Assembly: GCA_001303585.1 (NCBI GenBank)
Contig: LJTT01000007.1
Coordinates: 138,031-202,030, forward strand
Origin: Betaproteobacteria bacterium SG8_41
GTDB taxonomy: Bacteria; Pseudomonadota; Gammaproteobacteria; Burkholderiales; SG8-41
Length of the DNA stretch: 64,000 nucleotides
Direction of reading: 5' to 3'
Shown here one piece after another: positions 1 to 64,000 of the stretch. The position numbers and the translations under genes are program-made. Below the pieces are notes generated by a model, which saw only the letters and a program-made list of their open reading frames with translations, made no database searches and was not told where the DNA came from. How positions within the stretch are numbered: the first letter of the stretch is position 1; every line of letters starts with the position of its first letter.

Positions 1-121
1 TAAACTGCCATGCGAGTGGTATCGTGAGGCGGGCCGGAGCAAAACGGCGTATTTTATCCCATCACTGCGGCATCGCCGCGCATACTGAACAGCAAAAGCC
101 GACACGAGAAGGAGCGCACGC

Positions 122-1009
122 ATGCAACTTGGGAAGATCGGCGTGGTGAGCCCTGGCGACATGGGGCAGGCAATCGCCGCGCGCATCAAGGAAAGCGGAC
201 TCGAAGTCTTTACCGCGCTGGAGGGACGCAGCGAGCGCACGAGGCGGCTGGCGAACGAGGCTGGACTCGCCGACTGCGGCTCGCTCGAGAAGCTGGTGGC
301 GACGTGCGACATGATCGTCGCGGTCCTCAATCCCGGCGAAGCCGTCTCGGTTGCCCGCCACGCCGCGCACGCCATGAAGGCATCCGGACGAGGCATTGCA
401 TACGCGGACCTGAACGCCGTCTCGCCGCAGACGGCGCATGAAATGGACGCGCTGATCAGCGCCGCCGGGGGCATGTTCATCGACGGCGGCATCATCGGGC
501 CGCCGCCGCGCAGCGAGAAGGACCGCCCGCGCATTTACGTCTCGGGCCCCTACGCCGCCCTCTTCGACCAGATCCGGCATCCCAATCTGCTCGTGCGCGT
601 GCTGTCCGAGCGGGTAGGCGACGCCTCCGGGGTCAAGATGTGCTACGGAGCGATGACAAAAGGCACGACCGCGCTGGCGGTCGAACTGCTCATGGCAGCG
701 CGCATGCTTGGCGTAGAGCAGGCGCTGGAGAACGAGCTGCGCGAGAGCCGCAACGATGTATTCGAGTGGCAGATGAAAAACATTGCGATCATGCCGCCCA
801 AAGCCTACCGCTGGGTGCCGGAAATGCAGGAAATCGCCAAGACCTTCGGCGAGCTCGGCATGACCCGACGCATTTTCGAGGGCGCGACCGACATGTATGA
901 GCTGATTGCCGCAACGCCCCTTGGCAAGGAAAGCCCCGAGCAGGCGCGCAAGGCTGCGCGCAATGGGCTCGAGGTAACGCGCGAACTCGCCGACAAAACC
1001 AAGTCTTAG
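122..1009 (+). CDS. NAD(P)-dependent 6PGDH-like oxidoreductase (DUF1932 C-terminus)
   Basis: A 295-residue dehydrogenase of the 6-phosphogluconate / hydroxyisobutyrate dehydrogenase superfamily. The N-terminus (IGVVSPGDMGQAIA, about residues 6-19) is a dinucleotide-binding loop with an altered glycine pattern. Residues 120-135 (IDGGIIGPPPRSEKD) and the helical C-terminal half (GVKMCYGAMTKGTTAL) match the DUF1932 type, which differs from the usual NAD_binding_11 helix domain. The start has AAGGAG eight bases upstream. The substrate cannot be told from the sequence. The gene stands alone and its stop runs straight into a decamer repeat. Confidence 0.8.
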   Translation: MQLGKIGVVSPGDMGQAIAARIKESGLEVFTALEGRSERTRRLANEAGLADCGSLEKLVATCDMIVAVLNPGEAVSVARHAAHAMKASGRGIAYADLNAVSPQTAHEMDALISAAGGMFIDGGIIGPPPRSEKDRPRIYVSGPYAALFDQIRHPNLLVRVLSERVGDASGVKMCYGAMTKGTTALAVELLMAARMLGVEQALENELRESRNDVFEWQMKNIAIMPPKAYRWVPEMQEIAKTFGELGMTRRIFEGATDMYELIAATPLGKESPEQARKAARNGLEVTRELADKTKS

Positions 1010-1036
1010 CCGCAGATAAACGCAGATAAACGCGGA
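1010..1036. repeat. Decamer tandem repeat, copy 1 (CGCAGATAAA unit)
   Basis: Two exact CGCAGATAAA units and a partial third begin one base after the stop of the preceding gene. The same unit in the other orientation (TCTGCGTTTA) recurs at 1149-1176, 10354-10384, 25579-25610 and 28510-28541, always between or at the ends of genes. Confidence 0.85.
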
Positions 1037-1148
1037 CGAAAATCTACTCAAGGCGAGCTAGCCGTTTTCTTATCGGCTCCGATCAAAATCTGTCTGCGGA
1101 CCGACGGCGCTGCTCCTGCACTTGGTTTTCTGCCCCCCGTTTGTATAG

Positions 1149-1176
1149 ATCTGTGTTTATCTGCGTTTATCTGCGG
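1149..1176. repeat. Decamer tandem repeat, copy 2
   Basis: Reads TCTGTGTTTA, TCTGCGTTTA, TCTGCGG, the inverse orientation of the copy at 1010-1036. The two form a loose inverted pair 110 bp apart, between the dehydrogenase and the convergent cyclase gene. Confidence 0.85.
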
Positions 1177-1224
1177 CTGAAGATTCTTGATTTTTGAAAC
1201 CGGGTTTGGTCGCCGGTCACGCAA

Positions 1225-2139
1225 TTAAATGCGGAACATCGAGCGCCGGTCACGCGCGAAACTGATGACCTCGCCCGGGCGCTCGCCACGGCTGCGCCCG
1301 ACGCAGATCTGCCCCGTGCCATCGAGCAGCATTTCGCGGCGGAGCACGTGAACTTCTTCCCCGCTCTCGAGCGACACGAACGATCCGTTGATGCTGTGGT
1401 CGAAGAGGTAGAAGTGCGTGCGGACCAGCTTGATCGACAGGTGCTCGCGCGAGGCAAACCGGTCGCTTACTACCAGGTCGCAGTCCTGGGAGCGGCCGAT
1501 GACGACGCCGGGGCGCCATTGATCCACGCGGACGCGCTCCTCGTCCAGGGTCAGCAGGAGACTCCCGGTGTCGCCGGGAATCGTCTTGTTGGACTGCAGA
1601 TTGACGTCTGTGAGATCGATGTTATCCGTGCGCCACAGCACCTGGTACACGGTTGACTCCTTGTTACTGCCCTTCAATACGGCATGGAAGATCGGCCTTA
1701 CCACTGACCTTAGGGCCGCGGACAGGCACTGCTCGGTCGATTCCGTAGTCAGGATCTGCTCGGCTGTTGCCACGGCCGTGAGGTAGGCGGCCACGTTGAC
1801 GGTGTCGCCGAAGACGTCGCCGTCCTCGACCAGAACCGACCCGAAGTGGAGCCCGACGTGAATCGTGACCGGATGGTTTCCCGGCTTGCTCGAGGCCACC
1901 AGCGATTGCATCTCGCTCGCTGCCAGCACGGCCAGATCGGCGCTGGGGAATACGCACATGGCCTCGTCACCGATCGTCTTGACCAGCCGGCCATCGTAGC
2001 GCACCAGCACGCTATTAATGGTGCTCAGGCAAGCATTGACGATATTGCGCGCGGCGACGTCGCCGAGCTTCTGGTAGAGGCTGGTGCTGTCGGTGATATC
2101 CGCGAACAGCACCCCCATGGTCCGTGTATGCCTTGCCAC
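1225..2139 (-). CDS. Class III adenylate/guanylate cyclase domain fused to FHA domain
   Basis: 304 residues. Residues 1-165 are a class III nucleotide cyclase catalytic domain: FADITDSTSL carries the first metal Asp, KTIGDEAM the substrate Lys and second Asp region, and GDTVNVAAYL the late substrate motif. In active cyclases that motif normally reads NxAAR; here the Arg that stabilises the transition state is Tyr, so activity is uncertain. Residues 205-290 are an FHA phosphothreonine-binding domain (GRSQDCDLVVSD, SREHL, DHSINGSFV). There is no membrane segment, so it is a cytosolic signalling protein. The longest frame starts at GTG 2139; an ATG seven codons in (about 2118) is an equally good start. 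The gene stands alone. Confidence 0.85.
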   Translation of the reverse strand: MARHTRTMGVLFADITDSTSLYQKLGDVAARNIVNACLSTINSVLVRYDGRLVKTIGDEAMCVFPSADLAVLAASEMQSLVASSKPGNHPVTIHVGLHFGSVLVEDGDVFGDTVNVAAYLTAVATAEQILTTESTEQCLSAALRSVVRPIFHAVLKGSNKESTVYQVLWRTDNIDLTDVNLQSNKTIPGDTGSLLLTLDEERVRVDQWRPGVVIGRSQDCDLVVSDRFASREHLSIKLVRTHFYLFDHSINGSFVSLESGEEVHVLRREMLLDGTGQICVGRSRGERPGEVISFARDRRSMFRI

Positions 2140-2217
2140 GGCGGTCGATTATAAACCCGCGAATGATGATTCGTGATTGAAACGAATCGACAAATCCGGA
2201 AATAGTCCACGTTTCAC

Positions 2218-2742
2218 TCATTTCTCGCCGCTCACGCTCCCGCCGAAACCCGCCGGCAGCAGCTGTTTGAGCAGGCTCGACTCGCGTTTGTAAAAACCCT
2301 CGGTGTGAAAAGAGTCGTGAAGCTTGTAGCACTCGTAGTCGAGATGGTGGCAGAACTCGTGCAGAAGGGTTCGAAGAAACGTCCGAAAGGCAACCACCTG
2401 CTTGCGCCGGGCGGTTCGCATCCACACCGAGATGCGAAATGGCGCTCCGCGTTCCGCGGCTTCGTAGAGACCATGGAGTTCACCGTCGCGCAGTGCCGGC
2501 CGCCTTGCGAGCACCAGGACGTTGACCGGCGGCACGACGAAGCGTGATGTGAGGGCGTCCACCAGCGCCTGGGAGGTCGCCTGTGTCACCGAACGGTCTT
2601 CCGCCGACAGGGCCCGCGCGATACTCTCCGCGACCGGCACGAGCGGACCGGGATCAGGAATGATCACCGCATCGATCGCGTCGCTCTTGCGGTAGATGGC
2701 CTGCTGTCGCGCCGAGAGGCGATTGTAGTAGGCGAACGCCAT
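2218..2742 (-). CDS. Conserved hypothetical protein with HExxH-type motif
   Basis: 174 residues. The centre holds LLHEFCHHLDYE (about residues 130-141), an HExxH zinc-binding pattern followed about 15 residues later by DSFHTEGFYKRE, which could supply a third ligand. This resembles small zincin-like proteins of the SprT / minigluzincin type, but I do not recognise a named family. No signal peptide. ATG at 2742 is preceded by a heptanucleotide tandem array rather than a clear ribosome site. The gene follows pcm on the same strand with about 90 bp between them, so the two may be co-transcribed. Confidence 0.65.
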   Translation of the reverse strand: MAFAYYNRLSARQQAIYRKSDAIDAVIIPDPGPLVPVAESIARALSAEDRSVTQATSQALVDALTSRFVVPPVNVLVLARRPALRDGELHGLYEAAERGAPFRISVWMRTARRKQVVAFRTFLRTLLHEFCHHLDYECYKLHDSFHTEGFYKRESSLLKQLLPAGFGGSVSGEK

Positions 2743-2747
2743 CAGTC

Positions 2748-2831
2748 AGTCACCAGTCACCAGTGACCAGTGACCCGTGACCTGACGAAATGCGCGATGT
2801 AGAAGTTTCCGGTCACCGGTCACCGGTCACG
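2748..2831. repeat. Heptanucleotide tandem repeats, two arrays
   Basis: 2748-2782 holds five 7-bp units (AGTCACC twice, AGTGACC twice, CGTGACC). 2811-2831 holds three GGTCACC-type units. Together they fill the gap between the stop of pcm and the start of the HExxH gene; the second array ends 5 bp from the pcm stop. Confidence 0.9.
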
Positions 2832-2835
2832 GATG

Positions 2836-3522
2836 CTAGGCAACGCCGGCCGTCTCCCCTGGATCCTCCAGCTCGGAGAAACGTACCGGCAGGATCTCGC
2901 GCGCCGCGATGCTGCCGGTGGGCGATTTTTCGACCAGGGTCAATGCCTGCTTTTCGGGAATACCAGTGGGGATCACGAGGCGGCCACCGGGTTTCAATTG
3001 CGCAAGCAGCGGCGTCGGAATCAGGTCGGTGGCGGCCGTTACCATGATCTTGTCGTAAGGCGCGTGCTCGGGCCAACCGTAATAGCCATTGATGATCTTG
3101 ATCTGCACGTTCTCATAGCCCAACCGCCTGAGCCTGCGATCGGCGCCAAGCGCAAGCTCTTCGATGATGTCCACGCTATAGACGCGCTGCGCGAGCTCGG
3201 CGAGTATCGCCGCCTGGTAGCCGGCGCCCGCACCGATTTCCAGTACGACATCGTCGGCCTGAAGATCGAGCAAATCCGTCATCAGCGCGACGATGAAGGG
3301 CTGCGATATGGTCTTGTCGTAACCGATCGGGAGCGGCCGGTTGAGATAGGCGTAAGGCTGGAGCTCGGCCGGGACGAACTCGTGCCTTGGCATATTTCCA
3401 ATCACGCGCATCACGCGCTCGCTGAAGGCGGCGATCCCGGTGTGCCCCGCCGTGAGCACCGCCTCTGCCGCAATTTCGGCCATTAAGCGATTGCGCAGGT
3501 TCTCGAACAGCTCGTCGTTCAT
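2836..3522 (-). CDS. pcm: Protein-L-isoaspartate O-methyltransferase
   Basis: 228 residues, the usual length. It uses S-adenosylmethionine to methylate isoaspartyl residues in damaged proteins so they can be repaired. Visible PCMT features are the N-terminal region MPRHEFVPAELQPYAY, the substrate loop LPIGYDKTISQPFIVALM, SAM motif I (VLEIGAGAGYQAAILAEL, about residues 95-112), YDKIMVTAA and LKPGGRLVIPTG. ATG 3522 has AAGGA 11 bases upstream. It is divergent from endonuclease V, 57 bp away, so the two share a promoter region. Confidence 0.95.
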   Translation of the reverse strand: MNDELFENLRNRLMAEIAAEAVLTAGHTGIAAFSERVMRVIGNMPRHEFVPAELQPYAYLNRPLPIGYDKTISQPFIVALMTDLLDLQADDVVLEIGAGAGYQAAILAELAQRVYSVDIIEELALGADRRLRRLGYENVQIKIINGYYGWPEHAPYDKIMVTAATDLIPTPLLAQLKPGGRLVIPTGIPEKQALTLVEKSPTGSIAAREILPVRFSELEDPGETAGVA

Positions 3523-3579
3523 CAGTCATAGTATCCTTGCCGGCACGCGGGATCGCAAGGTATCGGCGCCGGCAAATCA

Positions 3580-4278
3580 ATGCAAAAAAGCATCCACTCT
3601 TGGGAACTTGCGCCGCGGGAAGCAATCGCCCTGCAGTCGCGGCTGCGAACACGGGTCGTCACGAGCGATCGCCTGGGCGCCGTGCGTCATGTCGCCGGCA
3701 CCGATGTCGGCTTTGAGAACGGGGGCCGTGTCACACGGGCCGCGGTGGCCATCCTGACATTTCCGGCACTCGAGCTGGCCGACTGGGCGGTGATACGACA
3801 GCCCACCCGGTTTCCTTATGTTCCCGGCCTGCTCTCGTTCCGGGAAATTCCCGCGTTGCTCGTGGCCCTCTCGCGGCTGACGGTGCGCCCCGACCTCGTG
3901 ATTTGCGATGGCCAGGGACTCGCGCACCCCCGCCGCTGCGGACTGGCAAGTCATTTGGGTCTCGTGGCAGGCTGGCCCACGATCGGGGTGGCCAAGAGCC
4001 GCCTGGTCGGCACCTGCCGCGAACCGCCGCAACGCCGGGGCGCGTGGACGCCGTTGCGGGACGGCGGAGAAATCATCGGCGCCGTGCTGCGCTCGCGCGC
4101 ACACGTCAAGCCGATTTTCGTCTCCATCGGCCACCGCGTGAGCCTCGAGACCGCCGTCGCGTACACCATGGCGTGCGTGACGCGCTACCGCCTGCCCGAG
4201 ACCACGCGCTGGGCCCATCGCCTCGCATCCGGCCCCGAAATCGACAGATCCACTGCGCGGCGTCAAAATGCCGGGTGA
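3580..4278 (+). CDS. nfi: Endonuclease V (deoxyinosine 3' endonuclease)
   Basis: 232 residues, the usual length for bacterial Nfi, which nicks DNA at the second bond 3' of deoxyinosine. Diagnostic strings are [10 protein letters not shown] (first catalytic Asp, about residue 42), [15 protein letters not shown] (Tyr wedge region and catalytic Glu), [18 protein letters not shown] (second Asp) and GVAKSRLVG. The ribosome site before ATG 3580 is weak. The C-terminal 15 residues are Arg-rich and not typical of the family. The NYN-domain gene follows 61 bp downstream. Confidence 0.95.
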
Positions 4279-4339
4279 GCGCGCTTAAGGCACAGGCAAT
4301 GCTTCATGAGCCGCCGCCGATACTGACAGGGAAATAAAC

Positions 4340-5152
4340 ATGACTGCCAAAGAGGACACCGAGAACATGGCGCTGTTCTGCGACTTCGAGAACGTTGCCC
4401 TCGGAGTGCGCGAGGCGCGCTACGCCGATTTCGATATCGGCAGGGTGCTCGAGCGCCTGCTGCTCAAGGGCAATATCGTCGTCAAGAAAGCCTATTGCGA
4501 CTGGGACCGCTACCGCGACTTCAAAAAGAAAATGCACGAGGCCGCCTTCGAGCTGATCGAGATCCCACAACGCCGCCTCTCGGGCAAGAACTCCGCCGAC
4601 ATCCGGATGGTGGTGGATGCCCTCGACCTTTGCTACACGAAGTCACACGTCGACACGTTCGTCATCATCAGCGGCGATTCGGATTTCTCGCCCTTGGTAA
4701 GCAAGCTGCGCGAGAACAACAAGCGGGTCATTGGCGTCGGCGTCAAGAATTCATCCTCGGACTTACTCGTCTCCAACTGCGACGAGTTCATTTATTACGA
4801 TGACCTGGTCCGCGAAAAGCCGAAAAAGCAGGGTCGCCGCAAGGAACCCGTTTCCCATGCAGGGAGCGCCAAGGCCTCGGCAGGCGGCGCTGACAAAAAG
4901 CAGGAAGCACTCGACCTGGTGATGGAGACTGTCGAAGCGCTTTTCACGGAACGCGGTGCCGAGGACCAGATCTGGGGCTCGATGGTCAAGCAGGCGCTCA
5001 AACGCCGCAAGCCGGGATTCAACGAGTCGTATTACGGTTTCCGTTCATTCGGCAAGCTGCTCGACGAGGCCGAGGCGCGCAACCTCCTCACGCTCGAGCA
5101 CGACGAGAAGTCGGGCGGCGTCATCATCAAGAGCTTCAGCGTCGAACCCTGA
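4340..5152 (+). CDS. NYN/PIN-like (LabA-type) nuclease domain with OST-HTH/LOTUS domain
   Basis: 270 residues. The N-terminal 150 are a NYN domain: MALFCDFENVALG with the first acidic residue, NSADIRMVVDALDL, and VIISGDSDFSPLVSKL with the second acidic cluster. This PIN-like fold usually degrades or processes RNA. A Lys-rich linker (about 155-185) leads to an OST-HTH (LOTUS) domain at about 190-268 (SMVKQALKRRKPGFNESYYGF, SFGKLLDEA), which in other proteins binds RNA. AGGGAAATAAAC precedes ATG 4340. Bacterial proteins with this pairing are common, but their targets are mostly unknown. Confidence 0.88.
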   Translation: MTAKEDTENMALFCDFENVALGVREARYADFDIGRVLERLLLKGNIVVKKAYCDWDRYRDFKKKMHEAAFELIEIPQRRLSGKNSADIRMVVDALDLCYTKSHVDTFVIISGDSDFSPLVSKLRENNKRVIGVGVKNSSSDLLVSNCDEFIYYDDLVREKPKKQGRRKEPVSHAGSAKASAGGADKKQEALDLVMETVEALFTERGAEDQIWGSMVKQALKRRKPGFNESYYGFRSFGKLLDEAEARNLLTLEHDEKSGGVIIKSFSVEP

Positions 5153-5207
5153 ACCCGGTCGCCGGAATGTTGTCCAAATTGGACTTTAGAGCTTAGGCGA
5201 CCCCTAG

Positions 5208-5495
5208 ATGCCCACTTTCTACACCAACGTTCGCGAGCGAAGCCTGCTGGAGCGCATCGCTTATGCGATTCTGGCCCTCGCGCTTGTCGTTCTGGGATTC
5301 TTTTTCCTGGCCGCTGCTGTCGTGGCAGGCGCCATTCTTGCCGGAATAGTATTGGTGCGCCTGTGGTGGCTCAAGCGTCAGCTGAAAAAGGCTGCCGACA
5401 GCGAATTCGTGACCACCGAATATACGGTGGTCGAGCGCGAGACCCTGCCCCAGCCGCCAGCTGATGCCGGCGAGACAATAAACCGGCCGCGCTGA
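5208..5495 (+). CDS. Small inner-membrane protein, function unknown
   Basis: 95 residues with one long hydrophobic stretch at about 17-50, probably two short or one long membrane helix. It is followed by a basic segment (RLWWLKRQLKKA) and a polar tail with VTTEYTVVERE. By the positive-inside rule the C-terminus faces the cytoplasm. No family is recognised. The gene lies 55 bp after the NYN gene on the same strand, with no clear ribosome site before ATG 5208. Confidence 0.6.
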   Translation: MPTFYTNVRERSLLERIAYAILALALVVLGFFFLAAAVVAGAILAGIVLVRLWWLKRQLKKAADSEFVTTEYTVVERETLPQPPADAGETINRPR

Positions 5496-5569
5496 ACAGC
5501 GTAGGCCACTCCGCAGTCTCCGCCCCCCGCGCAGCTACGGGTGCCGGCCGCCTTCTTGTTGTTCGGCCA

Positions 5570-6043
5570 TCACTGCAACAGTTCGCGTGCTCCGGGTGGA
5601 GGAACCTCGCCACGGGCTTTGCCCGCGTCCCCGCTCCCCATGCCGTCCTTCGGCCCGGAATCGAAGCGCCGCAGCTGCCGCTCGCCCTCCTCTTTGGCCC
5701 GCTGCCGATCCATCTCTGCTTTTGCGCGCCTAACGCCCGCATCATCATCGGGATGCGTCACGGGTGGCTCGATTTTCTGCCTGTAGTGGAGCTCCTGCTG
5801 ACGCTGACGCTGCTTGATCTCAAGTTGCTCGCGCTCCTGCCGCTCTCGTGACCCGGCCCGCGGAGATTGCAGGCTGCGTTGCTGCTGCTGCATGCGAAGC
5901 TGCAGCTCATCCTGCTGCTGCTGGCGCAAAATCTGCTGCTCGCGCACCGCCCCCGCGCCCGGCTCTTCCGCACCCCGCGCCGGGCCCGTGAACAGAACCG
6001 TCAATGAAAGAAAGAACAATAAAGAGCACGCGGAGAACACCAT
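5570..6043 (-). CDS. Secreted or periplasmic Gln/Arg/Glu-rich protein
   Basis: 157 residues. An N-terminal signal peptide (hydrophobic residues 4-20, likely cleavage near ARGAEE) is followed by a low-complexity region rich in Gln, Arg and Glu (about 33-90; runs such as RQQQQDELQLRMQQQQ). That region should form a charged coiled coil. The tail is Gly/Pro-rich. No enzyme motif is present. Similar short Q-rich periplasmic proteins occur in betaproteobacteria without assigned function. Confidence 0.55.
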   Translation of the reverse strand: MVFSACSLLFFLSLTVLFTGPARGAEEPGAGAVREQQILRQQQQDELQLRMQQQQRSLQSPRAGSRERQEREQLEIKQRQRQQELHYRQKIEPPVTHPDDDAGVRRAKAEMDRQRAKEEGERQLRRFDSGPKDGMGSGDAGKARGEVPPPGARELLQ

Positions 6044-6233
6044 AATGAAAACTTGAGACGCCGAGAAACACAGGGTCGAAACTGAAATCGGCGTGCATAA
6101 GCGCCTATACGGTTTTACGGTTACCTTTAGCAGTCTTCCTCCGGTAGATGGGGGTCCGCGTCTATCTGCGGCTATTTGTTGAAACTAAACCGGATACGAT
6201 TCACAACGCTTGGAGTCCATTCACCCTTGCCGC

Positions 6234-6247
6234 TTCACGATTCACGC
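6234..6247. repeat. Heptanucleotide repeat, two units, on a stop codon
   Basis: TTCACGA and TTCACGC. Read on the minus strand this is GCGTGAATCGTGAA, and the TGA stop of the thioesterase gene lies inside the first unit. Confidence 0.75.
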
Positions 6248-6658
6248 CTTTGAGAGCTTGCGCTGCATGCGCTGGTCAAAGCGCTCCACGTTGATGATGA
6301 GGCGCTCGTGATCGCCTTCTCCGATTGGCTCACGCTCGTCCGTGGCCTGGATTCTGAATGTAAGCGTGCGCCCGTTCACTTTGATGAGCCTTGCCTCCGC
6401 CCGCACCCGGAGGCCGACCGGTGTGGCTGCAAAATGCTTTACATCCAGATGCGTTCCCACCGTCTGATAACCGGGCGGGAGAAGTCTCTCAACGGCCTGC
6501 AGCGCAGCGGCCTCCATGAGATTGACCATGATGGGCGTCGCAAGCACGCCGATTTTGCCGCTGCCGACATGCGGCGCCGTATCGCGCGTGCCGACGACGA
6601 TCTCGGCAGCGCCCGTCAGACCCGGCTTCAGCTCCTCGGGCAGTTCGATGGATTTCAC
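6242..6658 (-). CDS. Thioesterase, hotdog fold (FlK / fluoroacetyl-CoA thioesterase-like)
   Basis: 138 residues, the usual length for FlK-like acyl-CoA thioesterases. The pattern ATPIMVNLMEAAALQAV (about 40-56) supplies the Thr and Glu of the FlK active site, and GYQTVGTHLDVKHFA (about 64-78) the His. These proteins hydrolyse small acyl-CoAs; the substrate cannot be inferred here, and fluoroacetate itself is not implied. The start is GTG 6658 with only weak upstream purines. The stop codon lies within a heptamer repeat. Confidence 0.85.
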   Translation of the reverse strand: MKSIELPEELKPGLTGAAEIVVGTRDTAPHVGSGKIGVLATPIMVNLMEAAALQAVERLLPPGYQTVGTHLDVKHFAATPVGLRVRAEARLIKVNGRTLTFRIQATDEREPIGEGDHERLIINVERFDQRMQRKLSKA

Positions 6659-7092
6659 GCGGCGGCCCTGCCCTTGATCACCAACGCCCTCTTAAGAGAT
6701 GGCGCGCGAGGCTCCATTTAACAGTCACCTGGAGGCGTTCCCGCGCCGCTTCTTTGATTTTTCCGGGCGTCGTATTTGACCGCACGAAATTCCTGTTCAT
6801 AGCTCTACTCCGCGTCTCAATTTTCGGCAAGGTTGCGATGATGGACGGTCGGGCGGACGTGTCCTTTCAACGCGCAGCCTTCGAGACCGTATAGCCTAGC
6901 GGCCCGCCGTCCCTCGCCCGTGACCCTAGTTTCCATCAATCAAGTGTGACGTATTACCGCGCAATCCTCACTAACGCTCGCCGGCGTTTTCCAGCCCGAC
7001 AACCATCACACTGATTTAAATGATCTTTTTTTAAAAGCGCACCGGATCGTTGGCCGAGCGGCGAGCCGTGACAGGCTTCACTTACCAATTTC
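6659..7092. other. Intergenic stretch with inverted repeat
   Basis: No convincing gene. The one visible structure is an inverted repeat, ATCAAGTGTGA at 6939-6949 against TCACACTGAT at 7006-7015, with a single-base bulge and a 56-nt interval. It lies about 80 bp before the small gene at 7093. A T/A-rich tract follows at 7013-7036. Confidence 0.5.
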
Positions 7093-7392
7093 ATGCGGCG
7101 TGCTATCAATACCTTCCGCTCTGCAATAACAAGCGGGGACGTGGATACACGACTTCAGCTCCGGGGGCTCAAGTCACCAGAGGACATGACGATCATGGAC
7201 ATGGCCGAGTTTAAGCTGCGCGAGGAATTCTTCGGGCTTCGCGCACAGCCCTTAAAAGAGCGCGAAGAAAGCAAACAGCTCGTACGCATGTGGCAAACCA
7301 TCAAGCGGATCACGCTGATGTGTCTCCTGGCCGGTTCCTTCATGTTCTACTATGTGCTCGACAAGATGAATCAGGCGCTGACCGTACTCTAG
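7093..7392 (+). CDS. Small protein with C-terminal membrane anchor
   Basis: 99 residues. The first 70 are charged and probably helical (DMAEFKLREEFFGLRAQPLK); residues 72-92 (ITLMCLLAGSFMFYYVLDKM) form one membrane helix near the C-terminus. This suggests a tail-anchored cytoplasmic domain. No family is recognised. No good ribosome site precedes ATG 7093. A strong intrinsic terminator 33 bp after the stop supports a real transcription unit. Confidence 0.55.
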   Translation: MRRAINTFRSAITSGDVDTRLQLRGLKSPEDMTIMDMAEFKLREEFFGLRAQPLKEREESKQLVRMWQTIKRITLMCLLAGSFMFYYVLDKMNQALTVL

Positions 7393-7424
7393 ATTGCATC
7401 CGTCCAGAAGCGCTGCGTTCCTCG

Positions 7425-7451
7425 GGCCTGCAAAATGCAGGCCGTTTTTTT
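7425..7451 (+). terminator. Intrinsic terminator
   Basis: Stem GGCCTGC (7425-7431), loop AAAAT, stem GCAGGCC (7437-7443), then G and seven T. It terminates the small gene ending at 7392. The same GGCCTGC/GCAGGCC stem is used by the hairpins beside the tRNA fragments near 58.6, 60.1 and 62.4 kb. Confidence 0.9.
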
Positions 7452-7499
7452 GTTCTCTTCTCCGCCAATTATCCGCATCCAGGCGCCGCACCAGCTACC

Positions 7500-7799
7500 T
7501 CACACGATGCGCTCCAGCGGCAACTGAAAAAGGCGAATCTTGTCTGCCGGACGCGTAATCTCCTCGTTTGCCGCAGTAATTGCCTTGATCAGGGCCGCGA
7601 GCGGCGCGTCCTCCGGGAATCCGATCATCAACACGGCATTGGTACTGGCAAATCCCCCGCTGCCGACATGAGGCTCCGTACCGGGGCCCTTTCCGTGCGC
7701 CTGGCCCCAGCGCGTGTAGTAATCGATGCCGGCATCCTTCAGCAGTTCCATCACCCTGGGCGTGAAATATTCGTTGTGTATGACGAACGCCAGTTTCAT
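7500..7799 (-). CDS. PII-like (PG0541-type) small protein
   Basis: 99 residues. It begins MKLAFVIHNEYF and continues LLKDAGIDYYTRWGQAHGKGPG, the pattern of small PII-like ferredoxin-fold proteins associated with transporters (PG0541 family). In true PII proteins the corresponding loop binds nucleotide or effectors. The strand VGSGGFASTNAVLMIGF and the helix ALIKAITAANEE complete the fold. GGGGGA precedes ATG 7799. It lies downstream of the PanE-like gene on the same strand with a 57-bp gap, and no membrane partner is adjacent. Confidence 0.65.
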   Translation of the reverse strand: MKLAFVIHNEYFTPRVMELLKDAGIDYYTRWGQAHGKGPGTEPHVGSGGFASTNAVLMIGFPEDAPLAALIKAITAANEEITRPADKIRLFQLPLERIV

Positions 7800-7856
7800 G
7801 CAGGTCCCCCAATGATTGGTGGCTGGTTGTCGCTGCCCAGGTTGGCGGCTTCTGAA

Positions 7857-8876
7857 TCAGGCGTTGACCGGCCGCGGCACGATTGCCACGCGGTCTTCGA
7901 CAATCTGCCGATTGAGCAATGCGGCGCACGCGGCCACCGTCTCCAGCGTGGGCACCGGCGTATTGGTCAGCCGGGCAATGTCGATCACCGCGTTCACGAG
8001 CGCATCGAGCTCGAGCTCGCGCCCGGCCCGCACGTCCTGCAGCGTCGAGGACAGCATGCTGACGCGCTTCTCGCTGTATTCGATCATGCGCTCCGGGGTC
8101 ATCTCCGGCACCACGCCCACCGAGCCGGCGACTGAAAAGACCTCCCTCAGCATGTCAGTCGCGACGCGGCGGGTCTTCGGGTAGCGAACCGCATCCAGGG
8201 CCGTGGACTGAGTAATCGCGCCCAGCGGATTGAACACCGCGTTCGACATTTGCTTGCTCCACTTGAAGCCCCGGATATCGTCGGTTGTGGTCACTGGCCA
8301 GCCCGCCGCCCCGACTACCGACGCGATCGTCTGCAAGCGCGGCGTGAGCCGGTTATCAAGCTCGCCGATGACCAGCCGGTCGGTGGGCTGATCGGCATAG
8401 CGAATATGGCCCGGCTTGACCAGGTCCGCGGGCCGGTACGCAACGCCGCCGACGAGGGAATCGAGCCGGAACGCCTTCGCGAGTTCGCCATCGGGATCCA
8501 GCGACGGAAGCCGCGTGCCACGCAGCGGGGTATCGAGCTTCTCAAAATACCACCAGGGAATCCCGTTCTGCGGCAGGACAATTGTTCCGCTCGAGGAGCA
8601 CAGCCCCGCGATGTGCTTCGCGGTACCGGCGAGGTGGTGCGCCTTCAGCCCGACAAAGACGAGCTCATAGGGTGGCGTCTCGTTGCCTTGCTTGCAAACG
8701 CGAACACGCGTGGATAGGGAGCGCCCGCTCTTGGCGCTCTCCAGCACCAGCTCCCCGCCGGCCAGGGCCTCGTACTGGGCCCCGCGTGCCACCAGCGTAA
8801 CGTCCGCGCCTGCGGCCGTGAGTATCCCGCCGAGATAGCCGCCGATCGCGCCGGCACCAAATACCAGGATCTTCAT
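7857..8876 (-). CDS. Ketopantoate reductase (PanE/ApbA)-family oxidoreductase
   Basis: 339 residues. The N-terminal Rossmann motif is VFGAGAIGGYLGGIL. VGLKAHHL and VLPQNGIPWWY follow the family's NADPH-site and N(A/G) patterns. The C-terminal helical domain contains GFKWSKQMSNAVFNPLGAIT, where the catalytic Lys and Asn of PanE enzymes lie, and ELDALVNAVIDIARLTNTPVPT. Catabolic operons often carry paralogues of PanE with other 2-oxo or 2-hydroxy acid substrates, so true ketopantoate reduction is not certain. A second, diverged paralogue lies at 24313-25347. Confidence 0.82.
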   Translation of the reverse strand: MKILVFGAGAIGGYLGGILTAAGADVTLVARGAQYEALAGGELVLESAKSGRSLSTRVRVCKQGNETPPYELVFVGLKAHHLAGTAKHIAGLCSSSGTIVLPQNGIPWWYFEKLDTPLRGTRLPSLDPDGELAKAFRLDSLVGGVAYRPADLVKPGHIRYADQPTDRLVIGELDNRLTPRLQTIASVVGAAGWPVTTTDDIRGFKWSKQMSNAVFNPLGAITQSTALDAVRYPKTRRVATDMLREVFSVAGSVGVVPEMTPERMIEYSEKRVSMLSSTLQDVRAGRELELDALVNAVIDIARLTNTPVPTLETVAACAALLNRQIVEDRVAIVPRPVNA

Positions 8877-9129
8877 GGGGTGTCGTGCCTATTGAAGGGT
8901 GATCATGACGGGCAACCGCCCGTCCCGTCGTCCGGATATACTGCCACCCACATGAGGTACGGAGCGCGCCTCATGCTCCGCACCAGCGGCGACAGGCCCG
9001 TGATCGTAGATCATCGGGATGGGCGCCGCAACCGCACTCCAGACTCGAGCCGGCCCCGTGCTGATGGGTTTGCACAACCATTCGACTAGACCCGGCCTGC
9101 GGGACCAACAGTGAACAAAGGGGATGAGC

Positions 9130-10137
9130 ATGCAGAACGACAGGACGACTTTTTCGAGCATCAAGCGCCTGGCCAGGTGCTGCGGACCGGCAGCTTTGAT
9201 CGGGTTTGCGGTTCTTGGCATGACGGGAGCGGCCGCGCAAAACTATCCCGCCCGGCCCGTCCGGGTAATCGTGCCGCAGAGCGCGGGCGGGTCGACGGAT
9301 CTCGTGGCGCGGGCCGTGGGACAACGCATGGCGGATGCGATCGGCCAGCCCATGGTCGTGGACAACCGGCCGGGCGCCGGCAGCATCAACGGCACCGACA
9401 TCGCGGCCAAGGCGTCCCCCGACGGCCATACACTGCTGGTTGTCGCGGCCTCCTTTACCATCACGCCGAATATCAGGAAGAAGGTACCCTACGACGTGCT
9501 CCGCGACTTCACGCCCATCAGCCAGCTCGTGACCCTGCCCCATATCCTCGTCGTGCATCCGTCGCTGCCGGTGAAATCGGTGAAGGAACTCATCGCACTG
9601 GCAAAAGCGAAACCCGGCGTGCTCAACTATGCCTCCAGTGGCATCGGCACCAGCACGCATATGGCAACGGAGCTGTTTCTGCATCTGACGGACACAAAGA
9701 TGGTCAACATTCCCTACAAAGGGGGCTCACCCGGCATGACCGCGTTGCTGGGCGGGCAGGTCCAGCTCTACTTTGCTGCCATCTCTACGGCGATGCCGCA
9801 CGTGAAATCGGGGCGGCTGCGTCCGCTCGCCGTGTCCACCGCGAAGCGCTCGGTTGCCGTGCCCGAGTATCCGACAATTCAAGAAGCCGGCGTGCCCGGA
9901 TACGAGCACGCTTCATGGGTTGGCATGCTGGCTCCTGATGGGACGCCCCGGGCCATTATCACGCAACTCAATAGAGAGGCCGTAAAAGTGCTGCAGATCG
10001 CAGAGGTCAAGAAGCTGCTCCTGCGCAGCGGCGTCGAGGCATTGGGCAGCTCTCCAAAGGAATTTGATGATGTGATCAAGGCCGAGTTCGCCAAATGGGC
10101 GCGCGTCGTGAAGGCAGCCGGAATCGAGCGCCGCTGA
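9130..10137 (+). CDS. Bug-family (TctC) tripartite tricarboxylate transporter receptor
   Basis: 335 residues. A periplasmic solute receptor of the TTT family: signal peptide to about GAAAQ, then QNYPARPVRVIVPQSAGG, which is the classic start of the mature protein, VVDNRPGAGSINGTDIAA, SSGIGTSTHMATEL and VNIPYKGGSPGMTALLGGQVQ. Such receptors bind carboxylates in a Venus-flytrap cleft. There are two ATGs; 9130 is preferred because AAAGGGG then sits six bases upstream, whereas 9124 abuts it. No TctA/TctB gene is adjacent, so this is an orphan receptor, as is common in Burkholderiales. Confidence 0.92.
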   Translation: MQNDRTTFSSIKRLARCCGPAALIGFAVLGMTGAAAQNYPARPVRVIVPQSAGGSTDLVARAVGQRMADAIGQPMVVDNRPGAGSINGTDIAAKASPDGHTLLVVAASFTITPNIRKKVPYDVLRDFTPISQLVTLPHILVVHPSLPVKSVKELIALAKAKPGVLNYASSGIGTSTHMATELFLHLTDTKMVNIPYKGGSPGMTALLGGQVQLYFAAISTAMPHVKSGRLRPLAVSTAKRSVAVPEYPTIQEAGVPGYEHASWVGMLAPDGTPRAIITQLNREAVKVLQIAEVKKLLLRSGVEALGSSPKEFDDVIKAEFAKWARVVKAAGIERR

Positions 10138-10260
10138 ATTTGAACCGCCATCATGCCAAGGCCGCCAGGAACTTTATTACTCTACGAGGCTGCAGTCGAT
10201 TTGCGATTCCCGACTTCCGGTTAATTATTGATAGGCGCTCTTCGGCGGCCGATATCTGCC

Positions 10261-10337
10261 GTTCAAGGTTCAAGGTTTAAGGTTTAAGGTTTAAGGTTTA
10301 AGGCTTAAGGCTTAAGGCTTAAGGCTTAAGGCTTAAG
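10261..10337. repeat. Heptanucleotide tandem array, 11 units
   Basis: Eleven perfect 7-bp units in three homogeneous blocks: GTTCAAG x2, GTTTAAG x4, GCTTAAG x5, followed by GTTTTTT. Block structure of this kind points to recent expansion by slippage. It lies in the gap between the Bug receptor and the sirtuin gene. Confidence 0.97.
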
Positions 10338-10353
10338 GTTTTTTAATAGATCG

Positions 10354-10384
10354 ATCTGTGTTTATCTGCGTGCATCTGCGGTTA
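10354..10384. repeat. Decamer tandem repeat, copy 3
   Basis: TCTGTGTTTA, TCTGCGTGCA, TCTGCGG then TTAA, 17 bp after the heptamer array and about 35 bp before the sirtuin start. Confidence 0.85.
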
Positions 10385-10419
10385 ATAGTGGTTTTATTTT
10401 TTGCGTATCTTCGTGACCG

Positions 10420-11244
10420 ATGAGCGAACTTGCCCGTTTCGCAGAGCTCGTGCGCGCGGCCAAGCGCGGCGTGGCGTTCACCGGCGCCGGCATCAGCACG
10501 GAGAGCGGCATTCCGGATTTTCGGGGACCACAGGGTGTCTGGACCACGGAAACGCCGGTCTACTATCAGGACTTCATGGCCGACAGGGACGCGCGCGTTC
10601 GCGCCTGGCAGCGCGGCGCGCGCATGTTCCGCCGCTGCGCCGATGCCCGCCCCAACGATGGGCACCTCGTGATCGCCGAGCTCGAGCGCCGCGGACACAT
10701 CACCTCCGTCATCACGCAGAACATAGACGGCATCCACCACGACGCCGGCAGCACGGTCGTCATCGAGCTGCACGGTACCAACCGCCGCTCGGCCTGCCAG
10801 CACTGCGGCAAGGAATGGCCGACCTCGGCCGTGGTCGAGCGCGTAGAAAAGGGGGACGAGGCCCCGGATTGCGATGCGTGCGGCGGCCCGATCAAGACCA
10901 GCACCGTCTCCTTCGGACAGGGAATGCCCGAGACCGAGATGCGCCTCGCGCTGGAAGCCGCCCTGCAAGCTGACCTCTTCGTCTCAATCGGCTCGTCGCT
11001 GGTGGTCGAGCCAGCAGCATCCTTCCCACGGCTCGCCAAGCGGGCCGGCGCGCCGCTGGTCATCCTTAACAATCAGGAAACGCCGCTGGACGATCTCGCC
11101 GACCTGGTGATTCGGAGAAACATCGGGGAAACCATGATGGCCCTGCTCCGGAGCCCCACAAAACTCCAGTCACTGGTCGCTGGTCGCTGGTCACGGTTCA
11201 TCAGGCCGGAATTTGGTTTCCGGTTTCAAGCCCTTGCGCCGTAA
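10420..11244 (+). CDS. SIR2-family NAD-dependent protein deacylase
   Basis: 274 residues. A sirtuin removes acyl groups from protein lysines with NAD. Motifs in order: GAGISTESGIPDFRG (NAD site), TQNIDGIHHDAG, ELHGT with the catalytic His, the zinc site as two Cys pairs (CQHCGKEW and CDACGG), and VSIGSSLVVEPAA. The typical class III fold ends near RRNIGETMMALL; about 25 further residues are encoded by a heptamer repeat plus the antisense of the ubiD 3' end, giving a 54-bp convergent overlap. That tail is probably non-functional. Confidence 0.93.
   Translation: MSELARFAELVRAAKRGVAFTGAGISTESGIPDFRGPQGVWTTETPVYYQDFMADRDARVRAWQRGARMFRRCADARPNDGHLVIAELERRGHITSVITQNIDGIHHDAGSTVVIELHGTNRRSACQHCGKEWPTSAVVERVEKGDEAPDCDACGGPIKTSTVSFGQGMPETEMRLALEAALQADLFVSIGSSLVVEPAASFPRLAKRAGAPLVILNNQETPLDDLADLVIRRNIGETMMALLRSPTKLQSLVAGRWSRFIRPEFGFRFQALAP
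11173..11193. repeat. Heptanucleotide repeat, three units, on the ubiD stop
   Basis: CTGGTCG twice and CTGGTCA. On the minus strand the array starts at the TGA stop of the UbiD gene. On the plus strand it is read through by the 3' end of the sirtuin gene. Confidence 0.9.
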
Positions 11245-12879
11245 CTTCTCGCTCGCGCGGCCATTCTCGAGATAACCGCCCGCGGCAGCGCGCTTCGCCG
11301 CTTCCTCCCAGTACGGGAGCCAGTCCCCGGCCGGCGCGCTGAACCAGGGAGATTGCGGGCGCAGCTTGGGCAATCCCAGCTCCTCCCATACCTTGCGGGC
11401 GCGTTCCATGTATTCCTGCTTCGGCAGCGCAAGCGGCGGCAGCTCTTCCTTCATCGTCGCGTCCATCAGCAACGTTGCATCTCCGCGCTCCGCCTCGTGC
11501 TCCCGCTCGGGGCCGTGGCCGGGGCTGCGATAGTCAAGCACCTGAAGGTCGTTAACCGGGTTCATGCGGAAGGCGATCGCCCAGAACACGGCGTCCGAAT
11601 TGTCCGGATCGATGTCCTCGTTGATGGCAACGCAGATCTTCCCGCAGTCGGCCTTGAAACTCGAGGCTCCCGCGAGCGCGCGCCAGATTTCCGTGCGCGG
11701 CGTGCCTTTTTCAACCGTCACCAGCACGATGCGGCGCAGTGCGGTCATCCGCTCGTGCAGCGTCACGCGCTTGACGCCACGCACCCCGAGCGTATTGCGC
11801 AGGTGGGACAGGAACATGGGCTCGTACGATACGCGCTTGATGGCACTCGACTCGCTCGGCGTCACCTGGCTGAGGTATGAAGCAACGACGGCGTCCCTGC
11901 GGTGCGTGATCGCGGTCACGCGCATGGGCATGTTGAACTCCTCGAGCGCGATGTGGCCATGAGATTCGCCAAACGGGCCCTCCGGCTCCAGGTACTCGGT
12001 GTCGATCAGGCCTTCGATCACGATCTCCGCCTCTGCAGGCACCAGGAGATCCACCGTTCTCGCGCGCACGACGTTGATCGGCTGGCCCACAACCGCGCCC
12101 GCCACGCCGATCTCGTCGAGCCCGACGGGTAGCTTCATCGGCGCCACGAAAGCGACGCACGGCGGCGCGCCGAGCACAATCGCGCACGGCATCGTCTTGT
12201 CTCCGCGCCGCTGATGCTTGAGGTAATACTGATAGCCGCCCGCGCCGCCCACGCGGGTCGCCATGCGGATCACGCAGCGGTCCGGCGCTTTCAGCCCGGC
12301 GCGATACGTCCCATGATTCTGCACCCCCGTTTCGGGGTCCTTCGTAATGACATTCGTTGCGGTAAGCGTGGGCGCGCTGTCGTAGCCCGGGGTCGAGATC
12401 GGGATGGGCAGGGAATCGAGTCCGTTGCCTTCGTCCTTGAGGGCCTCCCCCTCGATGACAACCTCCTGGCACGGAGCGCTGTCAACGAGCCGGGGCGGCA
12501 GCGGATTGGCGATTGCGTGATCCCATTTCCGTTGCACCTCTTCTGCCGGCGTGCGCATGCCGATGCAATAGATCTCGCGATTGCCAGCGAAAGCGCCAAC
12601 CACAACCGGGAAGCGGTATCGGCGTCCGCGGCCATCCACGACGTTCGTGAAGAGGAACGCCTTGCGCTCGTGCTCCTCGACGCCGCCCACGTATTGCCAG
12701 CGCACGAGCGGGTGCAGCTCCGAGTCCTTGTCGATCGGCCGCTCGATGGTCAGGAGCAGGCCCCGCTTCTTCAGCTCTTCGAGGTGTTCGTGCAGGTCGG
12801 GATAGCCCCGTTTTGAATCCCGCGGAGCGACTGCTGGTTTTTTCCCGGCTCGCGCCAGCGCTTCAGGCTTGTTATTCAC
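11191..12879 (-). CDS. UbiD-family (de)carboxylase
   Basis: 562 residues. UbiD enzymes use prenylated FMN to decarboxylate, or in reverse carboxylate, aromatic and alpha,beta-unsaturated acids. Family strings are FPVVVGAFAGNREIYCIGM, NHGTYRAGLKAPDRCVIRM, LGAPPCVAFVAPMKLPVGLDE, EAEIVIEGLIDTEYLEPEGPFGE (acidic active-site segment) and NEDIDPDNSDAVFWAIAFRM. No ubiX-type prenyltransferase is seen nearby. The start is GTG 12879, which lies inside a heptamer repeat whose preceding GGTGAAC unit is the only purine-rich stretch upstream. The substrate is unknown. Confidence 0.92.
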   Translation of the reverse strand: MNNKPEALARAGKKPAVAPRDSKRGYPDLHEHLEELKKRGLLLTIERPIDKDSELHPLVRWQYVGGVEEHERKAFLFTNVVDGRGRRYRFPVVVGAFAGNREIYCIGMRTPAEEVQRKWDHAIANPLPPRLVDSAPCQEVVIEGEALKDEGNGLDSLPIPISTPGYDSAPTLTATNVITKDPETGVQNHGTYRAGLKAPDRCVIRMATRVGGAGGYQYYLKHQRRGDKTMPCAIVLGAPPCVAFVAPMKLPVGLDEIGVAGAVVGQPINVVRARTVDLLVPAEAEIVIEGLIDTEYLEPEGPFGESHGHIALEEFNMPMRVTAITHRRDAVVASYLSQVTPSESSAIKRVSYEPMFLSHLRNTLGVRGVKRVTLHERMTALRRIVLVTVEKGTPRTEIWRALAGASSFKADCGKICVAINEDIDPDNSDAVFWAIAFRMNPVNDLQVLDYRSPGHGPEREHEAERGDATLLMDATMKEELPPLALPKQEYMERARKVWEELGLPKLRPQSPWFSAPAGDWLPYWEEAAKRAAAGGYLENGRASEKLRRKGLKPETKFRPDEP

Positions 12880-12894
12880 CGTTCACCATTCACC
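12874..12894. repeat. Heptanucleotide repeat overlapping the ubiD start
   Basis: Three units (ATTCACC, GTTCACC, ATTCACC); on the minus strand GGTGAAT GGTGAAC GGTGAAT. Each unit carries a GTG, and the last GTG is the UbiD start. Gain or loss of a 7-bp unit would shift which GTG is in frame. Confidence 0.85.
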
Positions 12895-13052
12895 AGTCTC
12901 GTTGGTCGGCTGATCGTAGCTCATCAATTGACACCCGGCAATCGCGCGGGATCCAAAAGCCCGGGGGCGCGAATCAGCCGGGCGTGAACATCGCGCAATT
13001 CGCAAGCCGGCCGCGTTGCGAAAGACGGCCGCTTCCGCGCAATGCATCCGAT

Positions 13053-14213
13053 TCAGTCGAGGCGCCGGAGCTTTCCGCCCCAATCTGCCGCGAATTCGGC
13101 GTGACTCTCGCCTGCAACGCGGCCGTTTCTCAGCCACTCCTGCGTCAACCAGTGCACCACGTGGCGCCCGCGCTCGTACTGGACGAAGTGGGATGCGCCA
13201 TCGATCCTGACGAACACCTTGTGCGAGGACGACAAACCGCCCCAGGCCTCGCGCCGCTTCTCGTAGTTGTCATGCTCGCCCAGCATCACGAGCGTGGGCG
13301 CCTCGAGACGCGCCGCGTTGGCGCGCCATCCGTAGTTCATCCGATTGGGCGCCCGCATGACGCCCACGCCTTCGGGACCCCACTGCTCGCCCAGTCCGTC
13401 CTCGAGCATCAACGCGCGCCACATGACTTCGCGTATCTCCGGATGCTCGACCTGGCCGACCGTGCGCACGTGACTCTGCCAGCGCTGGTTCATCAGCATC
13501 TCATGGCTCTGAAGGATCACCGGCGCCCCCGGCTCGGGCATGGGATCGGGTGGCGCGTCCGACGGGAAGAACGTGCTCGGAGCAAGCAGAACGAGCTTGT
13601 TCACTTTCTCCGGATGCATCACGGCGAAACCGCCCGCCCGTGGCGTCCCGGTCGACCAGCCGACCATGCTCACACTTTCCACCTGCCGCAGGTCCGTGAT
13701 GAAGCCGACAACGCTCTCCACTTCATCCCATTCCGTCCGGCTCGAGATGAGCTTGAACGGATAGCGCGGCGCGCACGCTTGTTTCAAAACCCTGGGAATG
13801 AGCTGTGCCTGGTCTGCCGCGTCAACATTGCACGGATCGTCCATCATCGGCTTCGGCGAGCTGCCGTAGCCGGTGTGCGTCATCGCGAAAACGTCGAATC
13901 CCGCACACGCGAGCTGAGCCATCCAGCTGTAGTCCCGATACTCGAGGTCGTAGGCCACCACGGAGGGCGAATAGCCGCCGTGGATGAAGAGCACGACCGG
14001 GGTGCGCTCGGCCCGCTTGCGCTCAAGAGTGCCCGCGAGAACTTTCTCCCGCAGATGCAGGCCCACGATCCGCCCTCGATTCGCGGGCACCGTCGAAACG
14101 TGGGGCACGAAACGGTCAATCGTGAGCAGCTTGTTCCCGTCCGCCAGCGACGTGACACGCGTGAGTTCCGGCGCGCCGGTTCCGTTTCCTAACGCGTCCA
14201 CAGGCCTAGGCAA
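13053..14213 (-). CDS. Alpha/beta-fold hydrolase
   Basis: 386 residues. VVLFIHGGYSPSVVAYD (about 75-91) is the oxyanion strand-loop, SVSMVGWSTGTPRAGG holds the nucleophile Ser in a GxSxG elbow (GWSTG), LVMLGEHDNYEK supplies the acid and RIDGASHFVQYERG the catalytic His. There is no signal peptide. The longest frame begins at TTG 14213; GTG at 14201 is an alternative, neither with a good ribosome site. It heads a same-strand run with the amidohydrolase and dehydrogenase upstream (gaps under 50 bp), probably one operon. Ester, lactone or C-C bond substrates are all possible. Confidence 0.8.
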   Translation of the reverse strand: MPRPVDALGNGTGAPELTRVTSLADGNKLLTIDRFVPHVSTVPANRGRIVGLHLREKVLAGTLERKRAERTPVVLFIHGGYSPSVVAYDLEYRDYSWMAQLACAGFDVFAMTHTGYGSSPKPMMDDPCNVDAADQAQLIPRVLKQACAPRYPFKLISSRTEWDEVESVVGFITDLRQVESVSMVGWSTGTPRAGGFAVMHPEKVNKLVLLAPSTFFPSDAPPDPMPEPGAPVILQSHEMLMNQRWQSHVRTVGQVEHPEIREVMWRALMLEDGLGEQWGPEGVGVMRAPNRMNYGWRANAARLEAPTLVMLGEHDNYEKRREAWGGLSSSHKVFVRIDGASHFVQYERGRHVVHWLTQEWLRNGRVAGESHAEFAADWGGKLRRLD

Positions 14214-14258
14214 CCCGGCTCGAAACCGTCCGAGTCTGCCCGCTCACGCATGACCGAA

Positions 14259-15359
14259 TCACGCCCTGCCTCTTGGTGTTCGGCGGCCGCGCGAGCGGCT
14301 CCCGCTTTTCGCCGGGCGCGACACGGGCAGGTCGAGCCGCATCATACCCAGCGCGTTCTCGTAGTAGACCTTGCGCGCATCCGCCGGCCTGAGCTTCAGC
14401 GAGCCGAGCGCGCGGATGGTTTCGCGAATGAACATGGGGCCGCCCTCGGGATCGAAGGGGCAATCGGTGCCGAACAGCACCTTTTTGGCGCCGAAAAAAT
14501 CCAGTCCGCAGCGGATCGCGGCAGCCGATCCGTTCACCGACGTGTCGGCGTAGAACATCCTGAAATAATCGATCGGGCGTTTCGACATGCGCTTCAGGAG
14601 CGCGCCGTAGTCCTCGTCCGAGGTGCGCGCCCCCATCTGATCCATTCCCGGCCCGAGCCGCCCCTCGAAAAACGGCGCCATCGCGCCGCAGTGGTGCGTG
14701 ATGATCTTCATTTGCGGCAGGCGGTCCATCATCCCGGAAAAAACGATGCGCGCCATGCAGGCGCTGGTCTCGTAGGGCCAGCCGAACAGCCACCAGATCT
14801 CGTACTTCGACTTTTCCTCCGTGACGTAATCAGCGGTTTTCGCGGTGCGTGTCGGGTGAAGCCAGATTGGCAAGTCGTACTTCTTCACGCAGCGCTCGAA
14901 AACCGGAAAGAACTCGGGTTCATCGAGCGGCCTGCCGTTCACATTGGTAAAGACCTGCACGCCCCTTGCGCCGAGCGTGCCGATCGCGCGATCCATTTCC
15001 TCCAGGGCCGCCGGCACATTGTTCATGGGCAAAGACGCGACGAAGGCTGGAAACTGTTCCGGGTATGCAGCGACAATCTCGGCCATGCCGTCATTGGCGA
15101 GGCGCGCAAGCGCGGGAGATTCCTCCGGCCCGGCCAGGAACTCGATCGCTGGCAGCGAAAGCGTCAGAACCTGCTTGTAGCCCGTGAAGCGCCTCATCAT
15201 GCGCAATCGGGCATCCAGATCCCAGAGCACCGGAATATCCAGCCAGCGCTTCAGCGCCGCCGCCAGGCCGGGATTGCTTTCGGCCCGCGCCTTCACGCGC
15301 TCGAAGAAAGATCTCGGAAAAATATGCGGAAAAATGTCCAGCTTGAGGTTTTCGTGCAT
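14259..15359 (-). CDS. Amidohydrolase_2-family metal-dependent hydrolase or decarboxylase
   Basis: 366 residues, related to ACMSD-type decarboxylases and amidohydrolases. The N-terminus reads LDIFPHIFP, so the first His of the usual HxH metal site is Phe, as in one ACMSD-like subfamily I recall. Other conserved parts are LPIWLHPTR, MKIITHHCGAM and KKVLFGTDCPFDPEGG, which carry the later His and Asp ligands. The C-terminal 25 residues are Arg-rich and low complexity. It sits between a hydrolase and a dehydrogenase on the same strand, consistent with an aromatic-acid or ring-cleavage pathway, but the substrate is unknown. Confidence 0.82.
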   Translation of the reverse strand: MHENLKLDIFPHIFPRSFFERVKARAESNPGLAAALKRWLDIPVLWDLDARLRMMRRFTGYKQVLTLSLPAIEFLAGPEESPALARLANDGMAEIVAAYPEQFPAFVASLPMNNVPAALEEMDRAIGTLGARGVQVFTNVNGRPLDEPEFFPVFERCVKKYDLPIWLHPTRTAKTADYVTEEKSKYEIWWLFGWPYETSACMARIVFSGMMDRLPQMKIITHHCGAMAPFFEGRLGPGMDQMGARTSDEDYGALLKRMSKRPIDYFRMFYADTSVNGSAAAIRCGLDFFGAKKVLFGTDCPFDPEGGPMFIRETIRALGSLKLRPADARKVYYENALGMMRLDLPVSRPAKSGSRSRGRRTPRGRA

Positions 15360-15399
15360 CTGCGCGGTCCCTGCACTATTCAGTGCTCAGCAATCCTCC

Positions 15400-16320
15400 T
15401 CACCGGCTGGCCTTGCCCCGCTTGGCGCGGCCGATTCCCGCCATCATCGCCAGCACCTCGTGAACTGAAGCCGTGTCCGACCCGGCATAGCCTTGCGCCA
15501 TTGCTGCGCTGTAGAGCGGCGCACACGCGGTAAAAAGCGGCACCGGGCAATCGACGGACTTCGCCATGTCGCCGATCACCTGCATATCCTTCTGCCAAAC
15601 CTGGACCTTCATCGTCGGGGGGAGGTAGTTGCGGCGCGCCATCATCGCCCCGCGCAGGCGGTAGACGCCGGTGCCAACAATCGGGCTGGGACCGAACAGC
15701 TCGAGAAGCTGTTGCGGGTCGAGGCCCATCTTGCGCCCGAAGGCGAGCGACTCGGCTGTTGCCACATTCAGGATCGCCACCAGATGATTCACGGCAAATT
15801 TCATCTTGCTGCCATTGCCGAAGGCCCCGCAGTAAGGCACCTTGTCGGTGAAGACCTGAAGCACCGGCCGTACCCGCTCAAAAGCGGCCTTGGGGCCGCT
15901 TCCGAAAATCGTCCACGCTCGCTCCTTGAGGCGAACCGCGGTGCCGCTGATCGGGCAATCAAGGGCGAGGATACGTGCGCCCTGCAATCGCCGCAGCGCC
16001 CGCCCCTTGTCGGCGAGAGGAAGCGTGCTGGTCTCGATCACAACGGGTCTTGCGGGGGGCCGCCTCAGCCCCGCCGCTGCCAGCTCACCGGTTACATCGT
16101 CGAGGGCCTCGACCGTCGCGAGCGACGTAATAACGATATCGGCGCTTCTCGCCACCGCGGCGCTGGACGCCAACGGACGTCCGCCTGCCTTCCCAAGACG
16201 CCTGAGCGCAGCCGGAACGATATCGTGTCCGGTAACCTTGTAGCCCTTCGCAAGCAGAGCCTCGGCCATCGCGCCGCCCATGATGCCCAGGCCAATCACT
16301 CCAATCACTGGTGGTTTCAT
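15400..16320 (-). CDS. NAD(P)-dependent beta-hydroxyacid dehydrogenase family protein
   Basis: 306 residues from ATG 16320. A longer frame to 16362 adds 14 residues without family support. PVIGVIGLGIMGGAMAEAL is the family's dinucleotide-binding fingerprint, LDCPISGTAVRLKER matches the substrate-binding DxPxSG signature, and GNGSKMKFAVNHLVA carries the catalytic Lys. Members reduce or oxidise 3-hydroxyisobutyrate, tartronate semialdehyde and similar acids. It is the first gene of the presumed three-gene run with the amidohydrolase and alpha/beta hydrolase. Confidence 0.9.
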   Translation of the reverse strand: MKPPVIGVIGLGIMGGAMAEALLAKGYKVTGHDIVPAALRRLGKAGGRPLASSAAVARSADIVITSLATVEALDDVTGELAAAGLRRPPARPVVIETSTLPLADKGRALRRLQGARILALDCPISGTAVRLKERAWTIFGSGPKAAFERVRPVLQVFTDKVPYCGAFGNGSKMKFAVNHLVAILNVATAESLAFGRKMGLDPQQLLELFGPSPIVGTGVYRLRGAMMARRNYLPPTMKVQVWQKDMQVIGDMAKSVDCPVPLFTACAPLYSAAMAQGYAGSDTASVHEVLAMMAGIGRAKRGKASR

Positions 16321-16521
16321 GCCGGAATAAAACAAGAATGGGGTCCCGGAAGTGTAAAGCACACCGGGGGCGCAGTGATACCGGTTGCAGAGGGAATGGC
16401 TGGAGTACGAGTCCGCTTCTGTTCAGCGCCGGATGCGGGGACAGTTTTTGCCAGCTGCGCCGCTTGGTTCCGGTCCGGCCGCGCATGATGCACGGCAAGA
16501 GCCGGCTCTCACGCCACGCCG

Positions 16522-16917
16522 TCAGGCGGCTTGCGCCTGGTCGAGCGATTTTACGAGGGCCTTGAATATATCGGTCTCCGTGATGATACCGATCAGCCCC
16601 TCGCCCTCGTCCACGACCGGCAGACCGCCGATGCGCTTGTCGATCATCAGGGATGCCGCCTCGCTTACCGGCATCTCCGGCGGCACCGTCACGACGCCGC
16701 GGTGCATGATGTCCCCGATCTCAACCGCCGACTGAAGATAATGCGACGCCGCGAGCAGCAGGTCGCGCTCCGCGGCCATTCCCACCAGATTGCCGTCGGC
16801 ATCCACGACCGGCAAATGATGCAGCGCGTTTTCCTGCATGAGTTTCAGGGCCGCCTTGTAATCCGCGTCCGATGCGATGGTCACCGCGGGCTTGCTCATA
16901 TGGTTGCGCACTAACAC
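16522..16917 (-). CDS. Tandem CBS-domain protein
   Basis: 131 residues made of two CBS motifs (about 6-58 and 68-125), recognisable from HMSKPAVTIASDA, LHHLPVVDADGNLVGM, IMHRGVVTVPPEM and IGGLPVVDEGEGLIGIITETDIF. A stand-alone CBS pair binds adenine nucleotides and works as an energy or redox sensor. GTG 16917 is supported by AAGGAG eight bases upstream. An FNR-type box lies 71-84 bp upstream of the start codon, which suggests induction at low oxygen. Confidence 0.9.
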   Translation of the reverse strand: MLVRNHMSKPAVTIASDADYKAALKLMQENALHHLPVVDADGNLVGMAAERDLLLAASHYLQSAVEIGDIMHRGVVTVPPEMPVSEAASLMIDKRIGGLPVVDEGEGLIGIITETDIFKALVKSLDQAQAA

Positions 16918-16987
16918 GTGGAAACTCCTTCTCGTTGCCGGACTTGAGGGGCTGGGACCAGCCTAGTGCCAACATTCGTGCCGCTTC

Positions 16988-17001
16988 TTGACCTGGATCA
17001 A
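16988..17001 (-). promoter_or_regulatory. FNR/Anr-type box upstream of CBS gene
   Basis: TTGAC CTGG ATCAA matches 9 of 10 positions of TTGAT-N4-ATCAA. On the minus strand, TAGGCT at 16965-16960 would be a weak -10 element giving a start near 16953, which puts the box centre at about -41.5, the class II position. Confidence 0.65.
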
Positions 17002-17024
17002 AGCCGGTGCTGCCCCTAAAACCC

Positions 17025-18107
17025 TCATGCCTTTTTGCATGAGGAAATCACGGCATTGGCGAACGCCGTCGTTGACGCATCGCCCCCAAGATCCGGCGTC
17101 ACTGTTCCCGCCGCAATGGCCGCCCTGACACCCTGCTCCATCAACGCTGCCGCATCTTTGCACGCCTGGTTCCGGCGCCTCTGATAGATCCAGCGCAGCA
17201 ACAGCGCCGTCGAAAGGATCAGGGCCGCGGGATTGGCTTTACCCTTGCCCGCGATGTCCGGCGCCGTTCCGTGCACGGCTTGGGCCATCGCATGGTCGTG
17301 GCCGGCGTTCAACGAGGGCGCCAGACCGACGCCGCCCGCGAGGCCTGATGCCTGGTCCGAGAGAATGTCGCCAAACAAATTGGTCGTGGCAACCAGACGA
17401 TAGCGGCCGGGGTCGCGCGGAAACGATGAACTGAATGTATCGATTCTGACCAGCTCGAATGAGACCCTCCGGAAACGGCTGCGCAAAGCCTCAAAGGCGC
17501 CGATGAACACCCCTTCCGTCTGTGGCAGAGCCGTGCGTTTGTGGACCACCGCGAGGCGCCGCTCGCCTGTTGCTTCTGCATACTCGAACGCAAATTGCGC
17601 GAACCGGCGGCACGCCTCCGCAGTGATGACGCGCAGCGAGAGCGCCACGTCCTCGCGCGGCTTGAACTCTCCGTATCCCCAGGCAAGGTTGCGATCGGGG
17701 TAGAAGCCCTCCGTGTTCTCTCGCAACACCGTGATCCGGAGGTCCTCGATCAGCGGATCGAGCTGCGGCCAGGCCTCGACCGGCCGGACATTCGCGAACA
17801 GCTTGAAATTCCTGCGGATGAACCCGTTGGGGTGCCCACGATAAGGGTCGTCCTTGGGGTATTCACCGGCGTAGGTCGGGCCGACGATCCAGCCATCGCA
17901 GTCGCGCATGGCGGCAAGCGTTGCATCAGGCAGTGTCGTCTTTAAGCGTTTGTACGGGACCCAGCCGATCAGTGCGGACCTGAGCGCCACCGGGAGCCTG
18001 GCCTTTGACGCCGCGGCCCGCAGCACCCGGGTCGTCGCCGCGGTAATTTCGGGCCCGATGCCGTCACCCGCGAGTACGGCAATCTTGACCCGTTTGTTTC
18101 GTGCCAT
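17025..18107 (-). CDS. Isocitrate/isopropylmalate dehydrogenase family protein
   Basis: 360 residues from ATG 18107, chosen because AGGAGAAAC lies directly upstream; the longer frame to 18179 adds 24 unsupported residues. KIAVLAGDGIGPEI opens the fold. ITVLRENTEGFYPDRN is the substrate-Arg/Ser region, VVHKRTALPQTEGVF holds the catalytic Lys, and TNLFGDILSDQASGLAGGVG the metal-binding Asp cluster. The family decarboxylates 2-hydroxy acids with NAD (isocitrate, isopropylmalate, tartrate or homoisocitrate). No leuCD genes are nearby, so a tartrate- or malate-type role is as likely as leucine synthesis. Confidence 0.9.
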   Translation of the reverse strand: MARNKRVKIAVLAGDGIGPEITAATTRVLRAAASKARLPVALRSALIGWVPYKRLKTTLPDATLAAMRDCDGWIVGPTYAGEYPKDDPYRGHPNGFIRRNFKLFANVRPVEAWPQLDPLIEDLRITVLRENTEGFYPDRNLAWGYGEFKPREDVALSLRVITAEACRRFAQFAFEYAEATGERRLAVVHKRTALPQTEGVFIGAFEALRSRFRRVSFELVRIDTFSSSFPRDPGRYRLVATTNLFGDILSDQASGLAGGVGLAPSLNAGHDHAMAQAVHGTAPDIAGKGKANPAALILSTALLLRWIYQRRRNQACKDAAALMEQGVRAAIAAGTVTPDLGGDASTTAFANAVISSCKKA

Positions 18108-18617
18108 GTTTCTCCTGGTGTCTGTCGTTACAGCGCGGCGATCACTCATTTGGCGCCGGCGGCGCGCCTCCCAGGGCAATCGATTGAGTCACGGGCACGG
18201 ATGACTTCTTCAACGAACAAGATCAACGCTCAGGGTTGCAGATTTCCTGCCGCCGCTGGATGCTCGAATCTTGGTCTGCTCTGCATCGGGTTGCCGAGAA
18301 CTCACCTCTCGCCGACTACGGCTTGGGATCCTAGTGGTCAAATGGGCGAGAATGGTTTGCTTTCTCGTCGCGTTTTTGGCTGCCTGTAAGGTTGCTGTAA
18401 GTTTGAAGGCGCATCATTTCGTTGCTCCAATCCACTTTTCCTCCTCGGAAAGGGGCTGTGAGATCAAGAGCATACCTCTTGCAATCACAATTTTAAGCCG
18501 CGCCAGGTGCGCGGCTTTTCTTTTCAGATGGCTTTCAACTTCGCCCGCGTGCACATCAATCACACCAGACAGTGCATAGGTCGGAAAAGTGAGTCCAACT
18601 TATGGACAGGCCATCTT
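18108..18617. other. Intergenic stretch with an orphan plus-strand terminator
   Basis: No convincing gene in 510 bp. The only strong structure is the terminator at 18495-18524, whose T-rich tail lies on the plus strand although no plus-strand gene precedes it. The stretch separates the divergently placed dehydrogenase from the 3' end of the ABC operon. Confidence 0.5.
18495..18524 (+). terminator. Intrinsic terminator without an upstream gene
   Basis: Stem AAGCCGCG (18495-18502), loop of seven, stem CGCGGCTT (18510-18517), then TTCTTTT. On the minus strand the hairpin is followed by AAAATTG, a poor terminator for the ABC operon that ends at 18618. Confidence 0.7.
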
Positions 18618-19736
18618 TTATTCCGTCAGGCAAAGACCGTGATCGGGCCAGAAAGTGAGAAACACCTTCTGCCCGGGGGAGAGGCGCTCGAAATGGTCGA
18701 TCTGGAGCGTTACCTCATGCGCTCCCACCTTGACGCGACAGTCGAGGAAGTTGCCAAGGTAGACCGTGTCGATCACCTCCGCGTCCATCAAGTTGACGGC
18801 CGAGCCGCCTTCCGGGCGCTGCAGATGGAGCGAGATGTCTTCGGGACGCAGGCTGAGGATGATTTTCTGCCCGCGAGAAGCGCCCTCGCCCCCCGCTGCT
18901 TTCAGGTGGAGGGGCGCGAAGCCGTCGCCCGCGGGAATTTCCACTTCGGAGACGTCGCCGCTGCGGCTGAGAAGCCTGCCTTCCAGCAGATTGGCGACGC
19001 CGATGAAGTTCGCCACGAACGCGTTTGCCGGTCGTGCGTAAATCGTTTCGGGATCCCCCACTTGCTGGATGACGCCTTTGTCCATCACGACGACCCGGTC
19101 GCTCATCACGAGCGCCTCGGATTGGTCGTGAGTGACGTAGATCGACGTGATGCCGACCTCGTGCTGGAGCCGGACCAGCTCGATGCGCATTTGCTCGCGC
19201 AGCTTGGCGTCCAGGTTGGATAGCGGCTCGTCGAAGAGAATGACCTTGGGCTCATAGGCGATGGCGCGAGCCAGCGCCACGCGCTGGCGCTGGCCACCCG
19301 AGAGCTTGGTCGCGTAGCGGTCGGCAAGGTGCCCGAGCCCCACGAGCTCCAATGCTTTGTTTGTCCGCGCTTTCATCTCCGCGTCGTTCACGCGACGAAC
19401 GCGCAGCCCGTAGGCCACGTTGTCGAAGACGGTCATGTGAGGCCACACCGCGTAGCTCTGGAAGACCATTCCGATGTTGCGGTCCTCCGGATTGAAATGA
19501 ATCTCGCGCTCCGGTGCCGTTACGACCTGCCCGTCGATGCGGATCTCGCCTGCGTCCGGGCGCTCCAGGCCCGCGATGCATCGCAGCGTCGTGGTCTTGC
19601 CGCAGCCCGAGGGCCCGAGCAGCGTCACGAACTCGCCCCGGGCCACCGCGAGGTTCACCTCCCGCACCGCCAGCTCCGCCCCGAAGCGCTTGCTCAGCTG
19701 AACGACCTCGACGAAGCTGCTGTCCTGCGCACTCAT
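18618..19736 (-). CDS. ABC transporter ATP-binding protein, Fe3+/polyamine type (second ATPase)
   Basis: 372 residues. The nucleotide-binding domain has Walker [11 protein letters not shown]-loop [12 protein letters not shown], signature [14 protein letters not shown], Walker [13 protein letters not shown] and the H-loop THDQSEAL. The C-terminal 120 residues form a TOBE/MOP-like regulatory domain ([23 protein letters not shown]). ATG 19736 overlaps the preceding ATPase stop by 4 bp (ATGA), so translation is coupled. It is the last gene of a four-gene importer operon. Such ATPases drive uptake of ferric iron, polyamines, thiamine or 2-aminoethylphosphonate. Confidence 0.93.
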
Positions 19737-20842
19737 GGCTGCACCGCCAACGAATGATCCGGATCCAGGTGCAGGAACACGCGCTCGCCCGGGCGCAGGC
19801 GATCACGGGGATGCGCCAGCACCTTCCACTCGAATGCGCCCCATCGCACCCGGCAATCAACGCAATTGCCCAGGAAGATGGCCTCGAGCACTTCGCCCTC
19901 GAGGCGGGGCGTGCCGGGGTCTTTGCGTCTGGCCTCCACGTTCTCCGGCCGGACCGAAAGCACGGCTGCCGCGCCCTCTTTCAAGCCCTCGCCGAGGCAA
20001 CAGGGCAAGATGACGCGCTCGTTGCCGTGGTTGACCTCGAACTCGCCGTGCCCGGGACTGGTGACCCGGATGACGTGGCCTTCCAGCAGGTTCGCCACCC
20101 CGATGAAGTTGCTGACATAGCGGTTAACAGGATGCGCGTAGATCTCGTGGGGACCGCCTTTCTGCTCGATGCGGCCCTTGCTCATGACGATGATCTCATC
20201 GCTCATGACCAGCGCCTCGGACTGGTCGTGGGTCACGTAGACGGACGTGATGCCCACCTCGTTCTGGATCCGTTTCAATTCGACGCGCATTTGCTCGCGC
20301 AGCTTGAGGTCGAGATTGGAAAGCGGCTCGTCGAAGAGCAGCAGCCGCGGGCGCGAGACAATCGCCCGCGCCAGCGCTGCACGCTGCTGCTGCCCGCCCG
20401 AGAGCTGGGTCGCGAGCTTGTCGGCCATGTCGCCCAGCCCGACCAGCCGCAGCACATCCGCCACGCGGCTGTCGATCTCGGCGCGGTCGATTTTACGGAT
20501 CTCGAGCGGGTAAGCGACGTTCTGCGCCACAGTCATATGCGGCCAGATCGCATAGCTCTGGAACACCATGCCGATATCGCGCTTCTCCGGCGGCAGAAAA
20601 AGCTTCTTGCTGAACGATGTGTAGGTCACGTCGCCCACGCGGATGTCCCCGCCGTCGATGCCGTGCAGGCCGGCAATCGACATGAGCGTCGTGGTTTTAC
20701 CGCAGCCCGAGGGTCCAAGTAGCGTCAGGAACTTGCCACGCTCGACGCCGAACGAGATGTTGTCCACGGCCCGGTCGGCTCCGAACCATTTGACCAGTCC
20801 GTTGACCTCGAGGTACGGCGGTGTGGCCTTCTCATTCTCCAT
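19733..20842 (-). CDS. ABC transporter ATP-binding protein, Fe3+/polyamine type (first ATPase)
   Basis: 369 residues with Walker [22 protein letters not shown], signature LSGGQQQRAALARA, Walker [13 protein letters not shown], switch THDQSEAL and a C-terminal TOBE-like domain ([25 protein letters not shown]). It is paralogous to the next gene but clearly diverged. Two ATPase genes with one fused permease suggest a heterodimeric ATPase pair or two alternative ATPases. It lies 23 bp downstream of the permease gene. Confidence 0.93.
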   Translation of the reverse strand: MENEKATPPYLEVNGLVKWFGADRAVDNISFGVERGKFLTLLGPSGCGKTTTLMSIAGLHGIDGGDIRVGDVTYTSFSKKLFLPPEKRDIGMVFQSYAIWPHMTVAQNVAYPLEIRKIDRAEIDSRVADVLRLVGLGDMADKLATQLSGGQQQRAALARAIVSRPRLLLFDEPLSNLDLKLREQMRVELKRIQNEVGITSVYVTHDQSEALVMSDEIIVMSKGRIEQKGGPHEIYAHPVNRYVSNFIGVANLLEGHVIRVTSPGHGEFEVNHGNERVILPCCLGEGLKEGAAAVLSVRPENVEARRKDPGTPRLEGEVLEAIFLGNCVDCRVRWGAFEWKVLAHPRDRLRPGERVFLHLDPDHSLAVQP

Positions 20843-20865
20843 GTTTCAGCAGCGCCCCCTCACGA

Positions 20866-22620
20866 TCAGGCGGTCAACGCCTCACGCCCGGCCATGCGCC
20901 GGAAAATGACGATACAGGCGAGGAGCACCACGGTCTGCGCGACCGAAAGCGCTGATGTCAGTGACTCGTTCTCGAAGTTCGCAAGATAGTAGACGCCGAC
21001 GGAGAGCGTCTCGGTTCCCGAGGTGTAGAGGATGATCGAGATCGACAGCTCTCGCAGGAAAATGATGAACAGCAGCAGCCAGCCCGCAAAGATCCCCGGC
21101 TTGAGCAGCGGAATGGTGATACGCCGCAGCGTCGTGATCCAAGACGCGCCGGCCATTCGCGAGCTCTGGTCGAGCTCCTCGGAAATCGCCAGCATCACCG
21201 AGGAAATATTGCGCTGCCCGTAGGGGAAGAAGCGCGTGATATAGCCCAGCAGCAGTATCCACAAAGTCGCGTAGATCGGCGTCTTGATGTAGGTCACGAG
21301 CACACCCATCGCGAGCACGATTCCCGGGAAGCCGATGGGAATGACGCACAGGAGATCGAGCATCCTCGAACCGAAGCCCTTGGTGCGATGGATCATGTAG
21401 CTCACGACCAGCGACAGCACCATCGCGATGCTCGCACCGGCGAAAGAGAGAATGAAGCTGTTGAAGATGCCGTTGGTCGCCGCCGAGATGCTGTCGGTGC
21501 GCCAGAAGGCCAGGGTCTTCACGTAGTTCCGGAAGGTGATGTCGCTGAGAATGATCTCGCCTTCCCAAACCGGGTGCAGGCTCACTACCACGAGGCAGAA
21601 GATAGGCAGCACCACCGCAACGAGAATAAACGCGAGATTCAAGCCCAGCGCCAGCCATTTCCAGCGTCCAAGGTCCACAACGTTGGGACGGAATCCCTTG
21701 CCCGTCACGGTCGTGAACGAGCGGGGGGCGATGTACCGTTGCTGGACAAAAATGAAGAACGCGGTGATGGCGCCCAGCGCCATGCTCATGCTGGCGCCCA
21801 GGTAATAGTTGGCGTCGTCGCCCACCGCTTTCGTGAAGATCTGCGTGGTGAGCGTCTCCACGCCATAGGGAGCGCCGAGCTTGAACGGAACGCCGAACTC
21901 CCCGGCGCTGGTTACGAACACGATGATCGCGCCCGAGAGGATTCCCGGGGCAACCAGGGGCAACGTGACGGTCAGCGTCGTGCGAAGCAGGCCCGCACCC
22001 GTGGTGCGCGCGCTGTCCTCGAGCGACGGGTCCATCCGCCGCAGCGAGCCCACGACGAACAGATAGACGAGCGGCGTAAAGAAAATGCCGGTGACCCAGA
22101 TCACTCCGTAGATGTTGTCGACATTGAGCAGATGGCCCTCGATGCCGAGCGTATTCCGGGCCAGGGCGTTGATCAGGCCCGTCTTCGGCGCTGCCAGGTT
22201 GTGCCACGCGATGGCCCCGACGAAAGGGCTCAGGAAGAACGGGATCAGGTTGAACGGCTCGAGCTTCTCCCGCCACGGGCAATTCGTGCGCGCGTTGATC
22301 CACGCGAGCGACACGCCAAGAACAGTGGCGAGCACCATCGATCCCGTGCTGATGAGCAGTGTGTTGACGAATGCGCCGGGGATGACGTGGTCGGTGAAGA
22401 GCAAGCGATAGTTGTCCAGCCCCCAGGTCGTGCTGAACCCCAGGTCGTCGAGGACCCGGAAGCTGCTCACGACCAACGTGGCCAGCGGAAGCAGAACCGC
22501 TGCCGCCACGATCAGGCTGACCGCTATGGTCGCAATTGATTCCTGGGTGAACAGACTGCGCCAGCGGCCTATCGATCGTGGCGCGCCGGCGAGCGTTACT
22601 GCTGCGGCTTCAGTTCTCAT
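20866..22620 (-). CDS. ABC transporter permease, fused two-domain (FbpB/AfuB-like)
   Basis: 584 residues, about twelve membrane helices in two homologous halves, as in ferric-ion permeases. Each half has a coupling-loop EAA-like region: LEDSARTTGAGLLRTTLTVT in the first and LDQSSRMAGASWITTLRRIT in the second, both followed by ITIPLLKPG-like helices. It forms the membrane channel with the two downstream ATPases and takes substrate from the binding protein encoded 90 bp upstream. Confidence 0.93.
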   Translation of the reverse strand: MRTEAAAVTLAGAPRSIGRWRSLFTQESIATIAVSLIVAAAVLLPLATLVVSSFRVLDDLGFSTTWGLDNYRLLFTDHVIPGAFVNTLLISTGSMVLATVLGVSLAWINARTNCPWREKLEPFNLIPFFLSPFVGAIAWHNLAAPKTGLINALARNTLGIEGHLLNVDNIYGVIWVTGIFFTPLVYLFVVGSLRRMDPSLEDSARTTGAGLLRTTLTVTLPLVAPGILSGAIIVFVTSAGEFGVPFKLGAPYGVETLTTQIFTKAVGDDANYYLGASMSMALGAITAFFIFVQQRYIAPRSFTTVTGKGFRPNVVDLGRWKWLALGLNLAFILVAVVLPIFCLVVVSLHPVWEGEIILSDITFRNYVKTLAFWRTDSISAATNGIFNSFILSFAGASIAMVLSLVVSYMIHRTKGFGSRMLDLLCVIPIGFPGIVLAMGVLVTYIKTPIYATLWILLLGYITRFFPYGQRNISSVMLAISEELDQSSRMAGASWITTLRRITIPLLKPGIFAGWLLLFIIFLRELSISIILYTSGTETLSVGVYYLANFENESLTSALSVAQTVVLLACIVIFRRMAGREALTA

Positions 22621-22710
22621 GTGGCTGATGCTTTATCAAGAAGAGCTCTGGCCGGTCTTGACGGCCGGCCAGAGTTCCTCCCGGCGTCGATCAACGCCGG
22701 GAATCGCTCA

Positions 22711-23826
22711 TTACTTGAACATCTTCGTCCAGTCACCCCGAACCGGCTTGAACTGCTTCCGGGCCGCGATCCAATCCTTCAGGCCAAGCAGCTTGTGCTC
22801 GCTGAGGTTGAGCAGATAGGGCTTGGCTGCTTCGGGCGGCTGGTAGTCTTTCAGGAAGGTATAAAGGGCTTCGCCCTCGACGAAGACATCCGCGCCCTCC
22901 TTGCTCAAAAGGAACTCGATCAGCAGCTTGCCGGCATTGGGATGCGGCGCGCCCTTGAGCACCGCGGCCTGGTTGCCCAGCATGACCTGGCCTTCCTTGT
23001 AGTAGCCGATCTTGAGCGTCTTTGCGAGCTCGGGCTTCTTGGCGACGTTCTGATAGACGCGCCCTGAAAGGTTCCACATGTCGAGCGGCCGCTCGCAGGA
23101 GATCACCAGCTGCATCTTGGGCTCAGTCCGGAACTCGATCAGCGGGTCCGTCGTCTTGAGCTTGGTGAAAATCCCCTTCATGTCGACGCCCGCTTCCATG
23201 AGAGAGATCGTCGTGTTGGTGTAAGTCGAGCTCTTGGTCAGATCCGACGCAATGGTTTTGCCCTTCAGGGACGCCGCAAGGACGTCGTCATACGAGGTCG
23301 CCTTGAAGTTTTCCATGCCCGGACAGGCGCTGTTCCAGACCGGCTGGAAGGTGTAGGCAAGCGGAACCACCACGTACGGATAGTTCGTGTACTGACCGGC
23401 CTTGTTTACGAGGTCGGCGTGGTTCTTCCAGTAGCCGCTGTCGAGCTTCTCGAACGCGCCCTGCTTGGCGGCTGCTGCGAAGAAGCCGGGATCGCTCACG
23501 AGGTGAACGTCCACCGTAAACCGGCCCGCCTTCATTTCCTGGCGCACTTGAGCGACGGTGGCGCCGGTGCCCTTGCGCAGATTGTTGAACTGAAAGTCGT
23601 CGCCCAGGCCGTAGCGTTTCTTGAACGCCGCCGCCATGCGCGTCGAGGTCCGATCGCTGAATATCGCATTGATGATGGTGACCCCGCCCTCTTTCTTCGC
23701 CAGCGGAATCAGTTTCTTTTCCTGGGGCGTGAGCTCGGCGGCGCCGACCGACGCAGCCGCGGCAAAAACCCCTGCCGCGAGTGCAACACTGACTTTCAAA
23801 ACAAAAGGCTCGATACGATGCCTCAT
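22711..23826 (-). CDS. Periplasmic substrate-binding protein, Fe3+-type ABC importer
   Basis: 371 residues from ATG 23826. GAGGAGGAGCACC directly precedes it, which decides against an in-frame TTG five codons upstream. The signal peptide is the hydrophobic stretch to about SVGAAE. The mature part resembles the ferric/phosphonate class 1 binding proteins: LIPLAKKEGGVTIINAIFSD, FKKRYGLGDDFQFNNL, SYDDVLAASLKGKTIASD and GAPHPNAGKLLIEFLLSKEGADVF. No clear Tyr pair for bare ferric iron is evident to me, so a chelate or organic ligand is possible. First gene of the operon. Confidence 0.9.
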   Translation of the reverse strand: MRHRIEPFVLKVSVALAAGVFAAAASVGAAELTPQEKKLIPLAKKEGGVTIINAIFSDRTSTRMAAAFKKRYGLGDDFQFNNLRKGTGATVAQVRQEMKAGRFTVDVHLVSDPGFFAAAAKQGAFEKLDSGYWKNHADLVNKAGQYTNYPYVVVPLAYTFQPVWNSACPGMENFKATSYDDVLAASLKGKTIASDLTKSSTYTNTTISLMEAGVDMKGIFTKLKTTDPLIEFRTEPKMQLVISCERPLDMWNLSGRVYQNVAKKPELAKTLKIGYYKEGQVMLGNQAAVLKGAPHPNAGKLLIEFLLSKEGADVFVEGEALYTFLKDYQPPEAAKPYLLNLSEHKLLGLKDWIAARKQFKPVRGDWTKMFK

Positions 23827-24312
23827 GGTGCTCCTCCTCAATTTTCAGCATGAGGCCCGGCCGAGAACGCACTCATCCTCGGCCAGGCGCAGCAAGCCGG
23901 GTCGGAGCACAAAGCTGACAGGAGAAGGACCGCGTCCTTCGCGACCGCCAGCGTCAGTCCCTCGCTCCCGACGGACGCCGCATTCCAAAAATCCGCCTAT
24001 CGCGAAACGAAAAGGCGGAACCTATCTCCCGCGACCCATTTCTTGTTGGGGATACTGCAGGGTTGTAGACAGGCACCCTCCTCACTGCAGCCTGCACTAC
24101 ACGGAAGTGCGACATAGTATGCCAAGGGGCCCAGGTTGTCAGCAATAGCCAATAAACAAGAAAAATCAGGCACTAGGGCAGTGCACAGCGGCAACCGGGT
24201 CTGTCCATCGCAGGCCCTCTACCGCCGCGCGCGCCAAGTCTGCCGGATTTCGAACCTCTGCGGCCCCGCCAGTCGCGAACGATTCGCCCCACCTCGCGTT
24301 TCCGGCGCGGCG
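23827..24312. other. Intergenic stretch, no feature recognised
   Basis: About 485 bp without a convincing gene or hairpin. It must contain the promoter of the ABC operon, which is read leftwards, but no clear -35/-10 pair stands out. Confidence 0.4.
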
Positions 24313-25347
24313 CTAGCCCGCCGTTTCAATCCGCGCCTTGAGCCGGGCGAAGTTGGACGCGTCCATCTTGAGCTCGCCCCTGTTGATCTGACGGTCGATC
24401 TCCACCACCGCGTCGTTGCATGGCGTCGGGATACCGAGCTCCTTTCCTTTACGCGACACCACGCCGCTGATGAACTCCATTTCGCTGCGGCGGCCCTTGA
24501 TGTGATCGTGGATGGGCGCAGTACGGGACTGGCTGCCAACGTGGCCCAGCAGCGCCTTGACCGCCGTCATGAGGTTCTCGTCGTTGGAGCCGGCGAACTC
24601 GTCCGCACGCAGGCCGAATATCGGCTCGATCCGGTGGCCAAGCGCGGCGCCCACCGCGAGCGACTCGCGGCCAATCTTTGCCGCCACGTCGAACATGCCC
24701 GGCAGCTCAGACGCCTCCCCGTTGGTGAGCCCCAGCAGCCCGCGCGGCCCCATGGTCATCGAATTGGCGATCAGCTTCGTCCACTTCGCGCCGTAGATGT
24801 TGTTGGTGACATCGCACCGGCCCACGTGGCCCATCAGCGCCGCGATTTCCTTCACGCGCGGGGTGTAGAAGCCGTCGAGCTCGCCTACCGAAAACCACGT
24901 GCCCTTGTGCGTCGTGTTGCGCTTGACGAGCCCGGGCGTGAAGATTTCCGCGGAGAGCTCCACGACGCAGCCCACCGTGCGCTCGCGCCCGATGATGGAG
25001 GCAAGCGAGTCGTCGTTCATGCCGTTCTGGACGCCGACCAGCACGCCGTCTTTCTTTAGATAGGGCTTGATGAATTCCGCCATCCAGCGATGGTCGTTCG
25101 ATTTCACCGCGAGAAACACGATGTCGAACTCCAGATTGGCCGACGCAAGGTCGCACAGATGATGGGCCTTGATCGGAACCTTGACGTCCCCGTCCTTCAT
25201 CTGGATATGCAGCCCGGCCGACTTCATCGCTTCCACCTGCGCCGGCCATTGGTCGATGACCGTGACGTCGTGCCCCGCCTTCGTGAGATCCGCGCTGACG
25301 CTGCTGCCAATTGCGCCCGCCCCTAAAACAGCTATCTTCTTCTGCAT
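24313..25347 (-). CDS. Ketopantoate reductase (PanE/ApbA)-family oxidoreductase, second copy
   Basis: 344 residues. KIAVLGAGAIGSSVSADL is the Rossmann motif and DIVFLAVKSNDHRW and VGVQNGMND follow the PanE pattern. NNIYGAKWTKLIANSMTMGPRGL carries the expected catalytic Lys and Asn. HDHIKGRRSEMEFISGVVSRKGKELGIPTP is the C-terminal substrate-pocket helix. GAGGACACATTGAC precedes ATG 25347. It is only distantly similar to the paralogue at 7857-8876, so different 2-oxo acids are likely. Confidence 0.87.
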   Translation of the reverse strand: MQKKIAVLGAGAIGSSVSADLTKAGHDVTVIDQWPAQVEAMKSAGLHIQMKDGDVKVPIKAHHLCDLASANLEFDIVFLAVKSNDHRWMAEFIKPYLKKDGVLVGVQNGMNDDSLASIIGRERTVGCVVELSAEIFTPGLVKRNTTHKGTWFSVGELDGFYTPRVKEIAALMGHVGRCDVTNNIYGAKWTKLIANSMTMGPRGLLGLTNGEASELPGMFDVAAKIGRESLAVGAALGHRIEPIFGLRADEFAGSNDENLMTAVKALLGHVGSQSRTAPIHDHIKGRRSEMEFISGVVSRKGKELGIPTPCNDAVVEIDRQINRGELKMDASNFARLKARIETAG

Positions 25348-25393
25348 GTCAATGTGTCCTCAGCGCATCATTTCTACCGTCACAACAAACTTC

Positions 25394-25449
25394 GTGAATC
25401 GTGAATCGTGAATCGTGAATCGTGAATCGTGAATCGTGAATCGTGAATC
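25394..25449. repeat. Heptanucleotide tandem array, eight units of GTGAATC
   Basis: Eight perfect GTGAATC units. The array lies between the PanE-like gene start and the stop of the flavin oxidoreductase gene. It is followed at 25458-25570 by two imperfect copies of another dispersed pattern (CTCCGCGTCTCCGCGGTTCA and CTCGGCGTCTTGGCGGTTCA). Confidence 0.97.
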
Positions 25450-25578
25450 CCAGTTGGATTCTCTCCGCGTCTCCGCGGTTCAACCGTTTTTCTTGCTTTT
25501 CCTGGCGGCCTTGACGGCTTGGCGTTTCAATTTCCATTCTGCTTCTCTCGGCGTCTTGGCGGTTCAATTGTTGATCTT

Positions 25579-25610
25579 ATCTGCGTGTATCCGCGTTTAT
25601 CTGCGGTTAA
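25579..25610. repeat. Decamer tandem repeat, copy 4, forming a gene 3' end
   Basis: TCTGCGTGTA, TCCGCGTTTA, TCTGCGGTTAA. The minus-strand reading AACCGCAGATAA supplies the last codons and the TAA stop of the LLM-family gene. Confidence 0.85.
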
Positions 25611-26652
25611 GGTTTGAAACCTGCTTGCCCATCACCAGCGCCGCTTTGCGATCAGCAAACGTCGGCATCACTTCCCGCGCGAAGCGCCGCAGGCTATCGC
25701 GTGAGCCGCCGCCGATATTGGCAAGCACATAACTCACGCCGGCCGCGCGCAGCGCGTCGATCTTCGCCGTGATCTCGTCGGGCGTTCCGTAGAGCGCGAC
25801 CCCCTCGGTGCTCTCTGCCGTATGGTTGTAGGAGAGAACGTGCGAGCCGCCCTGCTGGCCCGGCGCGCGTGCCACGTCCACCGTGCGCTGGCGCATCTTG
25901 GCGTTCCGCTCCAGCGCCGCCATCTTGTCCGCGCGGTCCTTCGCAACGAAGACGTCCCGCGCCACGGCCACTCGCGCCGGATCGAACACCCGCCCGCGCC
26001 CCTCGACTTCCGCCTTGAAAAGGGCGATCCGCTCCCCTATAGCCTCGGGGGCCGCAAACTGATCGAGCAGAAGATTGTAGCCGCGCTCGGCTACGCGCTT
26101 GATCGAGGCCGGGCTCCCCGCCGCCATCCAGAACGGCGGATGCGGTTTCTGGAACGCCGGCGGCTCCACGCTGATGTCCTCGAACTGCCAGAAGCGTCCG
26201 CGATGAGAAAAGCGCCCGCTCGCGGTCCAGGCCCGGGTAATGACCTCGAGCGCCTCATCGAAGCGCGCTTCGGCCTCCTCCATCGGAATGCAAAAACCCT
26301 TGAACTCCGTAAAGCGGTAGCCCTTGCCCACCCCGAAATCGAGGCGTCCTTCCGAAAGCAGATCCAGTGTTGCCGCCTGTTCGGCAAGCAGCACCGGGTT
26401 GTGCCACGGCAGCACCATCACCGCGCTGCCGACCCGCAACGTGCGGGTACGGGCCGCGACCCAGGTGAGAAGGTTCAAGGTGGCAGAGACCTGGTTCCAC
26501 CCGGTGAAGTGATGCTCGACCAGGAAGCTGCTGCAATAACCCAGAGCCTCGGCTTCGATATTGAACTCAACGTAGTCCCGAAACCCCTGGCCGAGCCCGG
26601 CGCCGAGGTTGCTGGTATTGGCTTGCGCAGTTCCGAAAAGGCCGAATCGCAT
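25597..26652 (-). CDS. LLM-class flavin-dependent oxidoreductase (luciferase-like monooxygenase)
   Basis: 351 residues, a TIM-barrel flavin monooxygenase of the bacterial luciferase / alkanal monooxygenase alpha type: MRFGLFGTAQAN, FLVEHHFTGWNQVS, RTLRVGSAVMVLPWHNPVLLAEQAATLDLLSEGRLDFGVGKGYR, and GTPDEITAKIDALRAAGVSY near the C-terminus. The substrate is unknown and it needs reduced FMN from a partner reductase that is not nearby. The final residues (NRR and stop) are encoded by a decamer repeat. Confidence 0.92.
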   Translation of the reverse strand: MRFGLFGTAQANTSNLGAGLGQGFRDYVEFNIEAEALGYCSSFLVEHHFTGWNQVSATLNLLTWVAARTRTLRVGSAVMVLPWHNPVLLAEQAATLDLLSEGRLDFGVGKGYRFTEFKGFCIPMEEAEARFDEALEVITRAWTASGRFSHRGRFWQFEDISVEPPAFQKPHPPFWMAAGSPASIKRVAERGYNLLLDQFAAPEAIGERIALFKAEVEGRGRVFDPARVAVARDVFVAKDRADKMAALERNAKMRQRTVDVARAPGQQGGSHVLSYNHTAESTEGVALYGTPDEITAKIDALRAAGVSYVLANIGGGSRDSLRRFAREVMPTFADRKAALVMGKQVSNLNRR

Positions 26653-26700
26653 ACCTGTGACTATAACTTATATAGCTGCCGCAACAAGCGAGCTGGATCC

Positions 26701-26714
26701 GTGAATCGTGAATC
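26701..26714. repeat. Heptanucleotide repeat, two GTGAATC units
   Basis: Two exact units in the divergent promoter gap between the LLM gene and the M14 peptidase gene. The unit is identical to that of the eight-copy array at 25394-25449. Confidence 0.85.
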
Positions 26715-26816
26715 GCGACGCACCGCCCTTATGAGTGATAACGGGCGCCCACGAACGGCTCTACCTGGTAGGAAACCGGATTGTCACAGGCACAGGGGTT
26801 GGACGAAAATGTTCCG

Positions 26817-28400
26817 ATGCGCTGGGATTGGATGACTGCGGCACTCTTGGCGACGCGGGCGGCGCGCGTTGCCGGGGTAATTGTTTTTTTCCTGCCCGGC
26901 GGCGCGCCGGGTGCGGCCGCGTTGCAGACGCCGCTCGAGGAAGCGCGATACGAGCGTCTCAGCTCGACAACCGCGGTTACGAGTTTTCTGGCTGCTCTTG
27001 AGCGACGCAACGATCAGCAGGCCAGACACATCGTTCTCGGCCACTCCGCTGGCGGAAGGCCCCTCGATGCGCTGCTCATCTCGCAAACACTGGACACTCT
27101 GGCGGGCGCTGCGCCGCCCGCTCAGCGGCTTCGGGTCATGATCGCGGGATCGCAGCATGGCACGGAACAGTCCGGAGCAGAAGCGATCCTGATGCTCGCC
27201 CGGAACTTGCTCGAGGGACCGGAGGGTGACCTGCTGGCCGATCTGGAGTTCGTCCTCCTGCCACTCGCCAATCCCGACGGCCGTGACGCGCGCCGCCGGC
27301 AAAACGACAACCGGGTCAATCTCAGCACCGATTTTTCCGCCCTGACGCAGCCCGAGAGCCGCGCCCTCCTCGATGCCCTGGTTCGCTGGCAGCCCGATGT
27401 CTTCGTCGATCTCCATGAGTCGGGCGTTTTCAAAGCCAAGACGCTTGCGCGCCAGGGTTACATGACGAACTTTGAGGCCCAGTTCGAGATCGCCAACAAT
27501 CCCAACATCAATGCGGAGGTCGCGGAATTCAGCCGCGAGCGGGTCCGCCCGGACGCGCTTGCCCGCGTGCAGCGCCGCGGGCTCAGGGCCACGAACTACA
27601 TCGGCGAAATCATCGACATCAATCAGCGGATCATGCACGGCGGGCTCACGCTGCGGAACATCCGCAACCGGGCCGGCATTGAGGGCGCCTTCTCCTTTTT
27701 GATCGAAAGCCGGCTCGATGCTCCGCACGGGACCTACCCTACGCCCGGCAATATCAGTGCGCGCACCGCCAAGCAGCTTCTAAGCGTGCGAGAGCTGCTC
27801 GCGGCTTGCCGCGCGCAGCGCGATGCCATCGCGGCGCGCAGCCGCGCCGCTCGCAAGTCGCAAATGCGGGCCGGCGAAAACGAGCGCGTATCCCTCGTCG
27901 CGCGTTACGCGCCGGTGCCTGGCCAGGAGACGATCCTGATCGAGCTGCAACGCATCGACGATGGACGGCTGGAAATGCACCGCTTCCGTTATTTGGGTCG
28001 CATGGCGCCCTCCGATGAGTTCGTGCTGCCGGCAGCGTACGCCATCGTCGCGAATCAGGAACGGATCGGCGAAGTGCTCGGGCGCCAGCATATACAGCGC
28101 GAAACATTGCGAGAGCCGCGGAACTGCAGGGCGACAGTGCAGCATATCGTGACCCGGGAACTGGACGCGGCGCCGCGGGGCCTGGCGAGCTGGCAGAGCA
28201 CTATAGAAGAGCGCGAGACGCTCGTTCGGCTGCCTGCCGGCACGCTTTGGATCAACCTCCGGCAGCCCAGGCGACAACTCGCTTCATTGTTGCTCGAGCC
28301 GCGCTCGAACAGCAGCCTCTTCGAGCATCGCGATTTCGCGCCGCTCGTAAAGCCCGGCGAAGACTTCTTCGTGCTGCGGATCAACGACGAATGTCGCTGA
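26817..28400 (+). CDS. M14-family zinc carboxypeptidase-like protein, exported
   Basis: 527 residues from ATG 26817. The frame extends to TTG 26781, but that adds an acidic leader unlike a signal peptide. Hydrophobic residues 7-35 ending near PGAAAL act as a secretion signal. The M14 zinc site is GSQHGTEQSGAEA (HxxE); LPLANPDGRDARRRQNDNRVNL carries the substrate Arg/Asn region, VDLHES the third zinc ligand and FLIESRLD the catalytic Glu. The C-terminal 170 residues are a separate domain of unknown fold. Probably periplasmic, trimming peptides or amidated small molecules. Confidence 0.87.
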   Translation: MRWDWMTAALLATRAARVAGVIVFFLPGGAPGAAALQTPLEEARYERLSSTTAVTSFLAALERRNDQQARHIVLGHSAGGRPLDALLISQTLDTLAGAAPPAQRLRVMIAGSQHGTEQSGAEAILMLARNLLEGPEGDLLADLEFVLLPLANPDGRDARRRQNDNRVNLSTDFSALTQPESRALLDALVRWQPDVFVDLHESGVFKAKTLARQGYMTNFEAQFEIANNPNINAEVAEFSRERVRPDALARVQRRGLRATNYIGEIIDINQRIMHGGLTLRNIRNRAGIEGAFSFLIESRLDAPHGTYPTPGNISARTAKQLLSVRELLAACRAQRDAIAARSRAARKSQMRAGENERVSLVARYAPVPGQETILIELQRIDDGRLEMHRFRYLGRMAPSDEFVLPAAYAIVANQERIGEVLGRQHIQRETLREPRNCRATVQHIVTRELDAAPRGLASWQSTIEERETLVRLPAGTLWINLRQPRRQLASLLLEPRSNSSLFEHRDFAPLVKPGEDFFVLRINDECR

Positions 28401-28509
28401 CGACATAAAGGGTTCCAGCGTTGTCACACCGATTAACGCTAATCGACTGGTGACCCGTGACCGGCACGGCAAAACTCATAAGGCAGAATGCAGAAGGTTT
28501 TTGAGTTGT

Positions 28510-28541
28510 ATCTGTGTTTATCTACGTTTATCCGCGGTTAA
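28510..28541. repeat. Decamer tandem repeat, copy 5
   Basis: TCTGTGTTTA, TCTACGTTTA, TCCGCGGTTA, between the convergent M14 peptidase and alcohol dehydrogenase genes. Confidence 0.85.
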
Positions 28542-28564
28542 ATTTTAAGTTCTAAGCGGGATCC

Positions 28565-28592
28565 GATTCACGATTTACGATTTACGATTCAC
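28565..28592. repeat. Heptanucleotide tandem array, four units
   Basis: GATTCAC, GATTTAC, GATTTAC, GATTCAC. On the minus strand it begins about 8 bp after the stop of the alcohol dehydrogenase gene. Confidence 0.92.
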
Positions 28593-28599
28593 GGATCGA

Positions 28600-29631
28600 T
28601 CAGCTGACAAGCAGCGCCGCCCTTCCAATCACTTCGCCCCGCTCCACCCGTTCATGGACGGCTTCGGCTTCCTCGAGCGGCCGGATGTCGGTCACCATGG
28701 GCCACACCTCCCGGCGCGCCACGAGGTCGAGCGCCTCCAGCACTTCGACGCGAGACACATAGCGGCTGCCAAGCAGATCCTGCTCCTTCAGCAGCATATC
28801 GAGCGAGGAGACCTGGAAGCGTTGCCCGGCGCCTCCCAGCGTGACCAGCCGGCCATGCCGTGCGAGCGCCTTCGCCCCCGCCTCCAGCGTGGAGGCGGTC
28901 GAGACATAATCGATGGCGACGTCAACGCCCCGCCCATGCGTCAGGTCCATGAGCGCTTCCGCCGCGTCGCTGGACGCTGCATCGACCACATCGTCGGCCC
29001 CGGCCTTGCGGCACGCATCGAACTTGTCGCGCGCGACGTCCACTGCGATGACATGCGCCCTCGCCCATTTCGCCATCATCAACTGGTGAACCCCGAGCCC
29101 GCCGCCCGCGCCAAACACGGCCACGGTCTCGCCCGCCTTGACGCGGGCGCGCCGCAGCACTTTGTACGGCGTGGCAATCGCGTCGTTGACCACCCCGATC
29201 TCGGCGGGGTGCGCGCGGTAGTCCAGCCCTTCCGGCAGCTTGATAAAGATGTGGGCCGGCAACTTGATGTATTGGGCGTAACCGCCGTCGCAGTTTCGGC
29301 CGACGTTGCCCCCGCAGTTCTCGCACAGCGGCTCCAGCTCCGCGAGACACCAGCGGCAGTGCCCGCAGCTGAGGTAGTAGTACGCGGTAACAGGGTCACC
29401 CACCGAAAGCCCGCTGGCGCCTTTGCCTACTTCGACGATCTCTCCCGTAATTTCGTGACCGATGATGCGCGGAAAATTCGCGGCGATTCGGCCTGCCTTG
29501 ATATGCTGAATGGTCAAGCCCGAGCCGCAGGCAAGCACCCGGGCCACCGCCTCCCCCGGACCCGCCACCGGGTCGGGAACGTCCACCCGCTCGAAAGCCG
29601 TCTTGGGCCCCTTCAGGATCATTGCTTTCAT
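28600..29631 (-). CDS. Zinc-dependent alcohol dehydrogenase, MDR family
   Basis: 343 residues. A GroES-like N-terminal domain with IIGHEITGEIVEVGKG is followed by the structural zinc lobe YLSCGHCRWCLAELEPLCENCG (four Cys). The Rossmann motif is VAVFGAGGGLGVHQL. The catalytic zinc site would use a Cys near VARVLACGSG and His-Glu of GHEI. GGAG lies eight bases before ATG 29631. It follows the acyl-CoA dehydrogenase gene by 24 bp on the same strand, so the pair is probably co-transcribed and acts on a CoA-linked alcohol, aldehyde or enoyl substrate. Confidence 0.92.
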   Translation of the reverse strand: MKAMILKGPKTAFERVDVPDPVAGPGEAVARVLACGSGLTIQHIKAGRIAANFPRIIGHEITGEIVEVGKGASGLSVGDPVTAYYYLSCGHCRWCLAELEPLCENCGGNVGRNCDGGYAQYIKLPAHIFIKLPEGLDYRAHPAEIGVVNDAIATPYKVLRRARVKAGETVAVFGAGGGLGVHQLMMAKWARAHVIAVDVARDKFDACRKAGADDVVDAASSDAAEALMDLTHGRGVDVAIDYVSTASTLEAGAKALARHGRLVTLGGAGQRFQVSSLDMLLKEQDLLGSRYVSRVEVLEALDLVARREVWPMVTDIRPLEEAEAVHERVERGEVIGRAALLVS

Positions 29632-29655
29632 GCGCGTCGCTCCGTTGAAGCAGAG

Positions 29656-30840
29656 TCAGTCCTTGAACATGAAATTGGCCGCCTTGAGAAACAGCGTCCG
29701 GTTGACGCCGTCCGAGTGCAGGAAGGCCGCCGCGTCACGCACCAGCTTCTCGATGCCGAACTCCTTCATGTAGCCGTGACCGCCGTGGATTTCCATGGTC
29801 CAGGTCGCGATCTTCCAGGCTGCCTGCGCCGCCATCGCCTTGGGAAGCGCGCCGAGCGTCTTGTCCCAGCCGTGCTCCTGGTGGTCGGCGAGCCAGCAGG
29901 CGCGGTGAATGTAGGAACGGGAGGCGTCGATCAACATGCGCATCTCGGCGAGTTGCGCGCGAATGCCGTCGTGCTCGATCAGCGGTTTGCCGCCCTGCAC
30001 GCGCACCTGCGCCCACTCGACCGCTTTTCGGTGCAGCGCAACGGCAACGCCGAGGATCGTCGCGCCCGCGTAGGCATTGCTCTGCGGAAAGAACTGCGCC
30101 AGCACCGGGAATCCTTTGCCGGGTTGGCCGACGACGTTCTCGTCCGGAATGAAGCAGTCCTGGAAGACGAGCTCGGCGTTGTTGGCGAGCCGCTCGCCCA
30201 TCTTGTCGTGCACGCGGCCGATGGTGAAGCCCGGCCGGCCCCGCTCGAGCAGGAAGCAGGTCGAGCCCTCGGCCAAAGGCTTGCCCGCCTCCGTCTGCGC
30301 GAAAAGCAAATAAAAGCTCGCACGGTTGCCGTTCGAGATGAAGTGCTTCATCCCGTTAACGATCCAACCGCCGGACGTTTTCTGAGCGCTCGTGCGAAAC
30401 GGCGCCGGGTACGGCAGGAAATAGTTCGAGGCGGTGTCCGGCTCCGTGATACCGATCGCGAGCATGCCGCGCGGGTCGGACGAGAATTTCGGCAGCACGC
30501 GGGCCTGCTGATCCGCGCTGAGCGCCTTTTCCATGATCTGGGCGATCTTGAGCGTCTGCGCAAAGATGACGGACACGCCGATGTCTCCCTTCGCGAGCTC
30601 CTCGATCACCATGGCGGTGGTGAGGGAGTCCGTGCCCAGGCCGCCCCATTTCTCCGACAGCGTCATGGTGCGGATGCCAAGCTCGTGGGCTTTCTCGACA
30701 AGCTCCCAGGAAAACCCGTCCGCCGGGTCCGGGCTGGCATCAAGCTGCGCGGCGCGCGGCCTTACCTCTTGTTCGACGAACCGTCTGACCGTTTCCAGGA
30801 TGGCACGCTGTTCCTCGCTAACGAAAAAAATCTGTTCCAT
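29656..30840 (-). CDS. Acyl-CoA dehydrogenase
   Basis: 394 residues from ATG 30840; GGTGGAAG upstream favours it over the GTG five codons earlier. The N-terminal helices (EEQRAILETVRRFVEQEVRPRA) lead to the middle barrel (AIGITEPDTASNY, GMKHFISNGNRASFYLLFAQT) and the C-terminal helical domain (FFPQSNAYAGATILGVAVALHRKAVEWAQ, MEIHGGHGYMKEFGIEKLVRDA), all typical of FAD-dependent acyl-CoA dehydrogenases. It oxidises an acyl-CoA at the alpha-beta position and passes electrons to ETF. The chain specificity is not evident. Confidence 0.93.
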   Translation of the reverse strand: MEQIFFVSEEQRAILETVRRFVEQEVRPRAAQLDASPDPADGFSWELVEKAHELGIRTMTLSEKWGGLGTDSLTTAMVIEELAKGDIGVSVIFAQTLKIAQIMEKALSADQQARVLPKFSSDPRGMLAIGITEPDTASNYFLPYPAPFRTSAQKTSGGWIVNGMKHFISNGNRASFYLLFAQTEAGKPLAEGSTCFLLERGRPGFTIGRVHDKMGERLANNAELVFQDCFIPDENVVGQPGKGFPVLAQFFPQSNAYAGATILGVAVALHRKAVEWAQVRVQGGKPLIEHDGIRAQLAEMRMLIDASRSYIHRACWLADHQEHGWDKTLGALPKAMAAQAAWKIATWTMEIHGGHGYMKEFGIEKLVRDAAAFLHSDGVNRTLFLKAANFMFKD

Positions 30841-31019
30841 GGTCTTCCACCCCACTCAGTATTTCGGTCTTTTCCGTGGTGCCGTTGACTCGTTTGACGT
30901 TTCCCATCATGCGGCCGGGCAAGGATCGCGGCCCGCCTATCGACTCGAATCACAGCTTCCCGCAGTGGAGTCGGTGGCCACATTACCGCACGAACCAGCG
31001 CCGGCTCGAAAAATAAGAA

Positions 31020-31049
31020 GGGCCAGCGCGAGCGCCGGCCCTTTTTTTT
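31020..31049. terminator. Bidirectional intrinsic terminator
   Basis: Stem GGGCC-A-GCGC against GCGC-C-GGCCC (31020-31041) with eight T on the plus strand (31042-31049) and TTCTTATTTTT on the minus strand. It ends the minus-strand Bug receptor gene that stops at 31068. Confidence 0.85.
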
Positions 31050-31067
31050 CAATACCCGGACAACGGC

Positions 31068-32045
31068 TTAAACCTTGGGAATTCCGGCCTCCTCGATCAC
31101 CTTTCTCCAGCGGGCCGTCTCGGAACGTACCAAGTCGGCGAACTGTTCCGGTGTCGACGGCTGCGGATCCATCCCCGTCGCCAGCAGCTTCTCGCGCAGT
31201 TTCGGGTCCTTCAACCCCTTTACTGCGGCGGCGTTGAGCCGCGCGATGATCGATTTCGGCGTCTTCGCGGGTGCCAGCAGACCGTACCAGGTGTTGAACT
31301 CGTAGCCCGGCACGCCAGCTTCAGCAATCGTGGGCAGGTCGGGCAGGACAGGCGAGCGCTTGCCGCCGCTCACGCCCAGCGGGCGAAGCCGCTTGGCCTT
31401 GATGTGACCAAACACGGTCGGAATCGGCACCATGACGCATTGCACCTGCCCGGCGATGGCGTCCCTCACAGCCGGACCGCCGCCTTTGTAGGGAACGTGG
31501 TGGAGCTTGATCTTCGCGACGGTCATGAAATATGCCATCGACAAGTGGGTGGAGCTGCCGGCGCCTGCCGATCCGAACGCGATCTTGCCCGGCTCCGCCT
31601 TGGCCGCCGCGACGAATTGCGCGATCGTCTTGTACGGCAGGTCGTTGTTCACAATCAGCACGCTCGGCGTGAAGCCCACGATCGAAATCGGCGCGAGATC
31701 CCTGAGCGCAACGTAGCCACGCTTGGGGCGCAGCGTTTCGTTGACCGCAAGCCCGATGTTTTGAACCAGGATCGTGTAGCCGTCGGGATTGGCCGCGGCC
31801 AACAGCTTGCTGCCGATGGTGCCGCCGGCACCCCCGCGGTTGTCGACCACCAGCTGCTGGCCGAGCTCCTCGGTGAGCTTTGCACCGACCAGCCGCCCCA
31901 CCAGGTCCGACGTCCCGCCCACGGAGTACGGAACGATGAACCGAATCGGGCGTTGCGGGTATTTGTCGCCCTGCGCGGCAAAAACATGGCCGCTTGCGGC
32001 AACCAAACCCGCAAACAAGCCAATCCAGAACAATCGGTTTTTCAT
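31068..32045 (-). CDS. Bug-family (TctC) tripartite tricarboxylate transporter receptor
   Basis: 325 residues from ATG 32045, chosen by the GAGGAGGATATT ribosome site; the longer frame to 32099 is unsupported. Signal peptide to about HVFAAQ. Mature protein: KYPQRPIRFIVPYSVGGTSDLVGRL, VVDNRGGAGGTIGSK, IAFGSAGAGSSTHLSMAYF and HHVPYKGGGPAVRDAIAGQVQ. It binds a carboxylate in the periplasm. It lies 114 bp after the selenoprotein gene on the same strand, so the three genes 33783-31068 may form one operon. Confidence 0.93.
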   Translation of the reverse strand: MKNRLFWIGLFAGLVAASGHVFAAQGDKYPQRPIRFIVPYSVGGTSDLVGRLVGAKLTEELGQQLVVDNRGGAGGTIGSKLLAAANPDGYTILVQNIGLAVNETLRPKRGYVALRDLAPISIVGFTPSVLIVNNDLPYKTIAQFVAAAKAEPGKIAFGSAGAGSSTHLSMAYFMTVAKIKLHHVPYKGGGPAVRDAIAGQVQCVMVPIPTVFGHIKAKRLRPLGVSGGKRSPVLPDLPTIAEAGVPGYEFNTWYGLLAPAKTPKSIIARLNAAAVKGLKDPKLREKLLATGMDPQPSTPEQFADLVRSETARWRKVIEEAGIPKV

Positions 32046-32157
32046 AATATCCTCCTCGACCTTCAAATTGCCCCAAGAACCTAAGCTGCGGATAAACATT
32101 GATCGATGACGCGACTCGCGACCGGCAATCGCGGCAAATCTACGCTGCGACGTTGCG

Positions 32158-32171
32158 TTTCACGATTCACG
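32158..32171. repeat. Heptanucleotide repeat, two units, on the selenoprotein stop
   Basis: TTTCACG and ATTCACG; on the minus strand CGTGAATCGTGAAA. The last codons and TGA stop of the UGSC gene fall inside it. Confidence 0.75.
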
Positions 32172-32714
32172 CGATCGCGTGAGCTGCCTGACCATATCGC
32201 CCACATACCGTTCCGTCAAGGTCCGCATCTCGTCCGGCGTGAGGTTGCTCACCGGATGCGGCAGCTCGACGAACGGATGTCCGTCCATTCCCTTCGTACG
32301 AAACTGATACACCGCGGCATTCTTGAAAACCTGCGTGAGAAAAACGGTAGCCGGAATGCCGCGCTTCTCGAACTCGATTGTGTCGTGCACACTGCACAAC
32401 GTGCAGGATCCTCACCCGCCCAGCGCGGCGGCGGCCACCTGCACCTCTTTCGCCAGCTCATCGATCATTGCCGCAGTCGCAGGCTTGGAGTAGTGCTCCT
32501 TTCTCCGGATGATCACCTTGGCGACCCCGTAGCGGCTGCGCAGCGTTTCCGCCACCGTTTCCAGAATAACGTCAGCCTGCTCCTTGGTATTGTCCAGCAA
32601 TCCCACGACCTTTCCGGCAAGGTCTGGCGGCCGTGGCGCCATCGCGATTTTGAGGTGGCTTCCGCCTGCGGTGGGATCGATGAAACCCAGATCGTTCGTC
32701 ATGCTCGCGTCCAT
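32160..32714 (-). CDS. UGSC-motif selenoprotein (in-frame TGA = selenocysteine at residue 101)
   Basis: Two open stretches on the minus strand are in the same frame and are separated only by a TGA at 32414-32412. Reading it as selenocysteine gives one 184-residue protein with the motif Sec101-Gly-Ser-Cys104, followed by TLCSVHDTIEFEKRGIPAT. This is the signature of the known UGSC family of (seleno)thiol oxidoreductases. Upstream of it lies DLAGKVVGLLDNTKEQADVI, downstream VELPHPVSNLTPDEMR. A hairpin fitting bacterial SECIS rules begins 11 nt after the TGA. The role is inferred to be thiol or selenol redox chemistry; the substrate is unknown. It lies 49 bp after the gene at 32764-33783. selA/B/C/D are not in the window. 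If UGA is not recoded, the gene is truncated at residue 100. Confidence 0.85.
32382..32400 (-). promoter_or_regulatory. Candidate bacterial SECIS hairpin
   Basis: On the minus strand, 11 nt after the in-frame TGA, GUUGUGC (32400-32394) pairs with GCACGAC (32388-32382) in seven pairs (one G-U) around the loop AGUGU. The loop starts 18 nt after the UGA and has G at its second position. Both fit the usual bacterial SECIS rules (loop 16-37 nt from UGA, G in the first two loop bases). Confidence 0.75.
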
Positions 32715-32763
32715 TATCAGAAAGAAATATTCCCGACATTATCGCGCAACCTGTCCGCGCCCG

Positions 32764-33783
32764 TCACACTTCGTAGGTTCCGTGCACCGCGCGGCTCGAT
32801 TCGTTCCAGCCATGACATACGGCGGTAACGGGGCCCAGTCCTCCCGCCACGACAAGGTGCAGCCGCCCGGGATCCTTGACCGCCTTGATGAGGCAATCGT
32901 CGTCATCCGGGTCGAGACCCATCGCCCGGGCCCGCTCCGGTCGCCAGTTTCCGCCGCGCTTCAGATTTCTCTGCTCACGCACTGCAAGTTCGCACAGACG
33001 CCGCTGGACCGCGGTTCGCGTCATGCCGGCATCGGCGCACAACATGGCGTGCTGAGGACTCATCGCCACCACCATGTCGGAGTTGAACCACATATTCCAC
33101 GAGCCCGGCGCGGTCATTGCATCCCCAATGCCCGCGAGCAGGCGCTGGGGCTCGGTGCTCACGTCGTCGAAGTGGAGACGCGGACTCTCCACCATGGCGC
33201 AGGTAATCACGTTTTCCTGTGGGGAATATCCGCGCGAAACCGCGAGACTCTCCCACGGACTGAGTGCCATGTGCTCGGTGAGGCACGCCGTGTATCGGAT
33301 CGGCGAGCCGAACACCGTTGCCGACGCGAGCCCCGGAATGCCGCCGCCCATGTTCAGAAGCATGAGCCGGATCGCGCGCCCGATCGTCGCGTTCGCGCGA
33401 AAACCCGGGCCGAAACAGCCGTTGCCGCCGCGCAATCCAATCTTTTCCGCGTACGGCCCGTTGACGATCATGAGCGGCGCAACCCCATGCATCGTGCATT
33501 GCACACCGCCCATGTTCAGCTCTTCTCGAAGAATGATCCTGATGCCGCCCAGCACCAGGGGCAGATAGGCCGGCTTGCACCCGGCCATCACGGCGTGGAT
33601 GGCGACACTGCGGACGGTCGCAACCTCGCCGGCCGGAGGAATGGGGCCGATGACCTCATCGGGATCGCGCTTCGTGGCCTGGAGCATCTGATCCACTCGC
33701 GCCTCTGTCGGCGTGACGACTGGAAAGCCGTCCGACCAGTCTTTCTCGAGGAAGAACTCAAACTCGTCCAGTGTCTTTGCCAT
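32764..33783 (-). CDS. Conserved hypothetical protein upstream of the UGSC selenoprotein
   Basis: 339 residues, no signal peptide. It starts AKTLDEFEFFLEKDWSDGFPVVTPTEARVDQML; central parts are TVRSVAIHAVMAGCKPAYLPLVL, GGVQCTMHGVAPLMIVNGPYA and GLRGGNGCFGPGFRANATIGRAIRL. There are several Cys but no CxxC. Parts resemble proteins I have seen beside UGSC or reductase-type selenoproteins, yet I cannot name the family. It immediately precedes the selenoprotein with a 49-bp gap and is very probably its functional partner. Confidence 0.7.
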   Translation of the reverse strand: MAKTLDEFEFFLEKDWSDGFPVVTPTEARVDQMLQATKRDPDEVIGPIPPAGEVATVRSVAIHAVMAGCKPAYLPLVLGGIRIILREELNMGGVQCTMHGVAPLMIVNGPYAEKIGLRGGNGCFGPGFRANATIGRAIRLMLLNMGGGIPGLASATVFGSPIRYTACLTEHMALSPWESLAVSRGYSPQENVITCAMVESPRLHFDDVSTEPQRLLAGIGDAMTAPGSWNMWFNSDMVVAMSPQHAMLCADAGMTRTAVQRRLCELAVREQRNLKRGGNWRPERARAMGLDPDDDDCLIKAVKDPGRLHLVVAGGLGPVTAVCHGWNESSRAVHGTYEV

Positions 33784-33969
33784 AATCTCCGAGCTTTGAA
33801 CAATCGAATCTCATGCGTTAAGCTTTCGACTCATCCGCATCGCGACAGCGACAGGTCCGACGCGGCAAGGTGTTCCGGCCAAAAGCCGCATGGTGCGGTT
33901 AGCGGGATCTGCGGGCAGCCGGTTCCGGTTTCGATCGCCGAACGCGCATTTTAAGGGCCGCCAGCACAA

Positions 33970-34578
33970 ATGGTAACGTGGGAAGCGATTTTTCCGACCC
34001 CGATCATGAGGACGAGCATCGGGCGGCATTTCACAGACGAGGAAAACGGGTTTTTCGACAAAATGCGAAACGCCCCGCATCCCAACGTCTCCAACACCCG
34101 AAGCGTTGACACGCATGTCCTCGATGCCCCGGAAATGCGTTCGCTGAGAAGCTTCGTGCTGGATCATGTCAATCAGTACGCCAGGAAAATCATCTCGGCC
34201 GATCCAAAGGTGGAGTTTTACCTGACCCAATCGTGGCTCAACTATACGCAAAAGGGAGAGGCTCACCACCGGCACGTGCACACCAACAGCCTGATCAGCG
34301 GCGTGCTCTACGTAAACGCGAAAAAGGAAGTCGACGGCATCTGCTTCTATCGCAACAGCGGCGCGCAGCTATCCGTGTCGGACGAATACGTCAACTGGTA
34401 CAACGCTCCTTCGTGGTGCCTGAGCGTGGGGGTGGGCGACGTCGTGCTGTTCCCCTCGAACCTTTCCCACGGGGTTGAACAGACGACCGGTGAGCATACC
34501 CGCATCAGCCTCGCATTCAACGCGTTCGTCCGCGGGCAAATCGGTTCCGAGGAACTTCTGAACAGCCTGAATATCTGA
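33970..34578 (+). CDS. Putative 2OG-Fe(II) oxygenase (TIGR02466-type)
   Basis: 202 residues. The double-stranded beta-helix iron site is visible as HHRHVHTNSLISGVLYVNA (HxH pair), NLSHGVE (distal His) and TRISLAFNAFVRG (2-oxoglutarate Arg). The early motif YLTQSWLNYTQKGE is typical of this family, whose substrates are unknown; phage-like and environmental genomes often carry it. No signal peptide. The ribosome site before ATG 33970 is weak. Confidence 0.85.
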   Translation: MVTWEAIFPTPIMRTSIGRHFTDEENGFFDKMRNAPHPNVSNTRSVDTHVLDAPEMRSLRSFVLDHVNQYARKIISADPKVEFYLTQSWLNYTQKGEAHHRHVHTNSLISGVLYVNAKKEVDGICFYRNSGAQLSVSDEYVNWYNAPSWCLSVGVGDVVLFPSNLSHGVEQTTGEHTRISLAFNAFVRGQIGSEELLNSLNI

Positions 34579-34632
34579 TCAGGCCCATTGCCGCGCTTGC
34601 CGCGCGGCACAATCGCGACACCAAGCAGAGCA

Positions 34633-35928
34633 GTGATCAAGACGCTCCTCCTGAAAACCGTTGCCGCGCGCGAGGAGGAGGCTGCCCCGCTCCTCTGGGC
34701 CACGGCCTACGGCTTTTGCATCATGTTCGCGTACTACGTGCTGCGCGCGGTGCGTGACGAGATCAGCGCTGCCGACCGCGGCAACCTGCAGTACCTCTGG
34801 ACCGCCGTGTTTCTCGCCATGCTGGTCATCGTGCCGCTATATTCGTGGGTCAGCTCGCGCTGGCAGCGCGGCGTGTTCGTGCCGCTGGTGAACCGCTTTT
34901 TCATCGCGAATCTCGTGCTGTTCTATGCCGCGCTCGTGATGCTGCCCGAGGGCGCGCGTGCCTGGATCGATCGCGTGTTCTACGTCTGGGCCAGCGTGTT
35001 TGCTCTGTTCGCGGTGACCGTCTTCTGGGGACTCATGGTGGACTGCTTCAGGAACGAGCAGGGCAAACGCCTCTTCGGCTTCATCGCGGTCGGAAGCTCG
35101 CTCGGCGCCATTGCGGGCAGCGCGCTCACCGCCGCGCTTGCACAGAAGCTACCGCCTTTCATCCTCCTCCTGGTGGCCTGCGTCCCGCTCGAAGCTGCCT
35201 GCTGGTGCGCGGGCGTGCTGCATCGGCGCTTCGGCGGCGACGCCAACCCCGCGCGCGTTGAAAACCGGCCGCTTCCTGGCGGCACCTGGACCGGCATCGT
35301 TACGGTCTTTCGCTCACCCTATCTTTTGGGAATCGCCGGCTACATCCTGCTGATGACCTATGCCTCGACGGTGCTCTACTTCCTGCAGGCCGACCTCATC
35401 CGCGACGCGCTCGCTGACCGCGCCGCGCGCACCGCCCTCTTCGCGCAGATCGACCTGTGGTCCAACACTTGCACGATCATGCTGCAAGTCTTCGTCGCTG
35501 CCCGCGTCATCCGATGGATCGGCGTCGGGGCAACACTCATGGTGCTGCCGCTCGTGACCGCCGTTGGTTTCATTTGGCTCGGCACCTATCCACAACTCAC
35601 GGTCCTGATCGCGCTGCAAGTGGCCTACCGCGCGCTGCGCTACGGCCTGGCCAAACCGACGCGCGAAGTGCTCTTCACCGTGCTCGGGCGCGAAGAGAAG
35701 TACAAGTCAAAGGCGCTCCTCGATGCCGCGATCTACCGCGGCGGCGACCTCGCGAGCGGCTGGATTTTCACCGGCCTCAAGGCGCTCGGCCTTGCCGCCG
35801 GCGCGATTGCGCTCGCAGCCGCACCGCTTGCCGCGCTCTGGGCCGTGCTCGCGCTCTGGCTGGGCCGGCGTCAGGACCAGGCGGCTAAAATTCCCCAACC
35901 GACCCTCGAACAAGGAGCTGGGCCATGA
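34633..35928 (+). CDS. NTT/MFS-like membrane carrier
   Basis: 431 residues from GTG 34633; the frame extends to TTG 34588, but the extra residues are not membrane-like. About ten to twelve membrane helices start at LLWATAYGFCIMFAYYVLRAVRDE, a pattern shared with ATP/ADP translocase-like (NTT-related) carriers. VVFWGLMVDCFRNEQGKRLFGFIAVGSSLGAIAGS and YGLAKPTREVLFTVLGREEKYKSKALLDAAIYRGGD are the conserved loops. The substrate is unknown. Its stop overlaps the start of the aldo/keto reductase by 4 bp (ATGA), so the two are translationally coupled. Confidence 0.8.
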   Translation: MIKTLLLKTVAAREEEAAPLLWATAYGFCIMFAYYVLRAVRDEISAADRGNLQYLWTAVFLAMLVIVPLYSWVSSRWQRGVFVPLVNRFFIANLVLFYAALVMLPEGARAWIDRVFYVWASVFALFAVTVFWGLMVDCFRNEQGKRLFGFIAVGSSLGAIAGSALTAALAQKLPPFILLLVACVPLEAACWCAGVLHRRFGGDANPARVENRPLPGGTWTGIVTVFRSPYLLGIAGYILLMTYASTVLYFLQADLIRDALADRAARTALFAQIDLWSNTCTIMLQVFVAARVIRWIGVGATLMVLPLVTAVGFIWLGTYPQLTVLIALQVAYRALRYGLAKPTREVLFTVLGREEKYKSKALLDAAIYRGGDLASGWIFTGLKALGLAAGAIALAAAPLAALWAVLALWLGRRQDQAAKIPQPTLEQGAGP

Positions 35929-36830
35929 CCATCACTCGGCGGGACATTCTCAAGCTCGGCGCGGGCGCAGCGGCGAGCACGTTCGCCGGAGGCACGCAAA
36001 GCGCGGTGGAACTAACGATGCGGCCGATCCCCTCGAGCGGCGAGCGCCTGCCGGTCGTCGGTATCGGCACCAACCGTTATGGCACCGGTTCCGAGACAGA
36101 GATCGCGCCGCTGCGCGAGACGCTGAAGACTTTCGCCGCCGCGGGCGGAAAACTGATCGACACCGCACCGATGTATGGCAGCTCGGAAGTGGTACTCGGC
36201 GAACTCATCGCCGGGCTCGGGATCCGCCAACAGCTGTTCCTGGCAACCAAGGTCTACGCCGACGGACGGGAGGCCGGCCTCGAGGAAATGAACGCCTCGT
36301 TCAGCCGCCTGCGCACCAATCGCATCGATCTCATCCAGGTGCACAATCTTTCCGATACGGCGACGCAGCTCGCCACCATGCGCGAAGGCAAGTCAGCCGG
36401 GCGCTACCGCTACGTTGGCGTCACCACCTCGCGGGACTCGCAGTACGACGAGATGGAAACCGTTTTGAAGAACGAAAAACTCGACTTTGTCCAGGTTGAC
36501 TACTCGATCGAGAACCGCACGGCCGCCGAGCGCATCCTGCCCCTTGCGCTCGAGCGCGGTGTCGCAGTGCTCATCAACCTGCCCTTTGGCCGCGCGCGGC
36601 TCTTCTCCGCGGTACGCGGCAAGGCGCTTCCGCCCTGGGCCGCGGAGTTCGACTGCGGCAGCTGGGCGCAGTTCTTCCTCAAGTACGTCATCGGCCACCC
36701 CGCATCGACCTGCGCTATTCCCGGAACGCGCAAGCCCGCGCACGTTGCCGATAATCTGGGCGCCGCGCGCGGGCGCCTGCCCGATCAGGCAATGCGCAGA
36801 AAAATGGAGCGGTTTTTTGACACGCTGTAA
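35925..36830 (+). CDS. Aldo/keto reductase with TAT signal
   Basis: 301 residues. The N-terminus TITRRDILKLGAGAAAS has a twin-arginine export signal. The reductase part has LPVVGIGTNRYG, LIDTAPMYGSSEVVLGELI (Asp and Tyr of the catalytic tetrad) and ATKVYADG (Lys), then IDLIQVHNLSD. A periplasmic AKR is less usual than a cytosolic one. Residues 260-275 (STCAIPGTRKPAHVADN) are the usual cofactor-binding tail. Coupled to the membrane carrier upstream. Confidence 0.88.
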   Translation: MTITRRDILKLGAGAAASTFAGGTQSAVELTMRPIPSSGERLPVVGIGTNRYGTGSETEIAPLRETLKTFAAAGGKLIDTAPMYGSSEVVLGELIAGLGIRQQLFLATKVYADGREAGLEEMNASFSRLRTNRIDLIQVHNLSDTATQLATMREGKSAGRYRYVGVTTSRDSQYDEMETVLKNEKLDFVQVDYSIENRTAAERILPLALERGVAVLINLPFGRARLFSAVRGKALPPWAAEFDCGSWAQFFLKYVIGHPASTCAIPGTRKPAHVADNLGAARGRLPDQAMRRKMERFFDTL

Positions 36831-36955
36831 GCGTGCGGAGAGTAAGATAATCGAAGAGAAGTCCCGGATATCTTTCCCGTACGCCTGACAAGAGCACTGT
36901 AACGCCTGCTCCAGGCGTAGAGCATCATCGATGCGAACCACTACGGGGGGGAAGC

Positions 36956-38284
36956 ATGTTTTACCTGAGATGGGGTTCGGTTTTTTTGCTGGTGCTGGTC
37001 TCCGGCTGCGCCTCCTATGGGGTCGTAAAAAACCTGCCGCTCGGGGCGACGCCTGCGGCTAAGAGCTACTCGCTCAAGGCATGGGGTCAGGATGCGCGGT
37101 TGAATGACATTCAGATGCTCCTCGCGTTTTCGGGCGGGGGCACGCGCGCCGCTGCTTTCTCCTACGGGGTCCTCAAGGCGCTGCGCGATATCGAGCTCCC
37201 GGCCAAGGGACGTTCGGTGCGACTGCTGCACGAGGTCGACAGCATCACGTCCGTCTCCGGCGGGAGCTTCACGGCCGCCTACTACGGCCTGCACGGCGAG
37301 CGTATCTTCGACGACTTCGAGACGGTCTTTCTCAGGCGCGACGTCGAGAGCGCGCTGAAGGCCGCGCTTTTCAATCCGTTCAACTGGTTCAGGAGCACAG
37401 GCCGCACTGAACGGGCGATCGAAGTTTACGAAGAGAACGTGTTTCAGGGGGCGACGTTCGCCGACATGGTCCAGGACGGCCGCCCGCTCATCGTCATCAA
37501 CGCGTCCGACCTTGCCCACGGAGTGCGCTTCTCTTTCGTGCAGGAGTACTTCAACCTGCTCTGCTCCGACTTGGCGACATTCCCGATCGCGCGGGCAGTT
37601 GCCGCCTCGTCCGCGGTACCCGTGATCTTTCAACCTGTCGTTGTCGAAAACTATCCGGGCTGCGAATCGGCGCAGCGGGAACCGCTGAAGGCGATGCGAC
37701 AGCGCGCGGGAGACGATGAGCGGCAGCTCTACCTGGTCGACGGCCTCGCGACCTACCTGGACAAGGACAAGCGCAGATACGCCCATTTCGTTGACGGCGG
37801 CATCACCGACAACCTCGGTCTCCTCGCCGCGTTTGACATCATCGAGGCGGCAGGCGGGCCCGAAGCCTACCTCGCGAAACTCCGCCGAAAGTCCCCTCGC
37901 CGCTCCGTCGTCATCGTGGTCAACGCCTCCACCAACCCCGAGCCAGTCATGGACGCCACGACCAGACAGCCGTCGCTGATCGAGACCGTCAACGCGATGA
38001 GTGACATTCAACTGCACCGCTACAACGTCGAGACCATCGAGCTGACGAAGCAAAGCCTGGCGAACTATGCAAAGGCGCTGTCAACACCCGACCGCCCCGT
38101 TGAGTACTATTTTATCCAGCTCTCTTTCAGGGACGTCGCGCCGGAGCGACGCAGGTTTTTCAACTTGATTCCCACCAGCTTTGCGCTTAGCGATGAGCAG
38201 GTGGACCAGCTGATCGCTGCCGGCGGCGAGCTGCTGCGCAGCAACGCCGAGTTCCGGCGCCTGCTGGCCGATATCGCAAAATAA
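36956..38284 (+). CDS. Patatin-like phospholipase lipoprotein
   Basis: 442 residues. LVLVSGCAS is a lipobox (lipidated Cys about residue 18), so the protein is probably anchored in the outer membrane. LLAFSGGGTRAAAFSYGVL is the patatin oxyanion hole. SITSVSGGSFTAAYYG contains the nucleophile Ser in an S-x-S-x-G variant of GxSxG. VDGGITDNLGL supplies the Asp of the dyad. GGGGGGAAGC precedes ATG 36956. Likely a serine phospholipase or acyl hydrolase acting on membrane lipids. Confidence 0.9.
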   Translation: MFYLRWGSVFLLVLVSGCASYGVVKNLPLGATPAAKSYSLKAWGQDARLNDIQMLLAFSGGGTRAAAFSYGVLKALRDIELPAKGRSVRLLHEVDSITSVSGGSFTAAYYGLHGERIFDDFETVFLRRDVESALKAALFNPFNWFRSTGRTERAIEVYEENVFQGATFADMVQDGRPLIVINASDLAHGVRFSFVQEYFNLLCSDLATFPIARAVAASSAVPVIFQPVVVENYPGCESAQREPLKAMRQRAGDDERQLYLVDGLATYLDKDKRRYAHFVDGGITDNLGLLAAFDIIEAAGGPEAYLAKLRRKSPRRSVVIVVNASTNPEPVMDATTRQPSLIETVNAMSDIQLHRYNVETIELTKQSLANYAKALSTPDRPVEYYFIQLSFRDVAPERRRFFNLIPTSFALSDEQVDQLIAAGGELLRSNAEFRRLLADIAK

Positions 38285-38322
38285 GTCGCCGGCGTCAGCT
38301 AGCAACCGGCCTCCGGTATAGC

Positions 38323-38850
38323 TTAGCTGCGCCTTGCCCTGGTGCCGCGCCGGGCACCCGACGGTTTTTCAGCGAGCTTCTTCGCAAGTGCGCGCGCTCG
38401 TGCCTTATCGCCCCTTGCCGACGCGCGTTTCCCCGCGACAGTGCGGGCGCGCCATTTCGTCCGGTGGCGAAGGTGCGCACCTTCCTTCCAGGCATGCTGA
38501 GTGCCGCCGCCCATGAATACCACGAACACCTCGCAGCCATCGGGGTATTCATACGGGCCGTGAAGCCTGTCCCATCCAAAGACGTAGTCGCCCGGCCGCA
38601 AATCCTTGCCGGCCACGCACATCCGCCCCTTGATCACCAGAATCGAGTGCCAGCTCTTGTGCGTGTGCGCAGGCTCGACGTAGCCCTTTGGAAATTTCAC
38701 TTTCATGTCGATCCGTTTTGTGAGCGGATCGTGGGCGAAGATCTTGACCTTCACCCCGCGGGGAAGCGTGAGCAGCTTGTTTGCCGCGCCTTCCTGCCAT
38801 TTGATCTGCCGGTCATGGATGGCGCGAAAGCGGTGGTCTGCTCGCCTCAT
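38323..38850 (-). CDS. Cupin-domain protein with basic C-terminal tail
   Basis: 175 residues. The cupin barrel spans about 35-120: GYVEPAHTHKSWHSILVIKGRMCV is motif 1 with its His ligands and YEYPDGCEVFVVFMGGG motif 2. Residues 125-175 are a strongly basic Arg/Lys/Ala tail of low complexity. Its ATG overlaps the stop of a 52-codon frame (ATGA at 38847-38850). No signal peptide of its own. It may be a dioxygenase-like or sugar-binding cupin; function unknown. Confidence 0.75.
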   Translation of the reverse strand: MRRADHRFRAIHDRQIKWQEGAANKLLTLPRGVKVKIFAHDPLTKRIDMKVKFPKGYVEPAHTHKSWHSILVIKGRMCVAGKDLRPGDYVFGWDRLHGPYEYPDGCEVFVVFMGGGTQHAWKEGAHLRHRTKWRARTVAGKRASARGDKARARALAKKLAEKPSGARRGTRARRS

Positions 38851-39005
38851 TTAGCCTCCTGCCAGTTGAGCGAATCGTAGCGAACAGAAAAAGGTGTCAG
38901 GAACCTTTTCTCCAGATAACGGCCGCGCTTGACGGGTGTCTGTGCCCATGCAGCCCCGGCGGCAAGACCCAGCAGCGCGATGCCAAGCTTCCAATGTTTG
39001 ATCAT
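38847..39005 (-). CDS. Small exported peptide or broken leader upstream of the cupin gene
   Basis: 52 codons from ATG 39005, with GGTAGGGGA directly upstream. Residues 1-21 are a clear signal peptide (KHWKLGIALLGLAAGAAWA), followed by QTPVKRGRYLEKR and a tail encoded by a palindrome (38889-38909) of the kind found in REP-like elements. Coupling to the cupin start suggests either a real exported peptide or the remnant N-terminus of an exported cupin broken by insertion of the palindrome. Confidence 0.45.
   Translation of the reverse strand: MIKHWKLGIALLGLAAGAAWAQTPVKRGRYLEKRFLTPFSVRYDSLNWQEAK
38889..38909. repeat. REP-like palindrome inside a small gene
   Basis: AAAAGGT (38889-38895), loop GTCAGGA, ACCTTTT (38903-38909). 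Palindromes with GGTGTCAGGAACC cores are dispersed in many proteobacterial genomes; here one lies within the 52-codon frame. Confidence 0.5.
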
Positions 39006-39385
39006 TCCCCTACCGAGGCAACGACATTCAATTGCGTGGAAAAATATCATACGCCGAGCTTTACCCGGGATCCGCAACGCGCCAAGCTCTGGAATGTCCC
39101 TGATTTGAATGAAATGGCAAGAAATAGCGCCAAGAAATGGTGTCGGGTCCGCAATGTCGAAGCGCGCCCGGAAATGCGGACCCGGCCCCATTTCTGCGCC
39201 AAGCACACCTGCGCTTGACCTGGCTCGCCTGGCAAATGCATGATTGCCCTTCCGCCGGTTGCAGGGCGCCGCATAAGCGGCAAATGTGGCCGGCAAAACC
39301 GCCTCACGGCTCGCGGCAGGCTCCGTCAGAGAGCAAGCTGGGGCAACGGGCGGATTAATATTCCAATATCTGGAGGAGGACGCGA
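39006..39385. other. Intergenic stretch with a long hairpin
   Basis: No convincing gene. The main structure is a 10-bp inverted repeat, CGGGTCCGCA (39144-39153) against TGCGGACCCG (39175-39184), with a 21-nt loop. The ribosome site GGAGGAGGACGCG of the following receptor gene lies at its right end. Confidence 0.55.
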
Positions 39386-40489
39386 ATGAATTCCAAGTTA
39401 TTTCCTCGCGCAGCAACTTCCCTCGCTGCGGCATTTGCCGCCGTCGCGATTGCCGTACCGGGCGCATTTGCCGCTGGCGTCGATTTCGCCGGGGAGAAAG
39501 TCACCATTATTGTTCCTTTCAAGGAAGGCGGCGGCGCAGACGTGTATGCCCGTCTGTTCCAGCCCTATCTGTCGAAGTATCTGCCCGGCAAGCCGACTGT
39601 CATCGTGCGCAATCAGCCTGGCGGCGGATCGGTCAAGGGCGCGAACAAGTTCCAAGAGTCAAAACCCGATGGGTTGACGGCGATGGCCTGCTCGACCTCG
39701 ACGCTGGTCCCATTCGCGCTTGGCAATGACAAGGTGAAATACGATGTGTTGAGCTGGCGCCCGGTCATCCTGTCGCCGCGCGGGGCGATTTTCTATGTCA
39801 ATCCCAAGACCGGCGCGAGGGGCAAGGATATCGTTGCCGACATCAAAGCTCTGCAGAAAGCAAAGCTGACCTACGGCGCGAAGAACCCGACCTCGTCGGA
39901 ACTGCGCGGTCTCCTTGGCTTCCAGATGCTCGGAATGAACAACGTGAACACGGTGTTCGGGCTGAGCTCGGGCGAGCAGCGCAAGGCGTTCCTGCGCGGC
40001 GAAATCAACATCAACTACGATACCGCGGGCAGCTACAGCCGCAAGGTCGCCAAGTTCGAAAAAGAAGGGAAAGTCGTTCCGGTCTTTACCATGGGCTACG
40101 GTGCCGCGGACGGTTCCATCAAGCGGGATCCTGCGTACCCCGAAATGGCAACGATGACCGAGGCCTACGAAAAGGTTTACGGCAAAGCGCCGAGCGGCCC
40201 GTCCGCCGATGCCTACGTCGCCTTTTTGCACATGGGCGTGACGGCATCGAAATCGCTCGTCCTGCCGAAGGGGACGCCTGACGAAATCGTCGACGCCTGG
40301 GTAGACGCGACCAAGAAGGTCGTGGCCGATCCTCAGTTCCGCAAGACGGCGAAAAAGGTGATTGGCGCCTATGAGCAGTCCTACGGTGCCGATGCCGCGA
40401 AGGTCCTGAAAATGGCAACTGGCATTGAGCCTGAAACAAAAGCCTGGCTCAAAGGCTGGATCAAGGAGCGCTTCAACCACGACATGTAA
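39386..40489 (+). CDS. TctC-type substrate-binding protein of a TTT transporter (long variant)
   Basis: 367 residues, about 40 longer than common Bug proteins. The signal peptide ends near AFAAG. KVTIIVPFKEGGGADVYARL and VRNQPGGGSVKGANKF match the family's start and pocket loop, but the later part (LRGEININYDTAGSYSRKV, GKAPSGPSADAYVAFLH) is divergent. GGAGGAGGACGCG precedes ATG 39386. A terminator-like hairpin separates it from the tctAB fusion 92 bp downstream, so receptor mRNA may be made in excess over permease mRNA. Confidence 0.88.
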   Translation: MNSKLFPRAATSLAAAFAAVAIAVPGAFAAGVDFAGEKVTIIVPFKEGGGADVYARLFQPYLSKYLPGKPTVIVRNQPGGGSVKGANKFQESKPDGLTAMACSTSTLVPFALGNDKVKYDVLSWRPVILSPRGAIFYVNPKTGARGKDIVADIKALQKAKLTYGAKNPTSSELRGLLGFQMLGMNNVNTVFGLSSGEQRKAFLRGEININYDTAGSYSRKVAKFEKEGKVVPVFTMGYGAADGSIKRDPAYPEMATMTEAYEKVYGKAPSGPSADAYVAFLHMGVTASKSLVLPKGTPDEIVDAWVDATKKVVADPQFRKTAKKVIGAYEQSYGADAAKVLKMATGIEPETKAWLKGWIKERFNHDM

Positions 40490-40523
40490 GGCGCTTGCAT
40501 CATTATCCAGACTGCTGAATCCT

Positions 40524-40558
40524 CCGCCGGTGTCGTAGAGGCGCCGGCGGTTTTTTTT
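40524..40558 (+). terminator. Intrinsic terminator / attenuator between receptor and permease genes
   Basis: Stem CCGCCGG (40524-40530) and CCGGCGG (40544-40550), followed by eight T. It lies 35 bp after the receptor stop and 23 bp before the permease coding region. Confidence 0.9.
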
Positions 40559-40581
40559 ACTGCGCATGGGAGGGCAGTACC

Positions 40582-42549
40582 GTCGATATCTTCATCGGTG
40601 CGCTGACCACACTGCTCAGCGGCACCCACCTTTTTTACCTTTGCGTCGGGGTTTTCCTCGGGCTCATCGTCGGGATCCTTCCCGGGCTCGGCGGGACCGC
40701 AGGGCTTGCGCTCGTGCTGCCGTTCATCTTCGGGATGGAGCCGTCCTACGCGCTGGCCGTAATGATCGGGCTGCAGTCGGTCACGACCACCTCCGACACC
40801 TTCCCTTCCGTCCTCATGGGTATCCCGGGAACGAGCGGCTCGCAGGCCACGGTTGTCGACGGATTTCCGCTGTCGAAGAAGGGAGAAGCCGCTCGGGCAC
40901 TCGGTGCGGCGTTCTCCGCGTCGCTCTTCGGCGGCGTTTTCGGCGCGGCCGTGCTCAGCGTCGCCATCTTCGGCGCCATTCCCATCATCCTCGCGATGGG
41001 ATTTGGCGAGCAGATGATGCTGATCATCCTGGCGCTCACCATGGTTGGCATGCTGACCGGCACGCACGCGGTCAAGGGGCTCGCCGCCTGCGGCATAGGC
41101 CTGATGCTCGGCGCCCTCGGCTCCGCCCCGGTGACGGGCATCGAGCGGCTGTCCTTTGGCACCGAATACCTGATCGACCGCGTGCCGCTGGTGATCGTCG
41201 GGCTTGGCATGTTCGCCGTGCCGGAAATCGTCGATCTGCTGCGCCGGCAGCTAACCATCTCCGAAACCGGGGCTCTCGGCACGGGCTGGCTGAGAGGCCT
41301 GCGCGACACCTTCACACACTGGTTCATCGTCCTGCGCTGCGCGGCGATCGGTTGTCTGTGCGGCGCGCTGCCCGGACTCGGCAATACCGTGATCGACTGG
41401 ATCGCCTACGGTCACGTCGTCCAGACATCGCGCAATCGCGAAAGCTTCGGCACCGGCGACATTCGGGGCGTGCTGGCGCCCGAGGCCGCGAACAACGCCA
41501 AGGAAGGCGGCGCACTCATCCCGACCATCCTCTTCGGCATTCCCGGATCCGGCAGCATGGCGTTGCTGCTGGGCGGGTTCATCCTGATCGGGATCGAGCC
41601 GGGGCTCGGCATGATCACGGAGGAGCTCGACCTCGTCTACCTCATCATCTGGTCGGTCGCGCTGGCCAATATCATCGGGGCTGGAACCTGCCTCTTTCTA
41701 GCCGCGCCGATCGCGAAATTGACGACCATCCGCTACGCGCTGATCGCACCCTTCATGTTCGGGATCATTTTCTTCGCGGCGTTCCAGGCGACGCGCGATT
41801 GGGGCGACTTGATCACATTGTTCATCGTCGGCGCGCTCGGCGTCTACATGAAGCGCTTCGGTTGGCCCCGGCCGGCGCTACTGATCGGATTCGTGCTGTC
41901 GGGCAAGGTCGAAGCATCGATCTATCACACTTTCCAGGTCTACAAGCTCACCTTCCTCGAACGGCCGATCGTGCTCGTGCTGGCCGTGCTCATCGTCTTC
42001 TCGATCTTTGCGGCGGCGCGCTACAAGTCGGGCGGCGAGCCGGCTGAAAAGGGAGTTCACGCGGCTACCGGACTCGCACCGCAAACTGTTTTTTATTTCG
42101 TGGTTCTGGTCTTCACGCTGGTCGTCCTTGGTGATGGATTGCGCTGGCAAATCCTGACGGGCCTCTATCCCATCACGTCGAGCCTTCTCACTCTCGCCTT
42201 CCTGGTTCCGCTGGGCATCCAGATGGCCCGGGCCAAGCATGCGAACAATGTCTTTTTCGATACCGAGCGGGCGGCATTTGGCGCCGCCGTCGATCGGCGC
42301 AGCAACGAGCACTACCTGCTGTGGCTGGCGGGCATGCTGGCCGTTTCCGCCGTCGCCGGATTTGTCATCGGCATTTCCGCCTTCATCTACGCCTTCATGC
42401 GGGTCAAGGCGCGCGTGCCGCATTGGGCCTGCGCGCTCGGTGCGGCCGTTTTCGTTCTGCTGCTCGGCGTCCTGTCGCATCTACTCGCATTGGAGTACCC
42501 GCAGGGCCTGCTGCAGGATTATGTAGAGCTGCCCTGGCCGCTGCAGTAA
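40582..42549 (+). CDS. Fused TctA-TctB permease of a TTT transporter, no standard start codon
   Basis: 655 residues if read from 40582. Residues 1-500 are TctA: VDIFIGALTTLLSGTH, GILPGLGGTAGLALVLPFIFGM, GIPGTSGSQATVVDG and LFGIPGSGSMALLLGGFILIGI. The last 150 residues have four helices and look like TctB, normally a separate protein. The first in-frame GTG/ATG (40714) would delete the first membrane helix. The family start aligns with a GTC at 40582, which has GGAGGG seven bases upstream; the ATG at 40566 is out of frame. Either GTC is a mutated or mis-sequenced GTG, or a non-standard start is used. It works with the receptor at 39386 for carboxylate uptake. Confidence 0.82.
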   Translation, partial: VDIFIGALTTLLSGTHLFYLCVGVFLGLIVGILPGLGGTAGLALVLPFIFGMEPSYALAVMIGLQSVTTTSDTFPSVLMGIPGTSGSQATVVDGFPLSKKGEAARALGAAFSASLFGGVFGAAVLSVAIFGAIPIILAMGFGEQMMLIILALTMVGMLTGTHAVKGLAACGIGLMLGALGSAPVTGIERLSFGTEYLIDRVPLVIVGLGMFAVPEIVDLLRRQLTISETGALGTGWLRGLRDTFTHWFIVLRCAAIGCLCGALPGLGNTVIDWIAYGHVVQTSRNRESFGTGDIRGVLAPEAANNAKEGGALIPTILFGIPGSGSMALLLGGFILIGIEPGLGMITEELDLVYLIIWSVALANIIGAGTCLFLAAPIAKLTTIRYALIAPFMFGIIFFAAFQATRDWGDLITLFIVGALGVYMKRFGWPRPALLIGFVLSGKVEASIYHTFQVYKLTFLERPIVLVLAVLIVFSIFAAARYKSGGEPAEKGVHAATGLAPQTVFYFVVLVFTLVVLGDGLRWQILTGLYPITSSLLTLAFLVPLGIQMARAKHANNVFFDTERAAFGAAVDRRSNEHYLLWLAGMLAVSAVAGFVIGISAFIYAFMRVKARVPHWACALGAAVFVLLLGVLSHLLALEYPQGLLQDYVELPWPLQ

Positions 42550-43056
42550 CGGGTCCACCCGGCCACGTCCGGCTGGCCGACACAAGCTCGTCTGCATTGC
42601 GCGCCAATGCACTGATTAGCGTGACAGCGTCATACAAATAACCGACCGCGGGGATAGGGTTTAAACGTGGAACCCTGGCCACCCGAAATCGGCTATACTT
42701 TAAATCAACTACTTACGACGCCCTCCCATTTCGTTCGAGGCTGACGCTCTTGCCGTTCTCCACGCCAGAATTCCTTTCTCATCGTCAAGCGTGCAGTTCC
42801 TGTCCCCGTAGCGAACAACAGCTCTCGTTGCCAGCACCGCGATCTGCCTCCGCGCGCCGTCCTCGGGCGTGTCGGCAGAGGATCGACCACCGCGGCATCA
42901 AGCGGATCGTGACTTCCTGACGCTACGGGCCCTATTGCAGCCGCCCGGCTTTGATTCTGATCAAACTGTGCCCGCGACGCGCACGGTAAATTCAGGCCAA
43001 CGTTCATTGCATCCGGGAGGATGCGTGCAGAAAGTTTCAATCTTTAGGGAAGCTCA
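42550..43056. other. Upstream region of rquA
   Basis: No convincing gene in 507 bp. An AT-rich tract lies at 42690-42712. The FNR box (42951-42964) and a TAAATT -10 candidate (42987-42992) lie near the right end, so the rquA transcript probably starts near 42999. Confidence 0.55.
42951..42964 (+). promoter_or_regulatory. FNR/Anr box of rquA
   Basis: TTGAT TCTG ATCAA is a perfect TTGAT-N4-ATCAA site, centred 99.5 bp before the start codon. TAAATT at 42987-42992 would give a transcript start near 42999, so the box centre is at about -41.5, the class II activator position. Confidence 0.85.
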
Positions 43057-43851
43057 ATGGAAACGTGGATGATGAATGGGGCATTTACCGTGTTGCTTCT
43101 TCTTGCATCGACAGGCCTCTTTTTCTTCGTGGTGACGCGAGGGGCGCTGCTGATGCGCGGACTGTCATCAGACTCGAACAGCGACAAGTCGCACGTCTAT
43201 CCGATCTATTCGAATATGCGGCTGATCAAACTGGTCGATTTTCAGCCCGTGATCTCGGCGATATTGCTTTTTCAGTATAGCCGGCTGGTGTCGAAGATCG
43301 TCTCCGGGCTCAAGCAGTCCGACTTGAGAGACAAGAAAGTGCTCATTACGTCATGCGCATTCGGAAACGTGCTCCCGCGGGTTGTGAATGCCGCCGTCCA
43401 GGGCGGTGCCGAGCGCGTCGTCATCGCGGACATCATCCGCAACGAGCTCCTGCATGCGAAAAGCAAGCTTGCCGACTTTTCAGGGAAAGTGGATTTCATC
43501 GAAGATAACGCCACGGCCATGAAGCAGACCGAAAGCGATGTCGCCGCCAACGTCATGTTCTTTTTGCTTCATGAGCTGCCGCACGACCTGAAGGGACAGG
43601 CGCTCCGCGAGGCGGGGCGCATGCTCGCCCCCGGCGGGAAACTCTATCTTGCCGAATTTCACCGGCCTGAATTGTGGGTGCTGCGCGCCCTGAGCTGGGT
43701 CTACTTCAAGGTTTTCGAGCCGCTGGGCCTTGCGCTGTGGGATACGCACGACCCGCTCGACTGTCTGGAGAACATGGGGGGATGGGTGTGCGAACGCACG
43801 ACGTACTTTTTCGGCAATTTCCAGATAATCACTGCGACAAAACAGGAGTAG
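43057..43851 (+). CDS. rquA: RquA-like methyltransferase-fold protein (rhodoquinone biosynthesis)
   Basis: 264 residues. RquA converts ubiquinone to rhodoquinone, the low-potential quinone used in fumarate respiration. An N-terminal membrane helix (about 7-32) is followed by a SAM-methyltransferase-like fold whose motif I is atypical (VLITSCAFGNVLPRVV). The segments NVMFFLLHELPHDLKG, MLAPGGKLYLAEFHRPELW and FEPLGLALWD match RquA as I know it. AGGGAAGCTCA precedes ATG 43057. The adjacent ubiUVT genes and a perfect FNR box support an anaerobic quinone role. The alternative is an unassigned class I methyltransferase. Confidence 0.72.
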   Translation: METWMMNGAFTVLLLLASTGLFFFVVTRGALLMRGLSSDSNSDKSHVYPIYSNMRLIKLVDFQPVISAILLFQYSRLVSKIVSGLKQSDLRDKKVLITSCAFGNVLPRVVNAAVQGGAERVVIADIIRNELLHAKSKLADFSGKVDFIEDNATAMKQTESDVAANVMFFLLHELPHDLKGQALREAGRMLAPGGKLYLAEFHRPELWVLRALSWVYFKVFEPLGLALWDTHDPLDCLENMGGWVCERTTYFFGNFQIITATKQE

Positions 43852-43912
43852 AGGCCTGACCGCGGTTTCGCAAAGGGCGATGAACGGCTATCGTCCTGGC
43901 CACGGGTTGCCT

Positions 43913-43926
43913 TTGATCTGGGTCAA
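43913..43926 (+). promoter_or_regulatory. FNR/Anr box of ubiUVT
   Basis: TTGAT CTGG GTCAA matches 9 of 10 consensus positions and is centred 108.5 bp before the ubiU start. TAACTT at 43949-43954 would give a transcript start near 43961, placing the box centre at about -41.5. Confidence 0.82.
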
Positions 43927-44027
43927 CGACGAGGCGCAGCCCCTGCGGTAACTTGGCGCTTGTTTTGGGCGGCTGCCAGGACGTCGGCCGCCGGATGCAG
44001 CCCTAAAGATAATCGACAGCACGCCAA

Positions 44028-45077
44028 GTGCATTCCTCCCCGACGAGCGTTTCCGACGAGAGCGGCCCGCAGCCGCCCTCCTTCGAACTGGTGTGCCCCG
44101 CAGGCGCCCTGCCTTCGCTCCGCGCTGCGGTGGACAATGGCGCCGACTGTGTCTACCTCGGGTTCCGCGACGACACCAACGCGCGCAATTTCACCGGACT
44201 CAATTTCGATGAAGCTGCCGCCCGCGAAGGCCTGCGCTACGCGCACGCTCGCGGCGCCCGGGTGCTGCTCGCCATCAACACCTACCCGCAGGCCGGCAAC
44301 TGGAAGCGCTGGACGCGCGCGGTAGACAAGGCGGCGGAGATGGGATTCGACGCGATCATCATCGCCGATGCCGGCCTGATGGAGTACGCCGCTAGCGTAC
44401 ATCCGGATCTGGCTCTGCATCTCTCGGTCCAGGGCTCCGCTACCAATTACGAAGCGATTAATTTCTATCACGACCAGTTCAAGATCCGGCGCGCCGTGCT
44501 TCCGCGCGTGCTGGCCCTGGCGCAGGTGGAACAGGTGGTGCGCAACACGCCGGTCGAGATGGAGGTGTTCGGTTTCGGCGGGCTATGCATCATGGTCGAG
44601 GGCCGATGCGCGCTGTCCGGCTACGTGACCGGCTGCTCCCCAAACATGGCCGGGGCGTGTTCTCCGGCCTCAGCGGTTCGCTGGCTGCAGACACCGCAGG
44701 GAATGGAGAGCCGCCTCAACGGCATGCTCGTCGATCGCTTCGCCGATGGAGAGCGTGCCGGCTATCCCACCTTGTGCAAAGGGCGCTACACGGTTCGCGG
44801 CGAGACGTACTACGCGATCGAGGAGCCGGCGAGCTTGAATGCCCTCGAGCTCCTGCCGCAGCTCATGGAGATGGGCGTCCGGGCGGTGAAGATCGAAGGC
44901 CGCCAGCGCAGTCCCGCGTACGTGGCGCAGGTGACGCGCGTCTGGCGCGATGCGATCGATGCCTGCCGGCGCCAGCCACGCGCATTTAGGCCGAGGCCTG
45001 AGTGGATGCAGTCGCTCGACCGTGTCTCCGAAGGCCAGAGCCACACGCTCGGCGCCTATCACCGCGCCTGGAAGTGA
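44028..45077 (+). CDS. ubiU: UbiU, O2-independent ubiquinone hydroxylation subunit (U32 family)
   Basis: 349 residues. UbiU and UbiV form an iron-sulfur complex that hydroxylates the ubiquinone ring using prephenate instead of oxygen. The core starts at FELVCPAGALPSLRAAVDNGADCVYLG. The four cluster Cys match the E. coli spacing of C169-x6-C176-x16-C193-x38-C232: GGLCIMVEGRC, AGACSPAS and YPTLCKGRY. The start is GTG 44028; no strong ribosome site is visible and the first 15 residues are poorly conserved. ubiV follows one base after the stop. Confidence 0.95.
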   Translation: MHSSPTSVSDESGPQPPSFELVCPAGALPSLRAAVDNGADCVYLGFRDDTNARNFTGLNFDEAAAREGLRYAHARGARVLLAINTYPQAGNWKRWTRAVDKAAEMGFDAIIIADAGLMEYAASVHPDLALHLSVQGSATNYEAINFYHDQFKIRRAVLPRVLALAQVEQVVRNTPVEMEVFGFGGLCIMVEGRCALSGYVTGCSPNMAGACSPASAVRWLQTPQGMESRLNGMLVDRFADGERAGYPTLCKGRYTVRGETYYAIEEPASLNALELLPQLMEMGVRAVKIEGRQRSPAYVAQVTRVWRDAIDACRRQPRAFRPRPEWMQSLDRVSEGQSHTLGAYHRAWK

Positions 45078-45078
45078 A

Positions 45079-45972
45079 ATGAAGGTCGCTCTCGGACCCT
45101 TGCTCTATTACTGGCCGGTCGACGCGGTCTACGCGTTCTACGACGAGATCGCCAACTCCGCAGCGGACGTCGTCTACCTGGGTGAGGTCGTGTGTTCCCG
45201 CCGCCGCGAGCTGCGGCTCGAGCACTGGCTCGAAATCGCCCAGCGCCTCGAACGCGCCGGCAAGGAAGTCGTGCTCTCGACGCTGGCCCTAATCGAATCC
45301 GAGGCCGATCTGCGAGGCGTGCGTAAAGTCGTGAGCAACGCGCGCTTCCGGCTGGAAGCCAACGAATGGGGCGCGGTGCAGCTGCTGCGGGGGCGAGTGC
45401 CGTTCGTGGCGGGTCCGCATCTCAACATCTACAATCCCGCGACGCTGTCGCTGCTGGCGAAACTCGGCGCCTGCCGCTGGGTCGCGCCGGTGGAAATTAC
45501 GCGCGAAGCCTTGGATGGATTGCAGGGCGCCCGGCCGCAAGCTCTCGAAACCGAGATCTTCGCTCACGGTCGCGCGCCGCTTGCTTCTTCAGCGCGCTGT
45601 TTTACCGCCCGCCATTACAACGTGCCCAAGGATACCTGCGGATTTCCATGCCTTGACCATCCCGGGGGGCTCGCGCTCGCGACGCGCGAGGATCAGCCGT
45701 TGCTCATCCTGAATGGAACCCAGACGCTGTCCGCGGCGACTTACAACCTCCTTGGCGAGGCGGACGCGCTGCGCGCGATGGGGGTCGACGTCCTGCGCGT
45801 AAGCCCACAGTCGCAGGGAACCGCCGGTGTTCTGGGTGCTTTTCGTCGCTGGGCGAATGGCGAGCTTTCCGCTGCCGTGGCCGCGCGACAGGCGACGGCA
45901 CAAGCAGATGCCTGCTGCAACGGGTTCTGGCACGGCCGGGCGGGCATGGAGCTCGTCAGCGCACCCCACTGA
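45079..45972 (+). CDS. ubiV: UbiV, O2-independent ubiquinone hydroxylation subunit (U32 family)
   Basis: 297 residues from ATG 45079, one base after the ubiU stop. A longer frame into ubiU is rejected because KVALGPLLYYWP is the family N-terminus. The cluster ligands are Cys39 (GEVVCSRRRE) and three Cys spaced as in E. coli 180/193/197: ARCFTARHYNVPKDTCGFPC. The EANEWGAVQLL and AGPHLNIYNPATL segments are conserved in the family. It acts as a heterodimer with UbiU. Confidence 0.95.
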   Translation: MKVALGPLLYYWPVDAVYAFYDEIANSAADVVYLGEVVCSRRRELRLEHWLEIAQRLERAGKEVVLSTLALIESEADLRGVRKVVSNARFRLEANEWGAVQLLRGRVPFVAGPHLNIYNPATLSLLAKLGACRWVAPVEITREALDGLQGARPQALETEIFAHGRAPLASSARCFTARHYNVPKDTCGFPCLDHPGGLALATREDQPLLILNGTQTLSAATYNLLGEADALRAMGVDVLRVSPQSQGTAGVLGAFRRWANGELSAAVAARQATAQADACCNGFWHGRAGMELVSAPH

Positions 45973-45992
45973 TTGCCAGAGCAAAAGCTGCA

Positions 45993-46472
45993 ATGAACAT
46001 GAAGCCATTCCGTCTGCCTGACACCCTGGCGCGAATCGCCACCGCCCTGCCGCAGACGCCGCCGGCGTTCGCGTTCTGCCTGGCGCTCAATGCGATGCGC
46101 GATCGCCTGCTCACGGACGAACTTCGCGCCGCACTCGAAGGAAAGAATCTTCGTCTCCAGGTCAAAGACGCCGGCCTCACCCTGAATTTCACTTTCAGGC
46201 GCGGCCGCTTCCTTCCCTCGAGCGGGGCCACCGATCCCGATCTCACGATCGCCGCCACGGCCTACGATTTTGGGTGCCTCGCGTCGCGCAGCGAGGATTC
46301 CGACACCTTGTTCTTTGCTCGCCGGCTGGTGATGCAGGGCGACACCGATCTCGGTCTGCTGGTGAAGAACACGCTCGACGCGGCGGACCTCCCGGCCTTC
46401 ACTATGGCGGATGTTGCCCCGCACCGCGTTCTGCAACGCCTTGCAACCCTTGTCCTCCCCGGCCGCCCCTAG
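45993..46472 (+). CDS. ubiT: UbiT, SCP2-domain accessory protein of anaerobic ubiquinone synthesis
   Basis: 159 residues, one SCP2 sterol-carrier domain (about 40-140): LNFTFRRGRFLPSSGATDPDLTIAATAYDF and VMQGDTDLGLLVKNTLDAAD. UbiT binds isoprenoid quinone intermediates for UbiUV. It follows ubiV by 20 bp; the ribosome site is weak, so coupling is likely. With ubiU and ubiV it completes the known ubiTUV set. Confidence 0.93.
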   Translation: MNMKPFRLPDTLARIATALPQTPPAFAFCLALNAMRDRLLTDELRAALEGKNLRLQVKDAGLTLNFTFRRGRFLPSSGATDPDLTIAATAYDFGCLASRSEDSDTLFFARRLVMQGDTDLGLLVKNTLDAADLPAFTMADVAPHRVLQRLATLVLPGRP

Positions 46473-46855
46473 TGAAAAGTGAGAGGCTTGCGACAGGCCT
46501 CATGTTGGAGCCTCGCACGCTTTCCAGGTAAATCTGTTCGTTAGATCAGGGCGGTAACCGCCTTTAGTGACGGCTGGAACGGGCGCTTTGCAGGCTTCCA
46601 ATCGCACTGGAGCGTCCGCTATGTGGCCTATCTGCCAGGAACCGTGTGCGCGGGCGCCTAACGAAGCTTAACCCGCGCGCGCCCATCCGATGCTGTCCTG
46701 AAGCACCGGCAGCCGCAGCGCCACGATCCTCGGTCGGTCGACACGCCATCGAGCCCCCGGACGAGACCGCGCCGGATTAGAATGCGCGTCACGCGCTTTT
46801 CACAACAGTCCAGAAAAACTCCAACCCTTTTCCAATCACCAGGGAGAACCCCGTC
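46473..46855. other. Intergenic stretch after ubiT
   Basis: No gene. A small hairpin, GAGGC (46483-46487) and GCCTC (46497-46501) with a 9-nt loop, follows the ubiT stop but lacks a T-run. The rest is featureless up to the ribosome site of the Bug receptor gene. Confidence 0.45.
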
Positions 46856-47821
46856 ATGAAAAAGTCATGGTACCTTGTTGTTGCGGCGGTCGCGATTGCG
46901 AGCACGGCGACCGGGAGCTTCGCGCAGACTTATGGCAAGAGGCCGGTGCGCGTGCTGGTGGCCTCTTCGCCTGGCGGACCGTCCGATACCCAGATCCGCT
47001 TGTTGGTGCCCGTCATGAGCGAAGTGATGGGACAAATGCTGATCGTGGACAACCGTCCCAGTGCCAACGGCGTCCTGGCAACCGAAATTGCAGCGAAGGC
47101 GAACCCGGATGGCCACACCTTGGCCGTCGGCAACAGCGGCACGCATGCGGTCAACGCGACGCTGTATCGCAAGCTGGGTTACGACCCGATCAGGGATTTT
47201 GCGCCCGTGAGCCAGTTCTCGACCACGGGCATGGTGGTTGCCGCCAATCCACGGCTCCCGGGTGGGACGATCCAGGATCTGATGCAGTCGGCGAAGAGCC
47301 AGCCCGGTAAATACAACGTCGCCGTGGCTGGCGCGACGGGTGAACTTGCCGGCGACGCCCTCTGGGCAATGCTCAAGGTCAAGATGACCAATGTCCGATA
47401 CAAAGGAAGCTCGCCGGCGACGCTCGCCACGCTGTCCGGGGAAACCGACCTCTCGCTTCTCACGCCACTGGCCACCAAGGGCCACATCATGGCGGGCAAG
47501 CTGAAAGCGTACGGCATCACGAGCAACAAGCGCTCACCGGTTCTCCCGGACGTGCCGACCATGGCCGAGCAGGGCGTGAAAGGCTATGACTTTCAGTTCT
47601 GGAACGGACTGTTCGCGCCCGCGAACACGCCGAAGGCCACCATCCGCGCCGCGAACAGGGGAATCGTGCAGGCGCTGCGCACGCCGAGCGTGAAGAAGCG
47701 CTTCGACGACCTCGGCCTGGTGATCGTCGGCAATACGCCGGAGGAATTTGCTCAGGTCGTCAAGACCGACGTCGCCAAATTCCGCAAGATCATCATCGAG
47801 TCCGGCATTCCGCGCCTGTAA
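46856..47821 (+). CDS. Bug-family (TctC) tripartite tricarboxylate transporter receptor
   Basis: 321 residues. Signal peptide to about GSFAQ, then TYGKRPVRVLVASSPGGPSDTQIRLL, VDNRPSANGVLATEIAA, VAVAGATGELAGDALW and VRYKGSSPATLATLSGETDLS. AGGGAGAACCCCGTC precedes ATG 46856. A periplasmic carboxylate receptor without adjacent tctAB. It lies upstream of the hydrolase at 48013, but a 190-bp gap makes co-transcription uncertain. Confidence 0.93.
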   Translation: MKKSWYLVVAAVAIASTATGSFAQTYGKRPVRVLVASSPGGPSDTQIRLLVPVMSEVMGQMLIVDNRPSANGVLATEIAAKANPDGHTLAVGNSGTHAVNATLYRKLGYDPIRDFAPVSQFSTTGMVVAANPRLPGGTIQDLMQSAKSQPGKYNVAVAGATGELAGDALWAMLKVKMTNVRYKGSSPATLATLSGETDLSLLTPLATKGHIMAGKLKAYGITSNKRSPVLPDVPTMAEQGVKGYDFQFWNGLFAPANTPKATIRAANRGIVQALRTPSVKKRFDDLGLVIVGNTPEEFAQVVKTDVAKFRKIIIESGIPRL

Positions 47822-48012
47822 GGCCCGGCGCTCCGTCAGCAACATATGGAATCGGATCACCGCGACCACGAAATGCTGTGGTCACGCACGGGCAATGGCC
47901 TGCTCGCTGAAAGTCTGCGCAGGAAAACGCGGACGGTTCCGTGTGGTTACGTGGCTCTGCTGTTCTGTTACATGACCGGCTTTTAGCCTGATCGAAAGGG
48001 AGGACACACCCG

Positions 48013-49212
48013 ATGGCGAGTTCGAAGCTGCCGGATGGGGAACTCGCGTTTACCTATTTCCCCGACAACTACCGCTGGTCGCACGGCGTGCTCATCGCGC
48101 TGGGCGGCGCCCCTTGGGGCGGCGCCGAAATCGATGAAGTGCATCGTATCGGCCTGCGCCTGAAGAATCGCGTCGGTGATGACGCGGCCTGGTTCCAGGA
48201 ATGGGCGGGCGAAGCCGAGCGGCTGGAAAAGCTGGGCCACGCGAGCGCGGCCGCGGGCAATTCGCTCACCGCCGCCTCGTACCTCTTCAGGGCCGCGCAC
48301 TATTATCACGTCGGCGAGCGTTTCGTGCAGCCCAAGACCGACGAGAGCCAGGCCGCCTACCGGCGCGGCGTAGACGCGTTCCGAAAAGCTGCCGGCCTGG
48401 ACCCGCGCCGTCGCGTCGAGCACGTGGAGGTCCCGTACGAAGGAACCAGTCTCCCGGGCATCATCGTGCATGCCGATGCCGCGCCCGGCCGCGCTGCAAA
48501 AGGCCCTGTCATGCTGTTCCTGGACGGCTTCGACGTCACCAAGGAGATCCAGTACTTCCGGGGCGTTCCTGATCTCCCCGCACGCGGAGTGTCATGCCTG
48601 ATACTGGACGGCCCCGGCAATGGCGAGGCGATTCGTTTCCGCAATCTGTACCTGCATCACGAGACCGAGCGGCATGCCGGCGCGGCATTTGATTTCCTTG
48701 CGGCGAGGCCGGAGTTCGACGCAAAACGCATCGGCATCATGGCGCTCAGCCTCGGCGGCTACTACGCGCCGCGGGCCGCGTCGATGGATCCCCGCTTTGC
48801 GTGCTGCATCTCCTGGGGTCCGGAGTGGGACTACCATACGAAATGGCAGCAGCGTCTTGCCCGGATCGAGCGCGGAGAAATTCTTTCGCTGTCGGTGCCC
48901 TGGCAACATCTCCTCTGGGTTTTCGGCGTCAAGACCAAGGAAGAAGCGTTCAAGAAGCTGGAGGGCTTCAAGCTCGATGGCGTCGTGCAGAAAATGAAAT
49001 GCCCCTACCTCCTGGTGCACGGCGAAGGCGACCAGCAGGCGCCGTTCGAGCACGCGAAGCACACGATCGAGGCTTGCGGCTCGAAACAGAAGGAACTCAA
49101 AGTCTTCACACGGGAAGAAGGCGGCTACCATCACTGCCAGGTGGACAACGTCAGCATCGGCACCACTTACATGTGGGACTGGGCGGCAAGGGTTCTGATG
49201 GCGGGAACGTAA
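48013..49212 (+). CDS. Alpha/beta hydrolase of the FrsA / dihydropseudooxynicotine-hydrolase type
   Basis: 399 residues. An N-terminal helical cap (about 1-125: LEKLGHASAAAGNSLTAASYLFRAAHYYHV) precedes the hydrolase core. LFLDGFDVTKE is the oxyanion loop, IGIMALSLGGYYAPRAA the nucleophile elbow (ALSLGG), LLVHGEGDQQAPFEHA the acid and EEGGYHHCQVD the His. This layout matches C-C or C-N bond hydrolases of N-heterocycle breakdown. GGGAGGACACACCCG precedes ATG 48013. The molybdenum hydroxylase genes that follow fit an N-heteroaromatic or carbonyl pathway, but the substrate is not shown. Confidence 0.85.
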   Translation: MASSKLPDGELAFTYFPDNYRWSHGVLIALGGAPWGGAEIDEVHRIGLRLKNRVGDDAAWFQEWAGEAERLEKLGHASAAAGNSLTAASYLFRAAHYYHVGERFVQPKTDESQAAYRRGVDAFRKAAGLDPRRRVEHVEVPYEGTSLPGIIVHADAAPGRAAKGPVMLFLDGFDVTKEIQYFRGVPDLPARGVSCLILDGPGNGEAIRFRNLYLHHETERHAGAAFDFLAARPEFDAKRIGIMALSLGGYYAPRAASMDPRFACCISWGPEWDYHTKWQQRLARIERGEILSLSVPWQHLLWVFGVKTKEEAFKKLEGFKLDGVVQKMKCPYLLVHGEGDQQAPFEHAKHTIEACGSKQKELKVFTREEGGYHHCQVDNVSIGTTYMWDWAARVLMAGT

Positions 49213-49474
49213 AGTCGTCACGGCGCAAGAACGGGCGGCAGGTTACTCTTTCTGCAGCCCGATCGGAATGTGAAACTGGCCCTCCCTCTTGCAACAGGGA
49301 CCTGCTCCCCATTTCGCACCAATCCCGCAAACCTTGATTTAACACAACTCTTGCGGTGCCAGGATTCGCTACATTCCAGCAAGCGCCAAGTCCCATCATC
49401 ACTCTGGCGCTGGGTCATGACAACCACCTGGGCCGTGTAACTTTCTGAAATAGCCCAAAAATCAGGGGAGGAAA

Positions 49475-50347
49475 ATGCGCGAGATGCGTTATGAGGCGCC
49501 AAGAACACTGGAAGCGGCGCTAGCCCTGCTCTCGAGCGCCAATGGGCAGGCAAGAGTACTGGCCGGCGGCACGGACCTGCTGATCGGGATGCGGGCGGGC
49601 CACGTTGCGCCCGAGTTGCTGGTCGACGTCAAAGGCATCACCGAGATGACGTCGATTCTCGCCGAGAACGGGGGGTTCCGTCTCGGAGCTGCCGTCACCT
49701 GCATGGACCTGGTCGAGCATGAGGCGTTCGCCAAGGCATGGCCGGGCGTGATCGATGCGGTCAAGCTGATCGGTTCGATCCAGGTGAAAGGACGCGCGAC
49801 CGTAGGCGGCAATCTATGCAACGCCTCTCCTGCAGCGGACAGCGTTCCCGCCATGATCGCCGCCGACGCGTCGGTGAGCATTGCCGGGCCCAACGGTAAA
49901 CGCGAGGAACGCATAGAAAATTTCACCACAGGACCCGGCAAGACCGCGCTGGCGAAAGGCGAAATCGTCACCTCATTCCTGCTGCCGCGCCGCCTGCCGC
50001 ATTCGGGCGATGCCTATCTTCGCTTCACCCCGCGCACCGAGATGGACATTGCGGTCGTCGGAGCGGGCGTTAACCTTGCGCTGGACGACGGTGGCGTCTG
50101 TCGCCAGGCGCGAGTGAGCCTCGGGGCGGTCGCGGAGCGCGCGCTGCTGGTGCCTGAAGCGGCAGCGGCGCTGATCGGCTCCAAGGTCGACGCTGCCGCG
50201 CTCGAGCGCCTGGCCGCTGCCGCCAGCGCGGCCTGCCGGCCCATCGACGACAAGCGCGGAACCAGGGAATTCCGGATCAAGATAGCCGGTGTGATGGCGC
50301 GGCGCGCTGCGGAAATCGCGCTCGCAAGGGCGAGGGAGACGAGCTGA
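49475..50347 (+). CDS. Molybdenum hydroxylase FAD-binding subunit (CoxM/CutM-like)
   Basis: 290 residues of the FAD_binding_5 / CO_deh_flav_C type: FAD loops ARVLAGGTDLLIGMRAG and KGRATVGGNLCNASPAADS, and a C-terminal GTREFRIKIAGVMARRA. It carries electrons from the 2Fe-2S subunit to an acceptor. GGGAGGAAA precedes ATG 49475. Its stop overlaps the next start by 4 bp (ATGA). First gene of a four-gene operon (M, S, L, MoaD-like). Confidence 0.93.
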   Translation: MREMRYEAPRTLEAALALLSSANGQARVLAGGTDLLIGMRAGHVAPELLVDVKGITEMTSILAENGGFRLGAAVTCMDLVEHEAFAKAWPGVIDAVKLIGSIQVKGRATVGGNLCNASPAADSVPAMIAADASVSIAGPNGKREERIENFTTGPGKTALAKGEIVTSFLLPRRLPHSGDAYLRFTPRTEMDIAVVGAGVNLALDDGGVCRQARVSLGAVAERALLVPEAAAALIGSKVDAAALERLAAAASAACRPIDDKRGTREFRIKIAGVMARRAAEIALARARETS

Positions 50348-50832
50348 TGACGAAACATCACGTAACGACAACGGTCAACGGAGATGCCGTCGAGTTTCTT
50401 TGCGAAGCGCACGAGACCCTGCTCGAAGTGCTGCGCGACGGACTCGGCCTCACCGGGACCAAGGAAGGTTGCGGCACGGGCGATTGCGGCGCCTGCAGCG
50501 TAACGATCGACGGGCGCGTGGTGTGCTCCTGCCTGGTCCTCGGCGTTGAGGCCGAGGGCAAAGCGATACAGACGATCGAAGGTATGGCCGCCGGCACGCG
50601 ACTGCATCCGTTGCAGCGCAAGTTTCTCGAGCACGCCGGGCTGCAGTGCGGCATCTGCACGCCGGGAATTCTTGTCGCCGCCCGTTCGCTGCTGGAGCGC
50701 AATCCCGATCCAACCGAGGAAGAGGTCCGCTATTGGCTGGCCGGGAACCTGTGCCGCTGCACTGGATATAACAAGATCATCGATGCGGTGCTCGACGCCG
50801 CGCGCGAAATGCGGGGGGCTGACCATGCCTGA
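50347..50832 (+). CDS. Molybdenum hydroxylase 2Fe-2S subunit (CoxS-like)
   Basis: 161 residues. The plant-type cluster motif is EGCGTGDCGACSVTIDGRVVC. The C-terminal cluster motif is LQCGICTPGI and CRCTGY. Together they hold the two 2Fe-2S clusters of the xanthine dehydrogenase family. It overlaps its upstream neighbour by 4 bp and the catalytic subunit by 8 bp. Confidence 0.95.
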   Translation: MTKHHVTTTVNGDAVEFLCEAHETLLEVLRDGLGLTGTKEGCGTGDCGACSVTIDGRVVCSCLVLGVEAEGKAIQTIEGMAAGTRLHPLQRKFLEHAGLQCGICTPGILVAARSLLERNPDPTEEEVRYWLAGNLCRCTGYNKIIDAVLDAAREMRGADHA

Positions 50833-53104
50833 CACGATGACGTTCACAAAAAAGGAGCTAAGGGTCGTCGGGACCCGCCCAGTGCGGCCCGACGGCGTGC
50901 CGAAAGTGACGGGCCTCGCCCGGTTCGGCGCTGATTATTCGCTGCCGGGCATGCTGTGGGGCAGGATCCTGCGCTCGCCGCACGCGCATGCGCGCATTCG
51001 CTCGATCGACACCTCGAAGGCGCAGGCGCTGCGCGGCGTCAAGGCCGTGATGACCTCGGCGGACCTTCCCGAGCAGAAGTTCGAGTATGTCGGCCCCGAG
51101 CGCGTCGCCGTCAATTTCTGGCACATGACGCGCAGCGTCATGGCGCGCGAGAAAGTTCTCTTTGAGGGCCACCCCGTTGCCGCCGTCGCCGCGACCAGCA
51201 AGACCATCGCCGAGGAAGCACTGGGGCTGATCGAGGTCGATTACGAGGTGCTGCCCCACGTCATCGACGTCGAAGACGCGATGAAGCCCGATGCTCCGCT
51301 GCTTTTCGAGGACATGATCACCCGGGGCATCGAGCCCGCGCCGGACAGGCCCTCGAACATCTCCAAGAGAATCGAACTCAAGATCGGCGACGTGGAGGCC
51401 GGGTTCGCCGCAGCCGACGAGATCGTGGAGAGCAGCTTCAAGACCGCGCCGGTGCATCAGGGCTATATCGAGCCGCAAGCGTGTCTCGCGCGCTTCGATA
51501 CGGACGGCCAGGCGGAGCTCTGGGCATCGAGCCAAGGCCACTTTGTCATACGCGCGTTGTCGGCGCGGCTCCTCGGCATGGATATCGGCAACCTGCGCGT
51601 CTATCCGGCGGAGATCGGCGGCGGCTTCGGCGGCAAGAATGTCCCTTACGTCGAGCCGGTTGCGCTCGTTCTCGCCCGCAAGAGCGGCCATCCAGTGAAG
51701 ATCGTGCTGAGCCGCGAGGAGGTGTTCAAGGGTTGCGGGCCCGCAGCCGGATCGATCATGACCGTCAAGATCGGCATCAAAAAGGATGGCAGGATCGTCG
51801 CGGCCGCCGGTGTCTTCAAGTTCCAGGCGGGTGCGGTTCCCGGCTCGCCGGTCATGAACGCCTGTATGTGCGCCTTCTCGCCCTATGACATCCCGAACGT
51901 GCGCTCGGTGGGCTACGACGTGGTAAGCAATCGGCCCAAGACGGCCGCCTACCGCGCACCGGGCTCGCCCATCTCGGCGTACGCGGTTGAGAGCGTCATC
52001 GACATGGCCGCGGCCAGGATCAGCATGGATCCTCTGCAGTTCAGATTGAAGAATGTGGCTAAGCCCGGGACGCCGACGGTGTGGGGACCCAAGCATGCGC
52101 ACGAGGGTTTCGCCGAAACGATCCGGGCCCTGATGCAGCATCCCGCCTACACGACGCCGCTCAACAAGAACCAGGGACGCGGCGTCGCCGCGGGCTACTG
52201 GTTCAACAACGGCGGAGAGTCGAGCGCGGCGGTGCATATCAACGAGGACGGAACGGTCCTCGTCGCGACCGGCAGCTCGGACCTCAGTGGAACGCGCGCG
52301 TCGCTCGCCATGATGGCCGCCGAGACGCTGGGCGTGGAATTTGACAAGGTGCGACCGACGGTTGCGGATACCGCCTCCATCGGCTACGGCCACCTTTCCG
52401 CCGGCTCGCGCACCACGTTCGCCACCGGCATCGCCGTCGTCGAGGCGTGCAAAAAGGTCATCGGCAACTTGTGCGCGCGAGCCGCGATGATCTGGGACGT
52501 CAACGCGGAGGACGTGGTCTGGGACGGCGGATGCGCCAGGTATACGGGCAAGAAAAGCGGCGAGTTCGAGCCGCTCTCGCTCAAGGCAATCGCCGTCAAG
52601 AAGTCGGTGACCGGCGGGCCGATCGTCGCCGAGGTGTCGGTCAACGCGGGCGGCGTCGCACCCGGTTTCGCCGCGGAGCTCTGCGATGTCGAGGTTGACC
52701 CGGAGACGGGCGCGGTGAAAGTGCTGCGCTTCGTGACCGCGCAGGACGTGGGCCGCGCGATCCATCCGAGCTATGTCGAGGGGCAGCTTCAAGGCGGCGC
52801 TGCGCAAGGCATCGGCTGGGCACTGAACGAGGAATACATCTACGACGAGGCGGGGCGACTTACGAACGCCGGTTTTCTCGACTACCGCGTTCCGGTCGCC
52901 TCCGATCTGCCGCGGATCGAGACGGTGCTGGTCGAGGTGCCGAATCCCAACCATCCGTTCGGCGTGAAAGGCGTAGGCGAGGCCAACATCGTCCCGTCGC
53001 TCGCGGCGGTTGCCAATGCGGTCAGCCGCGCGATCGGCCAACGGATGACCGAGTTGCCGATGTCGCCGCCCAAGATACTCAAGGCCATGAACGGTGGACG
53101 GTGA
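50825..53104 (+). CDS. Molybdenum hydroxylase catalytic (molybdopterin) subunit
   Basis: 759 residues from ATG 50825, which overlaps the CoxS-like stop. A longer frame to 50546 runs through the S gene and is rejected. Features: GVPKVTGLARFGADYSLPGM (start of the a/b hammerhead domain), AEIGGGFGGKNVP (molybdopterin-binding loop), TAAYRAPGSPISAYAVES, and GVKGVGEANIVPSL with the catalytic Glu near the C-terminus. This is a generic aromatic or aldehyde-type hydroxylase; it lacks the AYRCSFR loop typical of true CO dehydrogenase, so CO oxidation is unlikely. Confidence 0.93.
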   Translation: MPDTMTFTKKELRVVGTRPVRPDGVPKVTGLARFGADYSLPGMLWGRILRSPHAHARIRSIDTSKAQALRGVKAVMTSADLPEQKFEYVGPERVAVNFWHMTRSVMAREKVLFEGHPVAAVAATSKTIAEEALGLIEVDYEVLPHVIDVEDAMKPDAPLLFEDMITRGIEPAPDRPSNISKRIELKIGDVEAGFAAADEIVESSFKTAPVHQGYIEPQACLARFDTDGQAELWASSQGHFVIRALSARLLGMDIGNLRVYPAEIGGGFGGKNVPYVEPVALVLARKSGHPVKIVLSREEVFKGCGPAAGSIMTVKIGIKKDGRIVAAAGVFKFQAGAVPGSPVMNACMCAFSPYDIPNVRSVGYDVVSNRPKTAAYRAPGSPISAYAVESVIDMAAARISMDPLQFRLKNVAKPGTPTVWGPKHAHEGFAETIRALMQHPAYTTPLNKNQGRGVAAGYWFNNGGESSAAVHINEDGTVLVATGSSDLSGTRASLAMMAAETLGVEFDKVRPTVADTASIGYGHLSAGSRTTFATGIAVVEACKKVIGNLCARAAMIWDVNAEDVVWDGGCARYTGKKSGEFEPLSLKAIAVKKSVTGGPIVAEVSVNAGGVAPGFAAELCDVEVDPETGAVKVLRFVTAQDVGRAIHPSYVEGQLQGGAAQGIGWALNEEYIYDEAGRLTNAGFLDYRVPVASDLPRIETVLVEVPNPNHPFGVKGVGEANIVPSLAAVANAVSRAIGQRMTELPMSPPKILKAMNGGR

Positions 53105-53400
53105 CATCCGAACGAGTCGCGAGTAAAGGTCTATCCACCGGCGCCAGGTGCCCTGCGCGGGTTATTTTCACCGGGGATTTCAGCGACCGCTACACCGGGA
53201 GTGTGAGGGAATTCGAGATCGAGGCGAACAACCTGCGCGGTGTCATCAAGAAGCTGGACGAGCGCTACCCTGGCCTGGGTGAGCGCCTGGAGAAGGAGAC
53301 CACCGTCGCGATCGACGGCGAGATCCACGAGGTCGATTATTCCCAGCCGGTGCGGCCGGGCTGCGAGATCTTCTTTATTCCGAAGATCGAAGGGGGTTAG
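53101..53400 (+). CDS. MoaD/ThiS-like ubiquitin-fold protein
   Basis: 99 residues. It ends KIEGG, the di-glycine tail of MoaD/ThiS sulfur carriers, after a beta-grasp core (REFEIEANNLRGVIKKLDERYPGLGERL, TVAIDGEIHEVDYSQPV, PGCEIFFIP). The GTG start overlaps the catalytic-subunit stop (GTGA). In this operon it probably supplies sulfur for the molybdopterin of the hydroxylase. No MoeB- or MoaE-like partner is adjacent. Confidence 0.88.
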   Translation: MTSERVASKGLSTGARCPARVIFTGDFSDRYTGSVREFEIEANNLRGVIKKLDERYPGLGERLEKETTVAIDGEIHEVDYSQPVRPGCEIFFIPKIEGG

Positions 53401-53416
53401 GCATCGTTGAACGGCC

Positions 53417-56176
53417 TCAGCCGGTTGCGCCGGCGATCAGAGCCCGCAGGCGATCCGGCGTAGCCGGTAGACGATGGATTCGGACCCCTGTCGCATCGGC
53501 GATGGCGTTGGCGATAGCCGGGGCGACGGCGACGGTCGCGCACTCGGCCGCGCCCTTTGCTCCGAGGCCCGCCGAGGGGTCCCCCATTTCCACCATCAGG
53601 GACACGACTTCAGGAGTTTCCCGAGCATTGGGAATTTGGTACTGCTTGAAACCCGTCGTCTCGCCGGGAACAAACTCTTCCTTGAGGGCGAACCCCATTC
53701 CCATGGACACGGCACCTTCGATCTGTCCCCTCAGACCCAGGGGATAGACGACGCGTCCGACATCGTGAGCGGCGACCACGCGCAGCACCCGCACCGTCCC
53801 CTCTTTTGTGTCGACCTCCACTTCGGCCATGTGCGTGGCCGTTACGTACACCAGATAAGAACTCTCGCCTCCGCTCAAAGAGTCGCGCATCGGAACGGAA
53901 TGAAATTTCCCTTCGAACCGCAGGGGAAGCCCTGCCGCAAGCCTCGCCCGGGCGACCTCTGCAAGGGACACCGTCGGGCCGGAGATGCCTGTCTCTTTCA
54001 GAGGCGCCACCTGCCCCTCCCTTATTTCCAGCTTCTCGAATGACAGCTCAAGCAGCTCCGATGCCGTGGAGAGGATGGCTTCCTTGAGCCGCACCGCTGC
54101 TTCCTTCACCGCGTTGCCTTCGGTGTAGATCACGCGGCTGCCGGTGGAGGCGCCCGTGTCGGGCGTGACGGCGGTGTCACCGCTCACGACCAAAACCGAT
54201 TCCAGCGGCAACGCCAGCTCGCCGGCGACGATGAGCCCCAACGCGGTGTCGGTGCCCTGGCCCATGTCCATTGCCCCGGTGAACAGTCGGACGCGGCCAT
54301 CGCTGGCAAGCTCCGCAGTCACCATTGGCGGATTGGCTGCAGCGTAGCCGATTCCATATCGCATCGATGCGATTCCCACCCCGCGACGCCAACGGCCATC
54401 ACCGCGAACGCTTCCCTGGCGCGCCTTCAGCGCCTTCTCATAGTAAGGACGGACCGCCTGCAGTGTCTCCCAGTAGGCTGATTCCTGCTCGATGTCCCGT
54501 GGCGTGGCCGCGGCAGGACTGGACCTGCGGCGGTTCATCAACCGGAACTCGAGCGGATCGATGCCGAGCCTCGCGGCCATGAGGTCCATCTGGGACTCGA
54601 TGGCGAAGGCGACCTGCGGCGCGCCAAAACCGCGCATCGCTCCAGCCAGGGTGTTGTTGGTGTACACCACCTGCCCATGCACCGACACATTGGGGTACTG
54701 GTAGGGGCCTACCAGCGACACAAACGCCCGCATCATGATTCCGGGGCCCGCCGATGCGTAGGCCCCCGTATCGGCGAGCACTTCCGCGGCGAGAGCGGTG
54801 AGCCGGCCATCGCGCTTCGCGCCCGTCCGGCAGCGGATGCGGAAGGCGTGCCTCTTGGTAGTGGAGGCGAACGACTCGGCACGGCTGTAGACGATCCTGA
54901 CCGGCTGGCGTGTTTTCAGCGCGAGCAGAGCGACAACAGCTTCGCAGGAGACATCGGTCTTGCCGCCGAAACCACCGCCCACCACAGTGGGGAGAATCCG
55001 CACCCGCTCCACGGGCAAGTTCATGGTCTCGGCGACCGTCCTGCGATGCAGGTGAGGGTACTGCGTGGCCGATCGCACCACCAGTCGCCCTTCATCGTCC
55101 AGGTAGGCAATCGCCGCTTCGGGCTCCAAGTAGGCGTGTTCGCAGAAGGGCGTGGAGTACGTCTCCTCGATCACGACGTCGGCCTGGGCAAGGCCTGCTT
55201 CCGCATCGCCCCACTGGATCTTCTTATCGTCGAGCAGGTTGCTGCTCTGGTGAACAAGGGGTGCGCCTTCCTTCAGGGCCTCGGCCGGATCCACGACGAC
55301 CGGGAGAGGTTGGTAGCTCACGCGAATAAGCGCGAGTGCCTCCGCCGCTGTCTGCGCTGATGTCGCAGCTACGGCAGCCACGGCATCGCCGATCTGGCGC
55401 ACCCGATCGTCTGCCAGCACGCGCTGATCCTTGGTGATGCGCCCGAAGCGATTGAGGCCGGGCACATCCTTAGCGGTTACTACGGTCACGACACCCGGCA
55501 GCGCCCGGGCCGCAGTGTCGTCGATGTCGAGGATGTCAGCGTGAGGATGAGGGCTTCGAAGGACCGCGCCGTGGAGCATGCCGGGCATCGTGAGATCGGC
55601 CGCATAAAGCGCCGTTCCCAGCACCTTGCCTTGCGCATCGGCCCGTCCGCGCACGTCTGCCTCTTCTCGCCCCTGGACCTGCGGCGACGCGACGCCCCGG
55701 CCACGATCAGCGACACGGGTCACCGCCTCGAGCATGCTCACGTAGCCGGTGCAGCGGCACAGATTCCTCCCGAGGGCCCTGGCGATGTCCTTTCGCGTCG
55801 GATCCGGATTGCGATCCAGCAGCGCCTTGGCTGCCATGATCGCGCCCGGCGTGCAGAAACCGCACTGGACGGCGCCGGTCTCGATAAAGGCTTCCTGCAA
55901 GGGATGCAAACTCCCGGGCGTGCCCAGCCCCTCGATCGTGACAACCTCCTTGCCGCTCACACTGTCGGCGTGAACGCGACAGGCTCGAGCCATCGCACCG
56001 TTCACGGTGACCACGCAGGTGCCGCAAGTACCGTCGTCGCACCCCTCCTTGGTACCGGTCAAGCCAAGTTCGTTGCGCAACACCGAAAGCAGTGTCTGCC
56101 GGGGCTCGACGGACAACTCGTGCTCCCTTCCGTTGACCTTCAAGCACAGACGCATCTTGACCGCTTTCTGCTGCAT
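53417..56176 (-). CDS. Fused 2Fe-2S and molybdopterin xanthine dehydrogenase-family enzyme
   Basis: 919 residues from ATG 56176, chosen because GGGAGTAACGCG is directly upstream; the frame extends ten codons further. Residues 1-155 are the 2Fe-2S part (EGCDDGTCGTCVVTVNG, VQCGFCTPGAI, CRCTGY); the rest is the catalytic subunit (TVVGGGFGGKTDVSCEA, AMRGFGAPQVAFAIESQMD, TEGNAVKEAAVRLKEA, GAKGAAECATVAVAPA with the catalytic Glu). Two subunits are thus fused, and no FAD subunit is present. It is convergent with the MoaD-like gene, 16 bp away. Confidence 0.92.
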   Translation of the reverse strand: MQQKAVKMRLCLKVNGREHELSVEPRQTLLSVLRNELGLTGTKEGCDDGTCGTCVVTVNGAMARACRVHADSVSGKEVVTIEGLGTPGSLHPLQEAFIETGAVQCGFCTPGAIMAAKALLDRNPDPTRKDIARALGRNLCRCTGYVSMLEAVTRVADRGRGVASPQVQGREEADVRGRADAQGKVLGTALYAADLTMPGMLHGAVLRSPHPHADILDIDDTAARALPGVVTVVTAKDVPGLNRFGRITKDQRVLADDRVRQIGDAVAAVAATSAQTAAEALALIRVSYQPLPVVVDPAEALKEGAPLVHQSSNLLDDKKIQWGDAEAGLAQADVVIEETYSTPFCEHAYLEPEAAIAYLDDEGRLVVRSATQYPHLHRRTVAETMNLPVERVRILPTVVGGGFGGKTDVSCEAVVALLALKTRQPVRIVYSRAESFASTTKRHAFRIRCRTGAKRDGRLTALAAEVLADTGAYASAGPGIMMRAFVSLVGPYQYPNVSVHGQVVYTNNTLAGAMRGFGAPQVAFAIESQMDLMAARLGIDPLEFRLMNRRRSSPAAATPRDIEQESAYWETLQAVRPYYEKALKARQGSVRGDGRWRRGVGIASMRYGIGYAAANPPMVTAELASDGRVRLFTGAMDMGQGTDTALGLIVAGELALPLESVLVVSGDTAVTPDTGASTGSRVIYTEGNAVKEAAVRLKEAILSTASELLELSFEKLEIREGQVAPLKETGISGPTVSLAEVARARLAAGLPLRFEGKFHSVPMRDSLSGGESSYLVYVTATHMAEVEVDTKEGTVRVLRVVAAHDVGRVVYPLGLRGQIEGAVSMGMGFALKEEFVPGETTGFKQYQIPNARETPEVVSLMVEMGDPSAGLGAKGAAECATVAVAPAIANAIADATGVRIHRLPATPDRLRALIAGATG

Positions 56177-56432
56177 CGCGTTACTCCCTATACCCCGCAA
56201 CGGCAAAGCACCTTCTTTTGCCTCTCGTTTTATTTCGCCTGATTATTTTTATGAGCATACGCCGCGGCGTCGTGCTTGACCACCGATCGCTTCAATGTTG
56301 GGCGTCCGCTCCGCGTTTTCGAATTGGCTCCGGTAAACGGAACCTGTGATGCGCTCCAATTCGCTCGTCGCGCGGCCTCGAAACATTCCGGATCTCGCTT
56401 AGACACGGACGCGCATGTAAAAATACGGGTTG

Positions 56433-57125
56433 ATGAAGAGATACCGGATTACCCGCGAGAGCCTGCTCGACGGCAGCCACCACGCGCGAATTCGCGCCGG
56501 TCAGGGCCCGCACGTTCGGTTCATGACCGACGAAGAGCGCGGCGCGCACGTCGCCGAAATCCTTGCTCGCGCTCCGCGACCGGGACGCATCTGGCTGTTC
56601 GGCTACGGCTCCCTCATGTGGAATCCGGCGTTTCATTTCGCCGAGCGGCGCACGGCCCGCATCTACGGTTTTCATCGCCAGTTCTGCCTGTGGGCGCGCG
56701 CGGGGCGGGGCAGCCCCGCGCGCCCCGGCCTCATGCTGTCACTCGAGTCGGGCGGCAGCTGCGCCGGGGTTGCCTACCGGATCGCACCCGAGGCTGCGGT
56801 GACCGAGCTCGACGTGGTGTGGCGGCGTGAAATGTCGTCCTGGTCTTACCGCCCCGTCTGGGTCACTGCCTACACGCGGCGCGGGCCGGAGCCGGCAATC
56901 GTATTTGCCGCGAACCGCACCCACGAGCGCTACGCGCCGGGGCTCGACACCGAGACGACCGCGCGCTATCTGGCTACCGGCGCGGGATTGAATGGCAGCT
57001 GCCGCGAATACCTGTTCGACACCGCCGAGCACCTGCTGGAGCTTGGGATACGCGACCGCGGCATAGAGGCGCTGGTGCATCGGGTACGCGACCTTCGCCC
57101 GCACGAAGAGCCACCATCGCCGTGA
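56433..57125 (+). CDS. Gamma-glutamylcyclotransferase (ChaC-like)
   Basis: 230 residues from ATG 56433; an adjacent upstream TTG is not preferred. RIWLFGYGSLMWNPAFHFAERRTARIYGFHRQF is the YGSL substrate loop of ChaC proteins. Catalytic Glu candidates follow in ELDVVWRREM. ChaC releases 5-oxoproline from glutathione or gamma-glutamyl peptides. The first 50 residues and C-terminal 25 are outside the core. The ribosome site is weak. Confidence 0.88.
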   Translation: MKRYRITRESLLDGSHHARIRAGQGPHVRFMTDEERGAHVAEILARAPRPGRIWLFGYGSLMWNPAFHFAERRTARIYGFHRQFCLWARAGRGSPARPGLMLSLESGGSCAGVAYRIAPEAAVTELDVVWRREMSSWSYRPVWVTAYTRRGPEPAIVFAANRTHERYAPGLDTETTARYLATGAGLNGSCREYLFDTAEHLLELGIRDRGIEALVHRVRDLRPHEEPPSP

Positions 57126-57184
57126 GCCGAAGGAACGGGAGCGGTGCCCGTCCGCGCCTCTGCACCACCAGCGAATCGCGCGCC

Positions 57185-57200
57185 TTTGACGTAAGTCAAA
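57185..57200 (+). promoter_or_regulatory. FNR/CRP-family palindrome upstream of M24 gene
   Basis: TTTGAC GTAA GTCAAA is a perfect palindrome centred at 57192.5. TATACA at 57220-57225 would be a good -10 element, giving a start about 40 bp from the box centre, again near the class II position. It matches the FNR consensus in 8 of 10 positions; another CRP/FNR-family regulator is possible. Confidence 0.6.
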
Positions 57201-57285
57201 GTTTCCGCAGCCACTTGGGTATACACAAAAAGACGCTGCATATCGGTATTTGAGAAGCCGCTCGCCCATTAGAGAGGAGCAGACG

Positions 57286-58509
57286 GTGCTAACGCCCAAC
57301 GATTACTTCCCGCCGTTTTCAGAACAGGAATACGCGAACAGGCGCCGGACGATCCGCGCCTCCATGAAGGAGAAAGGGCTCGACTGCCTGGTCATTTATG
57401 GAGCCTACCACTGGGGCGGCACGGATACGGGCCAGGTCAATGCGGTTTATCTGTCCAATTACACGGCTATTCCCCATAGTTATGTGGTGCTTCCGCTGAC
57501 CGAGGACCCGACGCTATTCATCTCTTTTGCCTACCACATCACGAACGCCAGGGACTGCGCGGCAATCGCGGACGTGCGTGTCGGCGGATTCGATCTCATC
57601 ACGGCGGTCGGTGCGCGGCTCAAGGAGCTCGGCCTGGAAAAAGGCAAGATCGGCATCGTCGGGCCGCTCCCCAGCTGGTGGACGATCACTTTGCCCCATG
57701 AGCATCATGTACATCTCACGACGACTTTTCCCAACGCGGCCTTCGAGACGGTCACCGATTGGTACGAGGATTTCCGGCTCATGAAGAGCGACGAGGAAAT
57801 CGCACGCATGGAAAAGGCCGGCGTGTTGTGTGATGTCGCGCATGAGGAAGTCGTCCTCGCGAGCAAACCAGGGGTGCGCCACTCGGACCTGCGCGGGATC
57901 ATGGACGGGGTGGCGAACCGATTCGGGGGCCGCTACCCTTTCTCTCACATTGGCTCGACGTCAATGGCAAATCCGGATCGCTTCTATCCCGATTTCTTTC
58001 CCACTCATCAAACACTCGAAGCCGGACACGTCGTCATGACCGAGGTTGCGCTCGGCTATGGACTGTATTTTGGAAAAATCTGGGGCACCTATTTCATCGG
58101 CGAGCCGACGAGCGAATACCGGAAGCTGTTCGAGGCCGCAGTCGCCGTTCACGACAAGGCGATCGCTGAAATCAAACCCGGCATGACGGGCCGGGACATA
58201 AACCGGTGGGTCGAGCCATTCAGGTCAGCCGGATATATCACCGGCCTGCCGTTGCTGAGCGGCTGGAGCACTTACAACCATCGTCCCCACGCCGGAGTGG
58301 TCGAGGACGGCAAGACGCCGAGCCGTCTCAGTCCGCGCGACCTGGACTGGGTGTACAAGCCCGGTCAGTGCGTGACCATCGTGGCGTTTCCGATCATCCC
58401 CGGGACGAACAAGGGCCTGTGGGTGGGTACGACTTGTGTTTTCACGAAGGACGGCCTCAAGAAACTGCATGCGTATCCGGTGACCAGATTAAGGGTAGTT
58501 CCCGTATAG
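57286..58509 (+). CDS. M24-fold (Xaa-Pro peptidase / creatinase-like) protein
   Basis: 407 residues from GTG 57286, chosen because AGAGGAG is six bases upstream; the frame opens 12 codons earlier at ATG 57250. The N-terminal creatinase domain (to about 150) leads to the pita-bread fold starting MEKAGVLCDVAHEEVVL. The usual metal-ligand region reads EAGHVVMTEVALGYGLYFGKIWGTYFIGEP, where the expected Asp ligands are not seen, while TGLPLLSGWSTYNHRPHAG and VAFPIIPGTNKGLWVG replace the His and Glu segments. It may be a metal-independent hydrolase like creatinase rather than a peptidase. Substrate unknown. Confidence 0.78.
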   Translation: MLTPNDYFPPFSEQEYANRRRTIRASMKEKGLDCLVIYGAYHWGGTDTGQVNAVYLSNYTAIPHSYVVLPLTEDPTLFISFAYHITNARDCAAIADVRVGGFDLITAVGARLKELGLEKGKIGIVGPLPSWWTITLPHEHHVHLTTTFPNAAFETVTDWYEDFRLMKSDEEIARMEKAGVLCDVAHEEVVLASKPGVRHSDLRGIMDGVANRFGGRYPFSHIGSTSMANPDRFYPDFFPTHQTLEAGHVVMTEVALGYGLYFGKIWGTYFIGEPTSEYRKLFEAAVAVHDKAIAEIKPGMTGRDINRWVEPFRSAGYITGLPLLSGWSTYNHRPHAGVVEDGKTPSRLSPRDLDWVYKPGQCVTIVAFPIIPGTNKGLWVGTTCVFTKDGLKKLHAYPVTRLRVVPV

Positions 58510-58627
58510 GCAAGCGATCGTTTTCGAATTCGAGACTTCGGGCCGCCGAGTAAGGAATTCCATTTGCGCATCGGCACTTTTAAAGGGCAAAACAACGGCT
58601 GAGTTCAAATTTTGCTCGGTTCGCAGC

Positions 58628-58665
58628 AAGATAAAAGGCCTGCGTCTCAGCAGGCCTTTTATCTT
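58628..58665. terminator. Perfect 16-bp hairpin, element A of the tRNA ladder
   Basis: Left arm 58628-58643 and right arm 58650-58665 are exact inverted copies (AAGATAAAAGGCCTGC), loop GTCTCA. With T-rich sequence on both strands it can act as a bidirectional terminator for the M24 and aminotransferase genes. It lies immediately beside tRNA fragment A. Confidence 0.85.
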
Positions 58666-58670
58666 GGATC

Positions 58671-58715
58671 TGGCGTACCCGGCGCGATTCCAACCCCCGA
58701 CCCCCTGATGCGCAG
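58671..58715 (-). repeat. tRNA-Arg(ACG) 3' fragment A (decayed, 45 nt)
   Basis: The minus strand begins CTGCGCATCAGGGGGTC and ends GCGCCGGGTACGCCA, aligning over the full 45 nt with the 3' part (positions 32-76) of a tRNA-Arg(ACG), with about eight substitutions including damage to the T-loop. No matching 5' half is present. Confidence 0.7.
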
Positions 58716-58780
58716 GAGATGCGAGTTACTCCACGAACAGGAACTTTCCGCCGCAGCAGTGACGCGGGACCGTCAGCCGC

Positions 58781-59995
58781 TCACGCAACCCGGCGCGTGT
58801 TCTTCTTGATGAATTCGACCATGCGCGCCACCCCCTGCTCGATCGCCTGTTTGGAGGCCGCGTAGGAAAAGCGCACGTGCTGCCCTTCTCCCGGCACGCG
58901 CGATCCGAAATGGATGTCGGCCAGAATCGCCACGCCCGCCTCGTTCAGCAGGCGCTTCCTGAACTCCTCCGAGTCGGTGACGCCGATCATCTTGCAGGCT
59001 TCGGTGACGTTGGGCCAGACATAGAATGCTCCGCCCGGGTTGCGGCAGGTCACGCCCGGCACCTTGTTAAGCAGGCCGACGATGAGGTCGCGCCGCTCGA
59101 GGAAGCTCGCGCGCATCTTCGCCGCCGCGTCCTGCGGGCCGGTGACTGCTTCCAGCGCCGCCCACTGCGAGATCTGCGAGGCGCAGGAGTCGGTGTTGGT
59201 AATCCAGCGCGTGAATACCGGCGCGAGCGCCGGGTTGGCGGTGAAGCCGATGCGCCAGCCGGTCATCGCCCAGGTCTTGGAGGCGCCGTCGGAAATGATG
59301 GTGCGCTGGTACATCCCCGGCAGTTGCGCGATGGAAAAGAATTCGCCCGCATAGCAAAGCCGCGAATAGATCTCGTCCGCGTAGATCCACACCTGCGGGT
59401 GCTTGCGCAGGATCGCTGCGATCGCTTCCAGGTCCTGGCGCGAGAGCAGCCCCCCGGTGGGATTTTGCGGGTAATTCAGAATGAGGAGCCGGGTTTTCGG
59501 CGTGATCAGCCGCTCGAGCTCCGCCGGGTCGAAGGCGAAGTCGCGCGCCTCGTGCAGGTGGATCGGCACGGGCTTGGCGCCGTTGGCAAGGATCTGCGAC
59601 TCGTAGATCGGAAAACCCGGGTTGGGGTAGATCACTTCGTGGCCCGCGCCGTAGTCAGTGGTGGACAGGATCGCGTAGGCGATGAAGGGCTTTGCCCCTG
59701 CGCCCACCACCACGTCCTCGGGCCGGATCGGTAAGCCGCCGCGCATGCCCGCCATGTACGTTGCGGCGGCCGCGCGCAGCTCGTCGATGCCGGCCGACGG
59801 CGTATAGCCGTGCTTGCCGCTCTGGATGGCCTTGATTGCCGCGGCCTGCACGTTATCCGGCGCCGGAAAATCGGGCTGCCCGATGCAAAAACTGATGATG
59901 TCCTTGCCCTGGCGCGCAAGCGCGTTGACCTCGGCGAGGACGACAAAGGCGTTTTCAGTGCCCAGGTCGCGGGCACGCTGGCTGATATCGGGCAT
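58781..59995 (-). CDS. Pyridoxal-phosphate aminotransferase, class I/II
   Basis: 404 residues. Fold type I aminotransferase: KDIISFCIGQPDFPAPDNVQ, GYTPSAGIDELRAAAATYMAG, YPNPGFPIYESQI, LILNYPQNPTGG, WIYADEIYSRLCY, and SDGASKTWAMTGWRIGF with the PLP Lys, then the substrate Arg near HVRFSYAAS. AGGAGGAACAG precedes ATG 59995. It could use aspartate, alanine, aromatic or branched-chain amino acids. It is the only gene between tRNA fragments A and B. Confidence 0.92.
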   Translation of the reverse strand: MPDISQRARDLGTENAFVVLAEVNALARQGKDIISFCIGQPDFPAPDNVQAAAIKAIQSGKHGYTPSAGIDELRAAAATYMAGMRGGLPIRPEDVVVGAGAKPFIAYAILSTTDYGAGHEVIYPNPGFPIYESQILANGAKPVPIHLHEARDFAFDPAELERLITPKTRLLILNYPQNPTGGLLSRQDLEAIAAILRKHPQVWIYADEIYSRLCYAGEFFSIAQLPGMYQRTIISDGASKTWAMTGWRIGFTANPALAPVFTRWITNTDSCASQISQWAALEAVTGPQDAAAKMRASFLERRDLIVGLLNKVPGVTCRNPGGAFYVWPNVTEACKMIGVTDSEEFRKRLLNEAGVAILADIHFGSRVPGEGQHVRFSYAASKQAIEQGVARMVEFIKKNTRRVA

Positions 59996-60051
59996 CTGTT
60001 CCTCCTGAAAGAATAATGGGGTCAGCCATACCTTTTTGTCTAGGTCACCCC

Positions 60052-60072
60052 TGGTCCCTCATCCCTCATCCC
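60052..60072. repeat. Heptanucleotide repeat beside tRNA fragment B
   Basis: TGGTCCC, TCATCCC, TCATCCC. The same TCATCCC unit stands at 61195-61208 and 62326-62339, always on the hairpin side of a tRNA fragment, so it belongs to the duplicated unit. Confidence 0.8.
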
Positions 60073-60083
60073 TGACGCAGAAA

Positions 60084-60110
60084 GGCCTGCAGCAATGCAG
60101 GCCTCTTTTT
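60084..60110. terminator. Hairpin of element B
   Basis: GGCCTGCA (60084-60091), GCAA tetraloop, TGCAGGCC (60096-60103), then TCTTTTT. It is nearly identical to the hairpin of element D. Confidence 0.85.
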
Positions 60111-60119
60111 GCGTGAAGC

Positions 60120-60164
60120 TGGCGCGCCCGGCAGGTTTGGGAGCCACGACCCCCTGGTGCGGAG
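60120..60164 (-). repeat. tRNA-Arg(ACG) 3' fragment B (45 nt)
   Basis: On the minus strand it runs from CTCCGCACCAGGGGGTC to CTGCCGGGCGCGCCA, positions 32-76 of tRNA-Arg with a damaged T-loop. The 30-base stretch 60106-60135, from the T-run through the acceptor end, is identical to 62388-62417 in element D. Confidence 0.78.
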
Positions 60165-60178
60165 CCCGCCCCAGATAC

Positions 60179-61003
60179 TCACGCAGAGTCCCAGGCCGGA
60201 CTGTGCGGCGGATTGACAATACGTGTTCCGCGGGCCAACGCCGAGATAGCGGCCATCTCTTCATTCGTGAGCGTGACGTCGAGGACCTTCAGGTTTTCGC
60301 GCAACTGTTCGACATTCTGGACGCCGGGTATGGCGACGACCCGTTCCTGCTGTACGAGCCACCGTAGCGCGACTTGAGCGACGCTCAGCTGCCGCCGCTT
60401 GGCGATCTCCTGCAGCACCGGATCGTTCAAGACCGCCCCGCGGGCGAGCGGGGAATGGGCGACCAGCACGAGCCCTTGCTCGCGCATCAGGTCCAGGAGC
60501 GGGCGCTGGTTCAGGTAAGGGTGGTACTCGACCTGGTTGGCCGCCAGGTCGCTGACGATCTCTAGGGCCTGTCGCACCAGGGCCGTCGGGAAGTTGGACA
60601 AGCCGATCGATCGCGCCTTGCCCTGTTCGCGCAGCGCTGCAAACTCACGGAGGGCCCACTCCAACGACACTACCGGGTTGGGCCAGTGGATGAGGAGAAG
60701 ATCGACATAGTCCGTTTGCAGCAAGCGCAGGCTCTTGTCCAGCTCGAACGCGAGGTCCGGCTGCGGCGGCGTCTTGGGGTGCAGCAGCTTCGTTGTCACC
60801 CAGATGTCACCGCGCGGGACCGACGAACGCGCCAATGCTTTCCCGACCGCTTCTTCGTTGCCGTAGTACCGGGATGTGTCTATGTAGCGATAGCCCTCGG
60901 CGAGCGCCGCTTCGACGAGCGCGCAGCCGGCGTCGCCGACGCTGCCTAGCGTCCCGAAGCCGATACCGGGCATCGTGTACTTCCCTACGAGTTCCTTTTC
61001 CAT
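60179..61003 (-). CDS. Aldo/keto reductase (2,5-diketo-gluconate reductase type)
   Basis: 274 residues, the usual AKR length. MPGIGFGTLGSVGDAG, YIDTSRYYGNEEAVGKAL (catalytic Asp and Tyr), WVTTKLLHPK (Lys), VDLLLIHWPNP (His) and VAIPGVQNVEQLRENLKVLDVTL (cofactor tail). Cytosolic NADPH-dependent carbonyl reductase; substrate unknown. ATG 61003 has only a weak ribosome site. It is the only gene between tRNA fragments B and C, and its stop lies 15 bp from fragment B. Confidence 0.92.
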   Translation of the reverse strand: MEKELVGKYTMPGIGFGTLGSVGDAGCALVEAALAEGYRYIDTSRYYGNEEAVGKALARSSVPRGDIWVTTKLLHPKTPPQPDLAFELDKSLRLLQTDYVDLLLIHWPNPVVSLEWALREFAALREQGKARSIGLSNFPTALVRQALEIVSDLAANQVEYHPYLNQRPLLDLMREQGLVLVAHSPLARGAVLNDPVLQEIAKRRQLSVAQVALRWLVQQERVVAIPGVQNVEQLRENLKVLDVTLTNEEMAAISALARGTRIVNPPHSPAWDSA

Positions 61004-61599
61004 GCGAGATTATGAATATCGGGTTTTCAAACAATGCATTTTTCGAGAACCCGCAATCTATGCCGCGACGGGCGAATCGTCAATCGCGTAAATTTTCACT
61101 CCGCTCCGTTGATTGAAATGCAGTCAGGTCCACCTTTCTGGAGCTGACGCAAAGAACAGGACCTCACCTCTTTCTTTGGACACACGCATCCCGGTCATCC
61201 CTCATCCCTCAGACTTCACCCCTGGAGCAAAAGGGCCGGCATCGATGTAGGCCTTTCTGCGTGGCACTCGCGCGCCCGCCAAGTCATCGGATGGGCAAGT
61301 CATGATCCGTGAATCGTGGATTGACCACAGCCGGCCGGGCAAGGCACGCATCGCCGCAGATATGAACCTGACCCAATTTTGCCGGCCCTATTTCTCCGCG
61401 CGTACGGCCCGGGGATACACCAAGCCCCCCTGCTCTATTCCATGGTTTCCGAACTTCCTTGATCCCGCCCGCAAAGAAAAATCTTCCGCGCCCGGCCCAG
61501 TGTGGAATACCACTTGCGAAGCGCCGGCACTTCGAATAGATTTCCCGCCTGCCTGCCGAAAATTGTCCCAAAACACGTATCACCCGAAAGGAGTTTCCG
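61004..61599. other. Intergenic stretch containing decayed ladder element C
   Basis: No convincing gene in 596 bp. It contains heptamers TCATCCC x2 (61195-61208), hairpin C (61234-61253), a tRNA remnant (61268-61283) and, at 61309-61322, a GTGAATC-type heptamer pair. The ribosome site AAGGAG of the lipoprotein gene lies at the right end. Confidence 0.55.
61195..61285 (-). repeat. Ladder element C: heptamers, hairpin and eroded tRNA-Arg end
   Basis: The order is the same as in B and D: TCATCCC x2, a hairpin with GGCC ends around CATCGATG (61234-61253), CTTTCTGCGTGGC, then CGCGCGCCCGCCAAG, which matches the acceptor end of the tRNA fragments only in part. It is the most decayed copy. Confidence 0.5.
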
Positions 61600-62295
61600 A
61601 TGTGCACCATGATTCGATGGACGTTATTGCTTGCAGCCGGCTCGTTGACCTTGATCGGTTGCGCAACCGACTACTCGCGGAGCGGAAGCGGCGACAACAG
61701 CATGTCATTCTTCATCACCAGCGTTAACCCCGGAAAGGGCGGCGATTTCGGAGGGCTTGCGGGAGCAGATCAGCATTGCCAGAAACTGGCTGCCGCTGCG
61801 GGCGCCGGAAACCGCACCTGGCGCGCCTACCTGAGCGGCCAGGGCCACAAGCTGAACGAACCCAATGTCGTGCACGCGCGTGACCGCATTGGCAAAGGCC
61901 CGTGGTACAACGCCAAGGGCGTGCTGATCGCGAACAATGTCGACGACCTGCATTCGGCAAACAACAACATCAACAAGCAGACGGCACTCGACGAGCGGGG
62001 CCAGATGGTCAACGGCCGCACCGAGAAGCCCAACCAGCACGATATTCTGACCGGATCGCGTCCCGACGGGACCGCCTTTGCGGGGACCCAGCGGTTTCCG
62101 GACATGACCTGCGGCAACTGGACGAAAAACACCGCAGAAGGGTCCGCGATGACTGGCCACCACGACCGCGCGGGGCCGACCAAAGATCCGTGGGGTGTGT
62201 CATGGAACTCCGCGCATCCGACGATCGGTTGCACCCAGGCGCTGATCGCCAAGACCGGGGGAGACGCCCGAATCTACTGCTTTGCCGCGAAATAG
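61600..62295 (+). CDS. Lipoprotein with DUF1554-like (lectin-fold) domain
   Basis: 231 residues. LTLIGCATD is a lipobox (lipidated Cys about residue 21). The rest begins MSFFITSVNPGKGGDFGGLAGADQHCQKLAAAAGAG, continues RTWRAYLS and ends IGCTQALIAKTGGDARIYCFAAK. This resembles the C-type-lectin-like DUF1554 family of surface proteins. AAGGAG lies six bases before ATG 61600. Probably surface-exposed or periplasmic; ligand unknown. It is the only gene between tRNA fragments C and D. Confidence 0.8.
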   Translation: MCTMIRWTLLLAAGSLTLIGCATDYSRSGSGDNSMSFFITSVNPGKGGDFGGLAGADQHCQKLAAAAGAGNRTWRAYLSGQGHKLNEPNVVHARDRIGKGPWYNAKGVLIANNVDDLHSANNNINKQTALDERGQMVNGRTEKPNQHDILTGSRPDGTAFAGTQRFPDMTCGNWTKNTAEGSAMTGHHDRAGPTKDPWGVSWNSAHPTIGCTQALIAKTGGDARIYCFAAK

Positions 62296-62360
62296 CTTCG
62301 CCGAAAAGCAAACGGGGGCGGTGTCTCATCCCTCATTCCACTGCCCTCATCATCCCTGAA

Positions 62361-62394
62361 GCAAAAAGGCCTGCAGCAATGCAGGCCTTTTTGC
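62361..62394. terminator. Perfect 15-bp hairpin of element D
   Basis: GCAAAAAGGCCTGCA (62361-62375), GCAA tetraloop, TGCAGGCCTTTTTGC (62380-62394). T-runs on both strands allow termination both of the lipoprotein gene and of a tRNA read from the right. Confidence 0.9.
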
Positions 62395-62401
62395 GTGAAG
62401 C

Positions 62402-62446
62402 TGGCGCGCCCGGCAGGAATTGAACCCACGACCCGCTGGTTCGTAG
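62402..62446 (-). repeat. tRNA-Arg(ACG) 3' fragment D (best preserved, 45 nt)
   Basis: The minus strand runs from CTACGAACCAGCGGGTC to CTGCCGGGCGCGCCA: anticodon loop from position 32 (anticodon ACG), 3' anticodon stem, variable loop, an intact T-arm (GTGGG TTCAATT CCTGC), acceptor strand and encoded CCA. The tRNA homology stops abruptly at position 32, and the bases beyond do not form a 5' half. A break at the anticodon loop is the classic crossover site of tRNA-targeting integrases, so this is probably an attachment site. Confidence 0.85.
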
Positions 62447-62847
62447 TTTTATCATGTACAAGTAACTCTATGATCCAACGGCGGGCCGACGACGCCCGTT
62501 GCTCAGCCTTTCGCAGTACGATGCACAACGGTTCACAACTCAATCCCGCAAAATTCCCGCGGGCTTGGATCCTCATTCCAAGGCTGACTCAGACACCGGA
62601 TCCATCGATTTCAGAGCCTCCTAACTCTTCGAGCCCCAGTTCTCGGTTCGGAGGGGCTCAACAAAAGCCCGCGCTGGTCCGCACTTGCGAAGTACTACAC
62701 GCCGCTACAGAGGCGCCATGTCCGCTTCCGACCCCAACACGGAGGCCTGAGGTGTCGCGCTCAGAATCGCGGCCGGCCTCTTGGTCGTGAACGCTTCGAG
62801 ACTCAGATTGAAGAAGCATTAAGACGTGCAGAGCGTCCGATTGAGAA

Positions 62848-63075
62848 ATGGCAACGCGCGATACGATGATGCACCAAGAACTGATTGACCTGCCGGCAAA
62901 TCGAGGCGGCCCAATTGTGGACCCGCCACCATTTAACGGAAATTGGGATTGCCCGTGGGTAAACGTCGGGAATCACCCTATTGCCCCGCTGGCGCCAGAG
63001 TCATACATTGGAGGTTCATACGATGTGACCAATCGAGGAAAGGAGGGACACCATGATCGAAATCCCGAGTTTTAG
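62848..63075 (+). CDS. Small hypothetical protein upstream of the nuclease
   Basis: 75 residues, hydrophilic, with Pro- and Gly-rich segments (LPANRGGPIVDPPPFNGNWD). It overlaps the nuclease start by 23 bp. No ribosome site is visible before ATG 62848 and no family is recognised. It may be a real accessory protein or a chance frame. Confidence 0.35.
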   Translation: MATRDTMMHQELIDLPANRGGPIVDPPPFNGNWDCPWVNVGNHPIAPLAPESYIGGSYDVTNRGKEGHHDRNPEF

Positions 63076-63847
63076 ACCCGAGACGCGATATGGAATCCCG
63101 ACGGCGGACCTCTACCTCATGAACCGCCAATATATTGTCGGATACTCCTTTCTCTTCCGGCAGCCACGATGGGCTCTGGAGCTCATCGACGAAGATAACA
63201 TTGCGATCAAGGAGAATCTCTTTCGATTGGACAACTTCCGCATTGATCTGCGGATTCCGGAAAAGTTTCGATCGACACTCAAGGATTACAGCGCCGAGAA
63301 GCACCCCGTAGACAAGAAATCTCTGTGGGATCGGGGCCACCTCGTCTCCAGCGCGGATCGGCGGTCGAAATTCGTTCTGAACAGCGAGACGTTTCTCCTC
63401 AGCAACATGAGCCCGCAGGCTCGCGGCTTCAATCGCGGAATTTGGAAGGACCTCGAAGAAGCAGTGAGGCATCTGGCGAGGCAAACCGACCAGTACGTCG
63501 AGGTCTATGCGGTTTGTGGTCCGTTGTTCGATGTCGACGACGATATCCACGTGATCGGCACGAGCAGAGTGGTCGTCCCGCACGGCTACTTCAAATCGGT
63601 ACTCGCAGAACGGAAGACCGGCCGCTTCGACATGTGGTCGTTCATGATCCCCAACGAGGAACAGAGTAAACCGCTGTCGAGCTTCCAATGCACAACAGAT
63701 GAAGTCGAACGACGCGCAGGACTGTCGCTCTGGGATCGGCTCCGTGGGGAAGATGGTGACGAATTGAGACGAGTGAAGAAAAAAATGTGGTCGCTTGCCG
63801 GCAGCACGAAGAAGGCGGCCAGGAAGAAAAAGACAACAAAAACTTGA
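63053..63847 (+). CDS. DNA/RNA non-specific endonuclease (NUC1 / beta-beta-alpha metal type)
   Basis: 264 residues. SLWDRGHLVSSADRRSK is the DRGH catalytic signature, and FLLSNMSPQARGFNRGIWKDLE contains the Asn metal ligand; VYAVCGPLFD and VPHGYFKSVLAE complete the fold. The AAAGGAGGGACACC ribosome site is strong. There is no signal peptide, unlike secreted relatives, and the C-terminus is Lys/Arg-rich (KKAARKKKTTKT). It could be a toxin-like, defence or housekeeping nuclease. Codon use looks less GC-biased than in the core genes, and it lies beyond tRNA fragment D, both consistent with acquisition. Confidence 0.88.
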   Translation: MIEIPSFRPETRYGIPTADLYLMNRQYIVGYSFLFRQPRWALELIDEDNIAIKENLFRLDNFRIDLRIPEKFRSTLKDYSAEKHPVDKKSLWDRGHLVSSADRRSKFVLNSETFLLSNMSPQARGFNRGIWKDLEEAVRHLARQTDQYVEVYAVCGPLFDVDDDIHVIGTSRVVVPHGYFKSVLAERKTGRFDMWSFMIPNEEQSKPLSSFQCTTDEVERRAGLSLWDRLRGEDGDELRRVKKKMWSLAGSTKKAARKKKTTKT

Positions 63848-64000
63848 GCGTCGACGAAAAAGAAGTCGTGAACGAAAACAGTCCGGGAATAGAGTCAGAC
63901 TCGATTTTCTCGCGGGGCGTCACGAGTCAAGACCGAGTGAGCGAAAAGTCGAGCCTGACACTCTAGCATCGGGACGTGTAGCGCGACCGCCCACCGGAGA
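63848..64000. other. Right end of window, no feature recognised
   Basis: 153 bp after the nuclease stop, A/G-rich, with no convincing gene start or hairpin. Confidence 0.4.

Follow-up and report, generated by a model that had tools for sequence, protein, structure and literature searches.

It has long been asked how bacterial chromosomes acquire foreign genes one at a time when no mobile element can be seen. The question bears on a locus of the environmental Betaproteobacteria bacterium SG8_41 in which partial copies of a tRNA gene alternate with single genes. We analysed the 64,000-nucleotide stretch that contains this locus (contig LJTT01000007.1, positions 138,031 to 202,030; referred to here as the window). 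A sequence-only reading had proposed that the array of tRNA pieces, which we call the ladder, arose either by repeated integrations at one tRNA-Arg gene or through a cassette system with tRNA ends as borders.

Structure of the repeated units

The ladder consists of four minus-strand units, F1 to F4, each of which joins the 3' part of a tRNA-Arg to a hairpin terminator of the GGCCTGC kind. The three 45-nt pieces described earlier are present at 58671-58715 (F1), 60120-60164 (F2), and 62402-62446 (F4), and all three start, as had been noted, at anticodon-loop position 32; F3 is eroded. Compared with the consensus 3' half of tRNA-Arg(ACG) (positions 32-76), F1, F2, and F4 match at 36, 39, and 42 of the 45 positions, respectively, and, judged by eye, only F4 keeps the anticodon ACG, the loop reading GCG in F1 and CCG in F2. 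The fourth piece, placed near 61268 in the sequence-only reading, is real: a profile built without F3 recovered it at 61227-61283 when the window was searched (E = 8e-5), the best stretch outside the units reaching E = 0.017 with the hairpin part of the model only, and a covariance model, whose alignment includes F3 itself, located it at 61223-61312 (E = 1.4e-8). Erosion is further advanced in F3 than in F1 and F2, so its extent is not strictly tied to position in the stack.

The repeat is longer than first described and also takes in a spacer, the hairpin, and a T-run. The F4 unit (62326..62446, minus strand) comprises tRNA-Arg(ACG) positions 32-76, the spacer, the GGCCTGC hairpin with its T-run, and a GATGA-type tail (62326-62339); the F3 unit (61195..61312, minus strand) comprises the eroded tRNA 3' end, an imperfect hairpin, and the tail GGGATGAGGGATGA; the F2 unit (60056..60164, minus strand) comprises the tRNA 3' half, the terminator hairpin, and the same tail; and the F1 unit (58626..58715, minus strand) comprises the tRNA 3' half and a different, GATCCAA-type terminator. 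All four units have a hairpin terminator; F2-F4 share a second type, from which that of F1 differs. The tail is exact at F2 and F3 and has one mismatch at F4; with at most one mismatch allowed, it occurs at three sites in the whole window, all of them at F2-F4, where 0.01 would be expected. The terminator of F1 resembles, by eye, the one located 3' of the intact tRNA in a relative, G004.

An Rfam scan of the ladder region gave sub-threshold matches only, chiefly hairpins read as Thr_leader. In a promoter and terminator scan, terminators were not above shuffled controls; of the four unit hairpins, the scan reported that of F2 alone, on the plus strand, the others probably being missed through pairing of their T-runs with the stem.

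Genes carried between the units

The spacings from start to start are 1156, 1126, and 1449 bp (taking 61290 as the start of F3), and the resulting segments of about 1.13-1.45 kb hold one intact gene each, in agreement with the earlier description of single-gene segments of 1.1-1.4 kb. These genes encode a lipoprotein-like protein of 231 aa (61600..62295, plus strand), with a lipobox-like N terminus by eye and, as its Pfam match, Endostatin/NC10 below the cut-off (E = 4e-5); an aldo/keto reductase (AKR) of 274 aa (60179..61003, minus strand); and a PLP-dependent class I/II aminotransferase of 404 aa (58781..59995, minus strand). The genes that the three segments carry include no integrase, and the longest remainder outside genes and units, about 290 bp (61313-61599), leaves little room for one. 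Upstream of F4, a gene for a DNA/RNA non-specific endonuclease (63053..63847, plus strand; GC content 54.1%, compared with 62.3% for the window) may belong to the segment that was added next.

The GC contents of the three cargo genes (65.3, 64.1, and 62.1%) are like that of the window, so that composition is no marker of foreignness for them. Two of them are unevenly distributed: at E <= 1e-120, none of 9 congeners, none of 35 further genomes of the family, and 6 of 30 further genomes of the order have a homologue of the aminotransferase, and at E <= 1e-70 homologues of the AKR occur in 0 of 9, 6 of 35, and 0 of 30, respectively. At these strict thresholds, neither gene is found in the nine congeners; the family of the lipoprotein is widespread among relatives. 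PADLOC, applied to ten proteins, gave no match for the three that came from the window.

Beyond the window, the contig continues for 245 nt and breaks off in a fragment that resembles a transposase (rve and HTH_38 matches below threshold), so that any intact tRNA heading the stack is out of view. Within the window, ARAGORN reports no intact tRNA; in the 92%-complete assembly, tRNA-Arg(ACG) is neither among the 37 tRNA genes that it reports nor recovered by DNA search. Phage_integrase has no match on the contig of the ladder, and in the source genome it matches XerC and an N-truncated integron integrase only.

Integron gene cassettes bring together one gene per unit and a repeated element, features that the ladder shares. 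An integron gene-cassette array would account for the single genes and the recurring hairpin, and the same genome has a gene for an integron integrase. The repeat, however, is a tRNA end plus terminator, and the attC box pair RYYYAAC/GTTRRRY occurs in 0 of the 4 units, which makes this origin extremely improbable.

The junction between the AKR gene and F2

Segment borders were mapped against the chromosomal homologues of relatives for the AKR segment only. The chromosomal AKR genes of four relatives (G015, G019, G011, and G044) are 84-88% identical in DNA to the AKR of the window, and the match, contained within 60171-61108, covers the gene, about 100 bp upstream of it, and at most 8 nt beyond its stop codon. 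The junction (60165..60178, minus strand) consists of 8 nt that belong to the native 3' flank of the AKR gene (GTATCTGG) and 6 nt more, after which the tRNA begins at position 32. We consider this the decisive case: with the AKR homology ending 6 nt before tRNA position 32, the F2 border is a direct gene-to-tRNA junction with no decayed tandem tRNA in it. On the other side of the segment, a stretch of about 87 bp that belongs to neither separates the AKR homology from the tail of F3.

The six AKR loci (L094-L099), which extend about 1.35-1.5 kb on each side of the match, contain no intact tRNA that ARAGORN detects, and the same is true of all 33 cargo loci (L084-L116). A sequence search of these 33 loci found unit copies in the window's own four (L086, L093, L100, and L112), weak partial matches in four loci of relatives (L090, L095, L097, and L111), and nothing in the rest. 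In G019, the contig bearing the AKR gene also carries, about 6 kb away and in another relative orientation, a homologue of the window's ChaC gene.

Resemblance of the flanks to the tRNA 5' half

A further explanation is a tandem array of tRNA-Arg genes whose copies decayed after genes had been inserted between them, and true tRNA-Arg(ACG) arrays do occur in the order (G128, four copies). The flanks of F1-F3 show no significant likeness to the whole tRNA 5' half (p = 0.07-0.46). The 5' flank of F4 shows a weak one (p = 0.004-0.006; 0.02-0.04 in a second test), so that F4 could itself be the tRNA in decayed form. When query and window were both shortened, the p values were 0.02-0.04 for F1, 0.006-0.012 for F2, and 0.0007-0.002 for F4, which favours an array. 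Full 5' halves at F1, F2, and F4 looked plausible in this short-window test; the one at F2 was rejected, since the apparent GAGTATCTGG belongs to the 3' flank of the AKR gene, and the remnant of a tandem array with 5' halves, against which the sequence-only reading had cautioned, is ruled out for F2. In addition, the likeness to the tRNA breaks at the same position, 32, in F1, F2, and F4. We regard the array as very unlikely.

When tRNA positions 14-31 served as a short query, the flanks of 4 of 16 comparison fragments (L046, L062, the first copy of L066, and L072) matched at least as well as F2 and 12 scored below it, so this motif is not special to the ladder. An 11-mer resembling tRNA positions 21-31 is found in the flanks of F1 (8/11), F2 (9/11), and F4 (8/11); the sum of these matches was reached by none of 200,000 resampled triples, in a post hoc joint test chosen after the motif was seen. 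A motif common to the three flanks was also tried, and because 27 of 300 random triples were equally good, a shared element-end motif is not claimed.

The tRNA-Arg(ACG) locus in related genomes

In relatives, 16 loci that had been chosen for their similarity to the unit retain an intact tRNA-Arg(ACG) and offer sufficient sequence. In 3 of them (G004, G007, and G026), the intact tRNA heads the stack and is followed by a short segment with one non-integrase gene and then by a copied tRNA 3' end with terminator. The order is tRNA, beta-propeller gene, copied end, and UbiD in G004; tRNA, subtilase, copied end (98% over 52 nt), glyoxalase, a weak copied end (E = 0.03), and UbiD in G007; and tRNA, PAP2, and copied end in G026. 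Gene content at the site therefore varies among relatives, with the beta-propeller gene of G004 and the subtilase and glyoxalase of G007 all lying before UbiD. In G008, the same UbiD gene lies 5.5 kb from the tRNA with other ORFs between them, and a copied end was not found. Phage_integrase has a single match in G007 (E <= 1e-5).

Clear identity in the copied ends starts at about position 57 in G004 and 65 in G007 by BLAST, and at about 53 in G026 by eye, while looser profile alignments reach about 34, 48, and 44, respectively; a start in the anticodon loop may not be general to all copied ends. The variable borders of these three relatives are compatible with a RecA- or microhomology-driven insertion of DNA carrying the tRNA end and terminator, without a site-specific recombinase. 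The length of the repeat also speaks for it, as a repeat of about 100 bp could permit homologous exchange, and so does the 8-9/11 identity of the junction flanks to tRNA 21-31. The use of position 32 three times in the ladder, and the same edge at integrase islands, argue against this route, which we judge rather improbable.

The segments might instead be the remains of ordinary tRNA-Arg islands that lost their integrase and most of their cargo. Integrase-bearing islands of 8-10 kb exist at this tRNA in G016 (from the family) and G111 (from the order), with a 492-aa integrase beside the fragment in G111; the spacing is longer in G044 (11.5 kb) and in G040 (4.1 kb, with no tRNA in the stretch covered), and the units look aged, as their 36-42 matches of 45 indicate. 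The ORFs tested in the longer spacings (two in G044 and one in G040) include no integrase. Against decay stand the 3 of 3 ladder segments and those of G004, G007, and G026, which hold one gene each with no integrase found, and the AKR border, where native chromosomal flank lies at most 6 nt from tRNA position 32 and an island end would be expected to show an evolved attP arm. We give decayed islands a minor share of the probability.

Proposed serial addition at the tRNA 3' half

On balance, we favour the explanation that units were added one after another at the 3' half of a tRNA-Arg(ACG) gene and now form a stack. In the direction of the tRNA, each of them would consist of positions 32-76, the terminator, and a short tail, followed by one gene. 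Every addition would restore the tRNA with the incoming 3' half and terminator and displace the former ones downstream, the displaced ends forming the ladder, in which the F1 terminator would by its position be the oldest. The additions may have arrived as small circles, with a tyrosine recombinase acting in trans to carry out recombination at the anticodon loop and a gene end beside tRNA-like sequence (GAGTA-CTGG) as the presumed other half-site.

Several observations weigh against serial addition. The copied ends of G004, G007, and G026 seem to begin in or near the T arm, so that one recombinase may not fit all; a clear short segment is seen in only 3 of 16 loci; and the 5'-half likeness of F4 fits a decayed tRNA equally well. 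The advanced erosion of F3, the cargo GC content close to that of the window, the stretch of about 87 bp beside the AKR homology, the commonness of the lipoprotein family, the ChaC homologue in G019, and the layout of G008 count on the same side. The original reading is partly supported, in that the evidence favours tRNA ends as true borders and repeated additions at one tRNA-Arg locus; an intact tRNA, an integrase, or a circular form was not seen with the ladder.

More tentatively, the tRNA-Arg 3' half and terminator may act as a portable docking module through which single genes travel as cassettes without an integrase of their own, served by a recombinase in trans and by a tRNA-like half-site near almost any gene. 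The recombinase would join tRNA position 32 to such a half-site, and the small circle so formed would reload at the tRNA.

Comparison with known systems

Islander reportedly describes tRNA-targeted genomic islands with a displaced tRNA 3' fragment. Displaced fragments starting in the anticodon loop are present in the ladder (F1, F2, and F4), and an internal integrase gene is absent. Published tRNA-targeted islands and ICEs (PMC9897764), as far as described there, have the whole tRNA on one side and a 3' fragment on the other (44 bp in one example), but measure about 9-121 kb, whereas the ladder segments measure 1.1-1.45 kb and have no integrase. Tycheposons, in the account of PMC10872708, share the tRNA border and the cargo and differ in their length of 4-200 kb and their tyrosine recombinase gene.

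Additive flexible genomic islands at tRNAs are closer. Those of Methylophilaceae (fGI-2, PMC10872708), Ca. Actinomarinales (PMC7771536), and Alteromonas (PMC4119200) resemble the ladder, with its repeated partial tRNA 3' copies (F1-F4) in one locus, in having a single tRNA, direct repeats of its 3' part, and variable cargo; the units of fGI-2 are given as 330 bp to 42 kb with 1-63 CDS. Relative to these islands as those accounts present them, the ladder differs in that its repeat also carries the terminator and tail, that three successive units have one gene each, and that chromosomal homologues locate one junction of gene and tRNA to within 6 nt. The ssrA islands of Dehalococcoides (PMC3146451) also have tandem segments separated by copies of the target-gene 3' end, and 15 are described without an integration module; unlike the ladder, they involve the tmRNA gene and a serine recombinase. 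Additive islands at tRNAs are thus already known, and what is new is the one-gene format, the travelling terminator, and the native-flank junction.

Implications for gene acquisition

At the AKR-F2 border, one capture junction, where the native flank of a chromosomal gene meets a tRNA half, is resolved to 6 nt or less. Together with the single-gene segments at this tRNA in three other genomes, it turns the question into a testable mechanism, anticodon-loop recombination with pseudo-sites beside genes. The terminator that moves with each unit could insulate the added gene from its neighbours. If the docking module is true, it would amount to integron-like gene capture from a tRNA, without attC sites, and the ladder suggests cassette-like gene gain outside the known integron system.

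Architecture of the tRNA-end ladder

Four units, each composed of a 3' part of tRNA-Arg(ACG) and a hairpin terminator, lie on the minus strand across 58.6-62.45 kb of the window: F1 (58626-58715), F2 (60056-60164), F3 (61195-61312) and F4 (62326-62446). The sequence-only reading described the tRNA pieces as starting at position 32 and ending in CCA, each beside a hairpin, with a fourth, eroded piece among them. This is what we find: F4, F2 and F1 have these borders, followed in each by a hairpin and a run of T, and F3 was recovered by a profile trained without it (E 8e-5). The single hairpin type assigned to all of them applies to F2-F4, F1 carrying another (GATCCAA...). Spacers and hairpins are alike among F2, F3 and F4, and a GGGATGAGGGATGA-type tail, with at most one mismatch allowed, occurs at these three only in the whole window. 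By eye, the F1 terminator looks like that following the intact tRNA-Arg of a relative, G004, and the F2-F4 type resembles a terminator in another, G002. Among 84,980 named species genomes, in a scan that may omit the window's own genome, the F2-F4-type pattern was found in one record, the MAG Betaproteobacteria bacterium RIFCSPLOWO2_02_FULL_67_26. F4 could represent either a displaced end or what is left of the tRNA gene itself after decay. Another contig of this genome carries a fifth, isolated 3' fragment of tRNA-Arg, which begins at position 32 and lacks a matching terminator (L014 238-282; G000:C26:16737).

Genes carried by the ladder

As proposed from sequence alone, each inter-unit segment holds one gene: an aminotransferase (58781-59995, minus strand), an aldo/keto reductase (AKR; 60179-61003, minus strand) and a lipoprotein-like protein (61600-62295, plus strand). 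A gap of 14 nt separates the end of the AKR gene from F2, and the longest leftover stretch, of ~290 bp, lies ahead of the lipoprotein gene. Their GC content (62-65%) is similar to that of the window. The distribution of this cargo is patchy in searches in which the congener genomes were 72-98% complete: the aminotransferase is found in 6 of 74 other genomes, all outside the family (E <= 1e-120); the AKR is likewise found in 6, all in the family and none among the nine congeners (E <= 1e-70). The lipoprotein family is broader, with 30 of the 74 (E <= 1e-20) and a second copy in this genome. Adjoining F1 outside the ladder is an M24 peptidase gene (57250-58509), present in 4/74 genomes and in no congener (E <= 1e-120); it is 90-91% identical in G011 and G039, with DNA homology limited to the gene, and could represent an earlier addition of one gene that has since lost its border to erosion. 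By eye, a short GGGGTCAG-type sequence appears near cargo genes in two species (window 59996-60040; L067 ~4900-5000), with a palindromic form in L067.

The junction between AKR and F2

The AKR DNA of the window aligns at 84-88% with chromosomal AKR genes of G015, G019, G011 and G044, between limits of 60171-60178 and 61074-61108; matches in G041 and G023 are shorter (78-79%), G023 having also a separate 39-nt piece. At the 3' edge, the G015 match runs through TGA-GTATCTGG, and tRNA position 32 starts six bases on. At the six AKR loci (L094-L099), ARAGORN detected no intact tRNA in the ~1.35-1.5 kb flanking the match on each side. Judged by these alignments, the upstream flank of F2 is the native AKR flank, which excludes a decayed tRNA 5' half at F2 and makes an evolved phage-type attachment arm hard to reconcile. 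This flank is identical to tRNA positions 21-31 at 9/11 bases, and those of F1 and F4 at 8/11 each; none of 200,000 resampled triples reached their summed score. Since this test was picked after the motif had been seen, and the flanks of 4 of 16 other fragments also match the tRNA, we regard the resemblance only as a lead. On the G019 contig, a ChaC homologue lies ~6 kb from the AKR gene in a different relative orientation.

Recurrence at the tRNA-Arg(ACG) locus of related organisms

The unit was matched in 124 of 149 genomes, counting the source genome, and ARAGORN found an intact tRNA-Arg(ACG) in 20 of 29 new loci (L035-L063) and fragments only in nine. Within the set examined, 16 family loci combine the intact tRNA with 5 kb or more of downstream contig (G002, G004, G005, G007, G008, G009, G010, G015, G016, G017, G020, G021, G026, G036, G043 and G044); because resemblance to the unit guided their choice, the sample is not random. 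In three of the 16, a copied 3' end with terminator lies less than 5 kb away with a single gene between, encoding a beta-propeller protein (G004), a subtilase (G007) or a PAP2 phosphatase (G026). G007 has a second, weak copied end (E 0.03) past a glyoxalase gene, and G015 a weak fragment only (E 0.005), ~80 nt beyond the tRNA. Copied ends lie 9.5 kb from the tRNA in G016, whose segment contains an integrase, and 11.5 kb away in G044, where the two ORFs tested are not integrases; within the stretches fetched, the other ten loci have none at E < 0.05. The anticodon-loop start, accurate for F1, F2 and F4, may not extend to these three relatives, in whose copied ends clear identity begins near positions 57 (G004) and 65 (G007) by BLAST and 53 (G026) by eye; looser profile alignments extend back to ~34, ~48 and ~44, respectively. 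The same UbiD gene follows the stacks of G004 and G007; one site has thus received different single genes. G008 has this UbiD gene 5.5 kb from its tRNA; the interval contains other ORFs, and the search revealed no copied end.

Other loci were also noted. In G060:C224, a pair of tRNA-Arg 3' ends whose terminators are similar lies 2.6 kb apart (L066 1877 and 4452), the first immediately preceded by an AbiEii-type toxin gene (phage defence); the ORFs tested between them had no match in Pfam or PADLOC. In G018:C98, a lone 3' end with terminator lies where, by eye, a cytochrome-like gene finishes (L078 8770-8830), and no tRNA was found in this 19-kb stretch. At a contig end in G024:C88, two tRNA-Arg 3' ends with differing terminators are separated by under 200 nt (L157 10131-10397).

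Possible mechanism and relation to known systems

Small circles would enter by recombination in the anticodon loop, and a tyrosine recombinase would be the natural candidate for their addition, because G111 and G016 carry integrase-bearing islands at this tRNA. The three ladder segments contain no integrase, and a Phage_integrase search of the assembled genome (3.75 Mb, 147 contigs, 92% complete) returned nothing beyond XerC and an integron integrase truncated at its N terminus; the recombinase would therefore be supplied in trans, have since disappeared from the genome or be encoded in the unassembled part. Alternatively, the segments may be deletion remnants of normal islands, or homology-driven insertion may have built the ladder. 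The integron integrase (TIGR02249, E 1.6e-115; G000:C1, L085 1375-2178) lacks approximately the first 59 model positions and, read by eye, stands beside a DnaE-like gene; several congeners have integrase matches that cover a similar extent, a hint that the genus may carry integrons.

Examined for membership, the ladder was placed neither with integrons nor with tycheposons nor with tandem tRNAs. In the largely open-access literature searched, no ladder with one gene per tRNA end at tRNA-Arg(ACG) was found described. Units as small as one gene are published for additive flexible genomic islands at tRNAs (PMC10872708, PMC7771536, PMC4119200). The ladder works in the manner of these additive islands, and its main features place it among them.
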